Positions 1 to 64,000 of a DNA stretch of 64,000 bases are shown in pieces; the stretch's first letter is position 1; every line of letters begins with the position of its first letter. Origin of the DNA: Thiorhodovibrio frisius. GTDB lineage: Bacteria > Pseudomonadota > Gammaproteobacteria > Chromatiales > Chromatiaceae. The notes under the pieces are model-generated. The model searched no databases, was not told the origin of the DNA, and was given only the letters and a program-made list of their open reading frames with translations. The stretch spans positions 992,001-1,056,000 of the forward strand of contig NZ_CP121471.1 in NCBI RefSeq assembly GCF_033954835.1. The letters are read 5' to 3'. Made by a program: the position numbers and the translations under genes.

Positions 1-1508
1 GACGGCCGGCGACTTCGGGCACTGTGACCTACAACGGGATTGATCTTTACTCGGCCTTTGACTTGTTTCGCTCGGGCATTGGCTATGTGCCGCAGCAGGA
101 CATTGTACATCGCAAGATTAAGGTCAACTCTGCGCTGCGCTACACCGCGCGACTGCGGTTGCCGCTGGATACCAGCCGAGCGGAAATCGACGACAACATC
201 GAGCGGGTTCTAGATCGCGTCGGGCTACTGGAGAAGGCCGAACTGGCCGTGGATACGCCCGAGCCGCTAAGCGGTGGGCAATTGAAGCGGGTGAGCCTGG
301 CTGTCGAGTTGGTTGCTAATCCGAATATCCTGTTCCTTGATGAGGTCACCAGCGGTCTCGATGCCGGAACCGACAAGCGAATGATGCGCTTGTTCGAGGG
401 GCTGGCCGCCGATGGCAAGACGGTGGTCTGTGTGACCCATTCGCTTGAGAACATCGATGCCTGCCATCTAGTCGCACTCCTGCACGCTGGTTGTCTTGTG
501 TACTATGGCCCCCCCGATCAAGCTGCGGCTTATTTTGGTGTCGAGCGTTTGTCGGATGTTTACGAACGGCTCGAAAATCAAGATGCCAAGGCGTGGGAGT
601 CCCGTTTCCGTCAGTCCTCGCAATATCGGGACTATGTCACCAGCAGGCAGAAGCTCACCGGTTCGGATCAGGCGCCGATCAAAGCAAAGCAGCGGTCCGC
701 GCGCCAGTCCGATGGTCTGCGTGGCTGGTTCGGGTTGCGCCAGGCCGTGACCCTGATGCGCCGCTACATCGATTTGCTGCTGTCAGATCGGCTCAATCTT
801 GCGGTGTTACTGGTGCAGGCACCGCTCATCGCACTGGTCGTCGGGAGCGTGTTCAGTACCGAGGGCAGCCTGCCGGAGCGCGCCGCCGCCGAGAGCCAGA
901 TCGCTTTCGTGCTGGTGCTCTCGGCGATCTGGTTCGGCTGTATTAACTCCGCGCGCGAGATCGTCAAAGAACTGCCCGTCTATTTGCGCGAGCGCTCGGT
1001 CACGGTGCAAATCCCTGCCTATCTGCTCAGCAAGCTGTTGCCGCTCGCGGTGCTGTGCTTACTGCAATGTGCAAGTTTTCTGGCAATTGTCACCGGCATG
1101 ATCGATTTCCCAGGATCATTTCTTGAGCGTCTGGCCGTGCTCTTTCTTGCCGGACTTGGCGCGAGCGCCATGGGCTTGGCCGTGAGCGCCCTGGTAAACA
1201 GCAACGACAAGGCCATCGCGGCCCTGCCGTTGCTGCTGATTCCCCAGTTTATTTTGTCCAATTCGGTGGTTGATCTCTCCGGTGTTACCGAGACCTTTGC
1301 CCAGATCGGCGTCATTGCCTACTGGGCTTTGGACGCGATGCGAGCTACCCTAAGCCCTGAGTTACTCGACTTGTCTGGTCAGAATGGCAAGCCGGTGATC
1401 GCCCTGGTGGCTGACTGGGCTTCGGGCCTGCAGGCGCTTGGGGCGCAGACGGTGGGTTTCTTGCTGCTGACGGTTTTTGCGCTCAAGCTGAAGGACCGGA
1501 AGCTCTAG
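1..1508 (+). CDS. ABC transporter, ATPase fused to ABC2-type permease (5' partial)
   Basis: The reading frame is open from the left edge of the window, so the N-terminus including the Walker A loop lies outside. The visible part starts in the ATPase: a Q-loop region (GYVPQQD), the ABC signature LSGGQLKRVSLA, a Walker B NILFLDEVTSGLD and a switch histidine in CVTHS. After a linker of about 60 residues come hydrophobic segments of an ABC2 permease. ATPase first and permease second on one chain is the ABCG/White-type order, often preceded in bacteria by FHA domains; whether an FHA domain is present cannot be seen here. A GTG at 24 is only an internal codon. The substrate is unknown. The kinase and VWA genes follow on the same strand 52 bp downstream, which suggests a shared envelope function. 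Confidence 0.85.
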   Translation, partial: RPATSGTVTYNGIDLYSAFDLFRSGIGYVPQQDIVHRKIKVNSALRYTARLRLPLDTSRAEIDDNIERVLDRVGLLEKAELAVDTPEPLSGGQLKRVSLAVELVANPNILFLDEVTSGLDAGTDKRMMRLFEGLAADGKTVVCVTHSLENIDACHLVALLHAGCLVYYGPPDQAAAYFGVERLSDVYERLENQDAKAWESRFRQSSQYRDYVTSRQKLTGSDQAPIKAKQRSARQSDGLRGWFGLRQAVTLMRRYIDLLLSDRLNLAVLLVQAPLIALVVGSVFSTEGSLPERAAAESQIAFVLVLSAIWFGCINSAREIVKELPVYLRERSVTVQIPAYLLSKLLPLAVLCLLQCASFLAIVTGMIDFPGSFLERLAVLFLAGLGASAMGLAVSALVNSNDKAIAALPLLLIPQFILSNSVVDLSGVTETFAQIGVIAYWALDAMRATLSPELLDLSGQNGKPVIALVADWASGLQALGAQTVGFLLLTVFALKLKDRKL

Positions 1509-1560
1509 CGGACCCTGATCCCCGCCCGATTTTCATTCCGAAACTAAAACCTCATTCGCC

Positions 1561-3486
1561 ATGACGTCCGATACCTCCGCATCTGAAGCTGTCACCAAGC
1601 CCTTGGCGCAGACGACTGCCGACGTCGGTGAGTCCGTGCCTTGCCCGAAATGTCAGGCAATGAATGTCGTCAGTGAGTTGCCCGCGCGGGATTATCGCTG
1701 CGGCGACTGCGGATACGAGCTCGCGCATCTCGATATGACCATGCAAGGGACGGTGCGCGGCGTCATTGCCTGGGTGCGCTCGCCAGGTCAGGTTGTCAAA
1801 GAGCGTTACAAGGTCACCGGATTGCTTGGGCGCGGTGGTTTTGGCGTCACCTATCTGGTCGATGATCTGCTACTGGAGGGGAAACGGCGCGCGCTCAAGG
1901 AAGTCCCCGAAATCCTGTTCGATGAATACGAATCGCGCCTGCTCGGGCGTTTAAACCACCCCGCGATTCCGGATATCACGGACCGCTTCTCCGATGAGGG
2001 GATGAACTGTCTAGTGCTGGAGTTCGGCGGGAACCGAACACTGCGCAGCGAACAACAGCGCCGTGGCGGGCGGATTCCGCTTTTTGTCCTGCTGCCCTGG
2101 TTGCGGCAGTTGGGCGAGGCGATCATCTATCTGCATAACCAGGACCCGCCCATTATTCATCGCGATCTCAAGCCCGATAACATTCTGCTTGACGATCATG
2201 ATCGGGTCATGTTGATCGACTTCGGAATTGCCAAAGAGTCGGTGGTTGACGGCACGACGCGCACACTCGGGCGTGCCGCAAGTCAGGGGTTCAGTCCGCC
2301 CGAACAGGTGCTTGGAACCGGAACCGACGAACGCTCCGATGTTTATAGTCTGGGGGCCATCGTCTACAACCTGCTGACGGGCACGATGCCGGCTGCGGCC
2401 TACGACCGGGTCACGGGCGCCTTGTTGGAGCCGATCACGCAGTTCTTGCCTGACATCCCGCCCGAGATTGACGCCGCCGTGCTCAAGGCACTTGAGCTCA
2501 ACATCAATCTGCGTCATGGCTCGATCCCGGAGTTTCTGCAATGCCTGGACCCGGCCCGGTCTGGCGACACTGGCGCAGCGACCATCATGATCGACCCGTC
2601 CAACCCTGCGGGCGGGGCGGGCATGAACACCGGCAGCAGTACTTCCCCAAGTGCGCGCTTGCCGTCGCTGCGACTGCCGACTGGCCAGACAGCTGCCGGC
2701 CCGGTGCCGGTCGGCGACATTCAGCCGGGCTCGCGCAAGGGGCCATGGATTGCGGTCGCGGCCTTTTCCCTTTTTGCCGCAGCCATTGGCGGGTGGTGGT
2801 TTTCAGGCGCGCCGGGACTCGACTTGTTGCGGGACGAGCTTGCCTCCGGCGGCGATGACCCTGTGACTGACCCGGTAGAGCCTGTGACAGACCCGGTAGA
2901 GGAAGTGGCGGAGCCGAGCCCGCAATCGGCAGAAGAAAAGCCGCCAGAAGTGGCTGCGGAGAACCCGGGCGAGGCGGAGTTGCCGGATGCCGGCACGCCA
3001 GATGCCAAGGCTGCCGCAGCGGCTGCTGCTGCCGGGCTCGCGGTTTCTGGGGCCGGAGGCTCGACCAATGCAGCGGCGGCGTCTATCAATACTGGGGATG
3101 CTGGCAAAAAGCCTGCGACAACCGCTGCGGGGATTCCAACCTCAGCGGCAACTGCGGTTCCGTCCGGTCCTCTGCCAAGCATTTTCTCCGATGAACAGTC
3201 ACCCGAGCAGTCCTCCAAGTCGCATCAGGCCAGTCGGCCAGCCGGTTCGCTCCTGGATATGTTCGATGAGCAGCGGGCCGACAAGGTCAAAGCTGCTGCG
3301 GCAGCGCAGCCCCAACAGGCGACTGCGCCGGTAAAAGCAGCGCCGCCGGTGACAGCAAAGCCCAAGCCCAAACCCAAACCTCGGGTGGTTGCCAAAAGGC
3401 CGCCGCCCAAGCGTGCAAGCCCGCCCCCAAGCAGTTCCTCTTCGAGCTGGGGGTTTAAGTATAAGGGCGCGGAAAAGCAGTATTAG
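1561..3486 (+). CDS. membrane-anchored Ser/Thr protein kinase with N-terminal zinc ribbon
   Basis: A protein of 641 residues. It opens with a four-cysteine zinc ribbon (C28, C31, C47, C50), then a Hanks-type kinase domain: glycine loop GRGGFG (90-95), ATP lysine K113, catalytic HRDLKPDN (200-207), DFG (220-222) and a PPE motif near 248 in place of APE. A single membrane segment lies at about 395-414. The outer part of some 225 residues is Ala/Pro/Glu-rich and low in complexity, with a polyalanine run, a KPKPKPK stretch and a serine run near the end; no PASTA or other sensor domain is recognisable. The start ATG is 52 bp after the ABC gene. It probably phosphorylates cytoplasmic targets in response to an envelope signal; FHA proteins are the usual partners of such kinases. 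Targets are unknown. Confidence 0.9.
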   Translation: MTSDTSASEAVTKPLAQTTADVGESVPCPKCQAMNVVSELPARDYRCGDCGYELAHLDMTMQGTVRGVIAWVRSPGQVVKERYKVTGLLGRGGFGVTYLVDDLLLEGKRRALKEVPEILFDEYESRLLGRLNHPAIPDITDRFSDEGMNCLVLEFGGNRTLRSEQQRRGGRIPLFVLLPWLRQLGEAIIYLHNQDPPIIHRDLKPDNILLDDHDRVMLIDFGIAKESVVDGTTRTLGRAASQGFSPPEQVLGTGTDERSDVYSLGAIVYNLLTGTMPAAAYDRVTGALLEPITQFLPDIPPEIDAAVLKALELNINLRHGSIPEFLQCLDPARSGDTGAATIMIDPSNPAGGAGMNTGSSTSPSARLPSLRLPTGQTAAGPVPVGDIQPGSRKGPWIAVAAFSLFAAAIGGWWFSGAPGLDLLRDELASGGDDPVTDPVEPVTDPVEEVAEPSPQSAEEKPPEVAAENPGEAELPDAGTPDAKAAAAAAAAGLAVSGAGGSTNAAAASINTGDAGKKPATTAAGIPTSAATAVPSGPLPSIFSDEQSPEQSSKSHQASRPAGSLLDMFDEQRADKVKAAAAAQPQQATAPVKAAPPVTAKPKPKPKPRVVAKRPPPKRASPPPSSSSSSWGFKYKGAEKQY

Positions 3487-3553
3487 GCAAAGAGCGGTCG
3501 GTTCGACCTGACGACCGCAGTTTCAATCCACCCACAGGCGATCGGGGGTATTT

Positions 3554-4711
3554 ATGCGAACTCAGGCACTAAAGGTTTTTTTTCGAAAAGTATTCGGTGT
3601 TTCTTTTGTAGCACTCTGCGTCAGTGCCGGACTGATGGGGGCGCAAGCGACCTTTGCGCAGGGGGCAGGGTACGGATTTGCCGCTCCCGGCAGTTACGGA
3701 TTAAAAATCTATCGCTCGGACTATTCGCTCTACCCCTTTGTTCAGGTCTATTTTCGCACCTTCGATGCGCAAATGCAGCCGCTCGTCAACTTAAACGAGC
3801 GTAACATCGGCGTGATGGTCAAGGGGCGTACCTATGACCCGATGAAACGGCAATACGGTGTTCAGTCCATCCGCCAGCGGGAAGAGGCGACCCGCAGCGT
3901 TCTGATTATCGATGCGAGTCAGTCAATGGCTGGTGCGCCCTTCGAGGAAACGCTCCGAGCCGCCATTCGCTACATCGAGAGCAAACGCCCGCAGGACGAG
4001 GTGGCAGTGTTGGCCATCCGCGATACCAAGGAAGGCTACGAGGTGGTTTCTCAGTTCGAGCGCGATGAAAGAGCACTTGCGCGGCGTATCGCCGATATTC
4101 GCGCCGATGGGATGAAAACTCGGCTCTACGATGCCGTGGGCGCCGCGCTGCAAATGTGTGGCATGGCCTCGCAGGGAAGTGTCATCGATTCCGCCAACTA
4201 TGTGGTCTCCTGCTCCGTCGTGGTCTTTTCCGACGGCAAGGATGAAGGCAGCTCGGTATCGCGCGATGAATTGATGACGCGGATCTCGGGCATGTCGATA
4301 CCTGTGCCCATCTATTCGTTGGCGTATTCGCGCATTGAGCCGACTTACTTCAAGAACCTGGAAGCTTTGTCGAAAAACTCCTTTGGGATTTATTACCTTG
4401 TTGGTGAAACGACCAATCGCATGCAGCAGGTAGTGGAACAGATCCAGAATATTCTGCAGAGCGACTATGTGCTGACCTTTCGCTCCTATGTGCCAGTTGA
4501 CGGCGAAAAGCACAACCTGAAACTGGGTGTGGAATATCCGAGTGGCAGCGGCAAGTACGTCTATGACGACACCACATTCGAGGCAATTCAGCCGCCACCC
4601 ATTCCGGCGATAGACACCGCCATTACGAGCCTGAATCAAAAAATTCCGGCGCTGCCGGATGGAAATCCCTATTGGGAGCGACCCACGACCCCGGTCGGAA
4701 CGGCCGAATGA
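3554..4711 (+). CDS. secreted von Willebrand factor A (VWA) domain protein
   Basis: A 385-residue protein with an N-terminal signal sequence (hydrophobic about residues 13-30, likely cleavage after TFAQ). A VWA fold follows with a complete metal-ion-dependent adhesion site: DASQS at 120-124, a threonine in MKTRLYDAVG, and the aspartate in VVVFSDGKDEG. The last approximately 60 residues are proline-rich. VWA proteins bind partners through a metal-bridged acidic residue; the partner here is not evident. It lies 67 bp after the membrane kinase and 52 bp before a lipoprotein gene, so the three probably form one transcription unit and act together at the periplasmic face. The function is inferred from the fold only. 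Confidence 0.85.
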   Translation: MRTQALKVFFRKVFGVSFVALCVSAGLMGAQATFAQGAGYGFAAPGSYGLKIYRSDYSLYPFVQVYFRTFDAQMQPLVNLNERNIGVMVKGRTYDPMKRQYGVQSIRQREEATRSVLIIDASQSMAGAPFEETLRAAIRYIESKRPQDEVAVLAIRDTKEGYEVVSQFERDERALARRIADIRADGMKTRLYDAVGAALQMCGMASQGSVIDSANYVVSCSVVVFSDGKDEGSSVSRDELMTRISGMSIPVPIYSLAYSRIEPTYFKNLEALSKNSFGIYYLVGETTNRMQQVVEQIQNILQSDYVLTFRSYVPVDGEKHNLKLGVEYPSGSGKYVYDDTTFEAIQPPPIPAIDTAITSLNQKIPALPDGNPYWERPTTPVGTAE

Positions 4712-4763
4712 CCAAGATGAACTGATCAACCAGTGAATGTTCGATAATGTGGAGAGAAATGAC

Positions 4764-5381
4764 ATGAAAAACAGAATTGTTGTGGCAGGTGTTTTGTCCT
4801 CCGTCGTTGCACTGAGCGGTTGCGAGTCGACTGGAGGGACGCAGGACCAAATGGCGGGAGCCGGGATCGGAGCCCTTGTCGGGGCCGGTGTTGGCGCTCT
4901 GGTGACTGGAGATGCACGAGGAGCAGCGGCCGGCGCTGCCATTGGCGGGCTGATGGGGCTGGCGGTGGTTTCCATTAACCAATATCAGGCGCGTCAGGTT
5001 CGCTCCAGCGCTGCGGATACCCGAATTTACGGTCTCTCTCAGCCGGTCAGTTCGCCGCAGGTCAAAATTCGCCAGGGCAGCAGTTCGCCTAAGACAGTTC
5101 GGGCCGGGCAATCCATCGATATCAATACGGATTACTCAGTGCTGCTGCCATCAGGCAAGAGCTCAACCAGTGTGACCGAAAGCTGGGCGCTGAAAAAAGA
5201 CGGCAAGGAGGTGGCGAAGTTGCCGTCCAAGAACAGCAGCAGAACGGCTGGCGGCTGGGCGGCCGAGGCGGAGATCACTGTGCCTTCCGGGATTGAGCCG
5301 GGCACCTACGTCATCGAGCACCGCGTGAAATCCGGGTCCAGCTACGACACGGATGAATCCACCTTTGTGGTTCGCGCCTAG
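4764..5381 (+). CDS. glycine-zipper lipoprotein
   Basis: A lipoprotein of 205 residues starting at the ATG at 4764, chosen because GGAGAG lies at 4751-4756 and the signal sequence begins there; an in-frame ATG at 4737 would add nine residues in front of the signal peptide. A lipobox LSGC places the lipidated cysteine at residue 20. Next comes a glycine-zipper membrane segment (alternating G/A repeats, AGAGIGALVGAGVGALV) of the kind found in surface-antigen and Rickettsia 17-kDa-like lipoproteins. The C-terminal half looks like a beta-sandwich. It probably sits in the outer membrane. Part of the kinase/VWA group; no specific role can be assigned. Confidence 0.8.
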   Translation: MKNRIVVAGVLSSVVALSGCESTGGTQDQMAGAGIGALVGAGVGALVTGDARGAAAGAAIGGLMGLAVVSINQYQARQVRSSAADTRIYGLSQPVSSPQVKIRQGSSSPKTVRAGQSIDINTDYSVLLPSGKSSTSVTESWALKKDGKEVAKLPSKNSSRTAGGWAAEAEITVPSGIEPGTYVIEHRVKSGSSYDTDESTFVVRA

Positions 5382-5507
5382 CGAGCATGGGTGTCAGATG
5401 ACGAGGCGGTCGGCCAGGGTTGATCAGGCCGGAGTCCTTCAGCGACGGCCGGCCGCTTCTGTCAGGTTCCTCTCTTTACTCTGCTGTTTTGATCGCTAGA
5501 GGTGTGC

Positions 5508-6206
5508 GTGATCCAGTTTTTCGCGATGCTTGGTTTGTTTGGGGGGCTGTTCGGAGGAGGTGGGCAGGACTGCTCGGTTTCCGATGCCCAGGCGCAGCGC
5601 GCCATCGAACTTGTGGAACGCCAATGGCCAGTGCGCGCATCGGCCGATCCGGTGACCGGCTACCTCAATGGGCTGGGTCTCACCCTGAATCGATTCGATG
5701 CCATCGGCTATCAACCGCGCATCCTGGTGTTGCGAAACCTCGATCCCATGGCCTTCGCGCTCGGCGGCGGGCGTTTTGTTGTGAGCGATGGCCTGATTGC
5801 CATGGTGCGCGACGAGTCACAGCTTGCCGCCGTGCTGGCGCACGAGTTTGCCCATCAGCGGCTCGGACACTTCTGCCGGCGTGAGTCCCGAGCTAGCGAA
5901 CGTATTCGAGTTGGTTCCATCGTGCAGCATTTCGACCTTCGCCTGGAAGTCGAAGCCGATCTGGAAGCCGTGCGCACCCTGGGATCAGCGGGCTTCGATC
6001 CTGACGCCATGCGCCAGATTCTGCAATGTTTAGCCGAGCAGGGCGTCGGCGGTTCCATCCTGTGGGAACGCATTGATGTGCTCTACGGAGCCAACAACTC
6101 GCCTGCATCAGCGGCCGGCAGAGATTCGCGCGATTTTCGCGAGGCGCGCGCCCAAATTGCTCAAGAGATCGGCGATATCGGGGGCGACATTCGCCAGTGC
6201 CAGTAA
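5508..6206 (+). CDS. M48-family zinc metallopeptidase
   Basis: About 232 residues. The zinc-binding helix is AHEFAHQRLGH and the third ligand is in LEVEADLEAV, the arrangement of M48 peptidases (HtpX/BepA/LoiP type). A short hydrophobic N-terminus (FFAMLGLFGGLFGG) acts as signal or anchor. The start is uncertain: GTG at 5508 sits 5 nt after AGAGG (5498-5502); GTG 5502 and ATG 5526 are alternatives. It is shorter than BepA and lacks a TPR domain. It is the last gene of the forward-strand envelope group. It probably cleaves misfolded or lipoprotein substrates in the envelope. Confidence 0.8.
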   Translation: MIQFFAMLGLFGGLFGGGGQDCSVSDAQAQRAIELVERQWPVRASADPVTGYLNGLGLTLNRFDAIGYQPRILVLRNLDPMAFALGGGRFVVSDGLIAMVRDESQLAAVLAHEFAHQRLGHFCRRESRASERIRVGSIVQHFDLRLEVEADLEAVRTLGSAGFDPDAMRQILQCLAEQGVGGSILWERIDVLYGANNSPASAAGRDSRDFREARAQIAQEIGDIGGDIRQCQ

Positions 6207-6259
6207 AGTTGTTGCCGAGGCGGCGCACAACCAATTGCTTTTCCCGGGCTGGCGGTAGG

Positions 6260-6286
6260 TAGCCAACGGCCAACCCGGGCTGGCTA
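6260..6286. terminator. possible stem-loop between convergent genes
   Basis: TAGCCA and TGGCTA form an inverted repeat with an inner CGG/CCG pairing, between the convergent M48 peptidase and glutathione reductase genes. CCCGGGCTGGC occurs twice (6243-6253 and 6274-6284) in the same gap. There is no T-run, so terminator activity is uncertain. Confidence 0.3.
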
Positions 6287-6304
6287 TAAAGTGCTAGCGC
6301 CACC

Positions 6305-7672
6305 TCAGACAGGATCAGGCTCCGGTGTCTTCAGCGTCACCAATTCCTCGGCGCTGACCGGGTGGATGGCGACGGTGTTGTCGAAGTCGGCCTTGGTGGC
6401 GCCCATTTTTAGCGCCACGGCAAAGCCCTGGAGCATTTCATCCACGCCGTCGCCAATCATATGAATGCCTAAAATGCGCTCTTCGGGACCAGCGCAGACC
6501 AGTTTCATTGCGGTGCGCGGGCCTTGCTTGTTCAGCGCATAGCGCATCGGGGTGAACTCGGTCTTGTAGACGGTGATCTTCTCGCTCGTGCTTTCGCGCG
6601 CGGCGGCCTCGGTCATGCCGACGCTGCCGACCGGCGGATGGGCGAAGACCACGGTCGGGATGTTGCTGTAGTCCAGATGCCGATCGGACATGCCGCCGAA
6701 CAGACGGTCGGCCAGGCGGCGACCGGCGGCGATGGCCACGGGTGTGAGTGGTGCGCGGCCGGTGATGTCGCCGAGCGCATAGATGCCATCGACCTTGGTG
6801 TTCTGATACTTGTCGGTGGCGATGATGCCGCCTTTCTCTAGCTCGATGCCCACAGCCTCGAGATTCAGATCGCGAGTGTTAGGCGTGCGCCCAATGGCCC
6901 AGATGATGGTGTCGAAGCCGCCGAGCACCTGATCATCGCGTGAGCGGATGGCGAGGCTGTCACCCTGCTGTTCCAGCGAGGCGACGGCGAAGGGCAGATG
7001 GCTTTTGATGCCAGCCAATTCCATGTTGTGCGCCAGGGTTTCGCTGATGATGGGGTCGAAGACCTCCAGCACGCGGCTTTCGAGCGCGACCACGGTCACG
7101 TCCGAGCCCATGGCGGCGAGCATGCCGGCGAACTCGATGCCGATGTAGCCAGCACCAATGATGCAAACTTTTTTGGGTTGTTGTTTCAGCTTGAAAAAGC
7201 CATCGGAGGTGATGCCCAGCTCCTTGCCCGGCACCGGCGGCACCATGGGCTGGCTGCCGGTGGCGATGGCGATGTGATCGGCGCTGTAGGTGGTCTCACC
7301 GACGCGAATGTGGCGGTTGTCGACAAAGGTCGCATAGCCCTCAATCACGGTGATGCCTTGCTCTTTGGCATAACCATCCCAGTAGTTGTTGATGTTGCTG
7401 ATGACCTGGTCGCGTCCGCTGGTCAGCCGTGCCCAGTCGATCTGACCGCTGCTCCCTTCCACGCCCATTTCAGCAGCGTGGCGCACTTCCTCGGCCAAAT
7501 TGGCGGCGTACCACATGAGCTTCTTCGGCACGCAGCCCTGGTTGACGCAGGTGCCGCCGAGCTTGGCGGGCTCCACCAGTGCGACTTTCTTGCCGTGCTG
7601 TGCGGCGCGCTCGGCCACGGCCAGGCCGCCGCTGCCGCCACCGATGGCGATGAGATCGAAATGCTGTTCCAT
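6305..7672 (-). CDS. gor: glutathione-disulfide reductase
   Basis: A flavoprotein of 455 residues that reduces glutathione disulfide with NADPH. It has an N-terminal FAD-binding GGGSGG, the redox-active pair in [13 protein letters not shown] (C42 and C47), a second Rossmann motif [11 protein letters not shown] for NADPH, and the C-terminal catalytic HPVSAEE. The length is normal. Start ATG at 7672 is chosen because AAGGAG lies 7 nt upstream; an in-frame start at 7696 would add eight residues. It lies on the same strand downstream of a peroxiredoxin-glutaredoxin hybrid that needs reduced glutathione, so the two work as a peroxide-reducing pair. Confidence 0.95.
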
Positions 7673-7893
7673 GGCTGACTCCTTAGGGGAATGCAAACGG
7701 GGAAAGAGGGAAACGGGGAACCGAACCGCGAATCAGGTCGGTCGATGGGCGCACGCGAGAGGGGAGGGTGCCAAATCCGCGAACGGCCAGGTTTCAGGCA
7801 GCTTGCCCGATCCCAGGCCGATCATGCATTGACGGATGCGGCGACCGGGAGGCGCGAAAGCCCCCGGTTCGCCCGATGATTGGCGAAAGCTGC

Positions 7894-8628
7894 TTAGCGC
7901 TTGGCCAGCCAGGCTTCCAGATCGTCGGAGCCGCCGATCTTCTGCCCGTCGATGAACACCTGGGGCACCATGGTGCCGTTGGTGACGGCGCGCAGGGTTT
8001 GCTCGGTGTAGTCGCGGTTCAGTACCAGCTCTTCATAGGGGAGGCCTTCTTCGGTCAGCGCTTCTTTTGCCTTGGCGCAGAAGGGGCAGCCGGGGCGGGT
8101 GAAGACGGTGATGTTCAGCGGCTTTGGCTCGCTTGGGGCCATGTAGGCCAGCATGGTGTCGGCGTCTGAGACCTCGAAGGGGTCGCCCGGCTTTTCTGGC
8201 TCGATGAACATCTTTTCAACCACGCCGTTCTTGACCAGCATGGAGTAGCGCCAGGAGCGCTTGCCGAAGCCGAGGTCGTCCTTATCGACCAGCAGGCCCA
8301 TCTTTTCGGTGAACTCGCCGTTACCATCGGGGATGAAGGTCAGGTTGTGCGCCTGCTCGTCTTCCTTCCATGCGTTCATCACGAAGCCGTCGTTGACCGA
8401 CATGCAGACGATGTCATCCACACCCAGCTTCTTGAAGGTCGGCGCCAGCTGATTGAAGCGCGGCACATGGGTGGACGAGCAGGTCGGGGTAAAAGCGCCC
8501 GGCAGCGAGAAGACGATGACAGTCTTGTTGGCAAAGACCTCGTCGGTGGTCACATCCGCCCAGTCATGATCGGTACGGGTGCGGAAGGTGACTTTTGGGA
8601 CGGGCTTGCCAGTGTGATCGGGAAACAT
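7894..8628 (-). CDS. peroxiredoxin-glutaredoxin hybrid (glutathione-dependent peroxidase)
   Basis: A 244-residue fusion. Residues 1-165 form a Prx5-type peroxiredoxin with the peroxidatic cysteine C50 in PGAFTPTC. Residues 172-244 form a glutaredoxin with the active site CPFC (181-184) and the glutathione-binding segments VPQVF and IGGSDD. The architecture matches the Haemophilus influenzae hybrid Prx5 (PGdx), in which the glutaredoxin domain recycles the peroxidase with glutathione. AAGGAG lies just upstream of the ATG. The glutathione reductase gene follows 221 bp downstream on the same strand and would close the redox cycle. Cytoplasmic. Confidence 0.95.
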
Positions 8629-8811
8629 GTTGTTCTCCTTTTAATAGGGTGGAAGACAGAGATGTAAAAATGGGTTCGGAAACGCTTGGCGGGGAAATAC
8701 CCTACGCCTGGCAGCTATATTGGGCCAAATGCGCGAATCGCAAAAATCGGTTGTTCGGATGATGGCGATTGCCGGCGCCGATGATGAGAAGTCTGTGGAG
8801 CTTCCCAGGGC

Positions 8812-9498
8812 TCAGCCTGCGACAGGCGCCAGATCCTGCCCGGCCCGCGCGAGATCGTCCGGGAAGTCGACCTCAATACAGCGTAGATCGCTGACATCGA
8901 CCGGGCGAATGCGCAACCCGGAGCCAATGGCGAGCTCTATGCCGCGCTCGAAGTAGTCCTCGGGCGTGCAGCGATCAAGCCCGGCGCGCAGATGCGGAAT
9001 ATCCGTCGCGCGAAACAAATTGACGCCGAGCGCCTCGCCGCGCGCCTGTTGCACCTGCTTGGAAACCGCGTTGATGGTGCCCGCAGCGTCGAGCTGGTAC
9101 TTGACCTCTTCGGCACCGACCGGCGCCTGGTTGACCGCCATGGTCGAGCCTTTTGTGCGCAGCAGGCGTTGGAGTACCTGGGCATCGCACACCACATCGC
9201 CGTTGAGCATTAGCACATCGGCGTCGGCGGTTTTGCGCAGCGCCAGTGCCAGGCTCACGGCCGTGTTGGTAACATCGAAATTGGCGTTGTACAAGTAAAG
9301 CAGTTCGGGATGCGCCTCCATAATCAGCTCTTTCTTGAAGCCGACCACCACCAGAATGCGCTCGGGGTCGAGCAGGGCACGCAACTGCGACAACTGGCGG
9401 TCGAGAATGCGCTCGCCATTGGCCAGCCGGGTGAGTGGCTTCGGCGTCGGCTGGCCGAGGCGCGAGCCGATGCCGGCGGCGAGGATCACCGCGTACAT
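8812..9498 (-). CDS. sugar/choline-phosphate nucleotidyltransferase family protein
   Basis: About 228 residues, an NTP-transferase fold with the N-terminal signature LAAGIGSRLG followed by PKPL and a conserved NGDVV acidic motif. It resembles the LicC-like phosphocholine cytidylyltransferases and small sugar-phosphate nucleotidyltransferases. The start at 9498 is preferred because GGATGGA precedes it; GTG at 9513 would add five residues. It is divergent from the adjacent surface-sugar operon (start 9744), and probably makes a nucleotide-activated precursor for the same glycan. The substrate cannot be read from the sequence. Confidence 0.75.
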   Translation of the reverse strand: MYAVILAAGIGSRLGQPTPKPLTRLANGERILDRQLSQLRALLDPERILVVVGFKKELIMEAHPELLYLYNANFDVTNTAVSLALALRKTADADVLMLNGDVVCDAQVLQRLLRTKGSTMAVNQAPVGAEEVKYQLDAAGTINAVSKQVQQARGEALGVNLFRATDIPHLRAGLDRCTPEDYFERGIELAIGSGLRIRPVDVSDLRCIEVDFPDDLARAGQDLAPVAG

Positions 9499-9743
9499 GG
9501 GTTCCATCCGCACCCTACGGCGAGTTTTGCAGCTCGATCATCGGACTGTGAGCAATCAGGAGAGCCCACGAGCTCGTTTGCCGGGCGCGTCGGAAAACAC
9601 ATAAGTAATGTCTGCTCATAGGCACCTGCACTCACGTGCGGATCAGGCTGCGGCTTTCGCTGGATGCGGAAAAGCGCACTATACTTGAGTGCGGGAGGAG
9701 GGAGAAGGTAGTGTCGATCACTCAGCCGTGTGGAGGTGCGAAC

Positions 9744-10532
9744 ATGCCGAACGAATCCGAACAAGCTGTTTCGCGCCCGCCCGAGCGCACCGTCGCCATC
9801 ATTCAGGCGCGTATGACCTCCACCCGCCTGCCGGGCAAGGTGATGCGCGAACTCTGCGGAGTGCCCGTCATCGGCTGGGTAATACGCCGAGTGAAAGCTT
9901 GTCCGCTGGTGGATGCGGTGGTGGTCGCCACCACCACTAACGCGGCCGACGATGAACTGGTCCGCGCCGCTGGCCATTATGGTGCCAGCGTCTATCGCGG
10001 CAGCGAGCAACATGTGCTCTCGCGCTACTGCGAGGCCGCTGCCGAGCATCAGGCCGATGTGATCATCCGCATCACCGCCGACTGCCCGCTGTATGATCCG
10101 GAACTCCTAACCCGCATGCTCGAGCGCTGGCGCTGGCTGCGTGCCGCCGGCGAGCCGCTGGATTATTTGAGCAACATGTGGGGTGGTGTCACCTGGCCGC
10201 GCGGTCTGGATACCACAATTTTTACCCGAAAAGTGCTGGATATTGTGTGCAAAAAATCCACCCAGGCCTATCAGTTCGAGCATGTGACGCCCTACATCTA
10301 TCAGCATCCCCAGGATTTCCGCCTGCGCCCTTTCCGCAGCGACCAGGATCTGTCCCAGCATCGCTGGACCTTGGACACCGAAGACGACTGGCTGCTGATC
10401 GAGGCTATTTATCAGGCACTTGGCGATGATACCCGCATTTTCCCCACTTCCGATGTGCTCGATCTGCTCGACGCTCATCCGGAACTCTGTCGACTCAATG
10501 CCCATGTGCGGCAGAAGACCCTGGGCGACTAG
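9744..10532 (+). CDS. cytidylyltransferase domain protein, SpsF/PseF-like
   Basis: A 262-residue protein beginning VAIIQARMTSTRLPGKVM a few residues in, the signature of SpsF-type nucleotidyltransferases (related to CMP-sugar synthetases). ATG 9744 is the likely start: GGAGG at 9732-9736 is 7 nt upstream, and the codons before it do not look conserved. It is followed after 3 nt by a PseG-like gene, then by an ATP-grasp and a PseI-like gene, so it probably activates the nonulosonic acid made by that operon with CTP. Genuine PseF enzymes usually have a different N-terminus, so the exact sugar is open. Confidence 0.8.
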   Translation: MPNESEQAVSRPPERTVAIIQARMTSTRLPGKVMRELCGVPVIGWVIRRVKACPLVDAVVVATTTNAADDELVRAAGHYGASVYRGSEQHVLSRYCEAAAEHQADVIIRITADCPLYDPELLTRMLERWRWLRAAGEPLDYLSNMWGGVTWPRGLDTTIFTRKVLDIVCKKSTQAYQFEHVTPYIYQHPQDFRLRPFRSDQDLSQHRWTLDTEDDWLLIEAIYQALGDDTRIFPTSDVLDLLDAHPELCRLNAHVRQKTLGD

Positions 10533-10535
10533 CCG

Positions 10536-11606
10536 ATGCGGGTTGCGATCCGTTGCGATGTCTCCCCAGTGCTGGGGGCGGGACACTGGATGCGCTGTCT
10601 TGCGTTGGCGCGTGCCTTAACGCGCGATGGTGCCGAGGTGTCCTTTCTGTGCCGCGCCGAGGCCGGAGACTTCAAGCCTGTTATGCAGGCGGCTGGCCTG
10701 CCGATACACTGGTTACCAGCCGAGCCATCGGCTGTCGCTGACCCACCACCGCCGCTCAACCCGCTTGACGACGCTGACGCCTGCGCAAGCCCGCTGGCGG
10801 CGCAACCGGTCGACTGGTTAATTCTTGACCGCCACGGCCTGGGTGCCGCGTGGCAGGCTCGGCTGCGGGGTCTGGCACGCTGGCGGCTGGTGATCGACGA
10901 TCTGGCCGAAACCGAACAAGAGTGCGACCTGCTGTTGAACCCAAATCTGCCTATTGATGCCGGAGCTTATCGGTTCCTAGTGCCGGCGCATTGCCGCCTG
11001 CTACTGGGGCCGGAATACGCATTGCTGGGCGAGGACTTTCTGCGCTGTCAGCCGCGCCTGCGGGATGGCCATGTGAGACGGTTGCTGATTTCCTTCGGCG
11101 GCAGCGATCCGCCCGGCGCCAGTCTGCTGACCCTCGCCGCCCTCAAGCGGCTGCAGGCGACTTCCGCGCTCGACGGGCTCGAACGCATTCTGCTTGTGGC
11201 CGGCCCCGGCAATCTGCACTGGCCTGCCCTGCGCACTGCTGCCCAGGGACTGCCGCGCCTGCGCCTGGTGCGCCAAGTGCGGGCCATGGCGGCGCAACTG
11301 CAAGCGGCTGATCTTGTTATCGGCGCTGCCGGCGGCAGCCTGTGGGAGCGCGGCTGGCTTGGCGTGCCCGCGCTGGTGCTGGCGCTGGTGCCGCATCAGC
11401 GCCCGGTCGCCGAGGATCTGGCCGCGCGCGATGCCATCGAGTACCTCGGGCCAGTCGAACAGCTCGACGCCAAGCAACTGGCCGCGCGCATCGCCGCCGC
11501 GCTGCAAGCACCGGGCCGACTGCGGGAAATCGCGCGCAATGCCCGCAAGCTGATCGGTCAAGCCGCATTCATCCGCGCCCCGCGCGCCCTTCTGGAGGCC
11601 GCCTGA
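10536..11606 (+). CDS. pseG: PseG-like UDP-sugar hydrolase (pseudaminic acid pathway)
   Basis: A 356-residue GT-B-fold protein. The N-terminal GAGHWMRCLALA carries the histidine that acts as base in PseG, which removes UDP from UDP-2,4-diacetamido-2,4,6-trideoxy-altrose. The C-terminal half has the nucleotide-binding segments FGGSDPPG and GAAGGSLWERG. It starts 3 nt after the cytidylyltransferase stop, so translation is probably coupled. A PseI-like synthase two genes downstream would use its product. PseB, PseC and PseH, which make the substrate, are not in the window. Confidence 0.85.
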   Translation: MRVAIRCDVSPVLGAGHWMRCLALARALTRDGAEVSFLCRAEAGDFKPVMQAAGLPIHWLPAEPSAVADPPPPLNPLDDADACASPLAAQPVDWLILDRHGLGAAWQARLRGLARWRLVIDDLAETEQECDLLLNPNLPIDAGAYRFLVPAHCRLLLGPEYALLGEDFLRCQPRLRDGHVRRLLISFGGSDPPGASLLTLAALKRLQATSALDGLERILLVAGPGNLHWPALRTAAQGLPRLRLVRQVRAMAAQLQAADLVIGAAGGSLWERGWLGVPALVLALVPHQRPVAEDLAARDAIEYLGPVEQLDAKQLAARIAAALQAPGRLREIARNARKLIGQAAFIRAPRALLEAA

Positions 11607-11649
11607 TGCGCAGTCACTCTGGCGCGTGCACTCGCCGGGAGCGGTCGCG

Positions 11650-12777
11650 ATGAATGTGCTGCTGCTCAGCTGCGGCGCCAAAGTGCCCTTGGTGCGTGCC
11701 TGGCGCGAGGCGACCGCCGAGTGCGGTGGCCGCCTGACCGCAGTCGACTGCGCCCGAGATGCCGCCGCCCTGTTCGATGCCGATCAGGCCTTCCTGCTGC
11801 CGCACTGCAACCAACCCGACTGGGCGCCAACTCTTCTCGAGCTATGCGAGCGCCAACGCATCGCCGTGCTGGTGCCGACGGCTGATGTCGAACTGGCGCG
11901 CGTCGCGGCCTTGACACCGGCCCTGGCCGATATCGGCACCCAGGCGCTGGTCAGCCCGGCCTCCGCGCTCGCCCTGTGCGCCGATAAAATGCGCTTCGCC
12001 GAATTCTGCCTTCAGCGCGGGTTTCCAATTCCCCCGCTGGTTGAGCCAGCCTGGGAGTCAACCGAGGGGCTTGAAACGGCATCCGGCAGGATTAACATCA
12101 AGGCACCCACTGGGTTGGACGCGCCGGAGCACCTGGGAGCCAGTGCTCTGGCCGCCGATGAGTCCAGTGCATGCCCGCCGACAGCGTCGCGCCCGGTCTT
12201 CGTGCGCCCGCGCCTAGGTCGCCAGCCCGACTGCACCGGCTTGGTCCGCACCAGAGCCCGGCTCGCCGCAATGCGCGCGGACTGCCCCGAGCTGCTGGTG
12301 CAACAAGCTAGGGACGCGCCCGAGTATTCCGTCGATGCCCTGCTCGACTGGGATGGCACCCCGCTACAGGCCGTTGCCCGTCGGCGGCTGCGCATTCGCG
12401 GCGGCGAGGCCTGCACCAGCCGAGTCGAATCGGTCCCGGCGCTGACCGAGCTCGCACTGGCGCTCAGCCAGGCGATTGGCCTCATTGGCCATGTCATGAT
12501 GCAGGCGTTCTGGACGCCGGAGGAGGGCGCCCATGTCATCGAGGTCAACGCGCGCTTCGGCGGCGCCTCCAGCCTGTCGATTGCCGCTGGGCTAGACTCC
12601 CCGCGCCGCCTGCTTGCCCTGCTGGCCGGCGACACCGACGCCCGCCACCCGCGCCCAGTGCGCGCCGGCCTGACCCTGCTGCGCCACGGCATCGACCGAC
12701 TGGTGGACGACGAGCAACTCGCCGCCTGGCCGCGCGCCTCGGACCAGAAATCCAGCCAGTCATCCCATGACGGATGA
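11650..12777 (+). CDS. ATP-grasp carboxylate-amine ligase in nonulosonate cluster
   Basis: A 375-residue protein with a pre-ATP-grasp Rossmann domain (MNVLLLSCGAK) and an ATP-grasp domain; the metal-binding end is recognisable as VIEVNARFGGASS, with two acidic/asparagine ligands. The family is close to PylC/CarB-like ATP-grasp enzymes that join a carboxylate to an amine. The start at 11650 fits the fold; an in-frame codon at 11626 is less likely. Its stop overlaps the PseI-like gene by 11 nt. ATP-grasp genes sit in some flagellin-sugar and nonulosonate clusters, where they may add an amino acid to the sugar. That role is inference. Confidence 0.75.
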   Translation: MNVLLLSCGAKVPLVRAWREATAECGGRLTAVDCARDAAALFDADQAFLLPHCNQPDWAPTLLELCERQRIAVLVPTADVELARVAALTPALADIGTQALVSPASALALCADKMRFAEFCLQRGFPIPPLVEPAWESTEGLETASGRINIKAPTGLDAPEHLGASALAADESSACPPTASRPVFVRPRLGRQPDCTGLVRTRARLAAMRADCPELLVQQARDAPEYSVDALLDWDGTPLQAVARRRLRIRGGEACTSRVESVPALTELALALSQAIGLIGHVMMQAFWTPEEGAHVIEVNARFGGASSLSIAAGLDSPRRLLALLAGDTDARHPRPVRAGLTLLRHGIDRLVDDEQLAAWPRASDQKSSQSSHDG

Positions 12778-13831
12778 CGCCTTTCGCATCGGCGATCTGC
12801 GCTTTGGCCGCGACCAGCCGCCGCGCATCATCGCCGAGCTTTCCGGCAACCACGGCGGCTCGCTGGACACCGCCCTGGCGCTGATCGATGCCGCCGCGCG
12901 CGCCGGGGCCGACGCCATCAAGCTACAGACCTACAAGCCCGAGACCATGACGCTGGATCACGACGGCCCCGGCTTCGTGATCGACGACCCAAACAGCCTG
13001 TGGCGTGGCGAGCGGCTGTTCGACCTCTACCAGCGCGCGGCCACCCCCTGGGACTGGCATCCAGCGCTGTTAGCGCGCGCGCGCGAGCTGGGCGTGATCG
13101 CATTCAGCTCCCCCTTCGACGCCAGCGCGGTGGACTTTCTCGAAACCCTCGCCACCCCCTGCTACAAGATCGCGTCTTTCGAGAATCTCGACCAGCCGCT
13201 GCTTGCACGCGTCGCCGCTACCGGCAAGCCGGTCATTCTCTCCACCGGCATGGCCACCGCGGAGGAACTCGACGAGTCCATCGCCTGCCTGCGCGCTCAC
13301 GGCTGTTGCTCGCTGCTGCTATTGCACTGCATCAGCGCCTACCCCGCGCCCCTCGACCAGGCCAATCTGCGCGCCATTCCCGCCCTCGCGGCTCGCCACG
13401 GCGTCCCAGTCGGCCTGTCCGACCACAGTCTCGGACAGACCGCCGCCATCGCCGCCACCGCCCTGGGTGCGGTCGCCATCGAAAAGCACCTATGTCTTGA
13501 GCGCGCTGGCGGCGCAGTGGATGCCGCCTTCTCACTCGAACCCGAAGAGCTCAAGGCACTGGTCACCAACACCCGCGCCGCCCACGCCGCTCTCGGCAGC
13601 GGCGAAATCGGCTGCGCACCAGCAGAACAGGCATCTCTCACCCATCGCCGCTCCATCTACTTGGTCGCCGACCTACCCGCCGGTACCATCCTGGCCCCCG
13701 AGCATCTGCAAATCATTCGCCCCGGCCTGGGCCTGCCGCCGAAAGCCTACCCGCAAGTGATCGGGCGCCGGCTCGCCTGCAATCTCGCGCGCGGCACACC
13801 CTTGCGCTGGGAGCATTTTGTGGAAGACTGA
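12767..13831 (+). CDS. pseI: pseudaminic acid synthase-like protein (NeuB family)
   Basis: A 354-residue enzyme that condenses a six-carbon sugar with phosphoenolpyruvate. The TIM-barrel part has IIAELSGNHGGSLD (metal and substrate site, E24, N28, H29), KLQTY (52-56), HCISAYPAP and GLSDHSLG. A C-terminal SAF/antifreeze-like domain follows from about residue 285 (RSIYLVADLPAGTIL). KLQTYKPETMTLD and DLYQRAATPWDWH match PseI better than NeuB or LegI. The ATG overlaps the ATP-grasp gene by 11 nt, so it is the last gene of a tight four-gene operon. The product is a nine-carbon sugar for a surface glycan or flagellin. Confidence 0.85.
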   Translation: MTDDAFRIGDLRFGRDQPPRIIAELSGNHGGSLDTALALIDAAARAGADAIKLQTYKPETMTLDHDGPGFVIDDPNSLWRGERLFDLYQRAATPWDWHPALLARARELGVIAFSSPFDASAVDFLETLATPCYKIASFENLDQPLLARVAATGKPVILSTGMATAEELDESIACLRAHGCCSLLLLHCISAYPAPLDQANLRAIPALAARHGVPVGLSDHSLGQTAAIAATALGAVAIEKHLCLERAGGAVDAAFSLEPEELKALVTNTRAAHAALGSGEIGCAPAEQASLTHRRSIYLVADLPAGTILAPEHLQIIRPGLGLPPKAYPQVIGRRLACNLARGTPLRWEHFVED

Positions 13832-13876
13832 TCTGCCGAAGGCGCTTGACTATCAAGAGCGCAGCGGGTTCGGACC

Positions 13877-13917
13877 TTGCCACTATGCCAATCCGGAAGT
13901 ATGATGTTTTGTCATAC
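13877..13917 (+). promoter_or_regulatory. sigma-70 promoter with overlapping operator palindrome (toxin-antitoxin)
   Basis: TTGCCA (13877-13882), a 17-nt spacer and TATGAT (13900-13905) make a good -35/-10 pair. A perfect inverted repeat GTATGA-N7-TCATAC (13899-13917) covers the -10 box, 18 bp before the antitoxin ATG. This is the usual layout for autorepression by a ribbon-helix-helix antitoxin. Confidence 0.6.
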
Positions 13918-13934
13918 CGAAGAGGGTCGCTGTA

Positions 13935-14177
13935 ATGAGTCAGGCGAAGGTAGCAATAACCATTGAGGAAGGTGTTCTTGCCAAGGTCGATGCCCTGGTT
14001 AGACGCAAGGTATTTAGCAATCGTAGCCGCGCCATACAGGAGGCTGTTCGCGAGAAGCTGGAGCGACTTGAGCGGAACCGCCTCGCTGAGCAGTGTGCCA
14101 AACTGGACCCTGCCTTTGAGAAGGCCATGGCTGACGAAGGATTGTCTGAGGAGTTGGGCGCATGGCCACAATATTGA
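13935..14177 (+). CDS. ribbon-helix-helix antitoxin (MazE/CopG type)
   Basis: An 80-residue protein. The N-terminal part [16 protein letters not shown] reads as the beta strand and first helix of a ribbon-helix-helix DNA-binding domain. The rest is a charged helix (residues about 35-65), the usual toxin-binding segment. It overlaps the MazF-like toxin gene by 16 nt. It probably neutralises the toxin and represses its own promoter through the palindrome at 13899-13917. Confidence 0.85.
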
Positions 14178-14500
14178 GGGGCGAGATTCGCTGGGCTGAT
14201 CTCAATCCGACTATTGGGCGCGAGCAATCCGGTGAGCGCCCGGTTCTCATTCTGAGCCAAGACATTTTCAATGAGCGCTCCGGCACTGTCATCGCAATGG
14301 CGCTTGCTAGCCAAGAGCAGCGCGCAGGCTTTCCTTTGACACACGAGATTCTTGCTTCCAAGCTGCCAAAGCGGTCGTGGGTCAAGATCAGTCAGATTCG
14401 GACGCTATCGACTGAGCGCATCGGAAAGAAGATTGGTAGCCTCAGCCCAGACGAGCTTGCCCATGCCATCGAAGGGCTGAATGAGATTATTGGCGGTTAA
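14162..14500 (+). CDS. MazF/PemK-family toxin endoribonuclease
   Basis: A 112-residue protein with the MazF signatures [11 protein letters not shown], GEQSGxRPVLILS-like ([16 protein letters not shown]) and a C-terminal core [12 protein letters not shown]. MazF toxins cut mRNA at short sequences. The ATG lies inside the last codons of the antitoxin gene (16-nt overlap), so synthesis is coupled. It borders a type II restriction-modification system, typical of a mobile defence segment. Confidence 0.9.
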
Positions 14501-14738
14501 CGGCCTGAGAATAGCGCAGCTATTTTGGAAGCCACATCAAGGACAAGAAGACTGATCGTGAACCAAGCCGCCCACAACAAACTGATCTCCTTGAATCAAA
14601 CGGGTCGGGTTCGATTTATTCCCATAGATAATCAATAGAATCGCATGACGATGCGCTCCAGTCGAAGTCGGTTTCGCTCCTGCATAACCGGCTCTGCTGA
14701 GCTTGGCGTTCCGGCGCAAAGAAGAAGGAGAAACCGTT

Positions 14739-16223
14739 TTGCTATCAGCGGTTGAGCATAGAAGACTGCAGCTATCAAAAACTACCCGAGCGGAAAAAAA
14801 GGCGCATTTCGGGCAGTTTCTCACGTCCGAAAGAACAGCGGCATTTATGGCGGGCCTATTTCCAGATGGAGGTGGGGATTGCCGCCTTTTAGACGCCGGA
14901 GCAGGGATCGGTTCGCTATCTGCGGCTTTTTTGGATAGATGGAGGAACGGAGGGTTGCATTTTCAGCGCGTTGAAATCGATGCCTTTGAGCTTGACCATA
15001 ATTTAATTGAATATTTGTCGGCGACACTAACTAAGTTCGATGGCAAAGGCGATTTTTTCGTCAATATCCGAGAAGAAGATTTTATTCATTGTGCGGTTGA
15101 ATCATTGACCGGCGATCTGTTTTCTAGCCCCCTGAAACACTTTACTCACGCAATTCTCAATCCGCCTTACAAGAAGATCAACAGCAATTCGGCACACCGG
15201 TTGGCTTTGCGCCGTGCTGGCATCGAGACAGTGAATCTCTATAGCGCTTTTGTGGCGCTGGCCGTTGGTCTATCTGCGCAGGGCGGGCAGATTGTCGCTA
15301 TCATCCCGCGCAGCTTCTGCAATGGGCCATATTACCGACCATTCCGTGATTTCATTCTTGAGCGTACGGCCATCCGCCACATGCACCTGTTTGAATCGCG
15401 CAGCAAGGCTTTTAAGGATGATAATGTTCTACAGGAAAACATCATCATCCGCTTGGAGCGCGGCGCCCAACAGGGTCCGGTGACGGTTTCGACATCAGCC
15501 GATGACAGCTTTTCCGACCTTACCGCCCATCAACATCCGTTTGACCGGATCGTGTTTTTGGATGACCCTGAGCGGTTTATCCATGTGCCGATGTCGTCGC
15601 AGCAGAGCACTTTTGAGCAATCCCTAGCGATCCGCTACACACTGGCCGATATTGGCATCCGGATTTCGACCGGGCCGGTAGTCGATTTCCGCCTGAAAGC
15701 GCATCTGCGTGACACGCCTGGGCCGGGCGCTGTGCCCTTGCTCTACCCCGGCCATTTCAGCAGCAGCGGCACAATATGGCCAATAGAAGGTATGAAGAAG
15801 TCGAACGCCATAGAGCGTAACGCCGAAACCGAAAAATGGCTCTACCCGAACGGGTATTATTGTGTGGTGCGCCGGTTCTCGTCCAAGGAGGAAAAACGCC
15901 GGATTGTCGCGAGCGTGGTTGAACCTGGGATATTTGGTGAGGCGCCTGTGCTGGGCTTCGAGAACCATCTAAACCTGTTTCATGACAACAAGCATGGCCT
16001 ACCTGAACCGCTGGCCCGTGGGTTGGCGGTGTTCCTGAATATGACCGCAGTAGATGAGCAGTTTCGGCGCTTCAGTGGTCACACACAAGTCAACGCGACC
16101 GACCTGAGGCTAATGAGGTACCCGAGCCGTGACGCTCTGATCCAACTTGGCGAATGGGCTGCGAGCCAAGGAACGCTCTCGCAAGACCAGATCGACGCCA
16201 GGCTAGGAACACTGAACGCATGA
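14739..16223 (+). CDS. adenine-N6 DNA methyltransferase of BsuBI/PstI-type R-M system
   Basis: A 494-residue methylase with SAM-binding motif I LLDAGAGIGSLS and catalytic motif IV ILNPPYKK (NPPY marks amino-methyltransferases). The start is taken as TTG 14739 because AAGGAG (14725-14730) precedes it by 8 nt; an upstream TTG at 14703 would add 12 residues. The neighbouring restriction enzyme is of the PstI/BsuBI family, so the predicted target is CTGCAG with methylation of the adenine. The stop overlaps the endonuclease start as ATGA. The DNA is visibly more AT-rich than its surroundings around 14980-15130, which suggests transfer. Confidence 0.9.
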   Translation: MLSAVEHRRLQLSKTTRAEKKAHFGQFLTSERTAAFMAGLFPDGGGDCRLLDAGAGIGSLSAAFLDRWRNGGLHFQRVEIDAFELDHNLIEYLSATLTKFDGKGDFFVNIREEDFIHCAVESLTGDLFSSPLKHFTHAILNPPYKKINSNSAHRLALRRAGIETVNLYSAFVALAVGLSAQGGQIVAIIPRSFCNGPYYRPFRDFILERTAIRHMHLFESRSKAFKDDNVLQENIIIRLERGAQQGPVTVSTSADDSFSDLTAHQHPFDRIVFLDDPERFIHVPMSSQQSTFEQSLAIRYTLADIGIRISTGPVVDFRLKAHLRDTPGPGAVPLLYPGHFSSSGTIWPIEGMKKSNAIERNAETEKWLYPNGYYCVVRRFSSKEEKRRIVASVVEPGIFGEAPVLGFENHLNLFHDNKHGLPEPLARGLAVFLNMTAVDEQFRRFSGHTQVNATDLRLMRYPSRDALIQLGEWAASQGTLSQDQIDARLGTLNA

Positions 16224-17173
16224 AGGAAAAGAACGATTCCATTGGGGCTGCAAAGCAGATCATCCTTTCGTTGGGGCTTCCTCGTGCACAGCAGAACGAG
16301 CGTTCCGCCTTGTGCCTGCTGGCCCTGCTAAACCTCACGCCGGGCAAAGCATGGGCCGATGCCGAAAACCCGTTGATTGGTATCACACCGATCATGGATT
16401 GGGCGCGGGAGCACTACGGCAAGGACTATGCGCCGAATACTCGGGAGACGGTGCGTCGTCAGACCATGCATCAGTTCTGTGACGCGGGTGTAGCCCTTTA
16501 CAATCCGGATAGGCCCGACCGCCCGGTGAATAGCCCGAAAGCGGTCTATCAGATCGAACCTGCCGCGCTAGACCTGCTAAGAACCTTCGGCAGTCCAGCG
16601 TGGCACCAAAACCTCGTTGCCTATCTGGCTAAGTGTGAAACATTAGTTGCTAAGTACGCCAAAGAACGCGATCAGAACCGCATCCCGGTTGAGATTGCAC
16701 CGGGCCAGCAAATAACCATCAGCCCGGGCGAGCATAGCGAACTTATCCGCGCCATCATTGAGGACTTCGCCCCGCGCTTCGCGCCGGGCAGCGTGCTGGT
16801 TTATGCCGGAGACACGGGCGACAAGTGGGGCTACTTTGACGCAGCTCTGTTGGCAGAGTTGGGTGTCGATGTGGATTCGCATGGCAAGATGCCGGACGTG
16901 GTGCTCCACTATGCCACGAAAAATTGGTTGGTACTGGTGGAGTCCGTTACCAGTCATGGGCCAGTCGATGGCAAGCGGCACGCCGAGCTTGCAGACCTGT
17001 TTGCCAGCTCAACGGCCGGGCTCGTCTATGTCACCGCGTTCCCAAATCGGGCGATCATGGGACGCTACCTGGCTGAAATCGCATGGGAAACCGAAGTGTG
17101 GGTGGCGGATGCACCGTCACATCTGATCCATTTCAACGGCGAGCGATTTCTTGGGCCATACAGTTCGCCCTAA
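16220..17173 (+). CDS. BsuBI/PstI-family restriction endonuclease
   Basis: 317 residues, close to BsuBI (316) and PstI (326). The C-terminal catalytic domain shows VYAGDTGDKWGYFD, MPDVVLHY, LVLVESVTSHGPVDGKR and FPNRAIMGRYL, the conserved line of this family, with an acidic residue and E-x-V-x-S-x-H-G metal site. The N-terminal part (about 1-140) is a winged-helix-like specificity region. The start ATG 16220 overlaps the methylase stop (ATGA); an in-frame ATG at 16154 lies within the methylase and is not preferred. The predicted recognition sequence is CTGCAG. The gene appears intact. Confidence 0.92.
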   Translation: MKEKNDSIGAAKQIILSLGLPRAQQNERSALCLLALLNLTPGKAWADAENPLIGITPIMDWAREHYGKDYAPNTRETVRRQTMHQFCDAGVALYNPDRPDRPVNSPKAVYQIEPAALDLLRTFGSPAWHQNLVAYLAKCETLVAKYAKERDQNRIPVEIAPGQQITISPGEHSELIRAIIEDFAPRFAPGSVLVYAGDTGDKWGYFDAALLAELGVDVDSHGKMPDVVLHYATKNWLVLVESVTSHGPVDGKRHAELADLFASSTAGLVYVTAFPNRAIMGRYLAEIAWETEVWVADAPSHLIHFNGERFLGPYSSP

Positions 17174-17251
17174 CTATTAATTTCTATGGTCGACGGGCTC
17201 ATCATTCGGATGTATTGCGCTTCTAGCGATCTCCCGTTACTACCAATAGAG

Positions 17252-17668
17252 TCAGAGGGCTTTAGGGATGCGAAGTGTGCTATCCAAAGTTCGAGCGATA
17301 GACGGTGTTACCTTGACGAACTCGACGGCTATGCCATCCTCGGTGAGGCGAACGATACGGCCTTTGAGTTTGAATGGTTGGTCGACACCTGGTAGGGAAA
17401 AGACAAGATCGACGATATCAGACGGGGGGAAAAAATTGTGATCGATTGTGATGAAAATGCCGCTTGCACTGATGTTCTTTGCCTGACCTAGGCAGATTCG
17501 GCCATTGCAGGCAACGGCTACGTCGGCAGATTCTTGCTCAAAGCGATCATAGTGACGCTGGTGCCCGAGCCGCCATTGTTTCACGATTGCCAGCAACTTC
17601 TTCTTCTGCTGAGGATCGAGGGTCTTAATCGCTTCGGTCAGTTCATCAGTTATCGCACGGACTGTCAT
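17252..17668 (-). CDS. PilZ-domain protein (c-di-GMP binding candidate)
   Basis: A 138-residue protein. The N-terminal 45 residues form a charged helix (TDELTEAIKTLDPQQKKK). The rest is a PilZ beta-barrel with the ISASGIFI segment, equivalent to the D/NxSxxG part of the c-di-GMP site. The usual upstream RxxxR is only partly present: RHYDRFEQ offers two arginines. It probably senses c-di-GMP and regulates motility or surface behaviour. It is convergent with the restriction enzyme gene, 78 bp apart. Confidence 0.8.
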   Translation of the reverse strand: MTVRAITDELTEAIKTLDPQQKKKLLAIVKQWRLGHQRHYDRFEQESADVAVACNGRICLGQAKNISASGIFITIDHNFFPPSDIVDLVFSLPGVDQPFKLKGRIVRLTEDGIAVEFVKVTPSIARTLDSTLRIPKAL

Positions 17669-18262
17669 CGTCTCAATCCTCGCTGCACCTTCACCATGCC
17701 CAACGACTTAAGTGCGAGCGGGCAACACGGCCGAGCAACAAGCGCAGGATTGGCGGTAACCTTGTGCTCGAGTATTTCGCACTAGCTCTAGTGTCAGATT
17801 ATAGACAGAACTCCGCAAGAGCGGTCACAAAAATCCGCTGTAGTCACGTTGGGTCTCGTGCCTTCTGCGGGTATGATTCAACTGGAAACATTGATCTGTA
17901 AGGCTTTTCAAAAAATTTGATCAGTTTTCCGGTTGTGGTCCGGGTCGGTGTCGTCGCGCACCGCCAGCACCAGACGCTCGAAGGGCGTTTTCGCGTGCAG
18001 AGTTGGGCATCACTAAGCGCGCGGAAGCTGGACCAACTCTTGCAGCCACGTTCGGAAGACATGTCGGCTCTCCGGACAAGGGGGAGGCGGGAACATGTCC
18101 GCGAAGCCGATCTGATATCGCGATGGGTACATGAGTGTTTATCTGGCAAAGAGAAATCGTAAAAAATTCCGTTAAATGCCGCCTCGGCGAATCGAGTGGC
18201 CTCTGCGTGCTGGCAAGGCCGTATCTTTTGGCGATTGGTGAACCCTTTAGGGGTTGCGGCCT
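17669..18262. other. gene-poor stretch with possible decayed ORF on minus strand
   Basis: No intact gene is convincing. On the minus strand a 39-codon frame runs from ATG at 18132 to TAG at 18013 (starts MYPSRYQIGFADMF, ends LVQLPRA). The same frame continues past TAG-TGA with protein-like sequence (TPFERLVLAVRDDTDPDH) down to about 17917. This looks like a gene remnant with stops, but the family is not recognised. No ribosome site is evident. Confidence 0.35.
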
Positions 18263-19336
18263 ATGACCGAGAGTCGGACCAAGGCATATCGTCTCGCACT
18301 CATCGGTCTTGGCCGGGTGGCTTGGCTGCTGGAGCGCGACCCTTTGCGCACCAAGCCTTGTACGCATCTGGGTGCCTGGCTGGAACGTGATGATGTGGAA
18401 CTGGTCGGTGCCTGCGACACGGACCCGGAGCGTCGCGCAGCCTTTGCCGAATTCTTCCCGGAGGTGCCTCTGTATGATGATTACCAGGAGATGCTGGAGC
18501 AGGAGCGGCCGGAGTTACTGAGCATCTGCGCTTATGCCACCGAGCGCTGCGAGATGGTGTTGGCGGCGACCGAGGGGGGCGTGCGCGGCATCTGGTGCGA
18601 AAAAGCCATGGCCACCTCGCTGGAAGAGGCCGACAGGATGGCGCGTGCCTTGGATGCATCCGGGACCCAGATGATTGTTGCCTTCACCCGGCGTTGGTCG
18701 CCGGCCTATGCGACGGTGCGGGATTGGCTTGCCGCGGGGCGCATCGGCGCGTTTGAGTCCGTGAATGTGCATTTTGCAAGCAACCTGCTGCACACCGGCA
18801 CCCATGCCTTTGACGTGCTGCGGCTGTGGTGCGGGGAGCCGACGGCGGTGCGCGCCTGGCTGGATGATGACTCCGGCCTTGCCGAGCAGAGCGGCTATCG
18901 CTTCGATGGGCAAGACATTGTCGAGGACCTCGGCGGTCTGGTGGTGATCGAGTTTCCCGACGGGGTGCGCGCCACGGTGCAGGGGCGCGACAAGGGCTAT
19001 TTTCGCTTCGAGTTCGAGTTGCTCGGCAGTCGCGGCATGATTCGGCTCGGCAACGACCAGCGCCAGCTGTGGTTGCCGGGCAGCTCCATGCACTTTGCCG
19101 GTTTTATGGAGCTCTGCGAAGCGGAATTTCCTGAACCTGCGCCCTTTAACACCTGGCGCTCGGCGGCGGAGAATCTGATCGCGGCGGTTGAGGGGCGTGC
19201 CGAGTCGGCCTGTGGCATTCGCGACGGGCGCGAGGCGTTGGCTATCGCACTGGCCGCGCATGTCAGTCATCGCCAGGGTGGCGCGCCGGTGGCGCCGGCT
19301 GAGGTGCCGACGGACTTGCGGGTGCCGAGCCGCTGA
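18263..19336 (+). CDS. Gfo/Idh/MocA-family NAD(P)-dependent oxidoreductase
   Basis: A 357-residue protein with an N-terminal Rossmann fold (LALIGLGRVAW), a CEKAMA segment equivalent to the family EKP motif with catalytic lysine, and a C-terminal domain with HTGTHAFDVLRLW, where histidine and aspartate complete the active site. Substrates of the family are mostly sugars, nucleotide sugars or inositols; this one cannot be specified. ATG 18263 is chosen as start, with TTAGGGG upstream; TTG 18254 is possible. It stands alone between a gene-poor stretch and the nif promoter. A role in surface-sugar synthesis is a guess. Confidence 0.85.
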   Translation: MTESRTKAYRLALIGLGRVAWLLERDPLRTKPCTHLGAWLERDDVELVGACDTDPERRAAFAEFFPEVPLYDDYQEMLEQERPELLSICAYATERCEMVLAATEGGVRGIWCEKAMATSLEEADRMARALDASGTQMIVAFTRRWSPAYATVRDWLAAGRIGAFESVNVHFASNLLHTGTHAFDVLRLWCGEPTAVRAWLDDDSGLAEQSGYRFDGQDIVEDLGGLVVIEFPDGVRATVQGRDKGYFRFEFELLGSRGMIRLGNDQRQLWLPGSSMHFAGFMELCEAEFPEPAPFNTWRSAAENLIAAVEGRAESACGIRDGREALAIALAAHVSHRQGGAPVAPAEVPTDLRVPSR

Positions 19337-19483
19337 GGGCCATGAGCGGCGACAGGAGCCGCGCATTGCGGCCCCAACCGTCGGCCGCGTTTCCTCCCGA
19401 GCCGCTTTTCTCCATCTCCTTATTGTCGATCTTTCCCCTCTGTCTTCTGTCTCTGTATCCCTGTCTCTGTTTTCCCATCCCGA

Positions 19484-19499
19484 TGTCGTTATCCGCACA
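19484..19499 (+). promoter_or_regulatory. NifA upstream activator sequence
   Basis: TGT-N10-ACA fits the NifA binding consensus exactly. It lies about 100 bp upstream of the sigma-54 promoter of nifH, the normal distance for enhancer action with DNA bending. The rest of the 336-bp gap (19337-19672) holds no gene. Confidence 0.75.
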
Positions 19500-19549
19500 G
19501 CCACTGCGGCTTTGTCGGCTCTGCGACGGGCTGTCGTCTTCATGTCTGA

Positions 19550-20560
<1,011 letters not shown>

Positions 20561-20614
20561 GCCTTCTGGTTCAGGATCGTCAACAAACCCCTAGTCCCAG
20601 TCTGACCGCGCGTC

Positions 20615-20634
20615 TGTCCGCGAATGAGCGGCGG
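20615..20634 (+). promoter_or_regulatory. leader hairpin before nifD
   Basis: TGTCCGCGAATGAGCGGCGG contains a small stem CCGC/GCGG. Nearly the same element stands before nifK (22253-22272). It ends about 22 nt upstream of the nifD ATG. A role in mRNA processing or in translation level is possible but unproven. Confidence 0.4.
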
Positions 20635-20656
20635 CGCCGTTTAGAGGATCGCCCAC

Positions 20657-22141
20657 ATGGCAAAGATGACCCAAGAAGAGACCCAGGCCCTGATTCAGGA
20701 AGTCCTGGAAGTCTATCCCGAGAAGGCCAAGAAAGATCGCGCCAAGCATCTGGCCGCCAATGATCAAAGCGTCGAACAGTCCAAGAAGTGCATTACTTCA
20801 AACCGCAAGTCCCAGCCTGGCGTGATGACCGTGCGTGGCTGCGCCTACGCCGGCTCGCGCGGCGTGGTTTGGGGGCCGGTCAAGGATATGGTGCATATTT
20901 CGCACGGACCGGTCGGCTGCGGCCAGTATTCACGCGCTGGACGGCGGAATTATTACGTCGGCCATACCGGCGTGGATACCTTCGGCACCATGAATTTCAC
21001 CTCCGACTTTCAGGAGAAGGACATCGTCTTCGGTGGCGATAAGAAGCTCGATAAACTGATCGATGAGATCAATGAGCTTTTCCCCTTGGTTAAAGGCATC
21101 TCCGTGCAGTCTGAGTGCCCAATTGGCCTGATTGGCGATGACATTGAGGCGGTGTCCAAGAAAAAGACCAAGGAGCTGGAAAAACCGGTTGTTCCGGTGC
21201 GCTGCGAGGGCTTCCGCGGGGTGTCGCAGTCTCTTGGCCATCACATTGCCAACGACGCGCTGCGCGATTGGGTGCTGTCGAATCGTGATGGCGATAACAG
21301 CTTTGAGACCACGCCTTACGATGTGGCCATTCTGGGTGATTACAACATCGGTGGTGATGCCTGGTCCTCACGCATTCTGCTCGAGGAAATGGGTCTGCGC
21401 GTGGTAGCCATGTGGTCGGGCGATGGTACCTTGCCAGAAATGGAGCTGACCTCAAAGGTCAAGCTCAACCTGGTGCATTGTTATCGGTCGATTAACTATA
21501 TTACCCGTCACATGGAAGAAAAGTACGGGATTCCCTGGATGGAATACAACCTGTTTGGGCCAACCAAAATCGCCGAGTCCCTGCGCGCCATTGCCGCACG
21601 TTTTGATGAGACCATTCAAGCCAATGCTGAGAAGGTCATCGCGAAATACCAGGCTGAGTACGACGCTGTCGTTGCCAAGTACAAACCACGGCTCGAAGGC
21701 AAGAAGGTCATGCTCTACGTCGGTGGTCTGCGCCCGCGTCACATCATCGGCGCCTATGAAGACCTAGGCATGGAAGTTATCGGTTCCGGCTATGAGTTCG
21801 CTCATAACGATGATTATGACCGGACCATGAAGGAAATGGGCAACGCGACGCTGCTCTATGACGATGTCACCGGCTATGAGCTGGAGGAGTTTGTCAAGCG
21901 GCTGAAGCCCGATCTGATCGGCTCTGGCATCAAGGAAAAGTACATCTTCCAGAAGATGGGTGTTCCCTTCCGGCAGATGCACTCCTGGGATTACTCTGGC
22001 CCTTATCACGGCTATGACGGCTTTGCCATCTTTGCCCGCGATATGGATATGACAGTAAATAATCCCTGCTGGAGTCGCATGCAGGCACCCTGGCTGCAAA
22101 CGGCTGAGGACCAGCCGGTCAAACTGGCAGCTAGCGCCTGA
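20657..22141 (+). CDS. nifD: nitrogenase MoFe protein alpha chain
   Basis: 494 residues, full length. The P-cluster cysteines are in [18 protein letters not shown] and [11 protein letters not shown]. The FeMo-cofactor ligands are the cysteine of LVHCYRS and the histidine of QMHSWDYSG. These identify a molybdenum nitrogenase; the vanadium and iron-only alpha subunits (VnfD, AnfD) are different and carry an additional delta subunit gene, absent here. It forms an alpha2beta2 tetramer with NifK. It lies 96 bp after nifH in the same operon. Confidence 0.99.
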
Positions 22142-22156
22142 ACCAGCTGGGCCGCG

Positions 22157-22192
22157 ACGGTGAGGCTGGATAACCAGCAGCCTCACCGTTTT
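22157..22192 (+). terminator. stem-loop with T-run between nifD and nifK
   Basis: A perfect 12-bp stem (ACGGTGAGGCTG with CAGCCTCACCGT, 9-nt loop) is followed by TTTT. In an operon whose genes are all needed, it is more likely an attenuator or an mRNA-stabilising end than a full stop. Confidence 0.6.
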
Positions 22193-22252
22193 CCGGAATA
22201 TTGCATTGGCGCCGTCCCCATGGGGCGGTGATTACAGCCTCTTTTTGCCCTT

Positions 22253-22272
22253 TGTCCGCGAATTGGCGGCGG
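22253..22272 (+). promoter_or_regulatory. leader hairpin before nifK
   Basis: TGTCCGCGAATTGGCGGCGG is nearly identical to the element before nifD and also forms the CCGC/GCGG stem, 15 nt before the nifK ATG. The palindrome CCCCATGGGG lies further upstream at 22216-22225. Confidence 0.4.
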
Positions 22273-22287
22273 GGTTGGAGTACACCC

Positions 22288-23859
22288 ATGAGCCAGACTG
22301 TCGAAAAAATCAAACCTTGTTATCCCCTTTTTGTTGATGAGGACTATCAGGAAAGCTTCAAGAACAAGCGCGAGCAGTTCGAAGAAGCCCATTCGGTCGA
22401 TAAGGTCGAAGAGGTCTTTCAGTGGACTACCACGCAAGAGTATCAGGAAAAGAACTTTGCCCGCGAGGCCCTGACCATCGACCCGGCCAAGGCCTGTCAG
22501 CCGCTGGGTGCTGTGCTCTGCTCCCTGGGCTTTGAGAAGACCCTGCCCTATGTGCATGGCTCCCAGGGCTGTGTAGCCTATTTCCGCACCTATTTCAACC
22601 GCCACTTCAAAGAGCCGATCGCCTGCGTGTCGGACTCGATGACCGAGGACGCGGCGGTCTTTGGCGGCCACAAGAACATGTACGAGGGCCTTGAGAATGC
22701 CAAGGCGCTCTACAAGCCCGAGATGATCATGGTCTCCACCACCTGCATGGCCGAGGTTATTGGTGACGACCTCAATGCCTTCATCGGCAACGCCAAGAAG
22801 GAAGGGCATATTCCGGCGGAATTCCCCACGCCTTTTGCCCATACCCCAAGCTTTGTCGGCAGCCATACCACCGGCTGGGACAATATGTTCGAGGGTGTGC
22901 AGCGCTATTTCACTGTCAATGAGATGGAAGGCAAGCAGGTTGGCAGCAACGGCAAAATCAACCTGGTGCCCGGCTTTGAAACCTACCTTGGCAATTATCG
23001 CGTCATGCACCGCATGATGAAAGAAATGGGCGTGGACTACAGCCTGCTGTGCGACCCGTCAGAGGTATTGGATACTCCGGCCGATGGCGAGTACCGCATG
23101 TATGCAGGCGGCACCACCATTGATGAAATCAAGGACGCGCCTAACGCCATCGATACCCTCTTGCTGCAGCCTTGGCAGTTGCCCAAGACCAAGAAGTTTG
23201 TCGATACCATCTGGCACCAGCCCTGTAATCACGTCGATATCCCAATGGGGTTGGAGTGGACGGATAACTTCCTGATGAAAGTCTCTGAAGTGACCGGTAA
23301 GGCTATCCCTGAGAGTCTGGCCAAGGAGCGCGGTCGTTTGGTGGACATGATGACCGACAGTCATGCCTGGCTGCACGGCAAGAAGTTTGCGCTCTATGGC
23401 GATGCGGACTTTGTTATGGGTATGACCAACTTCCTGCTCGAACTTGGCGCCGAGCCCACCCACGTGCTCTGTCACCACGCCAACAAGCGCTGGAAAAAGG
23501 CCTTGGAAAAAACTCTCGCTGCCTCGCCCTATGGTCAGCAAGCGACTGTCTATCTGAGTAAGGATCTGTGGCACATGCGCTCGCTGTGCTTTACCGACAA
23601 GCCAGACTTCCTGATTGGCAACAGTTACGGTAAGTTCATTCAGCGCGACACCCTGCACAAGGGCAAGGAATTCGAGGTGCCATTGATCCGCATTGGCTTC
23701 CCGATTTTCGACCGCCATCATCTGCATCGGATGACCACCATGGGCTATGAGGGTGCCATGTACATTCTCACCACGTTGGTCAATGCGGTGCTTGAGCGTC
23801 TTGATGAAGAAACGCGCATCATGGCCAAGACCGACTTTAACTACGACTTGATTCGTTAA
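22288..23859 (+). CDS. nifK: nitrogenase MoFe protein beta chain
   Basis: 523 residues, exactly the length of the Azotobacter vinelandii protein. P-cluster cysteines are seen in KACQPLGAV, HGSQGCVAYF and STTCMAEVIGDD. The ATG at 22288 follows GGAG; in-frame codons back to 22201 lie in the untranslated leader. It pairs with NifD. A strong hairpin separates it from each neighbour. Confidence 0.99.
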   Translation: MSQTVEKIKPCYPLFVDEDYQESFKNKREQFEEAHSVDKVEEVFQWTTTQEYQEKNFAREALTIDPAKACQPLGAVLCSLGFEKTLPYVHGSQGCVAYFRTYFNRHFKEPIACVSDSMTEDAAVFGGHKNMYEGLENAKALYKPEMIMVSTTCMAEVIGDDLNAFIGNAKKEGHIPAEFPTPFAHTPSFVGSHTTGWDNMFEGVQRYFTVNEMEGKQVGSNGKINLVPGFETYLGNYRVMHRMMKEMGVDYSLLCDPSEVLDTPADGEYRMYAGGTTIDEIKDAPNAIDTLLLQPWQLPKTKKFVDTIWHQPCNHVDIPMGLEWTDNFLMKVSEVTGKAIPESLAKERGRLVDMMTDSHAWLHGKKFALYGDADFVMGMTNFLLELGAEPTHVLCHHANKRWKKALEKTLAASPYGQQATVYLSKDLWHMRSLCFTDKPDFLIGNSYGKFIQRDTLHKGKEFEVPLIRIGFPIFDRHHLHRMTTMGYEGAMYILTTLVNAVLERLDEETRIMAKTDFNYDLIR

Positions 23860-23868
23860 TGCAGGTAG

Positions 23869-23897
23869 CCGGCGCTGTCATGCACTGACAGCGCCGG
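23869..23897 (+). other. perfect 12-bp intercistronic hairpin between nifK and nifT
   Basis: CCGGCGCTGTCA and TGACAGCGCCGG form a perfect stem with a 5-nt loop, 10 nt after the nifK stop. No T-run follows, so it is not a classical terminator. It would protect the 3' end of a processed nifHDK message. Confidence 0.6.
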
Positions 23898-23924
23898 TTG
23901 GCAGCGAATCATGAGGATGCATGA

Positions 23925-24140
23925 ATGCCCAATGTGATGATTCGAAAAAAAGACGATGGCGCTCTGCTTTTCTATGTCGCAAAAAAGGACATGGAAGAGA
24001 CCATCGCCAGCGTCGAGACTGACACGGCCGAGGCTTGGGGGGGTGAAGTGGCCCTGACTGACGGTTCGCGCTGGTACATCGACCCGATCAGCCCTCCGCC
24101 TGCCTTTCCGACAACCCTGAGATTCAAGCGCGCCGCATAA
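23925..24140 (+). CDS. nifT: NifT/FixU family protein
   Basis: A 71-residue protein of the NifT/FixU family: MPNVMIRKKDDGALLFYVAKKD at the N-terminus in register with the family, and WGGEVALTDGSRWYI in the middle. Its position directly after nifK is the usual one. NifT is not essential for nitrogen fixation in tested strains and its molecular role is not settled. The ATG is preceded by GAGGATGC. Confidence 0.93.
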   Translation: MPNVMIRKKDDGALLFYVAKKDMEETIASVETDTAEAWGGEVALTDGSRWYIDPISPPPAFPTTLRFKRAA

Positions 24141-24167
24141 TGGCGCCCGCCTGACAGGAGATATCCC

Positions 24168-24362
24168 ATGGCTTACCAGATAATGAAAGACCTTTGCACC
24201 GCCTGTGGCGACTGCGAGCCAGTCTGCCCGACTGACTCAATCGGCCCGGCCAAAGGCGTCTATGCCATTAATACTGAAACCTGCAACGAATGCGACGGCG
24301 AGTCCGATATGCCCCAGTGCATCGACGCCTGCATGGAAGACGGCTGCATTCTTCCTGTTTGA
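24168..24362 (+). CDS. nif-associated 2[4Fe-4S] ferredoxin
   Basis: 64 residues. The first cluster motif is CTACGDCEPVCP. The second is a spaced set: CNEC, then C of MPQC and C of IDAC, with an eight-residue insertion typical of FdxN/NifH-associated bacterial ferredoxins. It probably donates electrons to NifH or takes part in cofactor assembly. AGGAG precedes the ATG. It lies 27 bp after nifT and before a hairpin. Confidence 0.9.
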   Translation: MAYQIMKDLCTACGDCEPVCPTDSIGPAKGVYAINTETCNECDGESDMPQCIDACMEDGCILPV

Positions 24363-24377
24363 TAATGGCGGTGTCCA

Positions 24378-24397
24378 GGGGCGAACTTGTTCGCCCC
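24378..24397 (+). terminator. stem-loop after the nif ferredoxin gene
   Basis: GGGGCGAAC-TT-GTTCGCCCC is a 20-nt perfect palindrome followed by an AT-rich ATCTAATTTTA. It may act as a partial terminator before nafY. GTTCGCCCCAT is repeated at about 24421-24431. Confidence 0.5.
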
Positions 24398-24465
24398 ATC
24401 TAATTTTAGGCTGCGGACTCGTTCGCCCCATGCACTAAACACTGGCTAAGACCACCCGTAACACC

Positions 24466-25185
24466 ATGACCACCACCGCACTGACCGAAGACATGGCGCT
24501 GCGCATTGGCCTAGCCGCGCGCGCCCTGCCCGATACCACGCCGGCGCGCCTGATGGCGGTATTGGCCGACTGCATTGGTCTGCCACCCAACGCCGAAAAG
24601 CTCGACACCCTGAGCATCAAGCAACTGCGCAATGGCGCCAGCGGCGAACTTGCTGATTGCGACAACTCGGTGCTCAAAACTGCGCTGGCCTACCTCAAGG
24701 GCACCGCCAGCACGGACAGCCTGCCACCCCCGGCGCCCCAAAGCCCGCTGACCAATGCAGAGGGAAGCGACCCCGAAGGCGTGATTCGAGTCGCCATTGC
24801 CTCCAACAATGGCGAGTTGCTCGACGGCCATTTCGGCTCTTGCGAGCGATTTTTGGTGTATCAAGTCAGCCTTGATCAGGTCCGCCTGATTGACTGTCGC
24901 GAGATCGACGACCGCCAGGCCGATGACGACAAGAACGGCTATCGTGCCGGCCTGATCGCCGATTGCCAGTTGCTTTATGTGGTATCCGTTGGCGGCCCAG
25001 CCGCAGCTAAGGTGGTCAAGCACAACATTCACCCCATCAAGGTACCCGATGGTGGCGCAGCGCCGGCTCTGATTGCTGAGCTGCAACAGATTATCGGCGA
25101 CAAGACACCGCCCTGGCTTGCCAAGATCATGGGCCAACCGGCTGAGTCCCGGGTGCGTTTTACGGCGGAAGCGCTTGAAGAATGA
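24466..25185 (+). CDS. nafY: NafY-like FeMo-cofactor carrier (nitrogenase gamma protein)
   Basis: 239 residues. The N-terminal approximately 85 residues are helical and match the NafY apo-nitrogenase-binding domain. The C-terminal part is a NifX/NifB-like domain with VAIASNNGELLDGHFGSC; the histidine in DGHFG is where the cofactor is bound in this family. In Azotobacter vinelandii nafY also follows nifHDKT. It stabilises apo-dinitrogenase and hands over FeMo-co. The stop overlaps the next gene by four bases. Confidence 0.88.
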   Translation: MTTTALTEDMALRIGLAARALPDTTPARLMAVLADCIGLPPNAEKLDTLSIKQLRNGASGELADCDNSVLKTALAYLKGTASTDSLPPPAPQSPLTNAEGSDPEGVIRVAIASNNGELLDGHFGSCERFLVYQVSLDQVRLIDCREIDDRQADDDKNGYRAGLIADCQLLYVVSVGGPAAAKVVKHNIHPIKVPDGGAAPALIAELQQIIGDKTPPWLAKIMGQPAESRVRFTAEALEE

Positions 25186-25466
25186 TCACCCCCGAACGCA
25201 TCGATCAGATCGTCACCATCGTCGAGCGCGCCGGTCTGAACCTCCAGACTCTGAGCGCGCTGCGCGAAGCCTTGCCCGATCTGCACTTCACCCAATGCAT
25301 GGATGATGATCTGGGCGAGCAGAGCCCGGTGCGCAGCGGTTCTGGATTTAACCTCTACCTGGTTGAAGGCACCAGCGGTCATTGCCTGCAACTGACGCGC
25401 AATCTGGAATTGGCGACCGGGGTGTTGCTGGCCGAGGTCGATCCCAATTCCGACGGGGATCGCTGA
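25182..25466 (+). CDS. small nif-linked protein (DUF6129-like)
   Basis: 94 residues, starting in the ATGA overlap with nafY. The sequence (ERIDQIVTIVERAGL, LPDLHFTQCMDDD, FNLYLVEGTSGHC) resembles a small domain of unknown function found after nafY or nifX in gammaproteobacterial nif operons. Translational coupling supports a role in cofactor maturation. No catalytic residues are evident. Confidence 0.7.
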   Translation: MITPERIDQIVTIVERAGLNLQTLSALREALPDLHFTQCMDDDLGEQSPVRSGSGFNLYLVEGTSGHCLQLTRNLELATGVLLAEVDPNSDGDR

Positions 25467-25558
25467 TCCCGCGCTTTCCCACCTGATCTTGTATCTCCGG
25501 CGGGTCTCTGCTAACTTGCCTGCTTGCGCCGCGTATTGAGATGCTGCGCTCTCGTTTT

Positions 25559-25678
25559 GGTGGGTGGTGTCGGTCCCCGCGCAAGACTAAATCGTGAACC
25601 CGGTCAGGCCCGGAAGGGAGCAGCCGCAGCGATGGACGTTTGTGCCGTGGTGTGGCTGGCACTGTCCACCACCCCACC
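25559..25678 (+). ncRNA. ffs: signal recognition particle 4.5S RNA
   Basis: The conserved tip GGTCAGGCCCGGAAGGGAGCAGCC-type loop is present at about 25600-25625 (GTCAGG, CGGAAGG, AGCAGCC), followed by GTGCCG and GGCTGGCA as in the Escherichia coli RNA. The ends GGTGGGTGGTG and CACCACCCCACC pair to close the hairpin. The length of about 120 nt suits the small bacterial form. It binds Ffh for co-translational targeting. It is next to dnaX, a common place in proteobacteria. The exact ends are estimated. Confidence 0.9.
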
Positions 25679-25810
25679 AAGATCTTGAATTTCTGGCATT
25701 TATTGGCCAGGATCCATCAACCGGGATTCATTCACCGGGGTGGACGGGACCAGAAACCTCAGATCCTGTGTCTCGACCATCCAGCCAGCGGCGCGCTCTG
25801 TTTCATTTGC

Positions 25811-27628
25811 ATGTTGTCAAGCGATTCCGACCCGGCCAAGCATGCCACCACGGGCTATCAGGTGCTGGCGCGCAAATGGCGCCCGCAGACCTTCGCCGAC
25901 CTAGTCGGGCAGGAGCATGTTGTTCAGGCACTGACCAATGCGCTTGATCGTGGGCAGTTGCATCATGCGTATCTGTTCACTGGCACCCGCGGGGTTGGCA
26001 AGACCACGCTGGCGCGCATTCTGGCCAAGTCGCTCAATTGCGATCAGGGCGTGAGCGCCTCGCCCTGTGGCACCTGCAGCAGTTGTCGGGAGATTCACGA
26101 GGGGCGTTTTATCGATCTGCAGGAGATCGACGCGGCGTCGCGGACCAAGGTCGAGCAGACTCGGGAATTGCTCGAAAATGTCCCCTTCGCGCCCGTGCGC
26201 GGTCGTTACAAAGTGTACCTTATTGATGAGGTGCACATGTTTTCAGGCCATAGCTTCAATGCGCTGCTCAAAACCCTTGAGGAGCCGCCGCCGCATGTGA
26301 AGTTTGTTCTGGCGACGACCGATCCGCAAAAGCTCCCGGCCACGGTTTTATCGCGCTGTCTCCAGTTCAATCTCAAGCATTTGCTGCCGGAGCAGATCGG
26401 GGCGCGGTTTCTGCAAGTCCTTGAAACCGAGGGGATCGAATTCGAACAACCGGCGCTGGCGCTGCTGGCGCGCGCGGCTGAGGGCAGCATGCGCGACGGC
26501 CTGAGCCTGCTCGATCAAGGCATTGCCTTTGGTGGCGGGCAATTGCGGCTGGCCGATGTGCGTTCCATGCTCGGGGCGCTTGATCAGGATCTGACCCTGG
26601 CGCTACTCGAGGCGCTTTGTGATTGCGATGCCCCCCGACTGCTTGCGGAAATCGGCCGGGTTTCCGAGTTGACACCGGATTTTGCCGGCGTGCTCAAGGC
26701 CGTGATCGGATTGCTTCATCGTCTGGCGCTGGCGCAGCAGGTGCCGGCCACCCTTGACAGCGCCGACCCCGACTATGAGCGCCTTCACGCCCTGGCTGAG
26801 CGTGTCGCGCCGGAAGATCTGCAGCTTTACTATCAAGTGGCGGTCATGGGCCAACAGGACTTGCCGTTGGCACCTGATGCCCGCACCGGGCTTGAAATGG
26901 TGTTTCTGCGCGCGCTTGCCTTCCGTCCGGATAGCACGTCAGCACCGCGCGCCGGCACCCGTGGGGGAGGAGCCGGACCCGCGCCTGGACCCTCCGGCGC
27001 TCAATCCGGCACCCAAACTGGAATCCAGTCCGGAAATCACGCCAGCCAGGGAAGCAAGGCCGCAGAAGCGCTCCCTCGGGCGAGCAAGGTGGCTGAACCC
27101 TCTTATCCCGAGTCAGCGACAACGCAACCAACCGCGCCAGCGCAACCGACCGAGTCCAGGCGCCCGGTGGCGCGGGCGAGTGCTCGCGAACCTGAGGTAG
27201 TGCAGCCGGCGATAACACCAGGCGTGGTGCCGCCTCTGAATGGCGACCGGGACTGGCATGCGCTGGTCGAGCATCTGCCGGTGAACGGGCTCGGTCGTCA
27301 GTTGGCCTCGCACTGCGCCTTCAACTCCTGGGCCGGCGGTGAACTGCACCTGCATCTTGAGCCCGACTGCGAGCACCTGATCAAGGCTGACGCAGCGGAG
27401 CAGCGGCTCGCGCAAACCCTGCAAGAGGTGCTTGGCCAGCCGGTGCGGCTGCGGATCGAGGCGCGACGCTCGGCGAACGACACCCCGGCACGGGCGCGGG
27501 CGCGCGAAGAACAACGGCTTCAGCGCGAGGCCGAAGTGCTGGTGCGCGAGGATCCCATTGCCTTGGGACTGGTGTCGCGACTCAATGCAGAATGGGTACC
27601 GGGGAGTTTTCGCGCTACCGGCGCCTGA
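25811..27628 (+). CDS. dnaX: DNA polymerase III subunit gamma/tau
   Basis: 605 residues. The clamp-loader ATPase has Walker A GTRGVGKTTLAR, a zinc knuckle with four cysteines (CDQG, CGTCSSC), Walker B VYLIDEVHMF and sensor VLSRCLQF. A Pro/Gln/Ser-rich linker (about 390-470) leads to a C-terminal tau domain. ATG 25811 puts 19 residues before YQVLARKWRPQTF; an in-frame start at 25640 would lie inside the 4.5S RNA gene. No A-rich slippery site like the one that produces gamma in E. coli was noticed. It loads the sliding clamp and couples polymerase to helicase. Confidence 0.96.
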   Translation: MLSSDSDPAKHATTGYQVLARKWRPQTFADLVGQEHVVQALTNALDRGQLHHAYLFTGTRGVGKTTLARILAKSLNCDQGVSASPCGTCSSCREIHEGRFIDLQEIDAASRTKVEQTRELLENVPFAPVRGRYKVYLIDEVHMFSGHSFNALLKTLEEPPPHVKFVLATTDPQKLPATVLSRCLQFNLKHLLPEQIGARFLQVLETEGIEFEQPALALLARAAEGSMRDGLSLLDQGIAFGGGQLRLADVRSMLGALDQDLTLALLEALCDCDAPRLLAEIGRVSELTPDFAGVLKAVIGLLHRLALAQQVPATLDSADPDYERLHALAERVAPEDLQLYYQVAVMGQQDLPLAPDARTGLEMVFLRALAFRPDSTSAPRAGTRGGGAGPAPGPSGAQSGTQTGIQSGNHASQGSKAAEALPRASKVAEPSYPESATTQPTAPAQPTESRRPVARASAREPEVVQPAITPGVVPPLNGDRDWHALVEHLPVNGLGRQLASHCAFNSWAGGELHLHLEPDCEHLIKADAAEQRLAQTLQEVLGQPVRLRIEARRSANDTPARARAREEQRLQREAEVLVREDPIALGLVSRLNAEWVPGSFRATGA

Positions 27629-27711
27629 TCGGCCCCCAATCGGAATAGCCAAGGGGCAGCGGATACCGGCAGGGATCAAGAATTCCATCGAAAAACGACA
27701 GAGGATCATGC

Positions 27712-28035
27712 ATGAAAGGCGGAATCGGGAATATGCTCAAGCAGGCGCAGAAAATGCAGCAGGAGCTGCAAGAATCGCAGGAGCGCTTGGCACTGGAGGA
27801 GGTGACGGGTGAGTCGGGCGGAGGCATGGTGAAAATCACCATGACCGGCAAGTATGAGGTGCGCAAGGTGGAACTCGACCCATCGTTGCTCAGCGACGAC
27901 AAGGAGATGCTTGAGGATCTGATTGCCGCCGCCACCAACGATGCCGTGCACCGTGTCGCTGAAAAACAAAAGGAAAGCATGGCAAACCTGACCGCAGGCC
28001 TGCCGCTGCCGCCGGGAATGAAGCTGCCGTTCTAG
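27712..28035 (+). CDS. ybaB: YbaB/EbfC nucleoid-associated protein
   Basis: 107 residues, the usual length. [19 protein letters not shown] at the N-terminus and [11 protein letters not shown] at the C-terminus are typical. It binds DNA as a dimer. The order dnaX-ybaB-recR is conserved in bacteria. GAGGAT precedes the ATG. Confidence 0.95.
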
Positions 28036-28074
28036 CCATGAGTTCCGGGGCAGGGCGGGGATTGCCAAGGCCCG

Positions 28075-28728
28075 TTGCAAGACCTGATGCCACCACCGGA
28101 TGTTGTGCTGCCTGAGTGTGTGACCAGTGCCGTGTCAGAATCCAGTCTGCTGCCCGAATTGATCGACGCCCTGCGCTGCCTGCCCGGAGTCGGGCCTAAG
28201 TCAGCCCAGCGCATGGCGTTTTATTTGCTTGAGCGGGATCGCGACGCCGGTCGGCATTTGGCCAGCATGATGGCAGCCGCCATGGATCGGATCGGGCGTT
28301 GCCAGTCCTGCCGCACTCTGACCGAAGCGCAGCTGTGTGGTATTTGTGCGAATCCAAAGCGCGATCAAAGCCTGGTCTGCGTGGTAGAAGGTCCGTCGGA
28401 CGTTGCGGCAATCGAGCAGGCAACGGAGTTTAGCGGCGGCTATTTTGTGCTTGGCGGACGTCTGTCGCCGCTCGACGGCATCGGCCCGGAAGAACTTGAG
28501 CTTGGGCTCTTGCAGCAAAGGCTTGCCGCAGGCGGCGTGCGCGAGCTTATTTTGGCGATCAGCCCCACCATTGAGGGGAGTGCCACTTCGCACTATATCG
28601 CCGAGATGGCCGCCGCTGTGAAGGTGCCTGTCACGCGCATCGCCCACGGCGTGCCTCTGGGCGGGGAGCTTGAGTATGTCGATGGTGGCACCCTGGCCCA
28701 TGCCTTCTGCGGTCGCCAGCCGGTTTGA
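28075..28728 (+). CDS. recR: recombination mediator RecR
   Basis: 217 residues. A helix-hairpin-helix ([15 protein letters not shown]), a C4 zinc finger (CQSC and CGIC) and a Toprim domain ([10 protein letters not shown]) follow in the RecR order. With RecF and RecO it loads RecA on gaps. The start is TTG 28075 or ATG 28087; about 18 residues precede the usual N-terminus, so a later start is possible. Confidence 0.95.
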
Positions 28729-28796
28729 GTTTTCCTTCCGTGCATCGCTCCGAGATGGCAGAATGCGAAACAGCATTATCAGGAGGCCGAGAAGTT

Positions 28797-29141
28797 ATGT
28801 CAGAGACTGTGTTCGGTAAAATCGCGCGCGGGGAGATGGACGCCGACATCCTTTATCAGGATGACGAGGTTGTCGCCTTTCGCGATCTGAATCCTCAGGC
28901 TCCGGTGCATATTCTGATTATCCCGCGCAAGCCTATTGCCACACTGAACGACGTCTCCGCCGAGGATGCCGCTCTGATCGGGCGTTTGTTTCAGGTCGCA
29001 TCCATGTTGGCCGCGCGCGAAGGCGTGGCCGAGCAGGGCTATCGCACCGTCATCAACTGCAACGCCCAGGGCGGGCAGACGGTTTATCATCTGCATGTGC
29101 ACCTGCTTGGCGGTCGTGCGTTGCAGTGGCCGCCGGGTTAG
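28797..29141 (+). CDS. hinT: HIT-family purine nucleoside phosphoramidase
   Basis: 114 residues with the histidine triad HLHVH near the C-terminus and an HILIIPRKP segment. HinT enzymes hydrolyse AMP-lysine and related phosphoramidates. ATG 28797 is preceded by AGGAGG (28781-28786); longer in-frame starts are not needed. It lies between recR and minC. Confidence 0.93.
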   Translation: MSETVFGKIARGEMDADILYQDDEVVAFRDLNPQAPVHILIIPRKPIATLNDVSAEDAALIGRLFQVASMLAAREGVAEQGYRTVINCNAQGGQTVYHLHVHLLGGRALQWPPG

Positions 29142-29161
29142 TGGTAGGCGGAGAATTGACT

Positions 29162-30013
29162 GTGGAGACAGAATCCGAACAGAATGGCTCGCAAAACGTC
29201 CTGGAGATCAAGGCCGCGTCTTTTACGCTCCCTGTGATTCGGGTGTTGCGGGTGGATATGAACGAGATTGCCGATGAGATCACTGCCAAGGTCGAGCAGG
29301 CACCTGATTTTTTTCGGCATGCTCCAGTGGTCATTGATCTGACTGGGCTCGATGATCCCGCCGCCGAGATCAATTTTCCACAGCTCGTCGGGATGTTGCG
29401 TGGCTATGGTATGCTGCCCATCGGGTTACGCGGTGGCAGTCCGGAGCAGCAGAGTGCGGCTCGAGCGATGGAGTTGGTGTTGATGAGCGACGGCGGCCAC
29501 CGACGCATGCATCAGATCCCCGTTAACGACGAGTCGAACGCGCAGGCACACAAGCAGGCGGAAAACCGACAGGCCGGCGAAAATGCCGCGCATGAGAATC
29601 CAGATCAAGACGAAGCAGCCCAGACTGAATCAAGCCAGTCCGAATCAAGAACCGGCGACACAGCAGTCGAAGGTGTTGGTATCGAGTTTGGCTCCACGCT
29701 GATCAACCGCCCCGTGCGATCTGGGCAAAAGGTCTATGCCGCCGGCGGCGATTTAACGGTCACCGCTGCGGTCAACTCGGGGGCCGAGTTGATGGCCGAT
29801 GGCAATATCCACATCTACGGCCCGCTGCGCGGTCGGGTATTTGCCGGGATCAAGGGTGATACCCGGGCGCGGATATTCTGTCAGGATTTACAGGCGGAAC
29901 TGGTGGCGGTGGCAGGTCATTACCGCGTGAGCGAGAATATTCCGGCCAACCTCAAGAATGCCAGAGTGCAGATTTATCTCGATCAGGACACTCTGCGGAT
30001 CGAGCCTTTTTGA
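29162..30013 (+). CDS. minC: septum site-determining protein MinC
   Basis: About 283 residues. The N-terminal FtsZ-inhibiting domain (LEIKAASFTLPVIRV) and the C-terminal beta-helix domain (RSGQKVYAAGGDLTV, GNIHIYGPLRGR) are clear. They are joined by a linker of about 50 residues, very rich in Gln, Glu, Asn and Ser, longer than in E. coli. The start is taken as GTG 29162, with GGAG 8 nt upstream; GTG 29126 would overlap hinT. It works with MinD to block division at the poles. Confidence 0.92.
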   Translation: METESEQNGSQNVLEIKAASFTLPVIRVLRVDMNEIADEITAKVEQAPDFFRHAPVVIDLTGLDDPAAEINFPQLVGMLRGYGMLPIGLRGGSPEQQSAARAMELVLMSDGGHRRMHQIPVNDESNAQAHKQAENRQAGENAAHENPDQDEAAQTESSQSESRTGDTAVEGVGIEFGSTLINRPVRSGQKVYAAGGDLTVTAAVNSGAELMADGNIHIYGPLRGRVFAGIKGDTRARIFCQDLQAELVAVAGHYRVSENIPANLKNARVQIYLDQDTLRIEPF

Positions 30014-30015
30014 CC

Positions 30016-30032
30016 GGGCTATGCCCTTTTTT
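30016..30032 (+). terminator. short hairpin with T6 after minC
   Basis: GGGC-TAT-GCCC followed by TTTTTT. The stem is only 4 bp, so termination is probably partial. The 140-bp gap before minD suggests that minDE may have an additional promoter. Confidence 0.35.
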
Positions 30033-30153
30033 GGCTGCTGTTTGCTGTTGCTAGTGCAGTCTGTTTTTCGGCAAGATATCGGTCTGTTTATTACCTGAAG
30101 GCAGCGGGGCAATATGTGTTGGCAGCCGAATGTGTTAGCAGGAGGATCAATCC

Positions 30154-30963
30154 TTGGCTAGAGTTATCGTAATCACCTCGGGCAAAGGTGGTGTCGGCAA
30201 AACGACGACGGCAGCAGCTATGGCCATGGGCCTTGCGCAAAAGGGCCACCGGACCGCAGTGATCGATTTCGACGTCGGCTTGCGCAACCTGGATTTAGTG
30301 CTCGGCTGCGAGCGTCGTGTGGTCTATGATTTCGTCAACGTGATCAACGGCGAGGCCAGGCTGAACCAGGCCCTGATCCGCGACAAGCGTTGCGACAAGC
30401 TTTCGATACTGCCGGCCTCCCAGACGCGGGACAAGGACGCGCTCAGCATCGAGGGGGTGGGGCGAGTGCTCGACGACCTGGCCCAAGAGCACGACTATAT
30501 TATTTGCGATTCCCCCGCTGGGATTGAGCACGGCGCTCTGATGGCCATGTACTACGCCGACGATGCCGTGGTGGTGACTAACCCCGAGGTGTCCTCGGTG
30601 CGGGATTCTGACCGCATGCTTGGCATCCTCTCGAGTAAGTCCCGGCGTGCCGAACAAAATCTTGATCGGATCAACGAGCACTTGCTGCTTACGCGCTATA
30701 GCCCCGAACGGGTTGAGCGCGGCGAGATGCTCAGCGTGGCTGATGTGCAGGAAATCCTGTCACTCAAAATGCTCGGCGTCATTCCGGAGTCCCAGGCGGT
30801 CCTGAACGCTTCCAACTCGGGCATTCCGGTTATTCTCGATACCAACTCCAATGCTGGCCAGGCTTATCAGGATATGGTCTTGCGCTATCTTGGTCAGGAG
30901 GTTCCCCTGCGTTTTATGTCCGCCGATAAGCCTGGATTTTTCGGGCGTTTGTTCGGAGGCTAA
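30154..30963 (+). CDS. minD: septum site-determining ATPase MinD
   Basis: 269 residues with the deviant Walker A GKGGVGKTTT, DFDVGLRNLD and YIICDSPAGIE. The C-terminus (PGFFGRLFGG) is the amphipathic membrane-targeting helix. The start is a TTG at 30154, supported by AGGAGG (30140-30145) at 8-nt spacing and by the exact N-terminus ARVIVITSGKGG. It recruits MinC to the membrane and oscillates with MinE. Confidence 0.97.
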   Translation: MARVIVITSGKGGVGKTTTAAAMAMGLAQKGHRTAVIDFDVGLRNLDLVLGCERRVVYDFVNVINGEARLNQALIRDKRCDKLSILPASQTRDKDALSIEGVGRVLDDLAQEHDYIICDSPAGIEHGALMAMYYADDAVVVTNPEVSSVRDSDRMLGILSSKSRRAEQNLDRINEHLLLTRYSPERVERGEMLSVADVQEILSLKMLGVIPESQAVLNASNSGIPVILDTNSNAGQAYQDMVLRYLGQEVPLRFMSADKPGFFGRLFGG

Positions 30964-30966
30964 TTT

Positions 30967-33214
<2,248 letters not shown>

Positions 33215-33422
33215 GGTCGGGCTCCGGAAGGTGAAATGGCTTAAATTGACCTTGCATTATACCCGAGGTGCCCCGCACCGGGAGGGTGGCGCCGGTTTGC
33301 GACAGCGGCGCCTGGAGCCCTCGGGCTTGCTGCGCGGCTAGAAAATCAGACGCAAGTTTGCAGGTTCGGCGAATCTGTCGATGGTATCCCGTACGCCGTC
33401 TGCTGCTCGCGGCCTTGTGAGT

Positions 33423-34622
33423 CTAAGATGCGCAATGGCAACGGATGCGCTCAGCAGCTTGGATGCAATCCGCAAGCTCAGGCACCAAGGCAATGCGCAC
33501 ATAGCCGCAGCCGGGGTCTGCACCCTTGGCGCTGGGGCGCGACAGGAAGCGGCCAGGCAATAGGGTCAGATGCTGGCTGGCGAAGAGGTCGCGCACGAAG
33601 CTGGTCTCGTCCTTCTCTGGGGTGCGTGCCCAGAGATAAAAACCGCCCTCGGGCTGGCGGCAGTCGAGCACGCCTTCAAGAATCTCCAGCACTGCTTTAA
33701 ATTTCTCGCGATAAAGCGCGCGGTTCTCGCGCACATGGGTCTCATCCTGCCAGGCGGCTAGGCTGGCATGCTGGTGCGCAATGGGCATGGCGCAGCCGTG
33801 GTAGGTGCGGTAGGCAAAGAATTGTGCAATGAGCTGCGCATCGCCGGCGACAAAGCCGGAACGCAGTCCGGGCGCATTGGAGCGCTTGGACAGGCTGTGA
33901 AAGACCAGGCAGCGACGATAATCGTTCAGGCCCATGGCGGCGGCCGCCTGGAGCAGGCCGACGGGCGGGTTGGACTCGTCCGGGTAGAGTTCGGAGTAGC
34001 ATTCATCGGCGGCAATGATGAAATCATGCCGCTGGGCCAGTGCAATCAGCCGTTGCAGGCTGGCCTGATCCATCACCGCGCCGCTCGGGTTGCCGGGTGA
34101 GCACAAATACAGTAGTTGGCAGCGCTGCCAGGTCGCATCACTGACTCGATCAAAATCGGGCAAAAAGCCATTGCTGGCGGTGCAGGGCAGATAATGTGGC
34201 TCGGCGCGCGCGAGCAGGGCGGCGCCTTCGTAAATCTGATAGAAGGGATTGGGTATCATCACCAGCGGCTGCCTGGCCGGGTCGATTAACGCCTGTGCCA
34301 CCGCGAACAGCGCCTCGCGGGTGCCATTAACTGGCAGGATCTGTGTCTCGGGATCAATGCCGTCCGGGCCAAGATCAAAGCGCCAACTCAGCCAGTCGGC
34401 GATGGCCGCGCGCAAACCAGGCAGGCCGCGAGTGCTGGGGTAGGTCGCCAGATGATGCAGGTGGGCGATGAGCGCATCGCGGATGATGGTCGGCGTGGGA
34501 TGCTTGGGCTCGCCAATAGAGAGCATAATTGGCTTGAGGTTGGCCGGCGGTGTCACGCCCTGCTTGAGCGCAGCGAGCCGTTCAAACGGGTAGGGCTGGA
34601 GTTGGTGTAGTGCGGGGTTCAT
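33423..34622 (-). CDS. dapC: succinyldiaminopimelate transaminase, DapC-like
   Basis: 399 residues, a class I PLP aminotransferase. The PLP lysine is in SLSKRSNAPGLRSGF; other marks are GNPSGAV and AADECYSELY. The start at 34622 (MNPALHQLQPYPFERL) matches the family; an upstream start at 34679 would add 19 unlikely residues. It completes a dapC-dapD-dapE order for diaminopimelate, with 208 bp of non-coding DNA before dapD. Confidence 0.88.
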   Translation of the reverse strand: MNPALHQLQPYPFERLAALKQGVTPPANLKPIMLSIGEPKHPTPTIIRDALIAHLHHLATYPSTRGLPGLRAAIADWLSWRFDLGPDGIDPETQILPVNGTREALFAVAQALIDPARQPLVMIPNPFYQIYEGAALLARAEPHYLPCTASNGFLPDFDRVSDATWQRCQLLYLCSPGNPSGAVMDQASLQRLIALAQRHDFIIAADECYSELYPDESNPPVGLLQAAAAMGLNDYRRCLVFHSLSKRSNAPGLRSGFVAGDAQLIAQFFAYRTYHGCAMPIAHQHASLAAWQDETHVRENRALYREKFKAVLEILEGVLDCRQPEGGFYLWARTPEKDETSFVRDLFASQHLTLLPGRFLSRPSAKGADPGCGYVRIALVPELADCIQAAERIRCHCAS

Positions 34623-34742
34623 GCGGGAAGTGTAGGCTGACGGGGCAATGGCGGCAAATGACAAGATTAACCAGGGCAAGACTGCGCGATTTGATGTCCT
34701 ATCTTCATCAAGGACGCGTCTTGGATAAGACGAGTGACTCCG

Positions 34743-35111
34743 ATGATTTTAAACATTCACCATGTCAGCCTGATCGTCGCTGACACCGAGTGCGCGCTGG
34801 CGTTTTATCATGATCTGCTCGGCTTGCCGCTCGAGCCAAGCCGCCCCGATCTCGGGTTTCCCGGTGCCTGGCTGCGGCTGGGGCCGGCGCAGATTCATTT
34901 ACTGGAACTGCCGAATCCAGACCCTGTGAGCGGGCGCCCCGAGCATGGCGGGCGCGATCGGCATCTGGCCTTGCTGGTGGCTGATCTGGACGCGCTGGCC
35001 GAGCGGTTGCAGGGCGCTGGCGTGGGCTTTACTCGCAGCAAATCCGGTCGGCGGGCGATTTTCTGTCGCGACCCCGACGGGAATGCGCTGGAGTTGATCG
35101 AAGAGGCTTGA
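34743..35111 (+). CDS. VOC-family (glyoxalase/bleomycin resistance fold) protein
   Basis: 122 residues. HHVSLIVADTECALAFYHDLLGL is the first beta-alpha-beta module and CRDPDGNALELIE the end of the second. A histidine near the start and a glutamate near the end could bind a metal. The substrate is unknown. It stands alone and is divergent from the dap genes; GTG 34734 is an alternative start. Confidence 0.8.
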   Translation: MILNIHHVSLIVADTECALAFYHDLLGLPLEPSRPDLGFPGAWLRLGPAQIHLLELPNPDPVSGRPEHGGRDRHLALLVADLDALAERLQGAGVGFTRSKSGRRAIFCRDPDGNALELIEEA

Positions 35112-35253
35112 GCCTGGTCTCGGCTTGATCCTGATCCAAAAAACCGCGCGACCAGCATGCGCGAACCCAGGCGCCGGCCTCTGCTAGAATGCCGCCCGCG
35201 TCTTGATCCCAAAAACGCGCGTTCATTGCCCAGCTCGAGGTTACTGCTATCCC

Positions 35254-36672
35254 ATGACCACCGTTCGCACCCGTTTCGCCCCCTCGCCAACCGGCTTTCT
35301 GCATGTCGGCGGTGCCCGTACTGCCTTGTTTTCCTATCTCTTCGCGCGCAAGCACGGCGGGCAGTTCATTCTGCGCATCGAGGATACCGATCTTGAGCGC
35401 TCCACGCCTGAGTCGGTTAATGCCATTCTTGAGGGCATGACCTGGCTGGGGCTGGATTATGACGAAGGGCCTTTTTACCAGACCCAGCGCTTTGATCGGT
35501 ACCATGCCGTCATCGACGAACTGCTCGACAAAGGGCTGGCCTATCGCTGTAGCTGCCCCAAGGAGCGGCTGGAGAAGCTGCGCGAGCGTCAGATGGCGGC
35601 CAAGGTCAAGCCGCGCTATGACGGGCATTGTCGTGGTAAGAACATCGACCCGAACGAGCCCCATGTGGTGCGTTTTTCCAATCCGGTCGAGGGGCTGGTG
35701 GTGGTCGATGACCGCGTGCGCGGGAAAGTGCCTTTCAACAATAACGAACTCGATGACCTCATCATCCGCCGCAGCGACGGTTCGCCCACCTACAATCTCA
35801 CCGTGGTGGTCGACGATGCCGAGATGAATATTACCGATGTGATCCGTGGCGATGATCATCTCGGCAATACTGCGCGCCAGATCAATATCCTGCGTGCCTG
35901 GGGCAAGGAGCCGCCGCGCTATGCCCATCTGCCGATGATTCTTGGCGAGGATGGTAGCCGGCTTTCAAAACGCCATGGCGCGGTCAGTGTGATTGCCTTC
36001 CGCGATCAGGGCTATTTGCCTGAGGCATTGCTGAACTATCTGGTGCGCTTGGGCTGGTCGCATGGCGATCAGGAAATTTTCTCCATCGACGAGATGATCG
36101 CGCTTTTTGATCTCGGGTCCGTCAACAAGGCGGCGTCTTCGTTCGATTATGACAAGCTTGCCTGGGTTAATCAGCACTATCTCCAGCATGGAGATGCCAA
36201 GCGCATCGCTCATCTGCTGAGCCCCCATCTCGGCCATTTGGGCATTGACCCGAGCACCGGGCCTGAGTTGGCGGCGGTGGTCGAGGCGCAGGCTCCGCGT
36301 GCCAAGACGCTGAGAGAACTGGCTGAAATTAGCACCTTCATCTATCAGGATTTTGACGACTACGATGCCGCTGCGGCCAAGAAGCATTTGCGCCCAGTGG
36401 CGCGGGAGCCGCTTGAGCGTATGCGCGCGGCCCTAGAGATGCTGGCACTAGAGGACTGGCAGCCTGAGATGTTGCATCATCAGGTCGATCAGGTCGCTGC
36501 TGAGTTGGACCTGGCGATGGGCAAGGTGGCTCAGCCGCTGCGGGTGGCTGTGGTTGGGCGCGCTGCTTCGCCCGGCATCGATGTGACCCTGCATTTGGTC
36601 GGCAAGGAGACCGTGTTGCGTCGCATCGACCGCGCGCTTGATTTTATCCATGCGCGCGAGGCTCAAGCCTGA
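35254..36672 (+). CDS. gltX: glutamate--tRNA ligase
   Basis: 472 residues, class I synthetase. The HIGH-type motif is in [12 protein letters not shown] and the KMSKS-type motif is SRLSKRHG. A zinc site is suggested by CSCPKERL and the cysteine in DGHCRGK. ATG 35254 gives the conserved N-terminus [13 protein letters not shown]; upstream in-frame codons do not. It charges tRNA-Glu and also feeds tetrapyrrole synthesis. Confidence 0.97.
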
Positions 36673-36714
36673 CGGCGGCCTTTGCCGCGCGCGTCGCTCA
36701 GGGGTTGCCCGGAT

Positions 36715-37464
36715 TCAGCGGCTCTCAAGGCTCGCTGGGCTGCGCGGGTTTTTCGGCGGCGGGGTGAAAAGTGCCCGGGTCTCAGCGGATGGACGCGGGC
36801 TGATTTGTGGGTCGAAATGGTAGCCGAACCAGGAAATATCCCGCGCAAAATAGCGGGCGATCCATTCTGCCGTTTCGTCCGTGTAGTAGTGGCGATAATC
36901 GCGCTTGCGCTCTGGTGCGCGCCGATGGTGCGGCAAGGGGCGGGGCCTCAGCCCAAGATGGCGGCAGATGTGCTGAAAGTCGTCATCGAGCTGTTCATAA
37001 CGGCCGATAAAGTCCACGCAAGGCCGGCCATCCAGATCGACCAGATAATTGCTCTGGCGCTCGATGGAGGTATCGATGTGATACTGATAAGGCCGCGCGG
37101 GATCGAGTTTCCAGCGTAAAAAATCGCTGAAATTGTCATGGCCGCCCAGATAATGCGGACGCTCGCGGCGGATGTGATGATAGGAGCTGACTTGCAGATC
37201 CCAAGGGTTGCGAACAAAGGCGAACTTAAACAGCCCATCGAACACCTCGCGCGGTAGCAACTCCTTGGCGGCGATGATCCGGGCATGACGTGGCAGCTTG
37301 AGCGCCAGGCGATGGCCGCTCAGATGACTGAAGCGCGCGCATAGAAACATCGGCCAATACCAGGGGTCGCGCCAGCGTTGGCGGCTCAGCGCCGCGCGCA
37401 GGCTGGTGCCACCAGTCTTGGCAATATGAACGAACAAAAAACCATGGCCGGGCGAGAGCAGCAT
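36715..37464 (-). CDS. sulfotransferase family protein
   Basis: 249 residues. The 5'-phosphosulfate-binding loop is FVHIAKTGGTSL and the 3'-phosphate-binding segment is FAFVRNPWDLQVSSY, as in carbohydrate sulfotransferases that use PAPS. YRYYTDETAEWIARYFARDI-like sequence at the C-terminus is normal. It probably sulfates a surface polysaccharide. No partner glycan gene is adjacent. Confidence 0.88.
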   Translation of the reverse strand: MLLSPGHGFLFVHIAKTGGTSLRAALSRQRWRDPWYWPMFLCARFSHLSGHRLALKLPRHARIIAAKELLPREVFDGLFKFAFVRNPWDLQVSSYHHIRRERPHYLGGHDNFSDFLRWKLDPARPYQYHIDTSIERQSNYLVDLDGRPCVDFIGRYEQLDDDFQHICRHLGLRPRPLPHHRRAPERKRDYRHYYTDETAEWIARYFARDISWFGYHFDPQISPRPSAETRALFTPPPKNPRSPASLESR

Positions 37465-37597
37465 GGCGCTATTCTAGCCTGAATTTGGCCCGAATCTGAT
37501 CGGGAACTGGCCAACCTCTGGTCGGAATCTGGCCTGAGCGGACGCAGTGCGGCCTCGCCGGATGGTTTCTTTGCGTGATGCGCTCTTGGTGAGGGGC

Positions 37598-38428
37598 TCA
37601 GACTGGATCGGATTCCCGTGGCACTAGGTCTCGGTATGCGTGCCAGGTGGCATGCCCGAGCAGCGGCATGGCGATGGCGAGCCCGACGTAAAAGGTCACA
37701 AAGCCCAAGCCGATGACCATCACAATGATGGTTGCCCACAAACCCATCGGCAGCCAGTTGGTGGTGACCGCCTTCACGCTGGTGCGAATGGCGGTGAGAC
37801 CGTCGATTTTCCGATCCACCAGCATGGGCACCGAAATGGCACTGATGGCATAGGCCAGTCCTGCCAGTACAAAGCCGACCAATACGCTCGCAAAGACAAA
37901 AGCATTATTCTCGCCGGACAAGAAGACCACGCTGAAGAAGCTCTCCAGTGGCGGTTGCAGATTGGTATAAAGCATCGCAAAAAGCACGAAATTCGCCAGC
38001 ATCCAGAACTGCATAATGAGAATTAGCCCGGCGGTAATAATGCTGAGCTGCCCCTGGTTACGCTTCCATGCCTCGAGCGCGTTGCAAAACTGCAAAGGTT
38101 CTCCGCGTTCGAGATGCGCGCTGATCTGATAGAGCCCCAGCCCGACCACAGGTGCGAGCAGATAAAAGCCAGCGGCAAGAAAAGGCACGATAAACACATA
38201 GCCCTCAGACACCAGCGCCCAAGTCATTAGCGCGCTGATCAGCACCACGACCGCTCCATAGGTCAGGCTGTAGCGACGCGCCTGCTGGATGTCCTGCCAG
38301 CCTTTTCTGAGCCATTCCCAGGGTTGGGCAGGCGTGATGCGGTTGACGCGGATGCCGTCGTCCGGGGTTGCGCTTGGCACTGCGACCCGATCAATGCTTG
38401 GGGCCTGATCGATAGTTGGATTTTCCAT
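37598..38428 (-). CDS. DUF2189 integral membrane protein
   Basis: 276 residues with about six membrane segments (first at about 58-78). A soluble N-terminal stretch includes RVNRITPAQPWEWLRKGWQDI, typical of DUF2189 proteins. The protein family has no known function. AGGAG precedes the ATG on the minus strand. Confidence 0.8.
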   Translation of the reverse strand: MENPTIDQAPSIDRVAVPSATPDDGIRVNRITPAQPWEWLRKGWQDIQQARRYSLTYGAVVVLISALMTWALVSEGYVFIVPFLAAGFYLLAPVVGLGLYQISAHLERGEPLQFCNALEAWKRNQGQLSIITAGLILIMQFWMLANFVLFAMLYTNLQPPLESFFSVVFLSGENNAFVFASVLVGFVLAGLAYAISAISVPMLVDRKIDGLTAIRTSVKAVTTNWLPMGLWATIIVMVIGLGFVTFYVGLAIAMPLLGHATWHAYRDLVPRESDPV

Positions 38429-38870
38429 GCTGAACTCCTCTTTTGATGGTCAGGGCTTGATGGGTCAGCCCTTGCGGCGCTGCGGGCGTAATGGCGACCA
38501 CCCGTCGCAGGCTTGGTTCTTGTAATCGTTGCATCAGCGGATGACGGGCCTGGTCGACCTGACCGGGCGCGGGTTTTGAACACCAGCCGCCAGGAAAAGA
38601 CCAAGTAAATTTGTCATCCACTGCCATGGATAGTCGCGAAAAAATCCCCGAATTTCAAGCAGGATTCGATCAGTGGTGGTCCAAGATCCAGCATCGCTTT
38701 GGCTGCGCCGACATGGTGCGCTGATTGTTGCCTTTCGCACCAATCGAGAGCCATGCACCCTGTCTTTGTCCCAACTTGGAGGCGGTCATGTCTGGCCGTG
38801 CTAAGCCCATCTGGTACTGGCGTGATTTGTGCACTGATGCCTGACAGGACAGGTAGCAGGAGCACCGGCG
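38429..38870. other. intergenic region with one possible 32-codon ORF
   Basis: A plus-strand frame from ATG 38626 to TGA 38722-38724 encodes a 32-residue peptide (MDSREKIPEFQAGFDQWW at the start). It has no good ribosome site. It could be a small protein or a decayed fragment. Nothing else is seen here apart from the leader of the ATP-grasp gene. Confidence 0.25.
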
Positions 38871-39953
38871 ATGGGACGCAGAATTCTTAACCACGACATC
38901 ATGAACTGCACCGCCGACGGAGTGCTGGGAAATCATCTTTATTCGGGGCGAGCGGTGGGCATCAGCAATACTGACGATATCCTGATGCTGCATCCGCAAT
39001 TGCAACACGACTGGGATGCCCTCTGCGCCCATTATCAGCGGATCGGGCTCGACCACAGCCGACAGGTGGTCTGGGATGTTGATCGCGGGCGCCTGAGCGA
39101 CTTTGCAGACCATCAGCCATCCCTGTTCTTTTTCGGCCCCGAGGAGCACCAGGTGCGTCCCGATCCGGCCTGGCATGACGCAGTGGTCAGCATGAATTGC
39201 AAGAATGCCTTCATGACCCATGCCGAGCGACTGGGGGTGCCGGTGCCCCTGACCCGGTGTTTCGCCGATGTGGGGGCTATCGGAGAGCATGCCATTGCCG
39301 AGACCCAGTTTCCCTGCTACCTGAAGGCGTCGGTGTCGGTCTCGGGCGTGGGCATTTTTCGCTGCACAGATGCGGACGCACTGCGCCGAGCCTGTAGCGA
39401 ACTCGCCCCCGGCACAGCGGTGCAAATCCAGCAGGAAGTGCGGGCCGAGACCTTTCTAAACCTGCAATACCAAAGCGATAACGGTCGCGCCGAGCGCCTG
39501 GCGGCAACCGAGCAAGTGCTCGACGGCTATGTGCATCAGGGCAACCGCCACCCGGCGGCGCATGCGCCCTGGGAATTGGTCGACCCGCTGGCCGACTGGC
39601 TGGGCGAGGTCGGCATGCGCGGTGTCTTTGCCTTTGATCTGGCCGTTATTGAGGAGCCAGATGGCAATGAGTATCTGGCCATTGAGTGCAATCCGCGCTT
39701 CAATGGGGCTTCTTATCCCACACTCATCGCGCAGAAGCTCGGCATTTCCGATTGGCTGGCGCTGGCCTTCGGCACCCGGCACCGGCGCCTGGCCGATCTG
39801 GACCTCAGTGGCCTGGAGTATAATCCCGCCACGGGCACCGGCGTGGTGCTGGTCAATTGGGGGCCAATTCAGGTGGGCAAATTCCTTGCGCTGCTGGCCG
39901 GTAAGCGCGACCGGCAGCAAGCCCTGGCTGTTGAGTTGCAGGGGCGGCTTTAA
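38871..39953 (+). CDS. ATP-grasp ligase family protein
   Basis: 360 residues. The N-terminal domain is a pre-ATP-grasp fold; the ATP-grasp part shows FPCYLKASVSVSGVGIF (nucleotide lysine), GVFAFDLAVIE and LAIECNPRFNGASYP, with the metal ligands E and N. AGGAG precedes the ATG. Enzymes of this type activate a carboxylate as acyl phosphate and join it to an amine or thiol. An isoaspartyl peptidase gene follows 129 bp downstream, which suggests a peptide made and later degraded through a beta-aspartyl or similar bond. The substrates are unknown. Confidence 0.8.
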   Translation: MGRRILNHDIMNCTADGVLGNHLYSGRAVGISNTDDILMLHPQLQHDWDALCAHYQRIGLDHSRQVVWDVDRGRLSDFADHQPSLFFFGPEEHQVRPDPAWHDAVVSMNCKNAFMTHAERLGVPVPLTRCFADVGAIGEHAIAETQFPCYLKASVSVSGVGIFRCTDADALRRACSELAPGTAVQIQQEVRAETFLNLQYQSDNGRAERLAATEQVLDGYVHQGNRHPAAHAPWELVDPLADWLGEVGMRGVFAFDLAVIEEPDGNEYLAIECNPRFNGASYPTLIAQKLGISDWLALAFGTRHRRLADLDLSGLEYNPATGTGVVLVNWGPIQVGKFLALLAGKRDRQQALAVELQGRL

Positions 39954-40082
39954 TCTCAGCGCCATTCTAAAGAAATAGAAATCGACCTTGCCGAGATCAT
40001 CGGTCGCGCGTCGCGGCCGATCCGGATATCTTCTGCTGTTTTATGCTTGCGGCGCTTCGCCGCGCGCCTCAAGGCTCCTTAA

Positions 40083-41015
40083 ATGACCTCTAGTTCCAGC
40101 TTCTCCCTGATGATCCACGGCGGCGCCGGTGCGCTCGATAATGTGCGCGACCAGGCGACCGCAGTGCGCTACCTCGAAAGCATTCGGGTGATTCTGGAAT
40201 TTGGCCGCGAGATCCTTGCGCGCGGTGGCACTGCGGTGGAGGCGGTGGAGCGCTGTGCCTCAGAGCTGGAAGACAATCCGCTGTTCAACGCCGGCTGCGG
40301 TTCGGTGTTAAACGAGGATGGCCAGGTCGAGATGGACGCCGGCATTATGGACGGACGCGACCTGGCCGCCGGTGCCGTGGCTGGAGTGAGTCGCATCGCC
40401 AACCCGGTGCAACTTGCGCGCCTGATCATGGACGGCAGCGAGCATGTGTTGCTCTCTGGCGCCGGGGCGCTGCGCTATGCCGAGTATTGCGGCGTGCCCT
40501 TGGCGAACGACGACTATTTCCGCACCCCGGAGCGGGTCGCCCAGCTTGCCCAGGCACGGGAGCACCGCTCCATCATGCTCGACCATGATGACTCGGGCGA
40601 GTCGCAGAAATACGGCACCATTGGTGCGGTGGCGCGCGATCAGGAGGGCAATCTGGCCGCAGCTACGTCAACCGGCGGCATCGTCAACAAACGGCTCGGA
40701 CGCATTGGCGATTCCTGCATCATCGGCGCCGGGGTCTATGCCGACAATGCCAATGGTGCCGTTTCAACCACCGGTTATGGCGAAGACTTTATCCGCACTG
40801 CGCTGGCAAAAATGGTGGCGGATTTGATCGAATACCGTGGCCTGGACGCCAAGGGCGCGGTGGAGTTCGCGCTGGAACATTTCCGCCGCAAGGTCGGTGG
40901 TCGCGGCGGACTGATCTGCATCGACCACCAGGGCCGCTGCGCCAGTGCCATGACCACTAAAAAGATGATCCATGGCTGGATTGAACAGGGCGGCGAGAGC
41001 CACTGTCGTTTTTAA
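40083..41015 (+). CDS. iaaA: isoaspartyl peptidase / L-asparaginase (Ntn hydrolase)
   Basis: 310 residues. The protein matures by self-cleavage before the threonine in QKYGTIGAVA (T179), which becomes the nucleophile. MIHGGAGA at the start, NAGCGSVLNEDGQVEMDA, and IGDSCIIGAGVYADN and STTGYGE after the nucleophile are all family marks. It hydrolyses beta-aspartyl dipeptides and asparagine. The neighbour is an ATP-grasp ligase on the same strand. Confidence 0.93.
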   Translation: MTSSSSFSLMIHGGAGALDNVRDQATAVRYLESIRVILEFGREILARGGTAVEAVERCASELEDNPLFNAGCGSVLNEDGQVEMDAGIMDGRDLAAGAVAGVSRIANPVQLARLIMDGSEHVLLSGAGALRYAEYCGVPLANDDYFRTPERVAQLAQAREHRSIMLDHDDSGESQKYGTIGAVARDQEGNLAAATSTGGIVNKRLGRIGDSCIIGAGVYADNANGAVSTTGYGEDFIRTALAKMVADLIEYRGLDAKGAVEFALEHFRRKVGGRGGLICIDHQGRCASAMTTKKMIHGWIEQGGESHCRF

Positions 41016-41071
41016 GTGGATCAGACGCGACACTTGGACCGTTGCTGGGGCTGTCTGTCGCCATGGTCGCC

Positions 41072-41866
41072 CTAGAGCTTGCGTCCAACAAACCGATAAT
41101 AAGGCACTGCCAGTCCGGGCAGATAGGGCACGGGCGCGCGCGCCTCGGTCAGTTGGTGTTCGGGAAAATGCTCGCGCAGTGCGGCGAGCTGGACAGGGTT
41201 GAGATGCACGCCATCGTGCGCGAACCACCTGGGCCAGAAGGCGCGGGCCAGGGCGTTGTGACGGATCTGATCGGCCGGCGGGTGGGCCGCTGAGACATAA
41301 AAATCCACGACGCCAAAGATACCGCCAGGTTTCAGCATGGCGATTGCATTGGCCAGCGCCGCGCGCCAGTCCGGGATCATGGTCAGGGAATAGGCGCAGT
41401 AGATGGCATCGGCCGGTTGCTCGGGCTGCCAGGAGGTCGCATCGGCCTCAATGATGTGCACATGCTCGCGCTCGGCGAATTTGCGCCGCGCCTGCTCCAG
41501 CAGCGCCGGGCAGAGGTCGACCAGGGTCACCTGACCAAAGTCATCGATGCGCGGGCCAAAGAACTCCAGATTGCGCCCGGTGCCGCCGCCGAGTTCGATC
41601 AGATGGGCGCCGGGCAGGGCATTCCCCAGCGCAGCTTGAATTTCCCCGATCAGCGCTTCGCGCCCATGCAGCAGGCGGTCGCGAAAGGCGTCGTAGTCGC
41701 CAGCCTGAGGCCCGTAGAAGGCTTCGAGCCGCGCGCGCTGATCGCCGTCCTTCGGCTGGCCGCGCAACAAATGCAACAGCACGCGCAGGTCCGCGCCCAG
41801 TCCTCGGCGTTTCGCCTGGGTGTCGGCGGCTGGCAACCTCGGGCTCGGAATATCAGGTGCGGACAT
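41072..41866 (-). CDS. btaB: diacylglyceryl-homoserine N-methyltransferase, BtaB-like
   Basis: 264 residues with a class I SAM fold: motif I LIELGGGTGRNLEF, the acidic strand-2 position in TLVDLCPALL, and IYCAYSLTMIPDW. The N-terminal RLEAFYGPQAGDYDAFRDRLLHGRE and C-terminal YYRFVGRK agree with BtaB. It would methylate the homoserine head group three times to give the betaine lipid DGTS. The start ATG 41866 overlaps the end of btaA by 14 nt; a longer start at 41965 is unlikely. Confidence 0.85.
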   Translation of the reverse strand: MSAPDIPSPRLPAADTQAKRRGLGADLRVLLHLLRGQPKDGDQRARLEAFYGPQAGDYDAFRDRLLHGREALIGEIQAALGNALPGAHLIELGGGTGRNLEFFGPRIDDFGQVTLVDLCPALLEQARRKFAEREHVHIIEADATSWQPEQPADAIYCAYSLTMIPDWRAALANAIAMLKPGGIFGVVDFYVSAAHPPADQIRHNALARAFWPRWFAHDGVHLNPVQLAALREHFPEHQLTEARAPVPYLPGLAVPYYRFVGRKL

Positions 41867-43055
41867 CGGCAATGTGGAACCCGGCGTAGGTATGTACCCG
41901 ATCATGGGCCTGGAGTTCGGCTGCAAGTTCGGGGTGGAATTGCAGGCGCTCGGGCAGCCGCTCACGTTCCGGGCCTATCTCCAGGGATTCCAGATATTTG
42001 GGTGCGGCATGGGCGCTGCGAAAAATGATACGCGCGTCCTGGCGGGCGCGGGCCAAAATCCACTCCCATTCGTCGGCTAGGGCCTCTGGCTCATAGGAAC
42101 TCATCCAGTCCATGTGATCGAGCAGCACGAATTTGGAAATGGCGGTCTGCTGCTGCTTGAGAAAATCCACCACTGTCGAGCTGTGCAGCGCGATGCAATC
42201 GGCCGCACCGGCCTTGAGTCGGGCGAAGTTGTCCGCTTTCAGATACTCGGGGCAGCAGTGCTCGGTGTAGCGACCGTAGATGTAGAGCGTCCAGAAGTAG
42301 TTGTTCCAGACTGGCAGTTGGCGGAAGACATAGCCGATGGCCTCGCGCACAAAGCCGGCTACGCCACTGCTGTGCTGCTGCTGCACCTCCTTGCGCTGCG
42401 GATGGGGGACGCCTAGCATGCTCATGGTGAACTGGCGCGACAGGGTCCAGTTCAGGCTCTTGGTCCAGATCAGTGGGTCGACGCGGGTGTCGTAGATGTG
42501 GCGCTGTTCCTCCAGCGAGCGGGTGGCGAAGAGGTCCTTGATGCTGGTAGCCAGGCGCGGGCGGATTTTCAGGTACGCGCGGAAGGCGCGCGCCACCGTG
42601 CCGGAGAGGCCATGAAAATAGAAACTCCCGCGTGGGTGGCCGAACCAGCGGATGCGTTTGTCCCAGAAGGCGCGGGCAAAGTCGCTCAGCTCGGCGCGCA
42701 GCTCCTGCTGGTACAGGGACTGCATCCGCGGGTGATAACCATGGCCGAAGGCGGCAAAAAAGTCCTCGAACTCCAGCGCCCGGATGCCGGCAAGCTTTAG
42801 CTCCAGCAGGGCATTTTGGCGCGGGTTGGCATCGACCGCATGAATGCGCTCCGGGCCAACCAGGGCATAGTCCAGCACATTGCAGCCGGCGCTGGTGATG
42901 ACCAGCATGTGATCGCTGGGGTTGATGGCCAGTGCCTGACGGTCGATGGCCGGGTCTTCCCAGCAGGTGTTGTACACCAGCGCGCGGGAGTAAATGGCGT
43001 CGAAAACCCTCTGGTCGAGGTGATCGCCAAGGGTCGCGGGGGTTTTTGGAGGCAT
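41853..43055 (-). CDS. btaA: SAM:diacylglycerol 3-amino-3-carboxypropyltransferase, BtaA-like (DUF3419)
   Basis: About 400 residues. YNTCWEDPAIDRQAL, VITSAGCNVLDYAL and AVDANPRQNALLELK form the SAM-binding first part; SSTVVDFLKQQQ and LLDHMDW in the C-terminal half complete the DUF3419/BtaA pattern. It transfers the aminocarboxypropyl group of SAM to diacylglycerol, the first step to DGTS. The start at 43055 is the best; in-frame codons extend to 43178. It forms an operon with btaB. In Rhodobacter sphaeroides these genes replace phospholipids during phosphate limitation. Confidence 0.9.
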   Translation of the reverse strand: MPPKTPATLGDHLDQRVFDAIYSRALVYNTCWEDPAIDRQALAINPSDHMLVITSAGCNVLDYALVGPERIHAVDANPRQNALLELKLAGIRALEFEDFFAAFGHGYHPRMQSLYQQELRAELSDFARAFWDKRIRWFGHPRGSFYFHGLSGTVARAFRAYLKIRPRLATSIKDLFATRSLEEQRHIYDTRVDPLIWTKSLNWTLSRQFTMSMLGVPHPQRKEVQQQHSSGVAGFVREAIGYVFRQLPVWNNYFWTLYIYGRYTEHCCPEYLKADNFARLKAGAADCIALHSSTVVDFLKQQQTAISKFVLLDHMDWMSSYEPEALADEWEWILARARQDARIIFRSAHAAPKYLESLEIGPERERLPERLQFHPELAAELQAHDRVHTYAGFHIADVRT

Positions 43056-43394
43056 TTGGATACTCTGGGCCGCAAGGCGGCAGCAATTGAGCGCTGAGGG
43101 CGAGAGCAAACCGACGTAGCCTACAGTTTTTTTATGACGGTTTTGTGGCGCTTGGGGGTTTTCTTTATCGGGTATCATTAGTCGTTAAAAAGATTGAAAA
43201 TTCGGCAGCTTGTATGTGTGTTGGGGCTTTGTCGCCTTGCGGCTTTCGTATTGTCCCCCATGATATGGATTCAACCCGTCACAAAACCCGACATAAGCCT
43301 GCGGAGCTGTCATTAATCCGGTGTTTGGAACTCCTAAACTATTTTCCTGGGGCGGCATGACCTTGCCCGAAAGCATGGTCGGGCAGGGGGGCTG

Positions 43395-45659
43395 ATGTCC
43401 TTGCTGAACTCCAAGGCGTGCAACAGCCTCCGCTCAGGTCGGGGACCGGGTGCCTGGCTCGGCCTGCTCTGGTTGCTTATGCTTGCTGGGCTGGCGCCGG
43501 TAATGGCTTCCACGACTGCGCCAGTGGATGCACCGCTGCCAATCCAGCTCGAGGCCGAGGTTGTCACCGAGCATCTCACCGCCCGTCTGCTGCCGGAGCG
43601 ATCCTGGGTTGCTCCCGGCGATCAGATCGATCTGCTGCTGGTGTTCGACCTGCAACCGGGCTGGCACACTTACTGGCGCAATCCGGGGGATTCCGGCGAA
43701 CCACCCCGCCTGAGCTGGACCCTGCCTAAGGGCGTGAGGGCAGGTCCTATCCAATGGCCTCATCCCAGCCGTATTCCGGTCGGACCGCTGGCAAACTATG
43801 GTTATTCCGGTCAAGCCTTGCATCTAATCGAACTGGCCGTTGCGCCCGACTGGCCGGCTGGTCGTGACATTCCAATCCAGCTTGAAGCCCACTGGCTGGT
43901 ATGCAAAGAGCAGTGCATCCCAGAGTCCGGTCGCTTTGCGCTGACCCTGGCAAGCTTGCCGGCCGGCGCTGAAGCGCCCGGCCCAGCTGCTGATTCAGCG
44001 ACCACCGCGCTGTTTGAGCAAGCGCGAGCCGGCTTGCCTGACGTCTTTGTTTCCGATGCGCTGATCGAGCGCACCGGGGCACCGCTGCGTCTGCGCCTGC
44101 ATCGGGAAGGTCTGCCGGAGGGGATTGAAAGCCTTGCGTTTTTCGCTGACGAATGGGGACTGATCGAGCATGCGGCCGAGCAGCCATGGCAGTTGCAAGG
44201 CGATTGGCTGGAGCTGGAACTTACCCCGGGTGCCACGCCCGCAAGCGTCGCACCCTCGGGCGTGCTGGTGGCGACCACGGCTGCTGGCGTGTCTTCCTGG
44301 GAGCTTTCTGCCAGTGAGCAAGACCTGCCGCTTTTGTCCGATGCGCATGCGCCGGCGCTGGGTTTGCCGCTGGCGCTGCTGTTCGCGCTGCTCGGTGGTC
44401 TGGTGCTGAACCTCATGCCCTGCGTCTTTCCGGTGCTGGCGATTAAGCTGCTTGGCTTGGCCGAGCAGCGCGAGCTCAGCCTGGCCGCGCGCGCCTGGCA
44501 TGCCCTGCTTTACAGCGCTGGCGTGCTGCTGTTCTTCGCGCTGCTTGGTGTCGCTCTGCTGGCACTGCGCGCTGGTGGCGCAGCGGTCGGCTGGGGCTTT
44601 CAGCTGCAATCGCCGATCTTTGTGGCGCTGATGGCGGTGCTCTTTCTGGTGCTAGGGCTTGGTCTGTTCGGCGCCTTCACGCTCGGCACCAATCTGATGG
44701 GGCTGGGCAGCGGCGGGCGTCTGCTGGCGGAGTGTGCCCCGGGTCAGGTGCGTCTGGATCGCGCCGCGCTGGCGGCTTTTGGCACCGGCGCGCTGGCGGC
44801 TCTGGTCGCCGCCCCCTGTACCGCTCCCTTCATGGGCGCCGCGCTCGGCTATGCTCTGACCCAGCCCTGGTTTGGCGCCCTGGCGGTGATCCTGATGCTC
44901 GGCCTCGGCATGGCGCTGCCCTTTGCGGTGCTCAGCTTGTTTCCGGCCTGGGCACGACGTCTGCCGCGACCGGGCGTGTGGATGGAGCGGCTGAAGCAAC
45001 TGCTCGCCTTTCCGCTGTTTGCCACCACCGCCTGGCTGCTGTGGGTGCTGGCTCAACAGACTGGCCCGGCTGGCCTCGCGCTGGTACTGACCGCGATGCT
45101 GGCGCTGGTGTTCGGGCTCTGGCTGCTGGAGACGGCGCGCCAGGACGGACATCGCTGGTCGCGCGGATGGCAATTCAGTCTGCGCCTGCTGGCCTTTGCC
45201 AGTCTGTTGGCGGCTCTTGGGCTGACCACTCAGCTCGGCCCGCTGGCAAGCCCCAAGGCGAGCGTCGAGCAAGCAGATGGGACTGTAGAGAACACCCATC
45301 GACTATCCGCCGTGCCTTATTCAGCCGCCGCGCTTGAAGCTGCGCTGAATCAGGGCCGGCCAGTCTTCATCAACATGACCGCCGCCTGGTGCATTACCTG
45401 TCTGGTCAACGAACGGGTCGCGCTTGGCACCGAGCAGGTCGCACGCGCCTTCGCCGAGCAAGATGTGCTCTATTTGAAAGGCGACTGGACCAACCATGAT
45501 TCGACCATCTCGGCCTATCTCAATGCCTTTGGCCGCGACGGCGTGCCGCTCTACGTTTATTATGCGCCGGGTGCCAAAGCTGTGGTGCTTCCCCAGTTGC
45601 TGACCCCCGGGTTGGTTGTGGCGGCAATCAACCAGAGATCCGCAACTGGGGCGCAATAA
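43395..45659 (+). CDS. thiol:disulfide interchange protein, ScsB/DsbD family
   Basis: 754 residues. A signal sequence (about 19-40) leads to an N-terminal periplasmic domain of the ScsB/DsbC-reductase type (WHTYWRNPGDSG; cysteines in WLVCKEQCIP). The membrane part has about eight segments with the paired cysteines in LMPCVFPV and AAPCTAPF. The C-terminal thioredoxin domain has the active site AAWCITCLVN near residue 665. It carries electrons from cytoplasmic thioredoxin to the periplasm. A secreted redoxin follows 35 bp downstream and could be its partner. Confidence 0.92.
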   Translation: MSLLNSKACNSLRSGRGPGAWLGLLWLLMLAGLAPVMASTTAPVDAPLPIQLEAEVVTEHLTARLLPERSWVAPGDQIDLLLVFDLQPGWHTYWRNPGDSGEPPRLSWTLPKGVRAGPIQWPHPSRIPVGPLANYGYSGQALHLIELAVAPDWPAGRDIPIQLEAHWLVCKEQCIPESGRFALTLASLPAGAEAPGPAADSATTALFEQARAGLPDVFVSDALIERTGAPLRLRLHREGLPEGIESLAFFADEWGLIEHAAEQPWQLQGDWLELELTPGATPASVAPSGVLVATTAAGVSSWELSASEQDLPLLSDAHAPALGLPLALLFALLGGLVLNLMPCVFPVLAIKLLGLAEQRELSLAARAWHALLYSAGVLLFFALLGVALLALRAGGAAVGWGFQLQSPIFVALMAVLFLVLGLGLFGAFTLGTNLMGLGSGGRLLAECAPGQVRLDRAALAAFGTGALAALVAAPCTAPFMGAALGYALTQPWFGALAVILMLGLGMALPFAVLSLFPAWARRLPRPGVWMERLKQLLAFPLFATTAWLLWVLAQQTGPAGLALVLTAMLALVFGLWLLETARQDGHRWSRGWQFSLRLLAFASLLAALGLTTQLGPLASPKASVEQADGTVENTHRLSAVPYSAAALEAALNQGRPVFINMTAAWCITCLVNERVALGTEQVARAFAEQDVLYLKGDWTNHDSTISAYLNAFGRDGVPLYVYYAPGAKAVVLPQLLTPGLVVAAINQRSATGAQ

Positions 45660-45694
45660 GCCCTAAGCCCAATACAATCATAAGGAGGAGACTC

Positions 45695-46315
45695 ATGACG
45701 CATCTTGGTAAACAGCGTTCGATCACTGCCACGTTGGCTCTCGTGGCCGGACTGTTCGGGATGAATCTTGCGGCTGCGCCCGAGGTTGGCGCGCCAGCGC
45801 CTGCTTTCGCGGTGGCCGACATTCAGGGCGAGATCTGGACACTCGATCACCTGCAAGGGAAACCGGCCATTCTCGAATGGACAAACCACGATTGTCCCTA
45901 CGTGCATAAGCACTACGACAGCGGGAACATGCAACGCCTGCAACGCAAGGCCGCTGAGCAGGGTCTGCCCTGGCTCTCGGTCATCTCATCGGCACCCGGC
46001 AAGCAGGGGCATGTCAGCCCAAAGCAGGCCGATGAACTCACCGCCTCGCGTGAGGCGGCGCCCACCGCCGTGCTGCTTGATGAGAGCGGCGACATGGGCC
46101 GTGCTTATGGTGCGAGCACCACGCCGCACATCTTCATCATCAATGCCGAAGGCACGCTGATCTACATGGGCGGTATTGATGACAAGGGAACCACCGACGT
46201 GGCCGACATCGAAGGGGCGACCAACTATGTCGACCTGGCGCTTGCCGAACTCGCGGATGGCAAACCGCTGTCGACGGCTGTGACCCGGCCTTACGGCTGC
46301 TCGGTGAAATACTGA
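45695..46315 (+). CDS. secreted thioredoxin-like redoxin
   Basis: 206 residues with a signal sequence ending near AAAPEVG. The AhpC/TSA-type redoxin fold has EWTNHDCPYVHKHY with a single active-site cysteine, then GASTTPHIFIIN (cis-proline). A second cysteine is near the C-terminus (YGCSVKY). It probably detoxifies peroxides or takes part in thiol exchange in the periplasm, with electrons from the adjacent ScsB-like protein. AAGGAGGAG precedes the ATG. Confidence 0.85.
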   Translation: MTHLGKQRSITATLALVAGLFGMNLAAAPEVGAPAPAFAVADIQGEIWTLDHLQGKPAILEWTNHDCPYVHKHYDSGNMQRLQRKAAEQGLPWLSVISSAPGKQGHVSPKQADELTASREAAPTAVLLDESGDMGRAYGASTTPHIFIINAEGTLIYMGGIDDKGTTDVADIEGATNYVDLALAELADGKPLSTAVTRPYGCSVKY

Positions 46316-46349
46316 TCAGTCACCAAGATTGAAACCACAGGAGAAACCT

Positions 46350-46787
46350 ATGGATCTGTTTGGATTTGCCAAAGACGTTGGTCGGCGGGTGTTCGGCAAG
46401 GAGTCCGAAGCTGACCAGAAAATTCGTGAAATGCTGGAAGCCGACAATCCGGGTATCCAGGATCTGGATGTGAAGGTCGAGAATGGTCGAGTCGCCATCT
46501 CCGGCAAAGCAGCAGATGCTGCGGCGATGGAAAAGGCGGTGCTGATGGTCGGTAATGTGCAGGGCATCGAGGCGGTTGACGCCAGCGCGGTTGCGGCTCC
46601 CAAGTCAGTGGAAGAGGTCGAGTTCTACCTGATCGAATCTGGCGACACCCTGTCGAAGGTGGCCCAGCGGTTCTATGGCGATGCCAATGCCTATCCGAAG
46701 ATCTTCGAGGCCAATCGCGAGGTGATCAAGGACCCGGATCTCATTTTTGTCGGGCAGAAAATCCGGATTCCGCGTCAGACAGCCTAA
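46350..46787 (+). CDS. kbp: BON-LysM protein, potassium-binding Kbp (YgaU) type
   Basis: 145 residues. A BON domain (about 24-85; VKVENGRVAISGKA) and a C-terminal LysM domain (about 92-142; YLIESGDTLSKVAQRFYGDA, FVGQKIRIP) give the order of E. coli Kbp/YgaU (149 residues). No signal peptide is present, so it is cytoplasmic as in E. coli, where it binds K+. AGGAG lies 6 nt before the ATG at 46350. Confidence 0.92.
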   Translation: MDLFGFAKDVGRRVFGKESEADQKIREMLEADNPGIQDLDVKVENGRVAISGKAADAAAMEKAVLMVGNVQGIEAVDASAVAAPKSVEEVEFYLIESGDTLSKVAQRFYGDANAYPKIFEANREVIKDPDLIFVGQKIRIPRQTA

Positions 46788-46795
46788 GCGAGCCT

Positions 46796-46821
46796 GGAGC
46801 CGGCCTGATGCCGCCGGCTCC
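46796..46821. terminator. stem-loop between convergent kbp and pap
   Basis: GGAGCCGGC and GCCGGCTCC form a perfect 9-bp stem with an 8-nt loop, 9 nt after the kbp stop. No T-run is seen on either strand. It may act for both converging genes. Confidence 0.45.
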
Positions 46822-46848
46822 GGCATATCCGTCACATTCGGCGGGGGC

Positions 46849-48417
46849 TCAGTCGCGCGCTTCCGGCTTGGCACGGCGCTCGGGATGATCGCCACAGCGC
46901 TTGACGCTGCGCACGGAAGCCCCAACGTCCTCCGCCAGTGCCGCGCGCAGTTGCTCGCAAATCGTGGACAACACGCGGATGCGGGCAAAGGGCTTGTCGT
47001 CGCCCTCCACCAGGGTCCAGGGCGCGTACTCAGTGCTGGTGCGCGCTACCATCTCGTTGACCGCCGCCTTGTACTGGGGTGCCTTCTCGCGATTGCGCCA
47101 ATCCTCGTCAGTGATCTTATACTGCTTGTAAGGCGTCTTCTCGCGGTCGCGGAACCGCTCGAGCTGCTCATCGTCGCTGACCTGTAGCCAAAACTTAAGC
47201 AAGATGGCGCCCTGCTCGACTAATTGCTCCTCAAAGTCGTTGATCTCGCTGTAGGCGCGGCGCCATTCGGCCTCGCTGGCAAAGCCCTCGACTCGCTCAA
47301 CCAGCACCCGACCATACCAGGAGCGATCATAAATAATCATATAGCCCGCGCGCGGGATATGTCGCCAGAAGCGCCACAGATAATGATGCGCTTTTTCCTC
47401 GTCCGACGGTGCCGCAACCGGAATCGCCCGATACAGCCTGGCATCCACCGCGCTGGTAATGCGGCGAATCGCGCCGCCCTTGCCGCCGGCGTCCATCCCC
47501 TCAAACACCAGCACGGTGGTGCGTTGCTTTTTATAGGCCGTCCAGGTCAGCTCGTTAATCTCCGCTTGCAAGCGTTTGAGCTCAGACTTGTAGAGATCGC
47601 GCTCAAGCTTCTGCGTCAGATCGAGCTGATCGAGCAGGGTAATCTGCGCCGGCGCGCTGTCGGGTAGGTCGAGCGGATCGGCCGTCGGAGGCGGCTCCAT
47701 TGGCAAGGGTTGGGAAATGCGCGCGCGAATCGCCTGTAACAGCGTCTTGCCGACGGTCAGATCGCGATAGCGGCTGTCAGTCGCCTCGACCAGATACCAA
47801 GGCGCGATGCCGCGATCCGTCTGGCGGATCACGCGCTCGGCAACATGTTCAAAAAGCTCATACTGCTCCGAGAACTTGGACTTTTCCGGCAGCATCTTCC
47901 AGCGGCTGCGATCATCGCGCGAGAGTTCCTTTAGCCGCTGCTTCTGGTCTTTCTCGTTCAGATGGAACCAGAACTTCACCACCAGCGCGCCGTCTTGCGT
48001 CAGCATGCGCTCAAAGTCAACAATGCGCGTGAGTTCCGCATCTAGGGCTGCATCGTCGCACAAGCCGCGAAAGCGATGCTCGATAGGCGTCAGATACCAA
48101 CCGCCAAACAGTAAGGCGATTTCTCCGCGCGGCGGCAGATTGCGCCAGAAGCGCCAGTAACGCGGCCGCTCGCGCTCCTCGTCGCTCAGATCCCAGTAGG
48201 CAAAGGTTTGCAGGCCACGGGTATCCAGCCACTCATTTAAGCGATTAACCACCTCGCCCTTGCCGGCCGCTTCCACCCCAGCGACGACCACAATGACAGG
48301 AATATGGGTTTCGCGCAGTTGCCTCTGCACCTCCAGCAACTGGGTGCGCAGCTCGTCACGCTGCTCCTTAAACTCGCTCTTGCTAACCGAGCGACCGACT
48401 TTGGTGGCCTCGAACAT
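46849..48417 (-). CDS. pap: polyphosphate:AMP phosphotransferase (two-domain PPK2, class II)
   Basis: 522 residues made of two PPK2 domains. Each has a Walker-A-like loop: GVEAAGKGEVVNR near residue 47 and GMDAGGKGGAIRR near 310; each also has a lid/YWRFWR-type segment. Two fused PPK2 domains mark the class II enzymes, which phosphorylate AMP to ADP with polyphosphate. Only the second domain is normally active; it keeps the DxxGKGG core, while the first has VEAAGKG. The start is ATG 48417. No other polyphosphate gene is near. Confidence 0.92.
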   Translation of the reverse strand: MFEATKVGRSVSKSEFKEQRDELRTQLLEVQRQLRETHIPVIVVVAGVEAAGKGEVVNRLNEWLDTRGLQTFAYWDLSDEERERPRYWRFWRNLPPRGEIALLFGGWYLTPIEHRFRGLCDDAALDAELTRIVDFERMLTQDGALVVKFWFHLNEKDQKQRLKELSRDDRSRWKMLPEKSKFSEQYELFEHVAERVIRQTDRGIAPWYLVEATDSRYRDLTVGKTLLQAIRARISQPLPMEPPPTADPLDLPDSAPAQITLLDQLDLTQKLERDLYKSELKRLQAEINELTWTAYKKQRTTVLVFEGMDAGGKGGAIRRITSAVDARLYRAIPVAAPSDEEKAHHYLWRFWRHIPRAGYMIIYDRSWYGRVLVERVEGFASEAEWRRAYSEINDFEEQLVEQGAILLKFWLQVSDDEQLERFRDREKTPYKQYKITDEDWRNREKAPQYKAAVNEMVARTSTEYAPWTLVEGDDKPFARIRVLSTICEQLRAALAEDVGASVRSVKRCGDHPERRAKPEARD

Positions 48418-48427
48418 GATATCTCGT

Positions 48428-48516
48428 CCCCATAAAACGCAGAATCTGACAGCATATTCCATGCAGAGCGGCAGGTCACGCCGAGCTGATGAGCTCCTGT
48501 CGAGACAGGCAGTCGG
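48428..48516. repeat. dispersed repeat, copy A (about 89 bp)
   Basis: It matches copy B at 51707-51794 in the same orientation at about 89 percent by eye (from CCCATAAA to CAGGCAGTCGG). It contains GCAT-N5-ATGC and the palindrome CCTGTCGAGACAGG. It starts 11 bp upstream of the pap ATG. Confidence 0.75.
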
Positions 48517-48669
48517 CCGAAGCGAGCGACGATCTGAACCGCTCGTTGAGATGAGGAATTGCGATCCTCGCCCTTAATTTAACTCCGGCACCTTTGATTT
48601 CAGCATCCGTGTAGAGGCAGTCTAAGCGAGAGCGAAGGCTGCTCTAAGTTGTCGAAGCTTGTGCGCTTT

Positions 48670-49495
48670 TTAGCCATTGGCGCCGTTATCAGATACGAGC
48701 TCGGTACGCCACTCCGTGAGTCCATTTGCTCCTCCGCCATGAATGACGGAGGCCGCAGCGCTCGGACTAGAAAACTCGGCATCATGTAAAAATTGCAAAT
48801 ACCCATCTTGTTCCACAAGAATTCCTTCATCGACGAGCCGCTTTCGTAAAGCAACTACGTATGGTTGTCTTTTTGGTGTTGCTGGACGCTCGTGAAGGAC
48901 GGCTGTTGAGTCTTTAAATACTACAAATCCATCCGGGGTTGGCCGCCCTAAAGCGCGGGCGCCTTTTATGCGGCAGACAAGCGGGGCCGGGTCAATCACA
49001 ACAGTGCCGGATGTGGCAGCAGACTGGCAACAGCTGTTTTATCCGATATAGAAAGACATTCATGTCCTCTCGATCTGATTCTGGGAGCCGTGATCCACTG
49101 GATTGCGAGTTTTCAAGCTCGTATCGGCCAACACCCTGTGCCTCCTCAATTAGACGTCCCTCCAAGTATCGTATATGCGCCTTTGTGAGGTTTTCGTCTT
49201 TACTTACGAATACGATTGCGGACACCCAAAAATCCTTCGTCTTGTGGTGTTTTAACCTATCCCGAATGATCTCTGCTTCCCCGATATACGCGCGTGATCG
49301 CCCAGTGTCCGGCGAAACGCCAGTGAGAACATAAACCCCGGATTTTTCCAATTCCTCTCTAGCAACCAGTTCCTCGAACTCCGTACGAGGTGCGGCAACG
49401 GCCTTTCCCGACCAGTTCGAGATTTCCGCTGTGCGAAGACTCTTTGCATCCCCTTTTGGAAGGAACAGCTTGATCGTTGCAGATGTGATTGTCAT
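48670..49495 (-). pseudogene. GIY-YIG nuclease with DUF4357 domain, split by frameshift
   Basis: The N-terminal frame (start about 49495, MTITSATIKLFLP; stop at 48992) has the GIY-YIG core SGVYVLTGVS and SRAYIGEAEIIRDRL, then KDENLTKAHIRYLE. It ends in an out-of-family tail (CCHIRHCCD). A second frame, open from about 49030 to 48670, continues with a DUF4357-type end (FVVFKDSTAV, AEFSSPSAAASVIHGGGANGLTEWR). In relatives the two parts form one protein of about 290 residues. A one-base shift near 48995-49030 breaks it; a sequencing error is not excluded. It probably was a DNA-processing or defence nuclease. Confidence 0.75.
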
Positions 49496-49634
49496 CCCTT
49501 GTGGCCAACAGTTTATTACGCGTTCACTAAGCCAATATCCGGTCGAATGTGTCTTGCGATCTGATCGCAAATTTCAGAATATCTCGATACAGTGGTTCCT
49601 GGGGCAATATCATGGCTCGGTTTACCAAGGGCCG

Positions 49635-50006
49635 TTATGAGGCTGCGCTTTTTGGATTTACACCGTATTTGTTCTGTCCGGGCTTGCTGTCTTGAACCAT
49701 AAACAAAAGCAGTACAATAGCACCAATGAAGGGTATGAGACCGATAAGTAACCACCAGCCACTTCTGTCGATATCATGCAGGCGACGCACAGATACCGCT
49801 ATACCTGAAATTAAAACGGCCAACATAAAAATGGCACCTAACAGGCCAATTCTTGCGTCAGGACTAAAGGTTCCGGTTGCACGATCAATGACAGCGAGGA
49901 AAAGACCGATGATGATGTTGAATAAGAAGAAATACCAATATTCTTTTCTTCCTGATCTCCCATCAAACACATTGTACTTTTTAAAGACGTCAATGTACCA
50001 ATTCAT
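49635..50006 (-). CDS. DUF805 membrane protein
   Basis: 123 residues. MNWYIDVFKKYNVFDGR-SGRKEYWYF and VRRLHDIDRSGWWLL are the DUF805 hallmarks, with four membrane segments. ATG 50006 is preceded by AAGGTGC; upstream in-frame codons are unlikely. The function of the family is unknown. Confidence 0.9.
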   Translation of the reverse strand: MNWYIDVFKKYNVFDGRSGRKEYWYFFLFNIIIGLFLAVIDRATGTFSPDARIGLLGAIFMLAVLISGIAVSVRRLHDIDRSGWWLLIGLIPFIGAIVLLLFMVQDSKPGQNKYGVNPKSAAS

Positions 50007-50869
50007 GTTTTGCACCTTACCTTCTGGCTTATAATATGGTCGGGTAGGCAACTGAGGCGTTGCTGCCGCCTAACGACAATCCTCAGCCGTTTGAGCGAAA
50101 GCGAAAATCGGTTTAGGCTAGAGCAGCTCACGAATGTATGCGACCACCTTTCGTGCTGGTTGCGGTCGGCGCAATTTCGATAGCTGCGCGGTATGGGGCG
50201 GTTGCTCGTTGGGTGGTGGTTGATGATTCATGGCGCGATCTTCATTCTAGAGATTGTGGGCTGGCATTAGCAGCGGTTGTCGCTTTGGTGTTGAAAGTCA
50301 CTCAAGCATAGTACAACCACATCTTCACCGGTAGTGCTTTTTCTGTGTTGCGGTTTGCGGCTAGCTAGAGGTTGTGGTGACGGCCGACTAATGGGCGGCA
50401 GGTAGTTCTCCGGGGTGGCCGAGACCATGAGCGGTAGGTGCATGAGTGTTCCAAGATCGGCTGGTGCTGGGGTAGGCCTTCGCAGGCTTGGTCGAAATCG
50501 GATCGAACTCAACAGTATGGCGTTCGGATTGGTTATCAGGGCCTGCTCTTGGTGGCGATCGTTCGGCTTTGCTCAGCGGCGAGTTTAACTGCCTGCTCAA
50601 GGAAATCAAAAGGTTCCATGTTCGCATTATTTCCGACTCATCCAAACGAAAGCGACCCACCCTCATTTGCTCCCTGCCTGAACACAGGCTTTGCCTTCTA
50701 GCCCCGTAGGGTTTGACCAGAGCTGGCTTTTTCGTGCGATGCTCGGCGCGGTGTCGGTACCCACTGCCGTGCCGGCTCGCTTTCAATCGGCTAAACTCGC
50801 CTCAAGCCCACCGACCCTTCAAAGAAAGACTCCCGGCGCCAATGGCACCGCGCGTTCGGCATTGCACTG
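50007..50869. other. gene-poor region, possible HEPN-like remnant on minus strand
   Basis: No intact gene is convincing. On the minus strand a 27-codon frame (50619 to 50536) reads MEPFDFLEQAVKLAAEQS, like the start of small HEPN-type proteins, and then stops. The plus-strand codons 50795-50869 form the open 5' end of the next gene without a usual start codon. Confidence 0.35.
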
Positions 50870-51664
50870 GTGGATGTCTTTGCCGATGCGCCCTGGGTGG
50901 TTGAACTTGAACTGGAAATGGCGTTGAAAAGCCAACTGCTTGATGTCGCCATTATCGAAGCCGCCGAACCGAGCATCCCGGACCGACCAGCGCCCGAGCT
51001 CCCCGATGGACTGGAGAACTTGCGGGCGCACAATCTACTGACCTACAAATCCCATCACGAAGCGCTCACCGCCTGGGTGCTGGACGAGCTGATCGGGCAC
51101 TATGTCAACTATCGCAAGCTGAAGGTCGATGTCAACGGCAAGCGTCACCCGGTCAGCGCCTTTGGCCTCTACGCCGTGGTCACAGGCTACCCCCACCCAT
51201 TCGCGCGTCATCACCCGCTGCAATCCACCGCCTGGCCCGGCGTTTACGATCTCCTCTGGGGTGCCCATCGGGTGCGGGTCATCGTGCTCAACCGCATTGC
51301 CCAGCATCCGCGCAACGCCGCTTGGGAACTGTTCGCCAGCGAGCAGGATCGGATGCGCCAGGGATGGGCGCACTACCGCGCGCGTCACCCAAACCCGAGC
51401 CGCAACGGCCACTGGGAACTGCTTGAACATCTCTACCGACTTTACCGATGCGAGGTACCTGAAATGGCCTACTCCATGGAACAATTTCTGCGAGAAACCC
51501 ATGAGATGGTGCTTGAAGAAGCCATCCGCAGTGATCCCGAGTCCGTGTTAAAGCGCTTTGATCCTGAGGATGTGCTCAAGCGCTACAATCCCGAGCAGCG
51601 CCTGCGGGGGCTTGATCCCGCTACCATTGAAGCCTGGCTGGCCGAGCAGCGCAGGGATCACTGA
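50870..51664 (+). CDS. Rpn/PD-(D/E)XK nuclease-like protein, 5' end possibly decayed
   Basis: 264 residues from GTG 50870. LLDVAIIEA, LPDGLENLRAHNLLTYKSHHEAL and ELIGHYVNYRK recall Rpn-like and related PD-(D/E)XK nuclease families of gammaproteobacteria and cyanobacteria, where D and ExK/TxK form the metal site. The C-terminal end has repeated D-P-E-x-V-L-K-R units (about 225-250). Coding-like sequence (DPSKKDSRRQWHRAFGIAL) continues 25 codons upstream to a TAA at 50792-50794 without a standard start. The true start may have been lost, or a shorter product may be made. The function is inferred only. Confidence 0.55.
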   Translation: MDVFADAPWVVELELEMALKSQLLDVAIIEAAEPSIPDRPAPELPDGLENLRAHNLLTYKSHHEALTAWVLDELIGHYVNYRKLKVDVNGKRHPVSAFGLYAVVTGYPHPFARHHPLQSTAWPGVYDLLWGAHRVRVIVLNRIAQHPRNAAWELFASEQDRMRQGWAHYRARHPNPSRNGHWELLEHLYRLYRCEVPEMAYSMEQFLRETHEMVLEEAIRSDPESVLKRFDPEDVLKRYNPEQRLRGLDPATIEAWLAEQRRDH

Positions 51665-51706
51665 CAGAATGAATTATGGATTAATGGTTCCAGGTTCGCT
51701 TTAATT

Positions 51707-51794
51707 CCCATAAATGGCAGAATCCGACAGCATATTCCATGCAGGGCAGCAGGTTACGCCGAGCTGTTGAGACCCTGTCGAGACAGGCAGTCGG
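51707..51794. repeat. dispersed repeat, copy B (about 88 bp)
   Basis: Direct-orientation partner of copy A (48428-48516). It lies 43 bp after the nuclease-like gene. The inner palindrome CCTGTCGAGACAGG is identical in the two copies. Confidence 0.75.
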
Positions 51795-52181
51795 TCAGCT
51801 CCGGACGTTGATTAGGCTCTGCCAAATCGTGTGATCCCCTTTGCCTTGGCGCACAGGAGTGCAACCTGCCGCGCGCAGCATGCGCTCCAACTCTGTCGCA
51901 AAGTTCGCTCCCAGTACGCGACCTGGCGCAAATCAGCCAGACGGCTTGTGGTTAGCAGCCGGATCGGGATCTCGTCATCCGCTGGACAGGCGTTCTCCGC
52001 CAGCATCTCAGGCACTCGGGTACGGACCAGCGTCCTAAACAGAAAACGTTCCAGGCTCGAATTTTAAGGGTCGAATTTTCGTCCAACGAACGACCCGGAT
52101 CGCTTCGGGCAAGCCTCAACCGCGCTCGCTCGGCAGAAGCTTGCCGACGGATCGCCAGGTTTGGTTCCCAAATCTGGCGGG
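51795..52181. other. gene-poor region with possible ORF remnant on minus strand
   Basis: An 84-codon minus-strand frame is open from 52063 to 51812 (for example LERFLFRTLVRTRVPEMLAE); the first usual start is GTG at 52015. It is not recognised, and its end is rich in Cys, Ala and Arg. It may be a remnant. AAAATTCGA occurs twice close together at about 52058-52079. Confidence 0.3.
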
Positions 52182-53330
52182 TCAAGCCTGATCATGAAGC
52201 CCCAAGATGACGCGAAATTCCTCGCCTACTTCTTCAAAAATCACTTGGCGATCATGAGTCACTGCCTCGCGATAGACCATGGGCAGTCCGCGTCCAAGCT
52301 TGTCGATGAAGCGCAGGTTTTCCATGAACTTAACCAGCACAGGGTTGACCGCGTAAGAGACCCCGCAGCGAAGCTTCTCGATGGTGACGGTATTGGGGAG
52401 TCGGCCGGGGCTGATGACCTCGATGCGGTCAGAAAACAGAAACACCCGGATGCGCGAGCCGTGGATGGCATAGTTGCGGTGCACGCAGGCATTGACCAGC
52501 AGTTCCCGAAACACCTTGTCGGGATAGTAATAATCGGTCGGTCGGGTCTTCGCGCCCTCAATAATTGATCCTTCGCGCAGGTTGTTTTTGATCACCGCGA
52601 GCGTGCCTTCGACCTGCCGATCCAGGGTGCCACCGATGACTTGCTTGTCGATCAGTTCCTCGTCGATTTGTGCCCCCGCGAAATGGGCAAAGGAGATGCA
52701 GGCATCCGACAGATACCGTTGCGGATTGATGCCAAAGACCAACAGCCCCGCCAGCGTTGGCAAGCGTTCTTCGGTCAGGATGTCGGTATTGATGAGTAAG
52801 CCGTCGCGGTTCTCATCCTGCTCAAAATCAACATCGTAGCGCTGGAAGTAGGCGTCGATTTTGCTCAAATCCAGGGACTGGATCGATGCCCGTTCCACCG
52901 GCGTCAGATCGAAGTGGAAAACGCCTGCCTGCTGAAACAGTCGCATGAGCTCTTGTTGGGTTGCTACCCGATTGGTCGAGCCTACCCGGACCAGAAATTG
53001 ATTGGTATTGGTCTGATAGGGCTTGTCTCGGCCCTTGGGAATATCGATCAGGAGGACGCGCTGATTTTCTAGACGCTCGATCGAGAGCCTTGCATCCAGC
53101 GCCGGCACCACATTATTGCGCGCGATGTTCGCCGCCCATTGTTCGTAATCGAGCTCTGTACCAATGCCGCTGACACGACCGTCATCCTCGACGCCGAGCA
53201 GAATGCTGCCGCCATCGGTGTTGGCGAATGCCACCATCTCGTGTGCCAGGCTCTCGGGTCGGACGGAGGCGGATTTGAATTCGACGGCAGAGTTTTCGCC
53301 TTGCCGCCAAAGATCGGTAATCGAGGGCAT
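52182..53330 (-). CDS. AlbA_2/Schlafen-like domain protein with C-terminal ATPase (HATPase_c_4)
   Basis: 382 residues. The N-terminal domain has AVEFKSASVRPESLAHEMVAF-type sequence and GGSILLGVEDDGRVSG, the AlbA_2 pattern. The C-terminal part has KVFRELLVNACVHRNY and DRIEVISPGRLPNTV, as in GHKL-fold helicase/transcription-regulator-like proteins. These proteins are often found in accessory or defence regions. ATG 53330 is the best start; upstream in-frame codons to 53504 enter the aminotransferase gene. The function is unknown. Confidence 0.85.
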   Translation of the reverse strand: MPSITDLWRQGENSAVEFKSASVRPESLAHEMVAFANTDGGSILLGVEDDGRVSGIGTELDYEQWAANIARNNVVPALDARLSIERLENQRVLLIDIPKGRDKPYQTNTNQFLVRVGSTNRVATQQELMRLFQQAGVFHFDLTPVERASIQSLDLSKIDAYFQRYDVDFEQDENRDGLLINTDILTEERLPTLAGLLVFGINPQRYLSDACISFAHFAGAQIDEELIDKQVIGGTLDRQVEGTLAVIKNNLREGSIIEGAKTRPTDYYYPDKVFRELLVNACVHRNYAIHGSRIRVFLFSDRIEVISPGRLPNTVTIEKLRCGVSYAVNPVLVKFMENLRFIDKLGRGLPMVYREAVTHDRQVIFEEVGEEFRVILGLHDQA

Positions 53331-53365
53331 GGCTTTTGGAGGTGCTAGAAGAGGCTTTCCATGAT

Positions 53366-54505
53366 TTAGATGGTGCGACTTTGCTCCGCAGCCAGTGCCA
53401 CCGCCTGCTCCAGATCCTCCATGGGCGTGTGGAAATGCGGTGAGAAGCGGATGCCGCCTCCGCGTGCGGCGCAGAGCAGGTTTTGGCTCATCAGCGCGCG
53501 CCATAGGGCTTGGTGATCCTCGATTCCGGGAATTTGGAAGGTCAGGATGCCGGCGCGTTGTTCGGGTGCGCGCGGGGAGAGCAGCTCAAAGCCTTGGGCG
53601 TCGATCAGCTCGATCAGGTGGTCGATGCGCTCTTTGATGGCCTGTTCGATCTGGTCCAGGCCGGTTTCTTCGAGCAGCGACAGGCTGGCCTCGAAGGCAT
53701 GGATGCCGAGCATGTTGGGGCTCCCGCATTCAAAGCGGCGTGCGCTGCTGGCCGCTTGCCAGTCGGTGCGGTCGAAGTCACCCATCTGCTCGACCATGTG
53801 CCAGCCGAATTGATGCAGCTTGAGCTTCGGGCGCAGCTCCGGGCGGCAGTAAAAGAGCGCGATGCCCTCGGGGCCGAGCATCCATTTATGTGCATCGGCA
53901 ACGACAAAATCGGCCGGCATGCGGCTGAGGTTGAAGGGGAGGGCGCCCAGACCCTGAATGGCGTCGATGCAGAGCAGGATGCCGCGTTCGCGGCAGGCAT
54001 TGCCGAGGCGTTCCAGGTTGAGCCGTCGGCCACGGGCATATTGCACCCAACTCACTGCCAGCAGCCGGGTGCGTGGGTTACAGAGTGCGAGCAGATCATC
54101 CTCGGGTGTCTGGGATTCGGAGAGCTTTAGTGGGCGCCACTCCACGTCCTGGTTGGCCAGCGACTGCCACACGATGCGGTTTGATGGGAATTCCTCAGCG
54201 ATGCCGACAATATTGTCGCCCGGTTGCCAGTCCAGTCCATGGGCGATCACCGACAGGGCCTCGGAGGTGCTCTTGGCCAGGGCGATGTCATCGGCTGAAG
54301 CTGCGCCGATCAGCCGCGCCAGGCGCTCGCGCAGGCGCTGTTCGGTGGCCTGCCAGTGCGGATAGCGGTTAGAGCCCAGGGTGGTATTTTCCTCGGCGAA
54401 GCGGCGCACGGCATCACTGGTGCGCTTGGGCCAGGGGCCGACAGCGGCATGGTTAAGGTGCAGCAGGTCGGGGGAGAGGTTGAATTCTGCCAGTGATGCG
54501 TTCAT
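53366..54505 (-). CDS. class V aminotransferase-fold PLP protein (cysteine desulfurase-like)
   Basis: 379 residues. The PLP lysine is in VVADAHKWMLGPEG; other marks are HLNHAAVGP at the start, KSTSEAL and ILLCIDAIQGLGA (aspartate and glutamine that hold PLP). The mobile cysteine loop of IscS/SufS is not visible, so desulfurase activity is doubtful. Its substrate may be an amino acid such as kynurenine or isopenicillin-like epimerase substrates. It is next to, and overlaps no, neighbouring genes. Confidence 0.85.
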   Translation of the reverse strand: MNASLAEFNLSPDLLHLNHAAVGPWPKRTSDAVRRFAEENTTLGSNRYPHWQATEQRLRERLARLIGAASADDIALAKSTSEALSVIAHGLDWQPGDNIVGIAEEFPSNRIVWQSLANQDVEWRPLKLSESQTPEDDLLALCNPRTRLLAVSWVQYARGRRLNLERLGNACRERGILLCIDAIQGLGALPFNLSRMPADFVVADAHKWMLGPEGIALFYCRPELRPKLKLHQFGWHMVEQMGDFDRTDWQAASSARRFECGSPNMLGIHAFEASLSLLEETGLDQIEQAIKERIDHLIELIDAQGFELLSPRAPEQRAGILTFQIPGIEDHQALWRALMSQNLLCAARGGGIRFSPHFHTPMEDLEQAVALAAEQSRTI

Positions 54506-54694
54506 TGCGAGCCTTCTGGTATGCGATAGTGATGCCGAGCATGCGCATGGCAGTGACAGCTTCTATAAATGGAAATTTAGGATAGCATACCGGCCCTAAG
54601 CCCTTTGATCTGAGCCCTTTCAATAGTGCGATAAACTCTGGGGCTTTCTCTATGACTGCGTGATTCTCAACAGCCCCACTGAAGAGCCGCCGAT

Positions 54695-57600
54695 ATGAGC
54701 GAAATTGCATCGACTCGACTGATCCAGGTTCAGAGATTGAGGTTTTTCTGCGGGTTGATTCTGCTTTGGTTGTTACTCTGGTTCAGCCCGATTGCGCCTG
54801 CCAGCACGCAGGTGGAAACGGCTGCCATCCCTCCAGCACTGACGCCCTGGGCGCCCTGGGTGCTGCGCGATGCCGACTGGCGGGACTGCCCGCTAGCGCC
54901 GGCATCCGTTACCAAATCGGCAGTTGGGAGTCAGGGGCGCCTCTGCCGCTGGCCTGGTATTTTGCAGCTGGAGGCGGACGCCGATGCTGGGCGTTTCACC
55001 CAGGATTGGCGGCTGTATGCTCCCGGCTGGGTGCCGCTGCCGGGCGATGAGCAAGCCTGGCCGCAGCAAGTGCGGGTAAATGGTGAAGCGCAACCGGTGT
55101 TGGCGCGCGAGGGGCGACCGGCGGTGTTTTTGCCGGCCGGGGATTATGCAATCAGCGGCACTTTCGTCTGGTCGCGACTGCCCGATGGGCTGCAATTGCC
55201 GGAGGTTCGCGCCCAGGTGCGGTTGCGCTCGGGTGCTGTAGACACATTCGCACCGCGCATTGATGCCGCCGGGCGGTTGTGGCTGGGTGCGGCGCCTAAT
55301 GCCGCAACCGATGTGGCGCCTGGGTCGGAGGACGGCAACGCCACGCGCGCCGATACCCTGGCGCTGGATGTTACTCGCCTGTTGGCCGATGGGGTGCCGG
55401 TGCGCCTCACCACCCGGCTGGATTTGGAAGTGTCGGGCCAACCGCGCGAGCTTCGATTGGACGGCGCGGTGCTGCCGGGCGCGCTGGCTTTGCGGATCGA
55501 CAGCCCGCTGCCGGCGCATCTTGATCAACAGGGACGGCTGCAATTACAGCTGCGACCGGGACGCTGGGTGGTGCAGGTCGAGGCACGCTATCCGGGCCAA
55601 CCAACGCGTTTTGAGCTGGCCGATGCCGAGGTGCCCTGGCCGACGCGTGAGGTCTGGGCTTTTCGTGCCGATCCGGCGCTGCGTCAGGTCGAGGTTAGCG
55701 GGGTTCCGGCGGTGGACGCGCGCCAGACCCGCCTGCCCGCCGACTGGCAGAGCCTGCCAGCTTATGGTCTGGAGGCAGGAGATGCTCTGGTCCTGCAACC
55801 CTTGCCGGCGGCGCGTGCTGGCCGTGAGCGGCTGCGCCTGAACCGTGATCTGTGGCTGGATTTCAGCGGTCGCGGTTACAGTGTGCGCGACAGTATTGAG
55901 GGCGAACTGGCCGGGCTGAGCCGTCTGGATGCCCGGGCGCCGCTGCGTCTGGGACAGGTGCGCGTGGATGGCATGCCGCGCCTGATCACGCGGCTCCCGG
56001 GGAGGGAGGAGGTTGCGGAGCCTGGGAGCGCTGAAGGAGCCGCCGATGCCTCCCCCGAAACGGACACTGAAATGCCCACCAAAGCAGTCCCCGCAGCAAT
56101 CAGCCAAGCGCCCACTGGCGTCGAAGTACGCGGCGAGCGCCTGTCTCTGGAAGCCGACGGTCGGCTGGAGGATTTGCGCGGTCAGCTGCCCGCATCCGGC
56201 TGGACAGTGCCTTTTGAAGGGATTGAAACCAGCCTTTACCTGCCGCCGGGTTGGGATCTGCTTGCGGCCAGCGGCGTGGATAATCTGCCCCAGACCTGGA
56301 TGGCGCGCTGGTCGCTGTTAGATCTTTTTTTGGTGTTGATTGCGGCTCTGGCTTGCGGGCGCCTGTGGGGCTGGCGCTGGGGTCTGCTGGCGCTGGTCAC
56401 TCTCACGCTGATCTGGCAAGAAGCGGATGCGCCGCGCGCTGTCTGGCTGAATCTGCTCGCCGCCGCCGCGCTGCTGCGGGTGTTGCCGGCGGAGGCGGGA
56501 CAGCAGGCACTGCGGCGAGCACGCGGTCTGGTGCAATGGTATTTCCGCGCCACCCTGCTGGTGCTGGTGCTGATTGCGCTTCCTTTTTTGTTGCAGCAAA
56601 TGCGTGACGGGCTTTATCCGCAACTCAGCATCGACGAGGGAAGCCGGATGGGCGCGGGCGTGGCGAATCAAATATTGGCAGAAAGGGCATTGCAATCAGC
56701 GCCAGCGCCCGCTGAATTGGCACGCTCCGCGCCTGCTGAGGGGGATTACCTGAGCCGCTCTGCCGGCTCGGCCTCAATGGCCAAATCAGTCGCGCCGGCA
56801 TGGAATGCGCCACCACCAGGGGCGGTCTTGCAAACCGGAGCGGGCGTGCCGGATTGGACCTGGAACGCTTTCCGACTGGAATGGAACGGCCCGGTGGAGT
56901 CCGATCATCAAATCTCTCTGTGGCTGCGCCCGCCGCTGGCCGGCCTGCTGCTGGCCTGTGTGCAGTTGTTGTTGGTTCCTTTGTTGGCGCTGCGCCTGGC
57001 TGGCGGCTGGCCGGCGGTGGTGGATGCCGGACGGACCTTGCGCCAAGGGCTGCATGCTGGCCAGTCCGCGCCGGGACAAACCGCGCGCCAGCGCAGTTCC
57101 GCGTTGAGCATTTTGGGCTTGGCTGTCATGCTCGGCGTCGGCGCCTGGCTGGTGCCGCCAATGGCGCAGGCGTCCAGGACGCCAGATCCCGCGCACGTCG
57201 CATCGCCCCCGCAACCCCAGGTGCAAGCTGCCCCCGCGCCTGTGGCACCCGTGCCGCCGGCGGAGGCGGCGCAAGCTGCCGCCATCTTTCCGCCAGAAAG
57301 CTTGCTGGATGCACTGCGCGAGCATCTGCTCTCCGCGCCCGAGTGCTGGCCGGAGTGCATCACCCTGACGCGCCTGCATGTGCAGCTCAGCGACGGCCAA
57401 CTGCGCTTGCGCCTGGATGTCGCGGCTGGCGCCGCCGGCGCGCTGCCTCTGCCGGGTGGTGAGTCCACCTGGTCGCCGCAACAGCTGTTGCTCGATGGGG
57501 TCGAGCTGCCGCAGGCACGTCGCACCAAAGATGGCCATCTGCTGGTCCCTGTGCCCGAGGGCGATCATCAAGTGGAACTCTCAGGGCCGCTGCCAGCCAC

Positions 57601-59314
57601 CGGGCGCATCGAGCTGCCCTTGCCGCTGGCCCCGCGCCTGGTGACCACCGAGCTTGACTCGGCCTGGCGACTCGAGGGCCGGCGCGCCAATGGTCAGGTT
57701 GGCTCGCAACTGCGGCTGGTGTCTTTGGCGGACTCGGACCCTGGTGGGGATGCCGGTGGGGATGCCGGGGCCGACTCTGATACAAGTTCTGGGGCGAACT
57801 CTGGCTTGGCCGCCGATGCTCTATCGGCATCGGCGGCCAGCGCACCAGCGCTGACCCCGCTGCTGCGCCTGGAACGCAGCCTGCATCTTGGGCTCACCTG
57901 GGACTTGCGCTCGCGCGTGCAACGATTGTCGCCTGCGGAGACCTCGGTCAGCCTGTGGCTGCCCTTGTTGCCGGGGGAGGCCGTGACCAGCGCCGAGGCG
58001 CAAGTAGTGGACGACCGGCTGCTGCTGTCTTTGGCGCCCGGTCAGCGCCAGCTTGAATGGTCGTCCCGACTGGCGCCATCGGAGCACTTGGCATTTCAGG
58101 CCAGCGACGACCCACGGCTGGTGGAGACCTGGTGTCTGGGTGTTAGCCCCTTCTGGCATCTGGAGACTGCTGGCATCGCCTCAGTCGGCGGTTGCGATCT
58201 TGGCGGCACGGCGGCGGACGCGGCAGCGCCTGCCCGGCAGTGGCGGCCCTGGCCGGGAGAGACACTGGAGCTGAATCTGACGCGACCGCAGGCGGTGCCC
58301 GGTCCGACCCTGACGTTGGATCAAACGCGCTATGCGCTCGAACCAGGACGGCGCGCGAGCGAGGCACGTTTGACTCTGAAAGTTCGCAGTAGCCAGGGCG
58401 GGCAGCACCCAATTGTTCTGCCAGCGGGCGCCGAGCGGCTCGAAGTGCGCATTGACGGGCAGGCGCGCGGGCTGGTCCTCAAAGATCAAAAAGTCGACCT
58501 GCCGCTGGTGCCCGGCGTGCAGCAGGTAGAGCTTCGGTGGCACCAGCCCGCCGGGCTCGGGCTGGGCTATCGTCCTGAGCCTGTGGATCTGGGCGTTGGC
58601 AGTGTCAATGCCATCACCGAGGTCTCGCTGGGTGCCGACCGTTGGGTACTCTGGACCCAGGGCGCCGGTGTCGGCCCGGCGGTGCTTTTCTGGAGTGTGC
58701 TCTTGGTGCTGGCGTTGCTCGCCTGGGGGCTGGCACGCTGGCGGTTGACACCTCTGGGTTGGCACGACTGGCTGCTGCTTGGCATCGGGCTCAGTCAAGC
58801 GGACATCTGGGTTAGTCTGCTGGTGGCCGGCTGGCTGCTCGCGCTCGGCTGGCGGCGGCGACTGGAATCTCAGCGCCTTGAGATCATGTCAGCCTGGCGC
58901 TTCGATCTCGCGCAGATCGTCCTGGTGGGCTGGACGCTGCTGGCCTTGCTAGGCTTGCTGGCCGCCATCCAGCAAGGGCTGCTCGGACCACCGCGCATGC
59001 AGATTGCTGGCAATGGCTCCAGCGCCGGGCTGCTGCGTTGGTACCTGGACCGCAGCGGGCCAGAGCTGGGCGAGGTGCTGGTCGTCTCGGTACCCATGCT
59101 GGCCTACCGGCTGCTGATGCTGGCCTGGGCGCTGTGGCTCGCGTTGCGACTGCTCGCCTGGCTGCGCTGGGGCTGGCAGGCGTTCTCCCAGCCGCTGTTG
59201 TGGCGCGCGCTGCCACCGATGATGTCGCGGGGTAAGACGCGTGCGCCGACTAAGCCGGATCATCATGGCGGCAATCAGGCTGGGGCCGATGAGTCCCTGA
59301 GCCTGGATATTTGA
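54695..59314 (+). CDS. large multi-domain membrane protein of unknown function (1539 aa)
   Basis: 1539 residues, not recognised. Layout: a signal/anchor at about 14-37; a periplasmic beta-rich region (40-530); membrane segments at about 540-635; a loop; further segments near 745-770 and 802-826; a second periplasmic region (830-1325); and a final group of membrane segments (1327-1492). Each periplasmic region opens with a similar module: CRWPGILQL...[16 protein letters not shown]...LPAGDY in the first, CWPECITLT...[17 protein letters not shown]...VPEGDH in the second, so it may have arisen by duplication. Ala/Pro-rich and Gly/Asp-rich linkers join the parts. It is a single gene with no obvious partner. 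A role in envelope assembly or transport is only a guess. Confidence 0.7.
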
Positions 59315-59387
59315 ACCCGATTGTGCGCTTGGATTGGCGTGGTTGCGCAGCGCGAAGGCGAGAGTGCTCGATAATCAAAAGAGGCTG

Positions 59388-60086
59388 ATGATGACTGATA
59401 CTTCCCGTCCTGCCGTGGTGCTGTTAAGCGGCGGGCTGGACTCGGCCACGGTGCTGGCCATTGCAAAGGATCAGGGGTTTGCCCCCCACGCGCTGTCCTT
59501 TCGCTACGGGCAACGGCATTTGATTGAACTCCAGGCGGCTGCCCGGGTGGCCGAGGCGCTTGGGGCGGCAGAGCACCGCGTTGTGGCGGTCGACCTGGCC
59601 GGTTTTGGCGGCTCGGCGCTCACGGCGAAGATGGACGTGCCCAAGCATCGCGATGTCGGCGAGATTGGCTTAGGCATTCCAACCACCTATGTGCCGGCGC
59701 GCAATACCGTGTTTCTGTCCCTGGCGCTGGCCTGGGCCGAGGTGCTGGGCGCGACCGACATTTTCATTGGTGTCAATGCGCTGGACTATTCGGGCTACCC
59801 CGACTGCCGGCCCGAGTACATAGTCGCGTTTGAGCGCATGGCCAACCTGGCCACGCGCGCCGGGGTCGAGGGACGCGAGCGCCTGCGGCTGCATACCCCG
59901 CTGATCGAAATGACCAAGGCCCAGATCATCCGTTGCGGTTTGGCGCTTGGCGTGGACTACGGGCTCACCCTAAGTTGTTACGACCCAAGCCCAGAAGGCA
60001 AGTCCTGCGGCGGCTGCGATGCCTGCCTGCTCAGGGCCAAGGGATTTGCCGAGGCGGGAGTGGACGATCCAGTCGATGGGAATTGA
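59388..60086 (+). CDS. queC: 7-cyano-7-deazaguanine synthase
   Basis: About 232 residues. The PP-loop ATP site is [13 protein letters not shown] and the C-terminal zinc site has four cysteines ([19 protein letters not shown]). It turns 7-carboxy-7-deazaguanine into preQ0 with ATP and ammonia. ATG 59388 follows AAGAGG; ATG 59391 is equally possible. The queD-like and queE genes follow on the same strand. Confidence 0.96.
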
Positions 60087-60243
60087 TTCGTCCAGTTTGC
60101 GATTGGTATAGAGGCGAATTCATTCTCTAACCACCAGCCGACCCTTTGCGCGGTCGCAAGGCGAAACCGGCTAAGCTGTGCGATCCTGCGCGCGACGCCT
60201 GCCGTTTTGTTGCGGGTACTGATTGTCTGCCGGGTCTGCCACC

Positions 60244-61356
60244 ATGGATGCATTGCTTTTCACCGCCGCCGAGACCTTCCACGCCGCGCGTCGGCTTGCC
60301 AACCTGCCGGCGGGGCATCGCGCGAGGGCTGTGCATGGACATGGTTTTGGCGTCAAGATCCATGCGGATCTGCGCGAGCGCGGTGATCTTGGGGCTGGAA
60401 CCGAAACGCGCGCGCTCGGCGATGTGCTACGGCAGGCGAGTGCGGCGCTGGATTATCAGGATCTGAACGCTTTCATCGCGGAGCCCGGCGATCTGGGCAT
60501 CGCCACCTGGTTGGGCGAGCGCCTGGTCGAGTCCCTGCATCCGGGCCGGCTCGCCGCTCTGGGATTGAACAGCACCGCCTGGCAGGGCGTGACTACAGTC
60601 GCTGAGGCGCCAACGCGCGGCTGGCGGCGTTATCGCTTCGAGGCCGCGCATCGATTACCCAGTGTGCCCGAGGGGCATCCCTGCGGGCGCATGCACGGGC
60701 ATGGTTTCGAGGTAACGCTGCATGCTGATCTTGCTCCGGACGATCCAACAGGCTTGTCCGGCTATGACAAGTTGGATGCCGCTTGGGCACCGCTTGCGCG
60801 CCAATTGCATCATAGCTGCCTGAACCTCCTGTCGGGGCTTGAGAATCCGACCAGCGAGCTGCTTTGCTTATGGCTGTGGCAGCGCCTTGAGCCGGAGCTG
60901 CCCGGGCTGCGTCAGGTGATGGTGCGCGAGACGCGCACGGCGGGTTGCTGTTACGACGGACAGCGGTTTCGCATCTGGAAGGATCTGTTCTTTGAGAGCG
61001 CGCTGCGCTTTGGCGAGCTGCCTGAGGCTGATCCCTGGCATGGTCTGCATGGTCACAGTTATGCGCTGCGTTTGATGCTCGGTGCGCCTCTGGACGAGGT
61101 GCTGGGCTGGACGGTGGATTTCGGCGATGTGAAAGTGCTCTTTAAACCGGTGTATGCGCGGCTCGATCACTTTGATTTGAGCACACTGCCTGGGCTGCAA
61201 CGCCCAGGGGTGGCGGAGCTGCTGCACTGGATTGCCGGGCAGGTTGCCGATGTCTTGCCGCAGATCGATGGGATTGCGCTAAACCCAACCCCGGGGTGCG
61301 GGGCATCGCTGAGTTTGGCTGGTGCTGATCATGGTCTGACGTTGCCGGCGTTATGA
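60244..61356 (+). CDS. queD: triple-domain 6-carboxytetrahydropterin synthase (QueD) fusion
   Basis: 370 residues with three QueD-like domains in line. Domain 1 (about 1-125) has zinc histidines H13, H31, H33 but alanine in place of the catalytic cysteine. Domain 2 (about 127-240) is closest to E. coli QueD: H136, C147, H151, H153 and E229, but LHH instead of the catalytic LDH. Domain 3 (about 247-350) keeps LDH (307-309), H269 and H271, but lacks the first histidine and the cysteine. The catalytic set is thus complete only if domains cooperate, or domain 2 works alone. ATG 60244 is the start. It makes 6-carboxytetrahydropterin, the QueE substrate. Confidence 0.85.
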   Translation: MDALLFTAAETFHAARRLANLPAGHRARAVHGHGFGVKIHADLRERGDLGAGTETRALGDVLRQASAALDYQDLNAFIAEPGDLGIATWLGERLVESLHPGRLAALGLNSTAWQGVTTVAEAPTRGWRRYRFEAAHRLPSVPEGHPCGRMHGHGFEVTLHADLAPDDPTGLSGYDKLDAAWAPLARQLHHSCLNLLSGLENPTSELLCLWLWQRLEPELPGLRQVMVRETRTAGCCYDGQRFRIWKDLFFESALRFGELPEADPWHGLHGHSYALRLMLGAPLDEVLGWTVDFGDVKVLFKPVYARLDHFDLSTLPGLQRPGVAELLHWIAGQVADVLPQIDGIALNPTPGCGASLSLAGADHGLTLPAL

Positions 61357-61397
61357 GTCACGGCGGTGCCCAATTAGCGCGGCAAGGGGTGTGATCT

Positions 61398-62048
61398 GTG
61401 GCCTATCAGGTCCACGAGATTTTCCATAGCCTGCAAGGTGAAGGCGCGCGCAGCGGGCGCTCGGCGCTTTTCTGTCGCTTTGCCGGCTGTAATCTTTGGT
61501 CCGGGCGCGAGCAGGATCGTGCGGCAGCCATCTGTCGCTTCTGCGATACCGAGTTTCGTGGCACCCATGGCAGCGGGGGCGGTGTGTTTGCCTCGGCCGC
61601 CGCGCTGGCCGATCATCTGGGCGACCTTTGGCACTCGCAGACGAGCGGGGCTGAACGGCCCTACATTGTCTGCACCGGCGGGGAGCCGCTGTTGCAGCTC
61701 GATCAGCCGCTGATCGATGTCCTGCATGCCCGTGGTGGTGAAATCGCGGTTGAGACCAATGGAACCATCGAGCCGCCAGTGGGAATCGACTGGCTGTGTG
61801 TCAGCCCGAAAGCCGGGGCAACTCTGGTGGCAACCCGAGGCGATGAACTAAAGCTGGTGTTTCCGCAACCTGGACTGACGCCCGAGGCAGTTGAGGCTCT
61901 CGAGCAGCTCGAGTTCCGCGAGTTTTTTCTCCAACCCTGCGATGGACCCGAACGCGCGGCCAATATCGACGCAGCGCTGAGTTACTGCAAGGCCCACCCG
62001 CGCTGGCGGCTGAGCCTACAGTTGCACAAGCTGCTAGGGATCCGGTGA
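61398..62048 (+). CDS. queE: 7-carboxy-7-deazaguanine synthase
   Basis: 216 residues, a small radical-SAM enzyme. The cluster cysteines are C31, C46 and C49 in a CX14CX2C spacing instead of the usual CX3CX2C, a known variant of QueE. VHEIFHSLQGEGARSGR at the start and CTGGEPLLQ (glycine-rich SAM motif) are clear. It contracts the pterin ring to 7-carboxy-7-deazaguanine. The GTG start at 61398 has AAGGGG upstream. It closes the queC-queD-queE operon. Confidence 0.93.
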   Translation: MAYQVHEIFHSLQGEGARSGRSALFCRFAGCNLWSGREQDRAAAICRFCDTEFRGTHGSGGGVFASAAALADHLGDLWHSQTSGAERPYIVCTGGEPLLQLDQPLIDVLHARGGEIAVETNGTIEPPVGIDWLCVSPKAGATLVATRGDELKLVFPQPGLTPEAVEALEQLEFREFFLQPCDGPERAANIDAALSYCKAHPRWRLSLQLHKLLGIR

Positions 62049-62122
62049 GGCTGATGGTGCCAGCCATCCCGGACGACGAGTCCCCGGTGATTCAGCCCCA
62101 GTGATTCAGGCGCCCAGCCGGC

Positions 62123-62875
62123 TCAGTGCTGACGCTCGGAGGGGGAGGAGAGCAAGGACTGCGCCACCGAGCGGCTGCGCTGGGCTTCTTCCTCCTTGCC
62201 GTTGGCGGCCTGGGCCTCGGCCAGCACCTTCCATGCCTCAGGGTCGGTGGGGCTCAAGCGAATGGCATGCTCAAGGATGGTTTCGGCATCCTGGTGTTTG
62301 CCGGTCTGGGCCAGTAGGCGGCCGAGATTGTTGTAAGCGCCGGCGTATTGTGGGTCGAGCTTGATCGCGGTCAGAAAGGCTGCGGTGGCGGCTTCGGTTT
62401 GCTCCTGCATCATGAGCATGGCGCCGAGATTGTTGCAGGCGGCGGCATTGGAGGGGTCGAGTTCCAAACTGCGGTCAAAGGCGCTAGCGGCTTCTTCGAT
62501 GCGCTCGAGTTGGGTCAGTGCGACGCCGAGGTTGTAATGATATTCCGATGCATCGGGTTCAGAGGCCAGGGCGCGGCGGATGAATGTCAGCGCTCCTTCC
62601 GGGTCGCCGTCGTTGATTTTCAGCACCCCGAGTTGGTTGAGCGTGATGGGCTCGTAGGGGTCTTGGTTTAGCACCTCGCGGTAGAGGGTCTCGGCCTCAT
62701 CGATCTGGCCTGCTTCGTGCAGGCGGTCGGCCTGGCTGATCATTTCTGCCAGTTCGGTCGGGATGTGGCGCTCCTTCGCGACCCGCGCGGCGTCTTCGCT
62801 GAGCCCGGTTTCGTCGGCTTGCGCGTCGGTCTGGGTCTCGGGCAAGGCGTCTTTGGGCATGAAAATCTCAGCCAT
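62123..62875 (-). CDS. tetratricopeptide repeat protein
   Basis: 250 residues. From about residue 40, five to six TPR units follow (for example EAETLYREVLNQDPYEP, YHYNLGVALTQLERIEEA, ACNNLGAMLMMQEQTEA). No signal peptide is visible, so it is probably a cytoplasmic scaffold. The partner is unknown. It is convergent with queE. Confidence 0.85.
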   Translation of the reverse strand: MAEIFMPKDALPETQTDAQADETGLSEDAARVAKERHIPTELAEMISQADRLHEAGQIDEAETLYREVLNQDPYEPITLNQLGVLKINDGDPEGALTFIRRALASEPDASEYHYNLGVALTQLERIEEAASAFDRSLELDPSNAAACNNLGAMLMMQEQTEAATAAFLTAIKLDPQYAGAYNNLGRLLAQTGKHQDAETILEHAIRLSPTDPEAWKVLAEAQAANGKEEEAQRSRSVAQSLLSSPSERQH

Positions 62876-63197
62876 GGTCGTGGGTCCTCAAGAGCTTCAG
62901 TGTTCTGGCGAGCGCGCGATCAGTGCTGGACGCGGCAAGTTGGTGGGGGCTTGGCATGGCTGCGAGACCCTCGGGGTTGGGGCGCATGATCGGCGCGATT
63001 TCTATCAGTCTGTGCGAATTCGTCCAGTATTTCCAGCATTAACGCCCGCAAAGCGCGAAAACTTGACCGTCGTGGCGCTCTTGGGGCTCGAAAGCGGGGT
63101 TTGACCAATTCTGTGGTCTGCTGGGTGTCCCTGCATCTGTGGTATAGTCGCGGGCTGATTTTTTGCTAACCGGCGCAAGAGTCGGGGAGAGGTCTAG
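62876..63197. other. intergenic region with likely yajC promoter
   Basis: No gene is seen. An extended -10 box TGGTATAGT lies at 63140-63148, with no good -35. GGGGAGAGG (63184-63192) is the yajC ribosome site. Confidence 0.4.
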
Positions 63198-63530
63198 ATG
63201 AACTTTTTCATTTCCGATGCCATGGCCCAGGCTGAAGGGGCGGCGGGTCCGGCTGATTCCTTTCTTGGTCTACTCTTTCCTATCGGCCTGATCATTATTC
63301 TCTACTTTTTAATGATTCGCCCGCAGATCAAGCGCCAAAAGGAGCACAAGGCGCTGGTGGATGGGCTGAGCAAGGGGGATGAGGTGATTACCATGGGTGG
63401 AGTGGCCGGTCGTATTGTCGATATCGGTGACAATTTCGCCCAGTTGGAGGTCGCCGATGGGGTGACCATTAAAATCCGCCGCGCGTCGGTGGAGGCCGTG
63501 TTGCCCAAGGGTTCACTAAAGGAACTCTAG
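63198..63530 (+). CDS. yajC: Sec translocon accessory subunit YajC
   Basis: 110 residues, normal length. One membrane segment (about 26-42, GLLFPIGLIIILYFLMI) is followed by RPQIKRQKEHKALVDGLSKGDEVIT-type sequence, the YajC core. It binds SecDF-YidC. Usually tgt precedes yajC; here the preQ0 genes queC, queD and queE are close by instead. secD follows on the same strand. Confidence 0.96.
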   Translation: MNFFISDAMAQAEGAAGPADSFLGLLFPIGLIIILYFLMIRPQIKRQKEHKALVDGLSKGDEVITMGGVAGRIVDIGDNFAQLEVADGVTIKIRRASVEAVLPKGSLKEL

Positions 63531-63692
63531 CATCATCTGCGCGCTGGCGTTTGGCGGTGGCGTGCTGATTTGGTGCATGAACGAACGAAAGGCGAGTGGG
63601 TCGTTGGGGTCGGTCCGGAGACGGACTGACTCTGCATCGCCCCTCAGCCGCCTTCTCATTCTACTACTATCCCCAATTGCAACAATTCTGCA

Positions 63693-64000
63693 ATGAATCA
63701 TTATCCGCTGTGGAAAAATCTGCTGATTCTGGGTGTCGTCCTGGTCGGGCTGGTGCTCGCGCTGCCCAATTTGTTCTCTCAGGACCCCTCGATCGAAATT
63801 ACCGCCGAGCGTGGTGTCGAACTCAATGATGGCAGCATCGCCGAGATTCGCGCAGTGTTCGAGAATGCCGACGTCCCGGTAAAGGGCATCGAGCCGCTCG
63901 ACGGCGACCGGCTGCTTGCGCGCTTTCGCACTTCCGGCGAGCAGTTGCGCGCGCTTGAGGTGATGGAGACCACTCTGGCCGACCGTTACCGTAGCGCACT
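63693..64000 (+). CDS. secD: protein translocase subunit SecD (3' partial)
   Basis: Only the first 102 codons are in the window. NHYPLWKNLLILGVVLVGL starts the protein with its first membrane segment, followed by ALPNLFSQDPSIEI, as in gammaproteobacterial SecD. The rest lies beyond the right edge. The position after yajC is the standard one. It helps to pull exported proteins through SecYEG with the proton gradient. Confidence 0.93.
   Translation, partial: MNHYPLWKNLLILGVVLVGLVLALPNLFSQDPSIEITAERGVELNDGSIAEIRAVFENADVPVKGIEPLDGDRLLARFRTSGEQLRALEVMETTLADRYRSA

Follow-up and report, generated by a model that had tools for sequence, protein, structure and literature searches.

QueD (6-carboxytetrahydropterin synthase) is canonically a homo-oligomer of a single domain of about 120 amino acids that carries the whole catalytic set. 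We analysed a stretch of 64,000 nucleotides from Thiorhodovibrio frisius (the window), in which one open reading frame departs from this architecture by encoding three such domains in one chain. This raises the question of how the catalytic residues are distributed over the three domains and whether they could still make up an active site. The original prediction, made from the DNA letters, was that three QueD domains are fused, that the catalytic set is spread over them, and that the chain is a pseudo-oligomer with one mixed active site. Our analysis largely upholds this view and points to a site composed of domains 2 and 3.

Results

A three-domain QueD between queC and queE

The features of the locus, all on the + strand, are as follows.

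59334..60086, +, queC (7-cyano-7-deazaguanine synthase), upstream neighbour; TIGR00364, 199.5 bits against a cut-off of 150.3 (scanned from 59391)
60244..61356, +, three-domain QueD (6-carboxytetrahydropterin synthase); 370 aa plus stop, three PF01242 domains
60247..60603, +, domain 1 (residues 2-120); predicted T-fold of the PTPS family, degenerate, with R16, A27, H31, H33, D70-Y71 and S110
60610..60963, +, domain 2 (residues 123-240); putative zinc/Cys/Glu half of the active site, with the CxxxHGH motif of PTPS-I/QueD
60649..60702, +, codons of H136, C147, H151 and H153 (putative zinc ligands plus the putative catalytic cysteine, whose codon is 60682-60684); invariant in 148/148
60808..60813, +, codons of H189-H190, the degenerate dyad of domain 2; Asp-His in 41/148, with 17 or more changes on the tree of 103 representatives
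60928..60930, +, codon of E229, the putative pterin-anchoring Glu; invariant in 148/148
60964..61320, +, domain 3 (residues 241-359); would supply the Asp-His dyad, its own zinc/Cys site being incomplete
61165..61170, +, codons of D308-H309, the sole conserved Asp-His dyad; D308 in 147 plus one X, H309 in 148/148
61398..62048, +, queE (Cx14CxxC type), downstream neighbour; TIGR04508, 333.9 bits against a cut-off of 240

Translation of 60244-61356 revealed no internal stop, and the product matched the PTPS family (PF01242/COG0720) by profile. In a six-frame search PF01242 was found three times end to end in this frame, at 75, 48.5 and 28.3 bits; all three matches exceed the cut-off of 22.4 and are therefore far beyond chance. 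Scanned as a protein, the product reached 144.9 bits with the same profile (E 1.4e-42) over three stretches, the best of which was residues 128-239. The fusion of three domains was thereby confirmed. TIGR03367, the QueD equivalog of NCBIfam, gave 117.5 bits against a cut-off of 89.25, a score for the whole protein summed over the three stretches. A Pfam scan up to E 1 returned PF01242 alone and no QueF family profile. Chance repeats or a frame artefact are ruled out by three over-threshold domains in one open frame, conserved over 148 proteins.

The gene lies between queC and queE on the same strand, with gaps of about 160 bases to queC and about 40 to queE. Elsewhere in the genome (5,417,120 bases in one contig, 98% complete) we found tgt and, as a separate gene, queF, so the queuosine pathway is expected. 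At E 0.001, the 5.4-Mb genome contained no PF01242 match outside the three-domain frame; two weak matches, with E values of 0.01 and 0.07, fell in open frames of 637 and 1223 amino acids. The three-domain protein is the sole QueD candidate found in the genome. A separate ordinary queD doing the work, which the original prediction had set against itself, is ruled out at that threshold.

In the surrounding DNA (54000-64000 of the window), no RNA element or riboswitch of a described family was detected at the Rfam gathering thresholds. Upstream of queC, 54695-59314 on the + strand encodes a protein of 1539 amino acids with no Pfam match at E 0.01.

The catalytic set is divided between domains 2 and 3

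In PTPS and QueD enzymes, histidines bind zinc, a cysteine acts as the nucleophile together with an Asp-His pair, and a glutamate anchors the pterin. Burgisser et al. (1995) reportedly speak in their title of an 'intersubunit catalytic triad motif' in PTPS. We read the residues of the three domains from an alignment to E. coli QueD plus the three-domain family; E. coli numbering was counted on the aligned QueD chain.

Domain 1 holds two zinc histidines (H31 and H33) and has Arg16 where E. coli has His16, a histidine at residue 13 being out of register; A27 replaces the Cys, Y71 the dyad His and S110 the Glu. The absence of the cysteine noted in the original prediction thus stands, and its claim that this domain keeps the zinc histidines holds for two of them, not three. 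The readings of the other two domains proved accurate. Domain 2, described as having the zinc ligands, cysteine and glutamate but LHH for LDH, keeps H136, C147, H151, H153 and E229, with H189-H190 in place of Asp-His. Domain 3, described as having LDH but lacking one zinc histidine and the cysteine, keeps D308-H309, H269 and H271; L254 stands where the first zinc His would be, W265 replaces the Cys and P348 the Glu. H136, H151 and H153 of domain 2 are accordingly read as putative zinc ligands and E229 as a putative pterin anchor.

Domain 2 is also the repeat with the highest identity to E. coli QueD (51%, against 39 and 27% for the other two), and it matched the QueD chain 4ntm_A at E 2.7e-32. 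The CxxxHGH signature occurs in domain 2 only, as C147-GRM-H151-G-H153. One paper gives CxxxHGH as the PTPS-I signature (PMC5041015), and another describes three zinc histidines in PTPS enzymes and active sites between adjacent monomers (PMC7546909).

Very probably, the protein is a working QueD that forms a covalent pseudo-trimer, in which a single composite active site per chain would carry out catalysis. In the homo-oligomer, each site arises where the Asp-His of one subunit meets the zinc, Cys and Glu of a neighbour. The three PTPS/T-fold domains, fused head to tail, would fold as the ring that single-domain QueD builds from three chains. Domain 2 would give Cys147 as the nucleophile, Glu229 as the pterin anchor and the histidines that hold zinc. 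Domain 3 would give Asp308-His309 and so complete the triad, in an internal version of the PTPS intersubunit triad, with domain 1 as a scaffold that closes the ring. Two chains probably stack head to head, which would give two sites instead of six. Since the fusion fixes which domain meets which, one domain 2/domain 3 site would suffice, and the other two may change.

Predicted structure of the chain

Structure prediction had been proposed as a check of the fused chain. The best AlphaFold2 model, made with 62 sequences, had a mean pLDDT of 93.5 and a pTM of 0.91 and comprised three bb-aa-bb T-folds joined by short linkers; that each repeat is a T-fold is predicted from secondary structure and superposition. 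The model of domain 1 (2-120) superposed on P. horikoshii PTPS 2dj6_B (Z 9.8, rmsd 2.8, 113 aligned), that of domain 2 (123-240) on E. coli QueD 4ntn_B (Z 11.5, rmsd 1.3, 117 aligned) and that of domain 3 (241-359) on E. coli QueD 4ntk_D (Z 11.7, rmsd 1.2, 119 aligned). The original prediction had weighed another fold for domains 1 and 3; both are modelled as PTPS/QueD domains.

Two-domain stretches of the model aligned with tandem T-folds: residues 2-240 with urate oxidase 5ayj_D (Z 11.4, 4.7 A, 219 aligned) and residues 120-360 with the uricase 8ofk_AAA (Z 10.7, 4.8 A, 210 aligned), alignments that at 4.7-4.8 A show the arrangement roughly only. Uricase and QueF rows with a model range of 1 to 366-369 were not counted toward ring closure. 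Urate oxidase and GTP cyclohydrolase IB resemble the three-domain QueD in having fused T-folds, and chains of both matched stretches of the model that span two domains; however, they have two domains, 5-12% identity and other chemistry.

The composite site could instead lie between chains, with domain 2 of one meeting domain 3 of another in a domain-swapped assembly. The conservation pattern described below fits D308-H309 acting in cis as well as in trans. Nevertheless, we regard swapping as improbable: a single chain is predicted with the pTM given above, residues 2-240 and 120-360 each align to tandem T-folds, and the interdomain linkers of the AlphaFold2 model are only a few residues long. 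A site between domains 2 and 3 of the same chain remains our preferred reading.

Conservation of the split site

We compared 148 three-domain sequences, namely the query, L005-L033, L064-L071, L083, L114-L123, L125-L132, L144-L223 and L231-L241. Excluded were L001-L004 and L124 (all of them the window itself), L057 (a repeat of L022) and L082 (a broken copy, in genome G121). The set lacks 21 of the 59 full-length proteins from the taxonomic family and includes 80 of 300 named relatives, and a genome may occur in it both with and without a name. To find the 80 named loci we used two short peptide patterns; C147 and H151 are part of one of them. The other 68 sequences (query included), which came from genome searches given no residue pattern, agree with the same split.

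H136, C147, H151, H153 and E229 of domain 2 were present in all 148 sequences. So was H309 of domain 3, and D308 was found in 147/147, the residue being unreadable in one sequence (L206). The domain 2 dyad was Asp-His in 41 sequences and otherwise HH (48), HL (19), HY (9), HQ (6), HN (6), HG (4) or others. Domain 1 had Asp-His once in 148 and mostly Asp-Tyr (132). For comparison, all seven residues stood in one domain in 27/27 single-domain QueDs, taken from the loci of the best-scoring single-domain matches and hence near relatives of QueD. The dyad and residue counts leave domain 3 as the only possible general Asp-His donor and domain 2 as the only possible donor of the rest.

Because the sequences are related, the counts are not independent, and we answered this by counting changes on a tree. 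The tree held 103 representatives at 90% identity and was built by a quick search without bootstrap from an alignment with the two dyad columns blanked. On it, the domain 2 dyad changed state at least 17 times, and the domain 3 dyad was intact in 102/102 readable rows. Together with the 148 homologues, these repeated changes support the mixed active site that had been proposed.

Alternatively, domain 2 might work as any ordinary QueD does, relying on its own relaxed His-His dyad and using domains 1 and 3 only as scaffold. It is the repeat most similar to the E. coli enzyme, and positions 189-190 read HH in 48 sequences and Asp-His in 41. Yet the same two positions also hold HL, HY, HQ, HN, HG and others, the domain 3 Asp-His is invariant, and every one of the 27 single-domain QueDs examined has Asp-His. 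We give this explanation very little credence relative to a site completed by domain 3.

Some residues of the incomplete sites are conserved as well. In domain 1, both histidines of HGH are kept in 147 of the 148 sequences, Tyr71 in 143 and Ser110 in 143; in domain 3, the histidines of HGH are kept in 143 and 148.

Distribution and gene neighbourhood of the three-domain form

A survey of relatives for one-, two- and three-domain forms, also suggested as a check, revealed the three-domain form to be widespread. A protein search of the window's taxonomic family, covering 146 genomes, gave a match in 62. The full three-domain protein was present in 59 of them, the window's genome included; the other 3 had partial matches to other PTPS proteins. 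Fifty-eight of the carriers gave one match, and G136 gave two pieces of one frame. The form was also detected in 19 of 369 genomes of the class, with two matches that start late in domain 1, and in 14 of 398 genomes of the phylum, 11 of which belong to other classes. The class and phylum searches used an alignment (A1) of 30 members, the phylum search being asked to E 1e-20; the family, class and phylum samples overlap, with the window's genome in all three. Among the class and phylum matches listed, the class listing ending within the weak matches, there was no two-domain intermediate of the three-domain family, and the other strong matches were to domain 2 only. In G418 of the class sample (L132), domain 1 is very short. 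The genera of most of the named carriers are ones that we take to belong to Chromatiaceae; Competibacteraceae, Thiothrix, Magnetococcales and others are also represented.

The neighbourhood seen in the window recurs. Using tblastn within each stretch, we found queC and/or queE at 77 of the 80 named loci (both at 60, queE only at 11, queC only at 6, neither at 3), some contigs ending early and queC not being adjacent in L220. This context and the confident three-T-fold model lend further support to the pseudo-oligomer. Another pterin reaction, or a structural or regulatory job in the queuosine cluster with no 6-carboxytetrahydropterin synthesis, would suit a protein in which two of three sites are degenerate, and PTPS-family paralogues catalyse different reactions according to one paper (PMC5041015), but we think it highly unlikely given the PTPS-I motif in domain 2, the QueD equivalog cut-off passed, the queC and/or queE neighbours and the lack of any other QueD found in the genome.

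The copy in the window has diverged further than most, and its domains 1-3 rank 12th, 15th and 11th from the bottom among 146; its median identity to other members is 0.41, 0.60 and 0.55, compared with 0.59, 0.71 and 0.67. It still keeps the whole catalytic set. The three-domain QueDs of its genus-mates are 84% (G076, L005) and 55% (G028, L019) identical to it, a contrast that may reflect either replacement by transfer or fast change. Genome G121 has a second three-domain copy (L082) in two different frames, beside an unbroken one.

Origin of the fusion

We built a tree of 105 separate domains, drawn from 30 of 94 representatives, 12 single-domain QueDs and 3 remote PTPS, over 119 columns and with a bootstrap that had not settled. 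Domain 1 and domain 3 sequences each formed one group (100/100), and domain 2 sequences stood together save one unresolved row. The single-domain QueDs fell outside the three groups, their own grouping being unsupported (57/53). The separate groups indicate that the three domains were already distinct in a common ancestor. The simplest reading of this tree would be a single fusion history. The fusion appears to have happened once, long ago; today it is carried by many Gammaproteobacteria as well as by some members of other classes of the phylum. Among the 94 representatives, mean pairwise identity was lowest in domain 1 (0.52, against 0.66 in domain 2 and 0.63 in domain 3), which fits a weaker constraint there.

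Other PTPS proteins in the relatives

The relatives' genomes also contain two-domain PTPS proteins of about 300 amino acids (L085-L113, e.g., L089:1390-2298). They were picked by motifs with C157, H162 and H164 and by a GESW-like N-domain motif, which 27 of 29 scanned loci passed. In all 27 the N-domain carries Asp60-His61, and the C-domain carries the Cys/HGH motif together with His148 and Glu266; of these, only D60, H61, H148 and E266 are free observations. L089, the sole two-domain protein scanned, scored below the QueD equivalog cut-off. In 27 of 30 genomes picked for few, weak matches, all listed PF01242 matches lay in one two-domain frame.

Proteins of about 425-440 amino acids with a PTPS domain at the C-terminus only were seen at L052 and L053 (G095, G121), with frames of like length in L074 and L075. 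The two that were read have CxxxHGG, not HGH, and the first ~260 residues give no Pfam match over the cut-off. A small single-domain PTPS relative occurs in addition to the three-domain QueD in the genomes of the genus-mate G028 (L076) and of G136 (L077). Both were rejected as QueD by motif, having HGAT for HGH and no preceding cysteine. The other genus-mate, G076, likewise has an extra PTPS gene (L259).

Discussion

The three-domain QueD shares with single-domain QueD/PTPS-I (E. coli 4ntk; P. aeruginosa 2oba) the fold of each domain, CxxxHGH, the zinc histidines, the Cys, the Asp-His and the Glu. The single-domain enzymes examined (27/27) have all seven residues in one short chain, whereas the three-domain QueD splits the set over domains 2 and 3.

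A division of this kind has a parallel in the same pathway. In bimodular QueF, two tandem T-folds bring the QueF motif and Cys/Glu together in an interdomain site, as one paper describes (PMC5372742). The QueFs of V. cholerae and E. coli resemble the three-domain QueD in having tandem T-folds in one chain and catalytic parts divided between domains (PMC5372742). However, QueF catalyses another reaction, belongs to another family and has two domains, and it is the QueF motif and Cys/Glu that it divides. The two-domain PTPS proteins described above also separate Asp-His from zinc/Cys/Glu, roles that we assign by analogy, but in the opposite order (Asp-His in the N-domain) and with CxxxxHGH spacing.

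The conserved residues of the pseudo-sites in domains 1 and 3 are unexplained by a pure scaffold and may be structural or ligand-binding. It is conceivable, though doubtful, that the degenerate sites have been rebuilt as conserved non-catalytic sites, for example for triphosphate, substrate or product. Such sites might consist of HGH, Asp70-Tyr71, Ser110 and mostly Arg16 in domain 1, and of HGH and, in the family, mostly Arg265 in domain 3, an assignment that we hold just as tentatively. If this were true, each chain would combine a single catalytic site with two sites for binding or regulation, all made from the same fold, and a symmetric enzyme would have become an asymmetric, allosteric one.

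Such proteins are present in public genomes, and the NCBI QueD model recognises the one in the window, so the gene itself is already known. None of the titles and abstracts that our searches of open-access literature brought up describes a fused or multidomain QueD; as subscription papers lie outside that scope, this is weak evidence of novelty. Within it, the triple fusion and its split site are apparently undescribed.

The family amounts to a natural experiment, in which evolution put the two halves of the PTPS triad on separate domains and left the copies no longer used free to vary. Even in the absence of a structure, the split points towards the intersubunit triad, which can be tested by single point mutants that are not repeated in every subunit. 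With the three-domain QueD, the T-fold enzymes of queuosine synthesis include an example with three modules next to the bimodular QueF.
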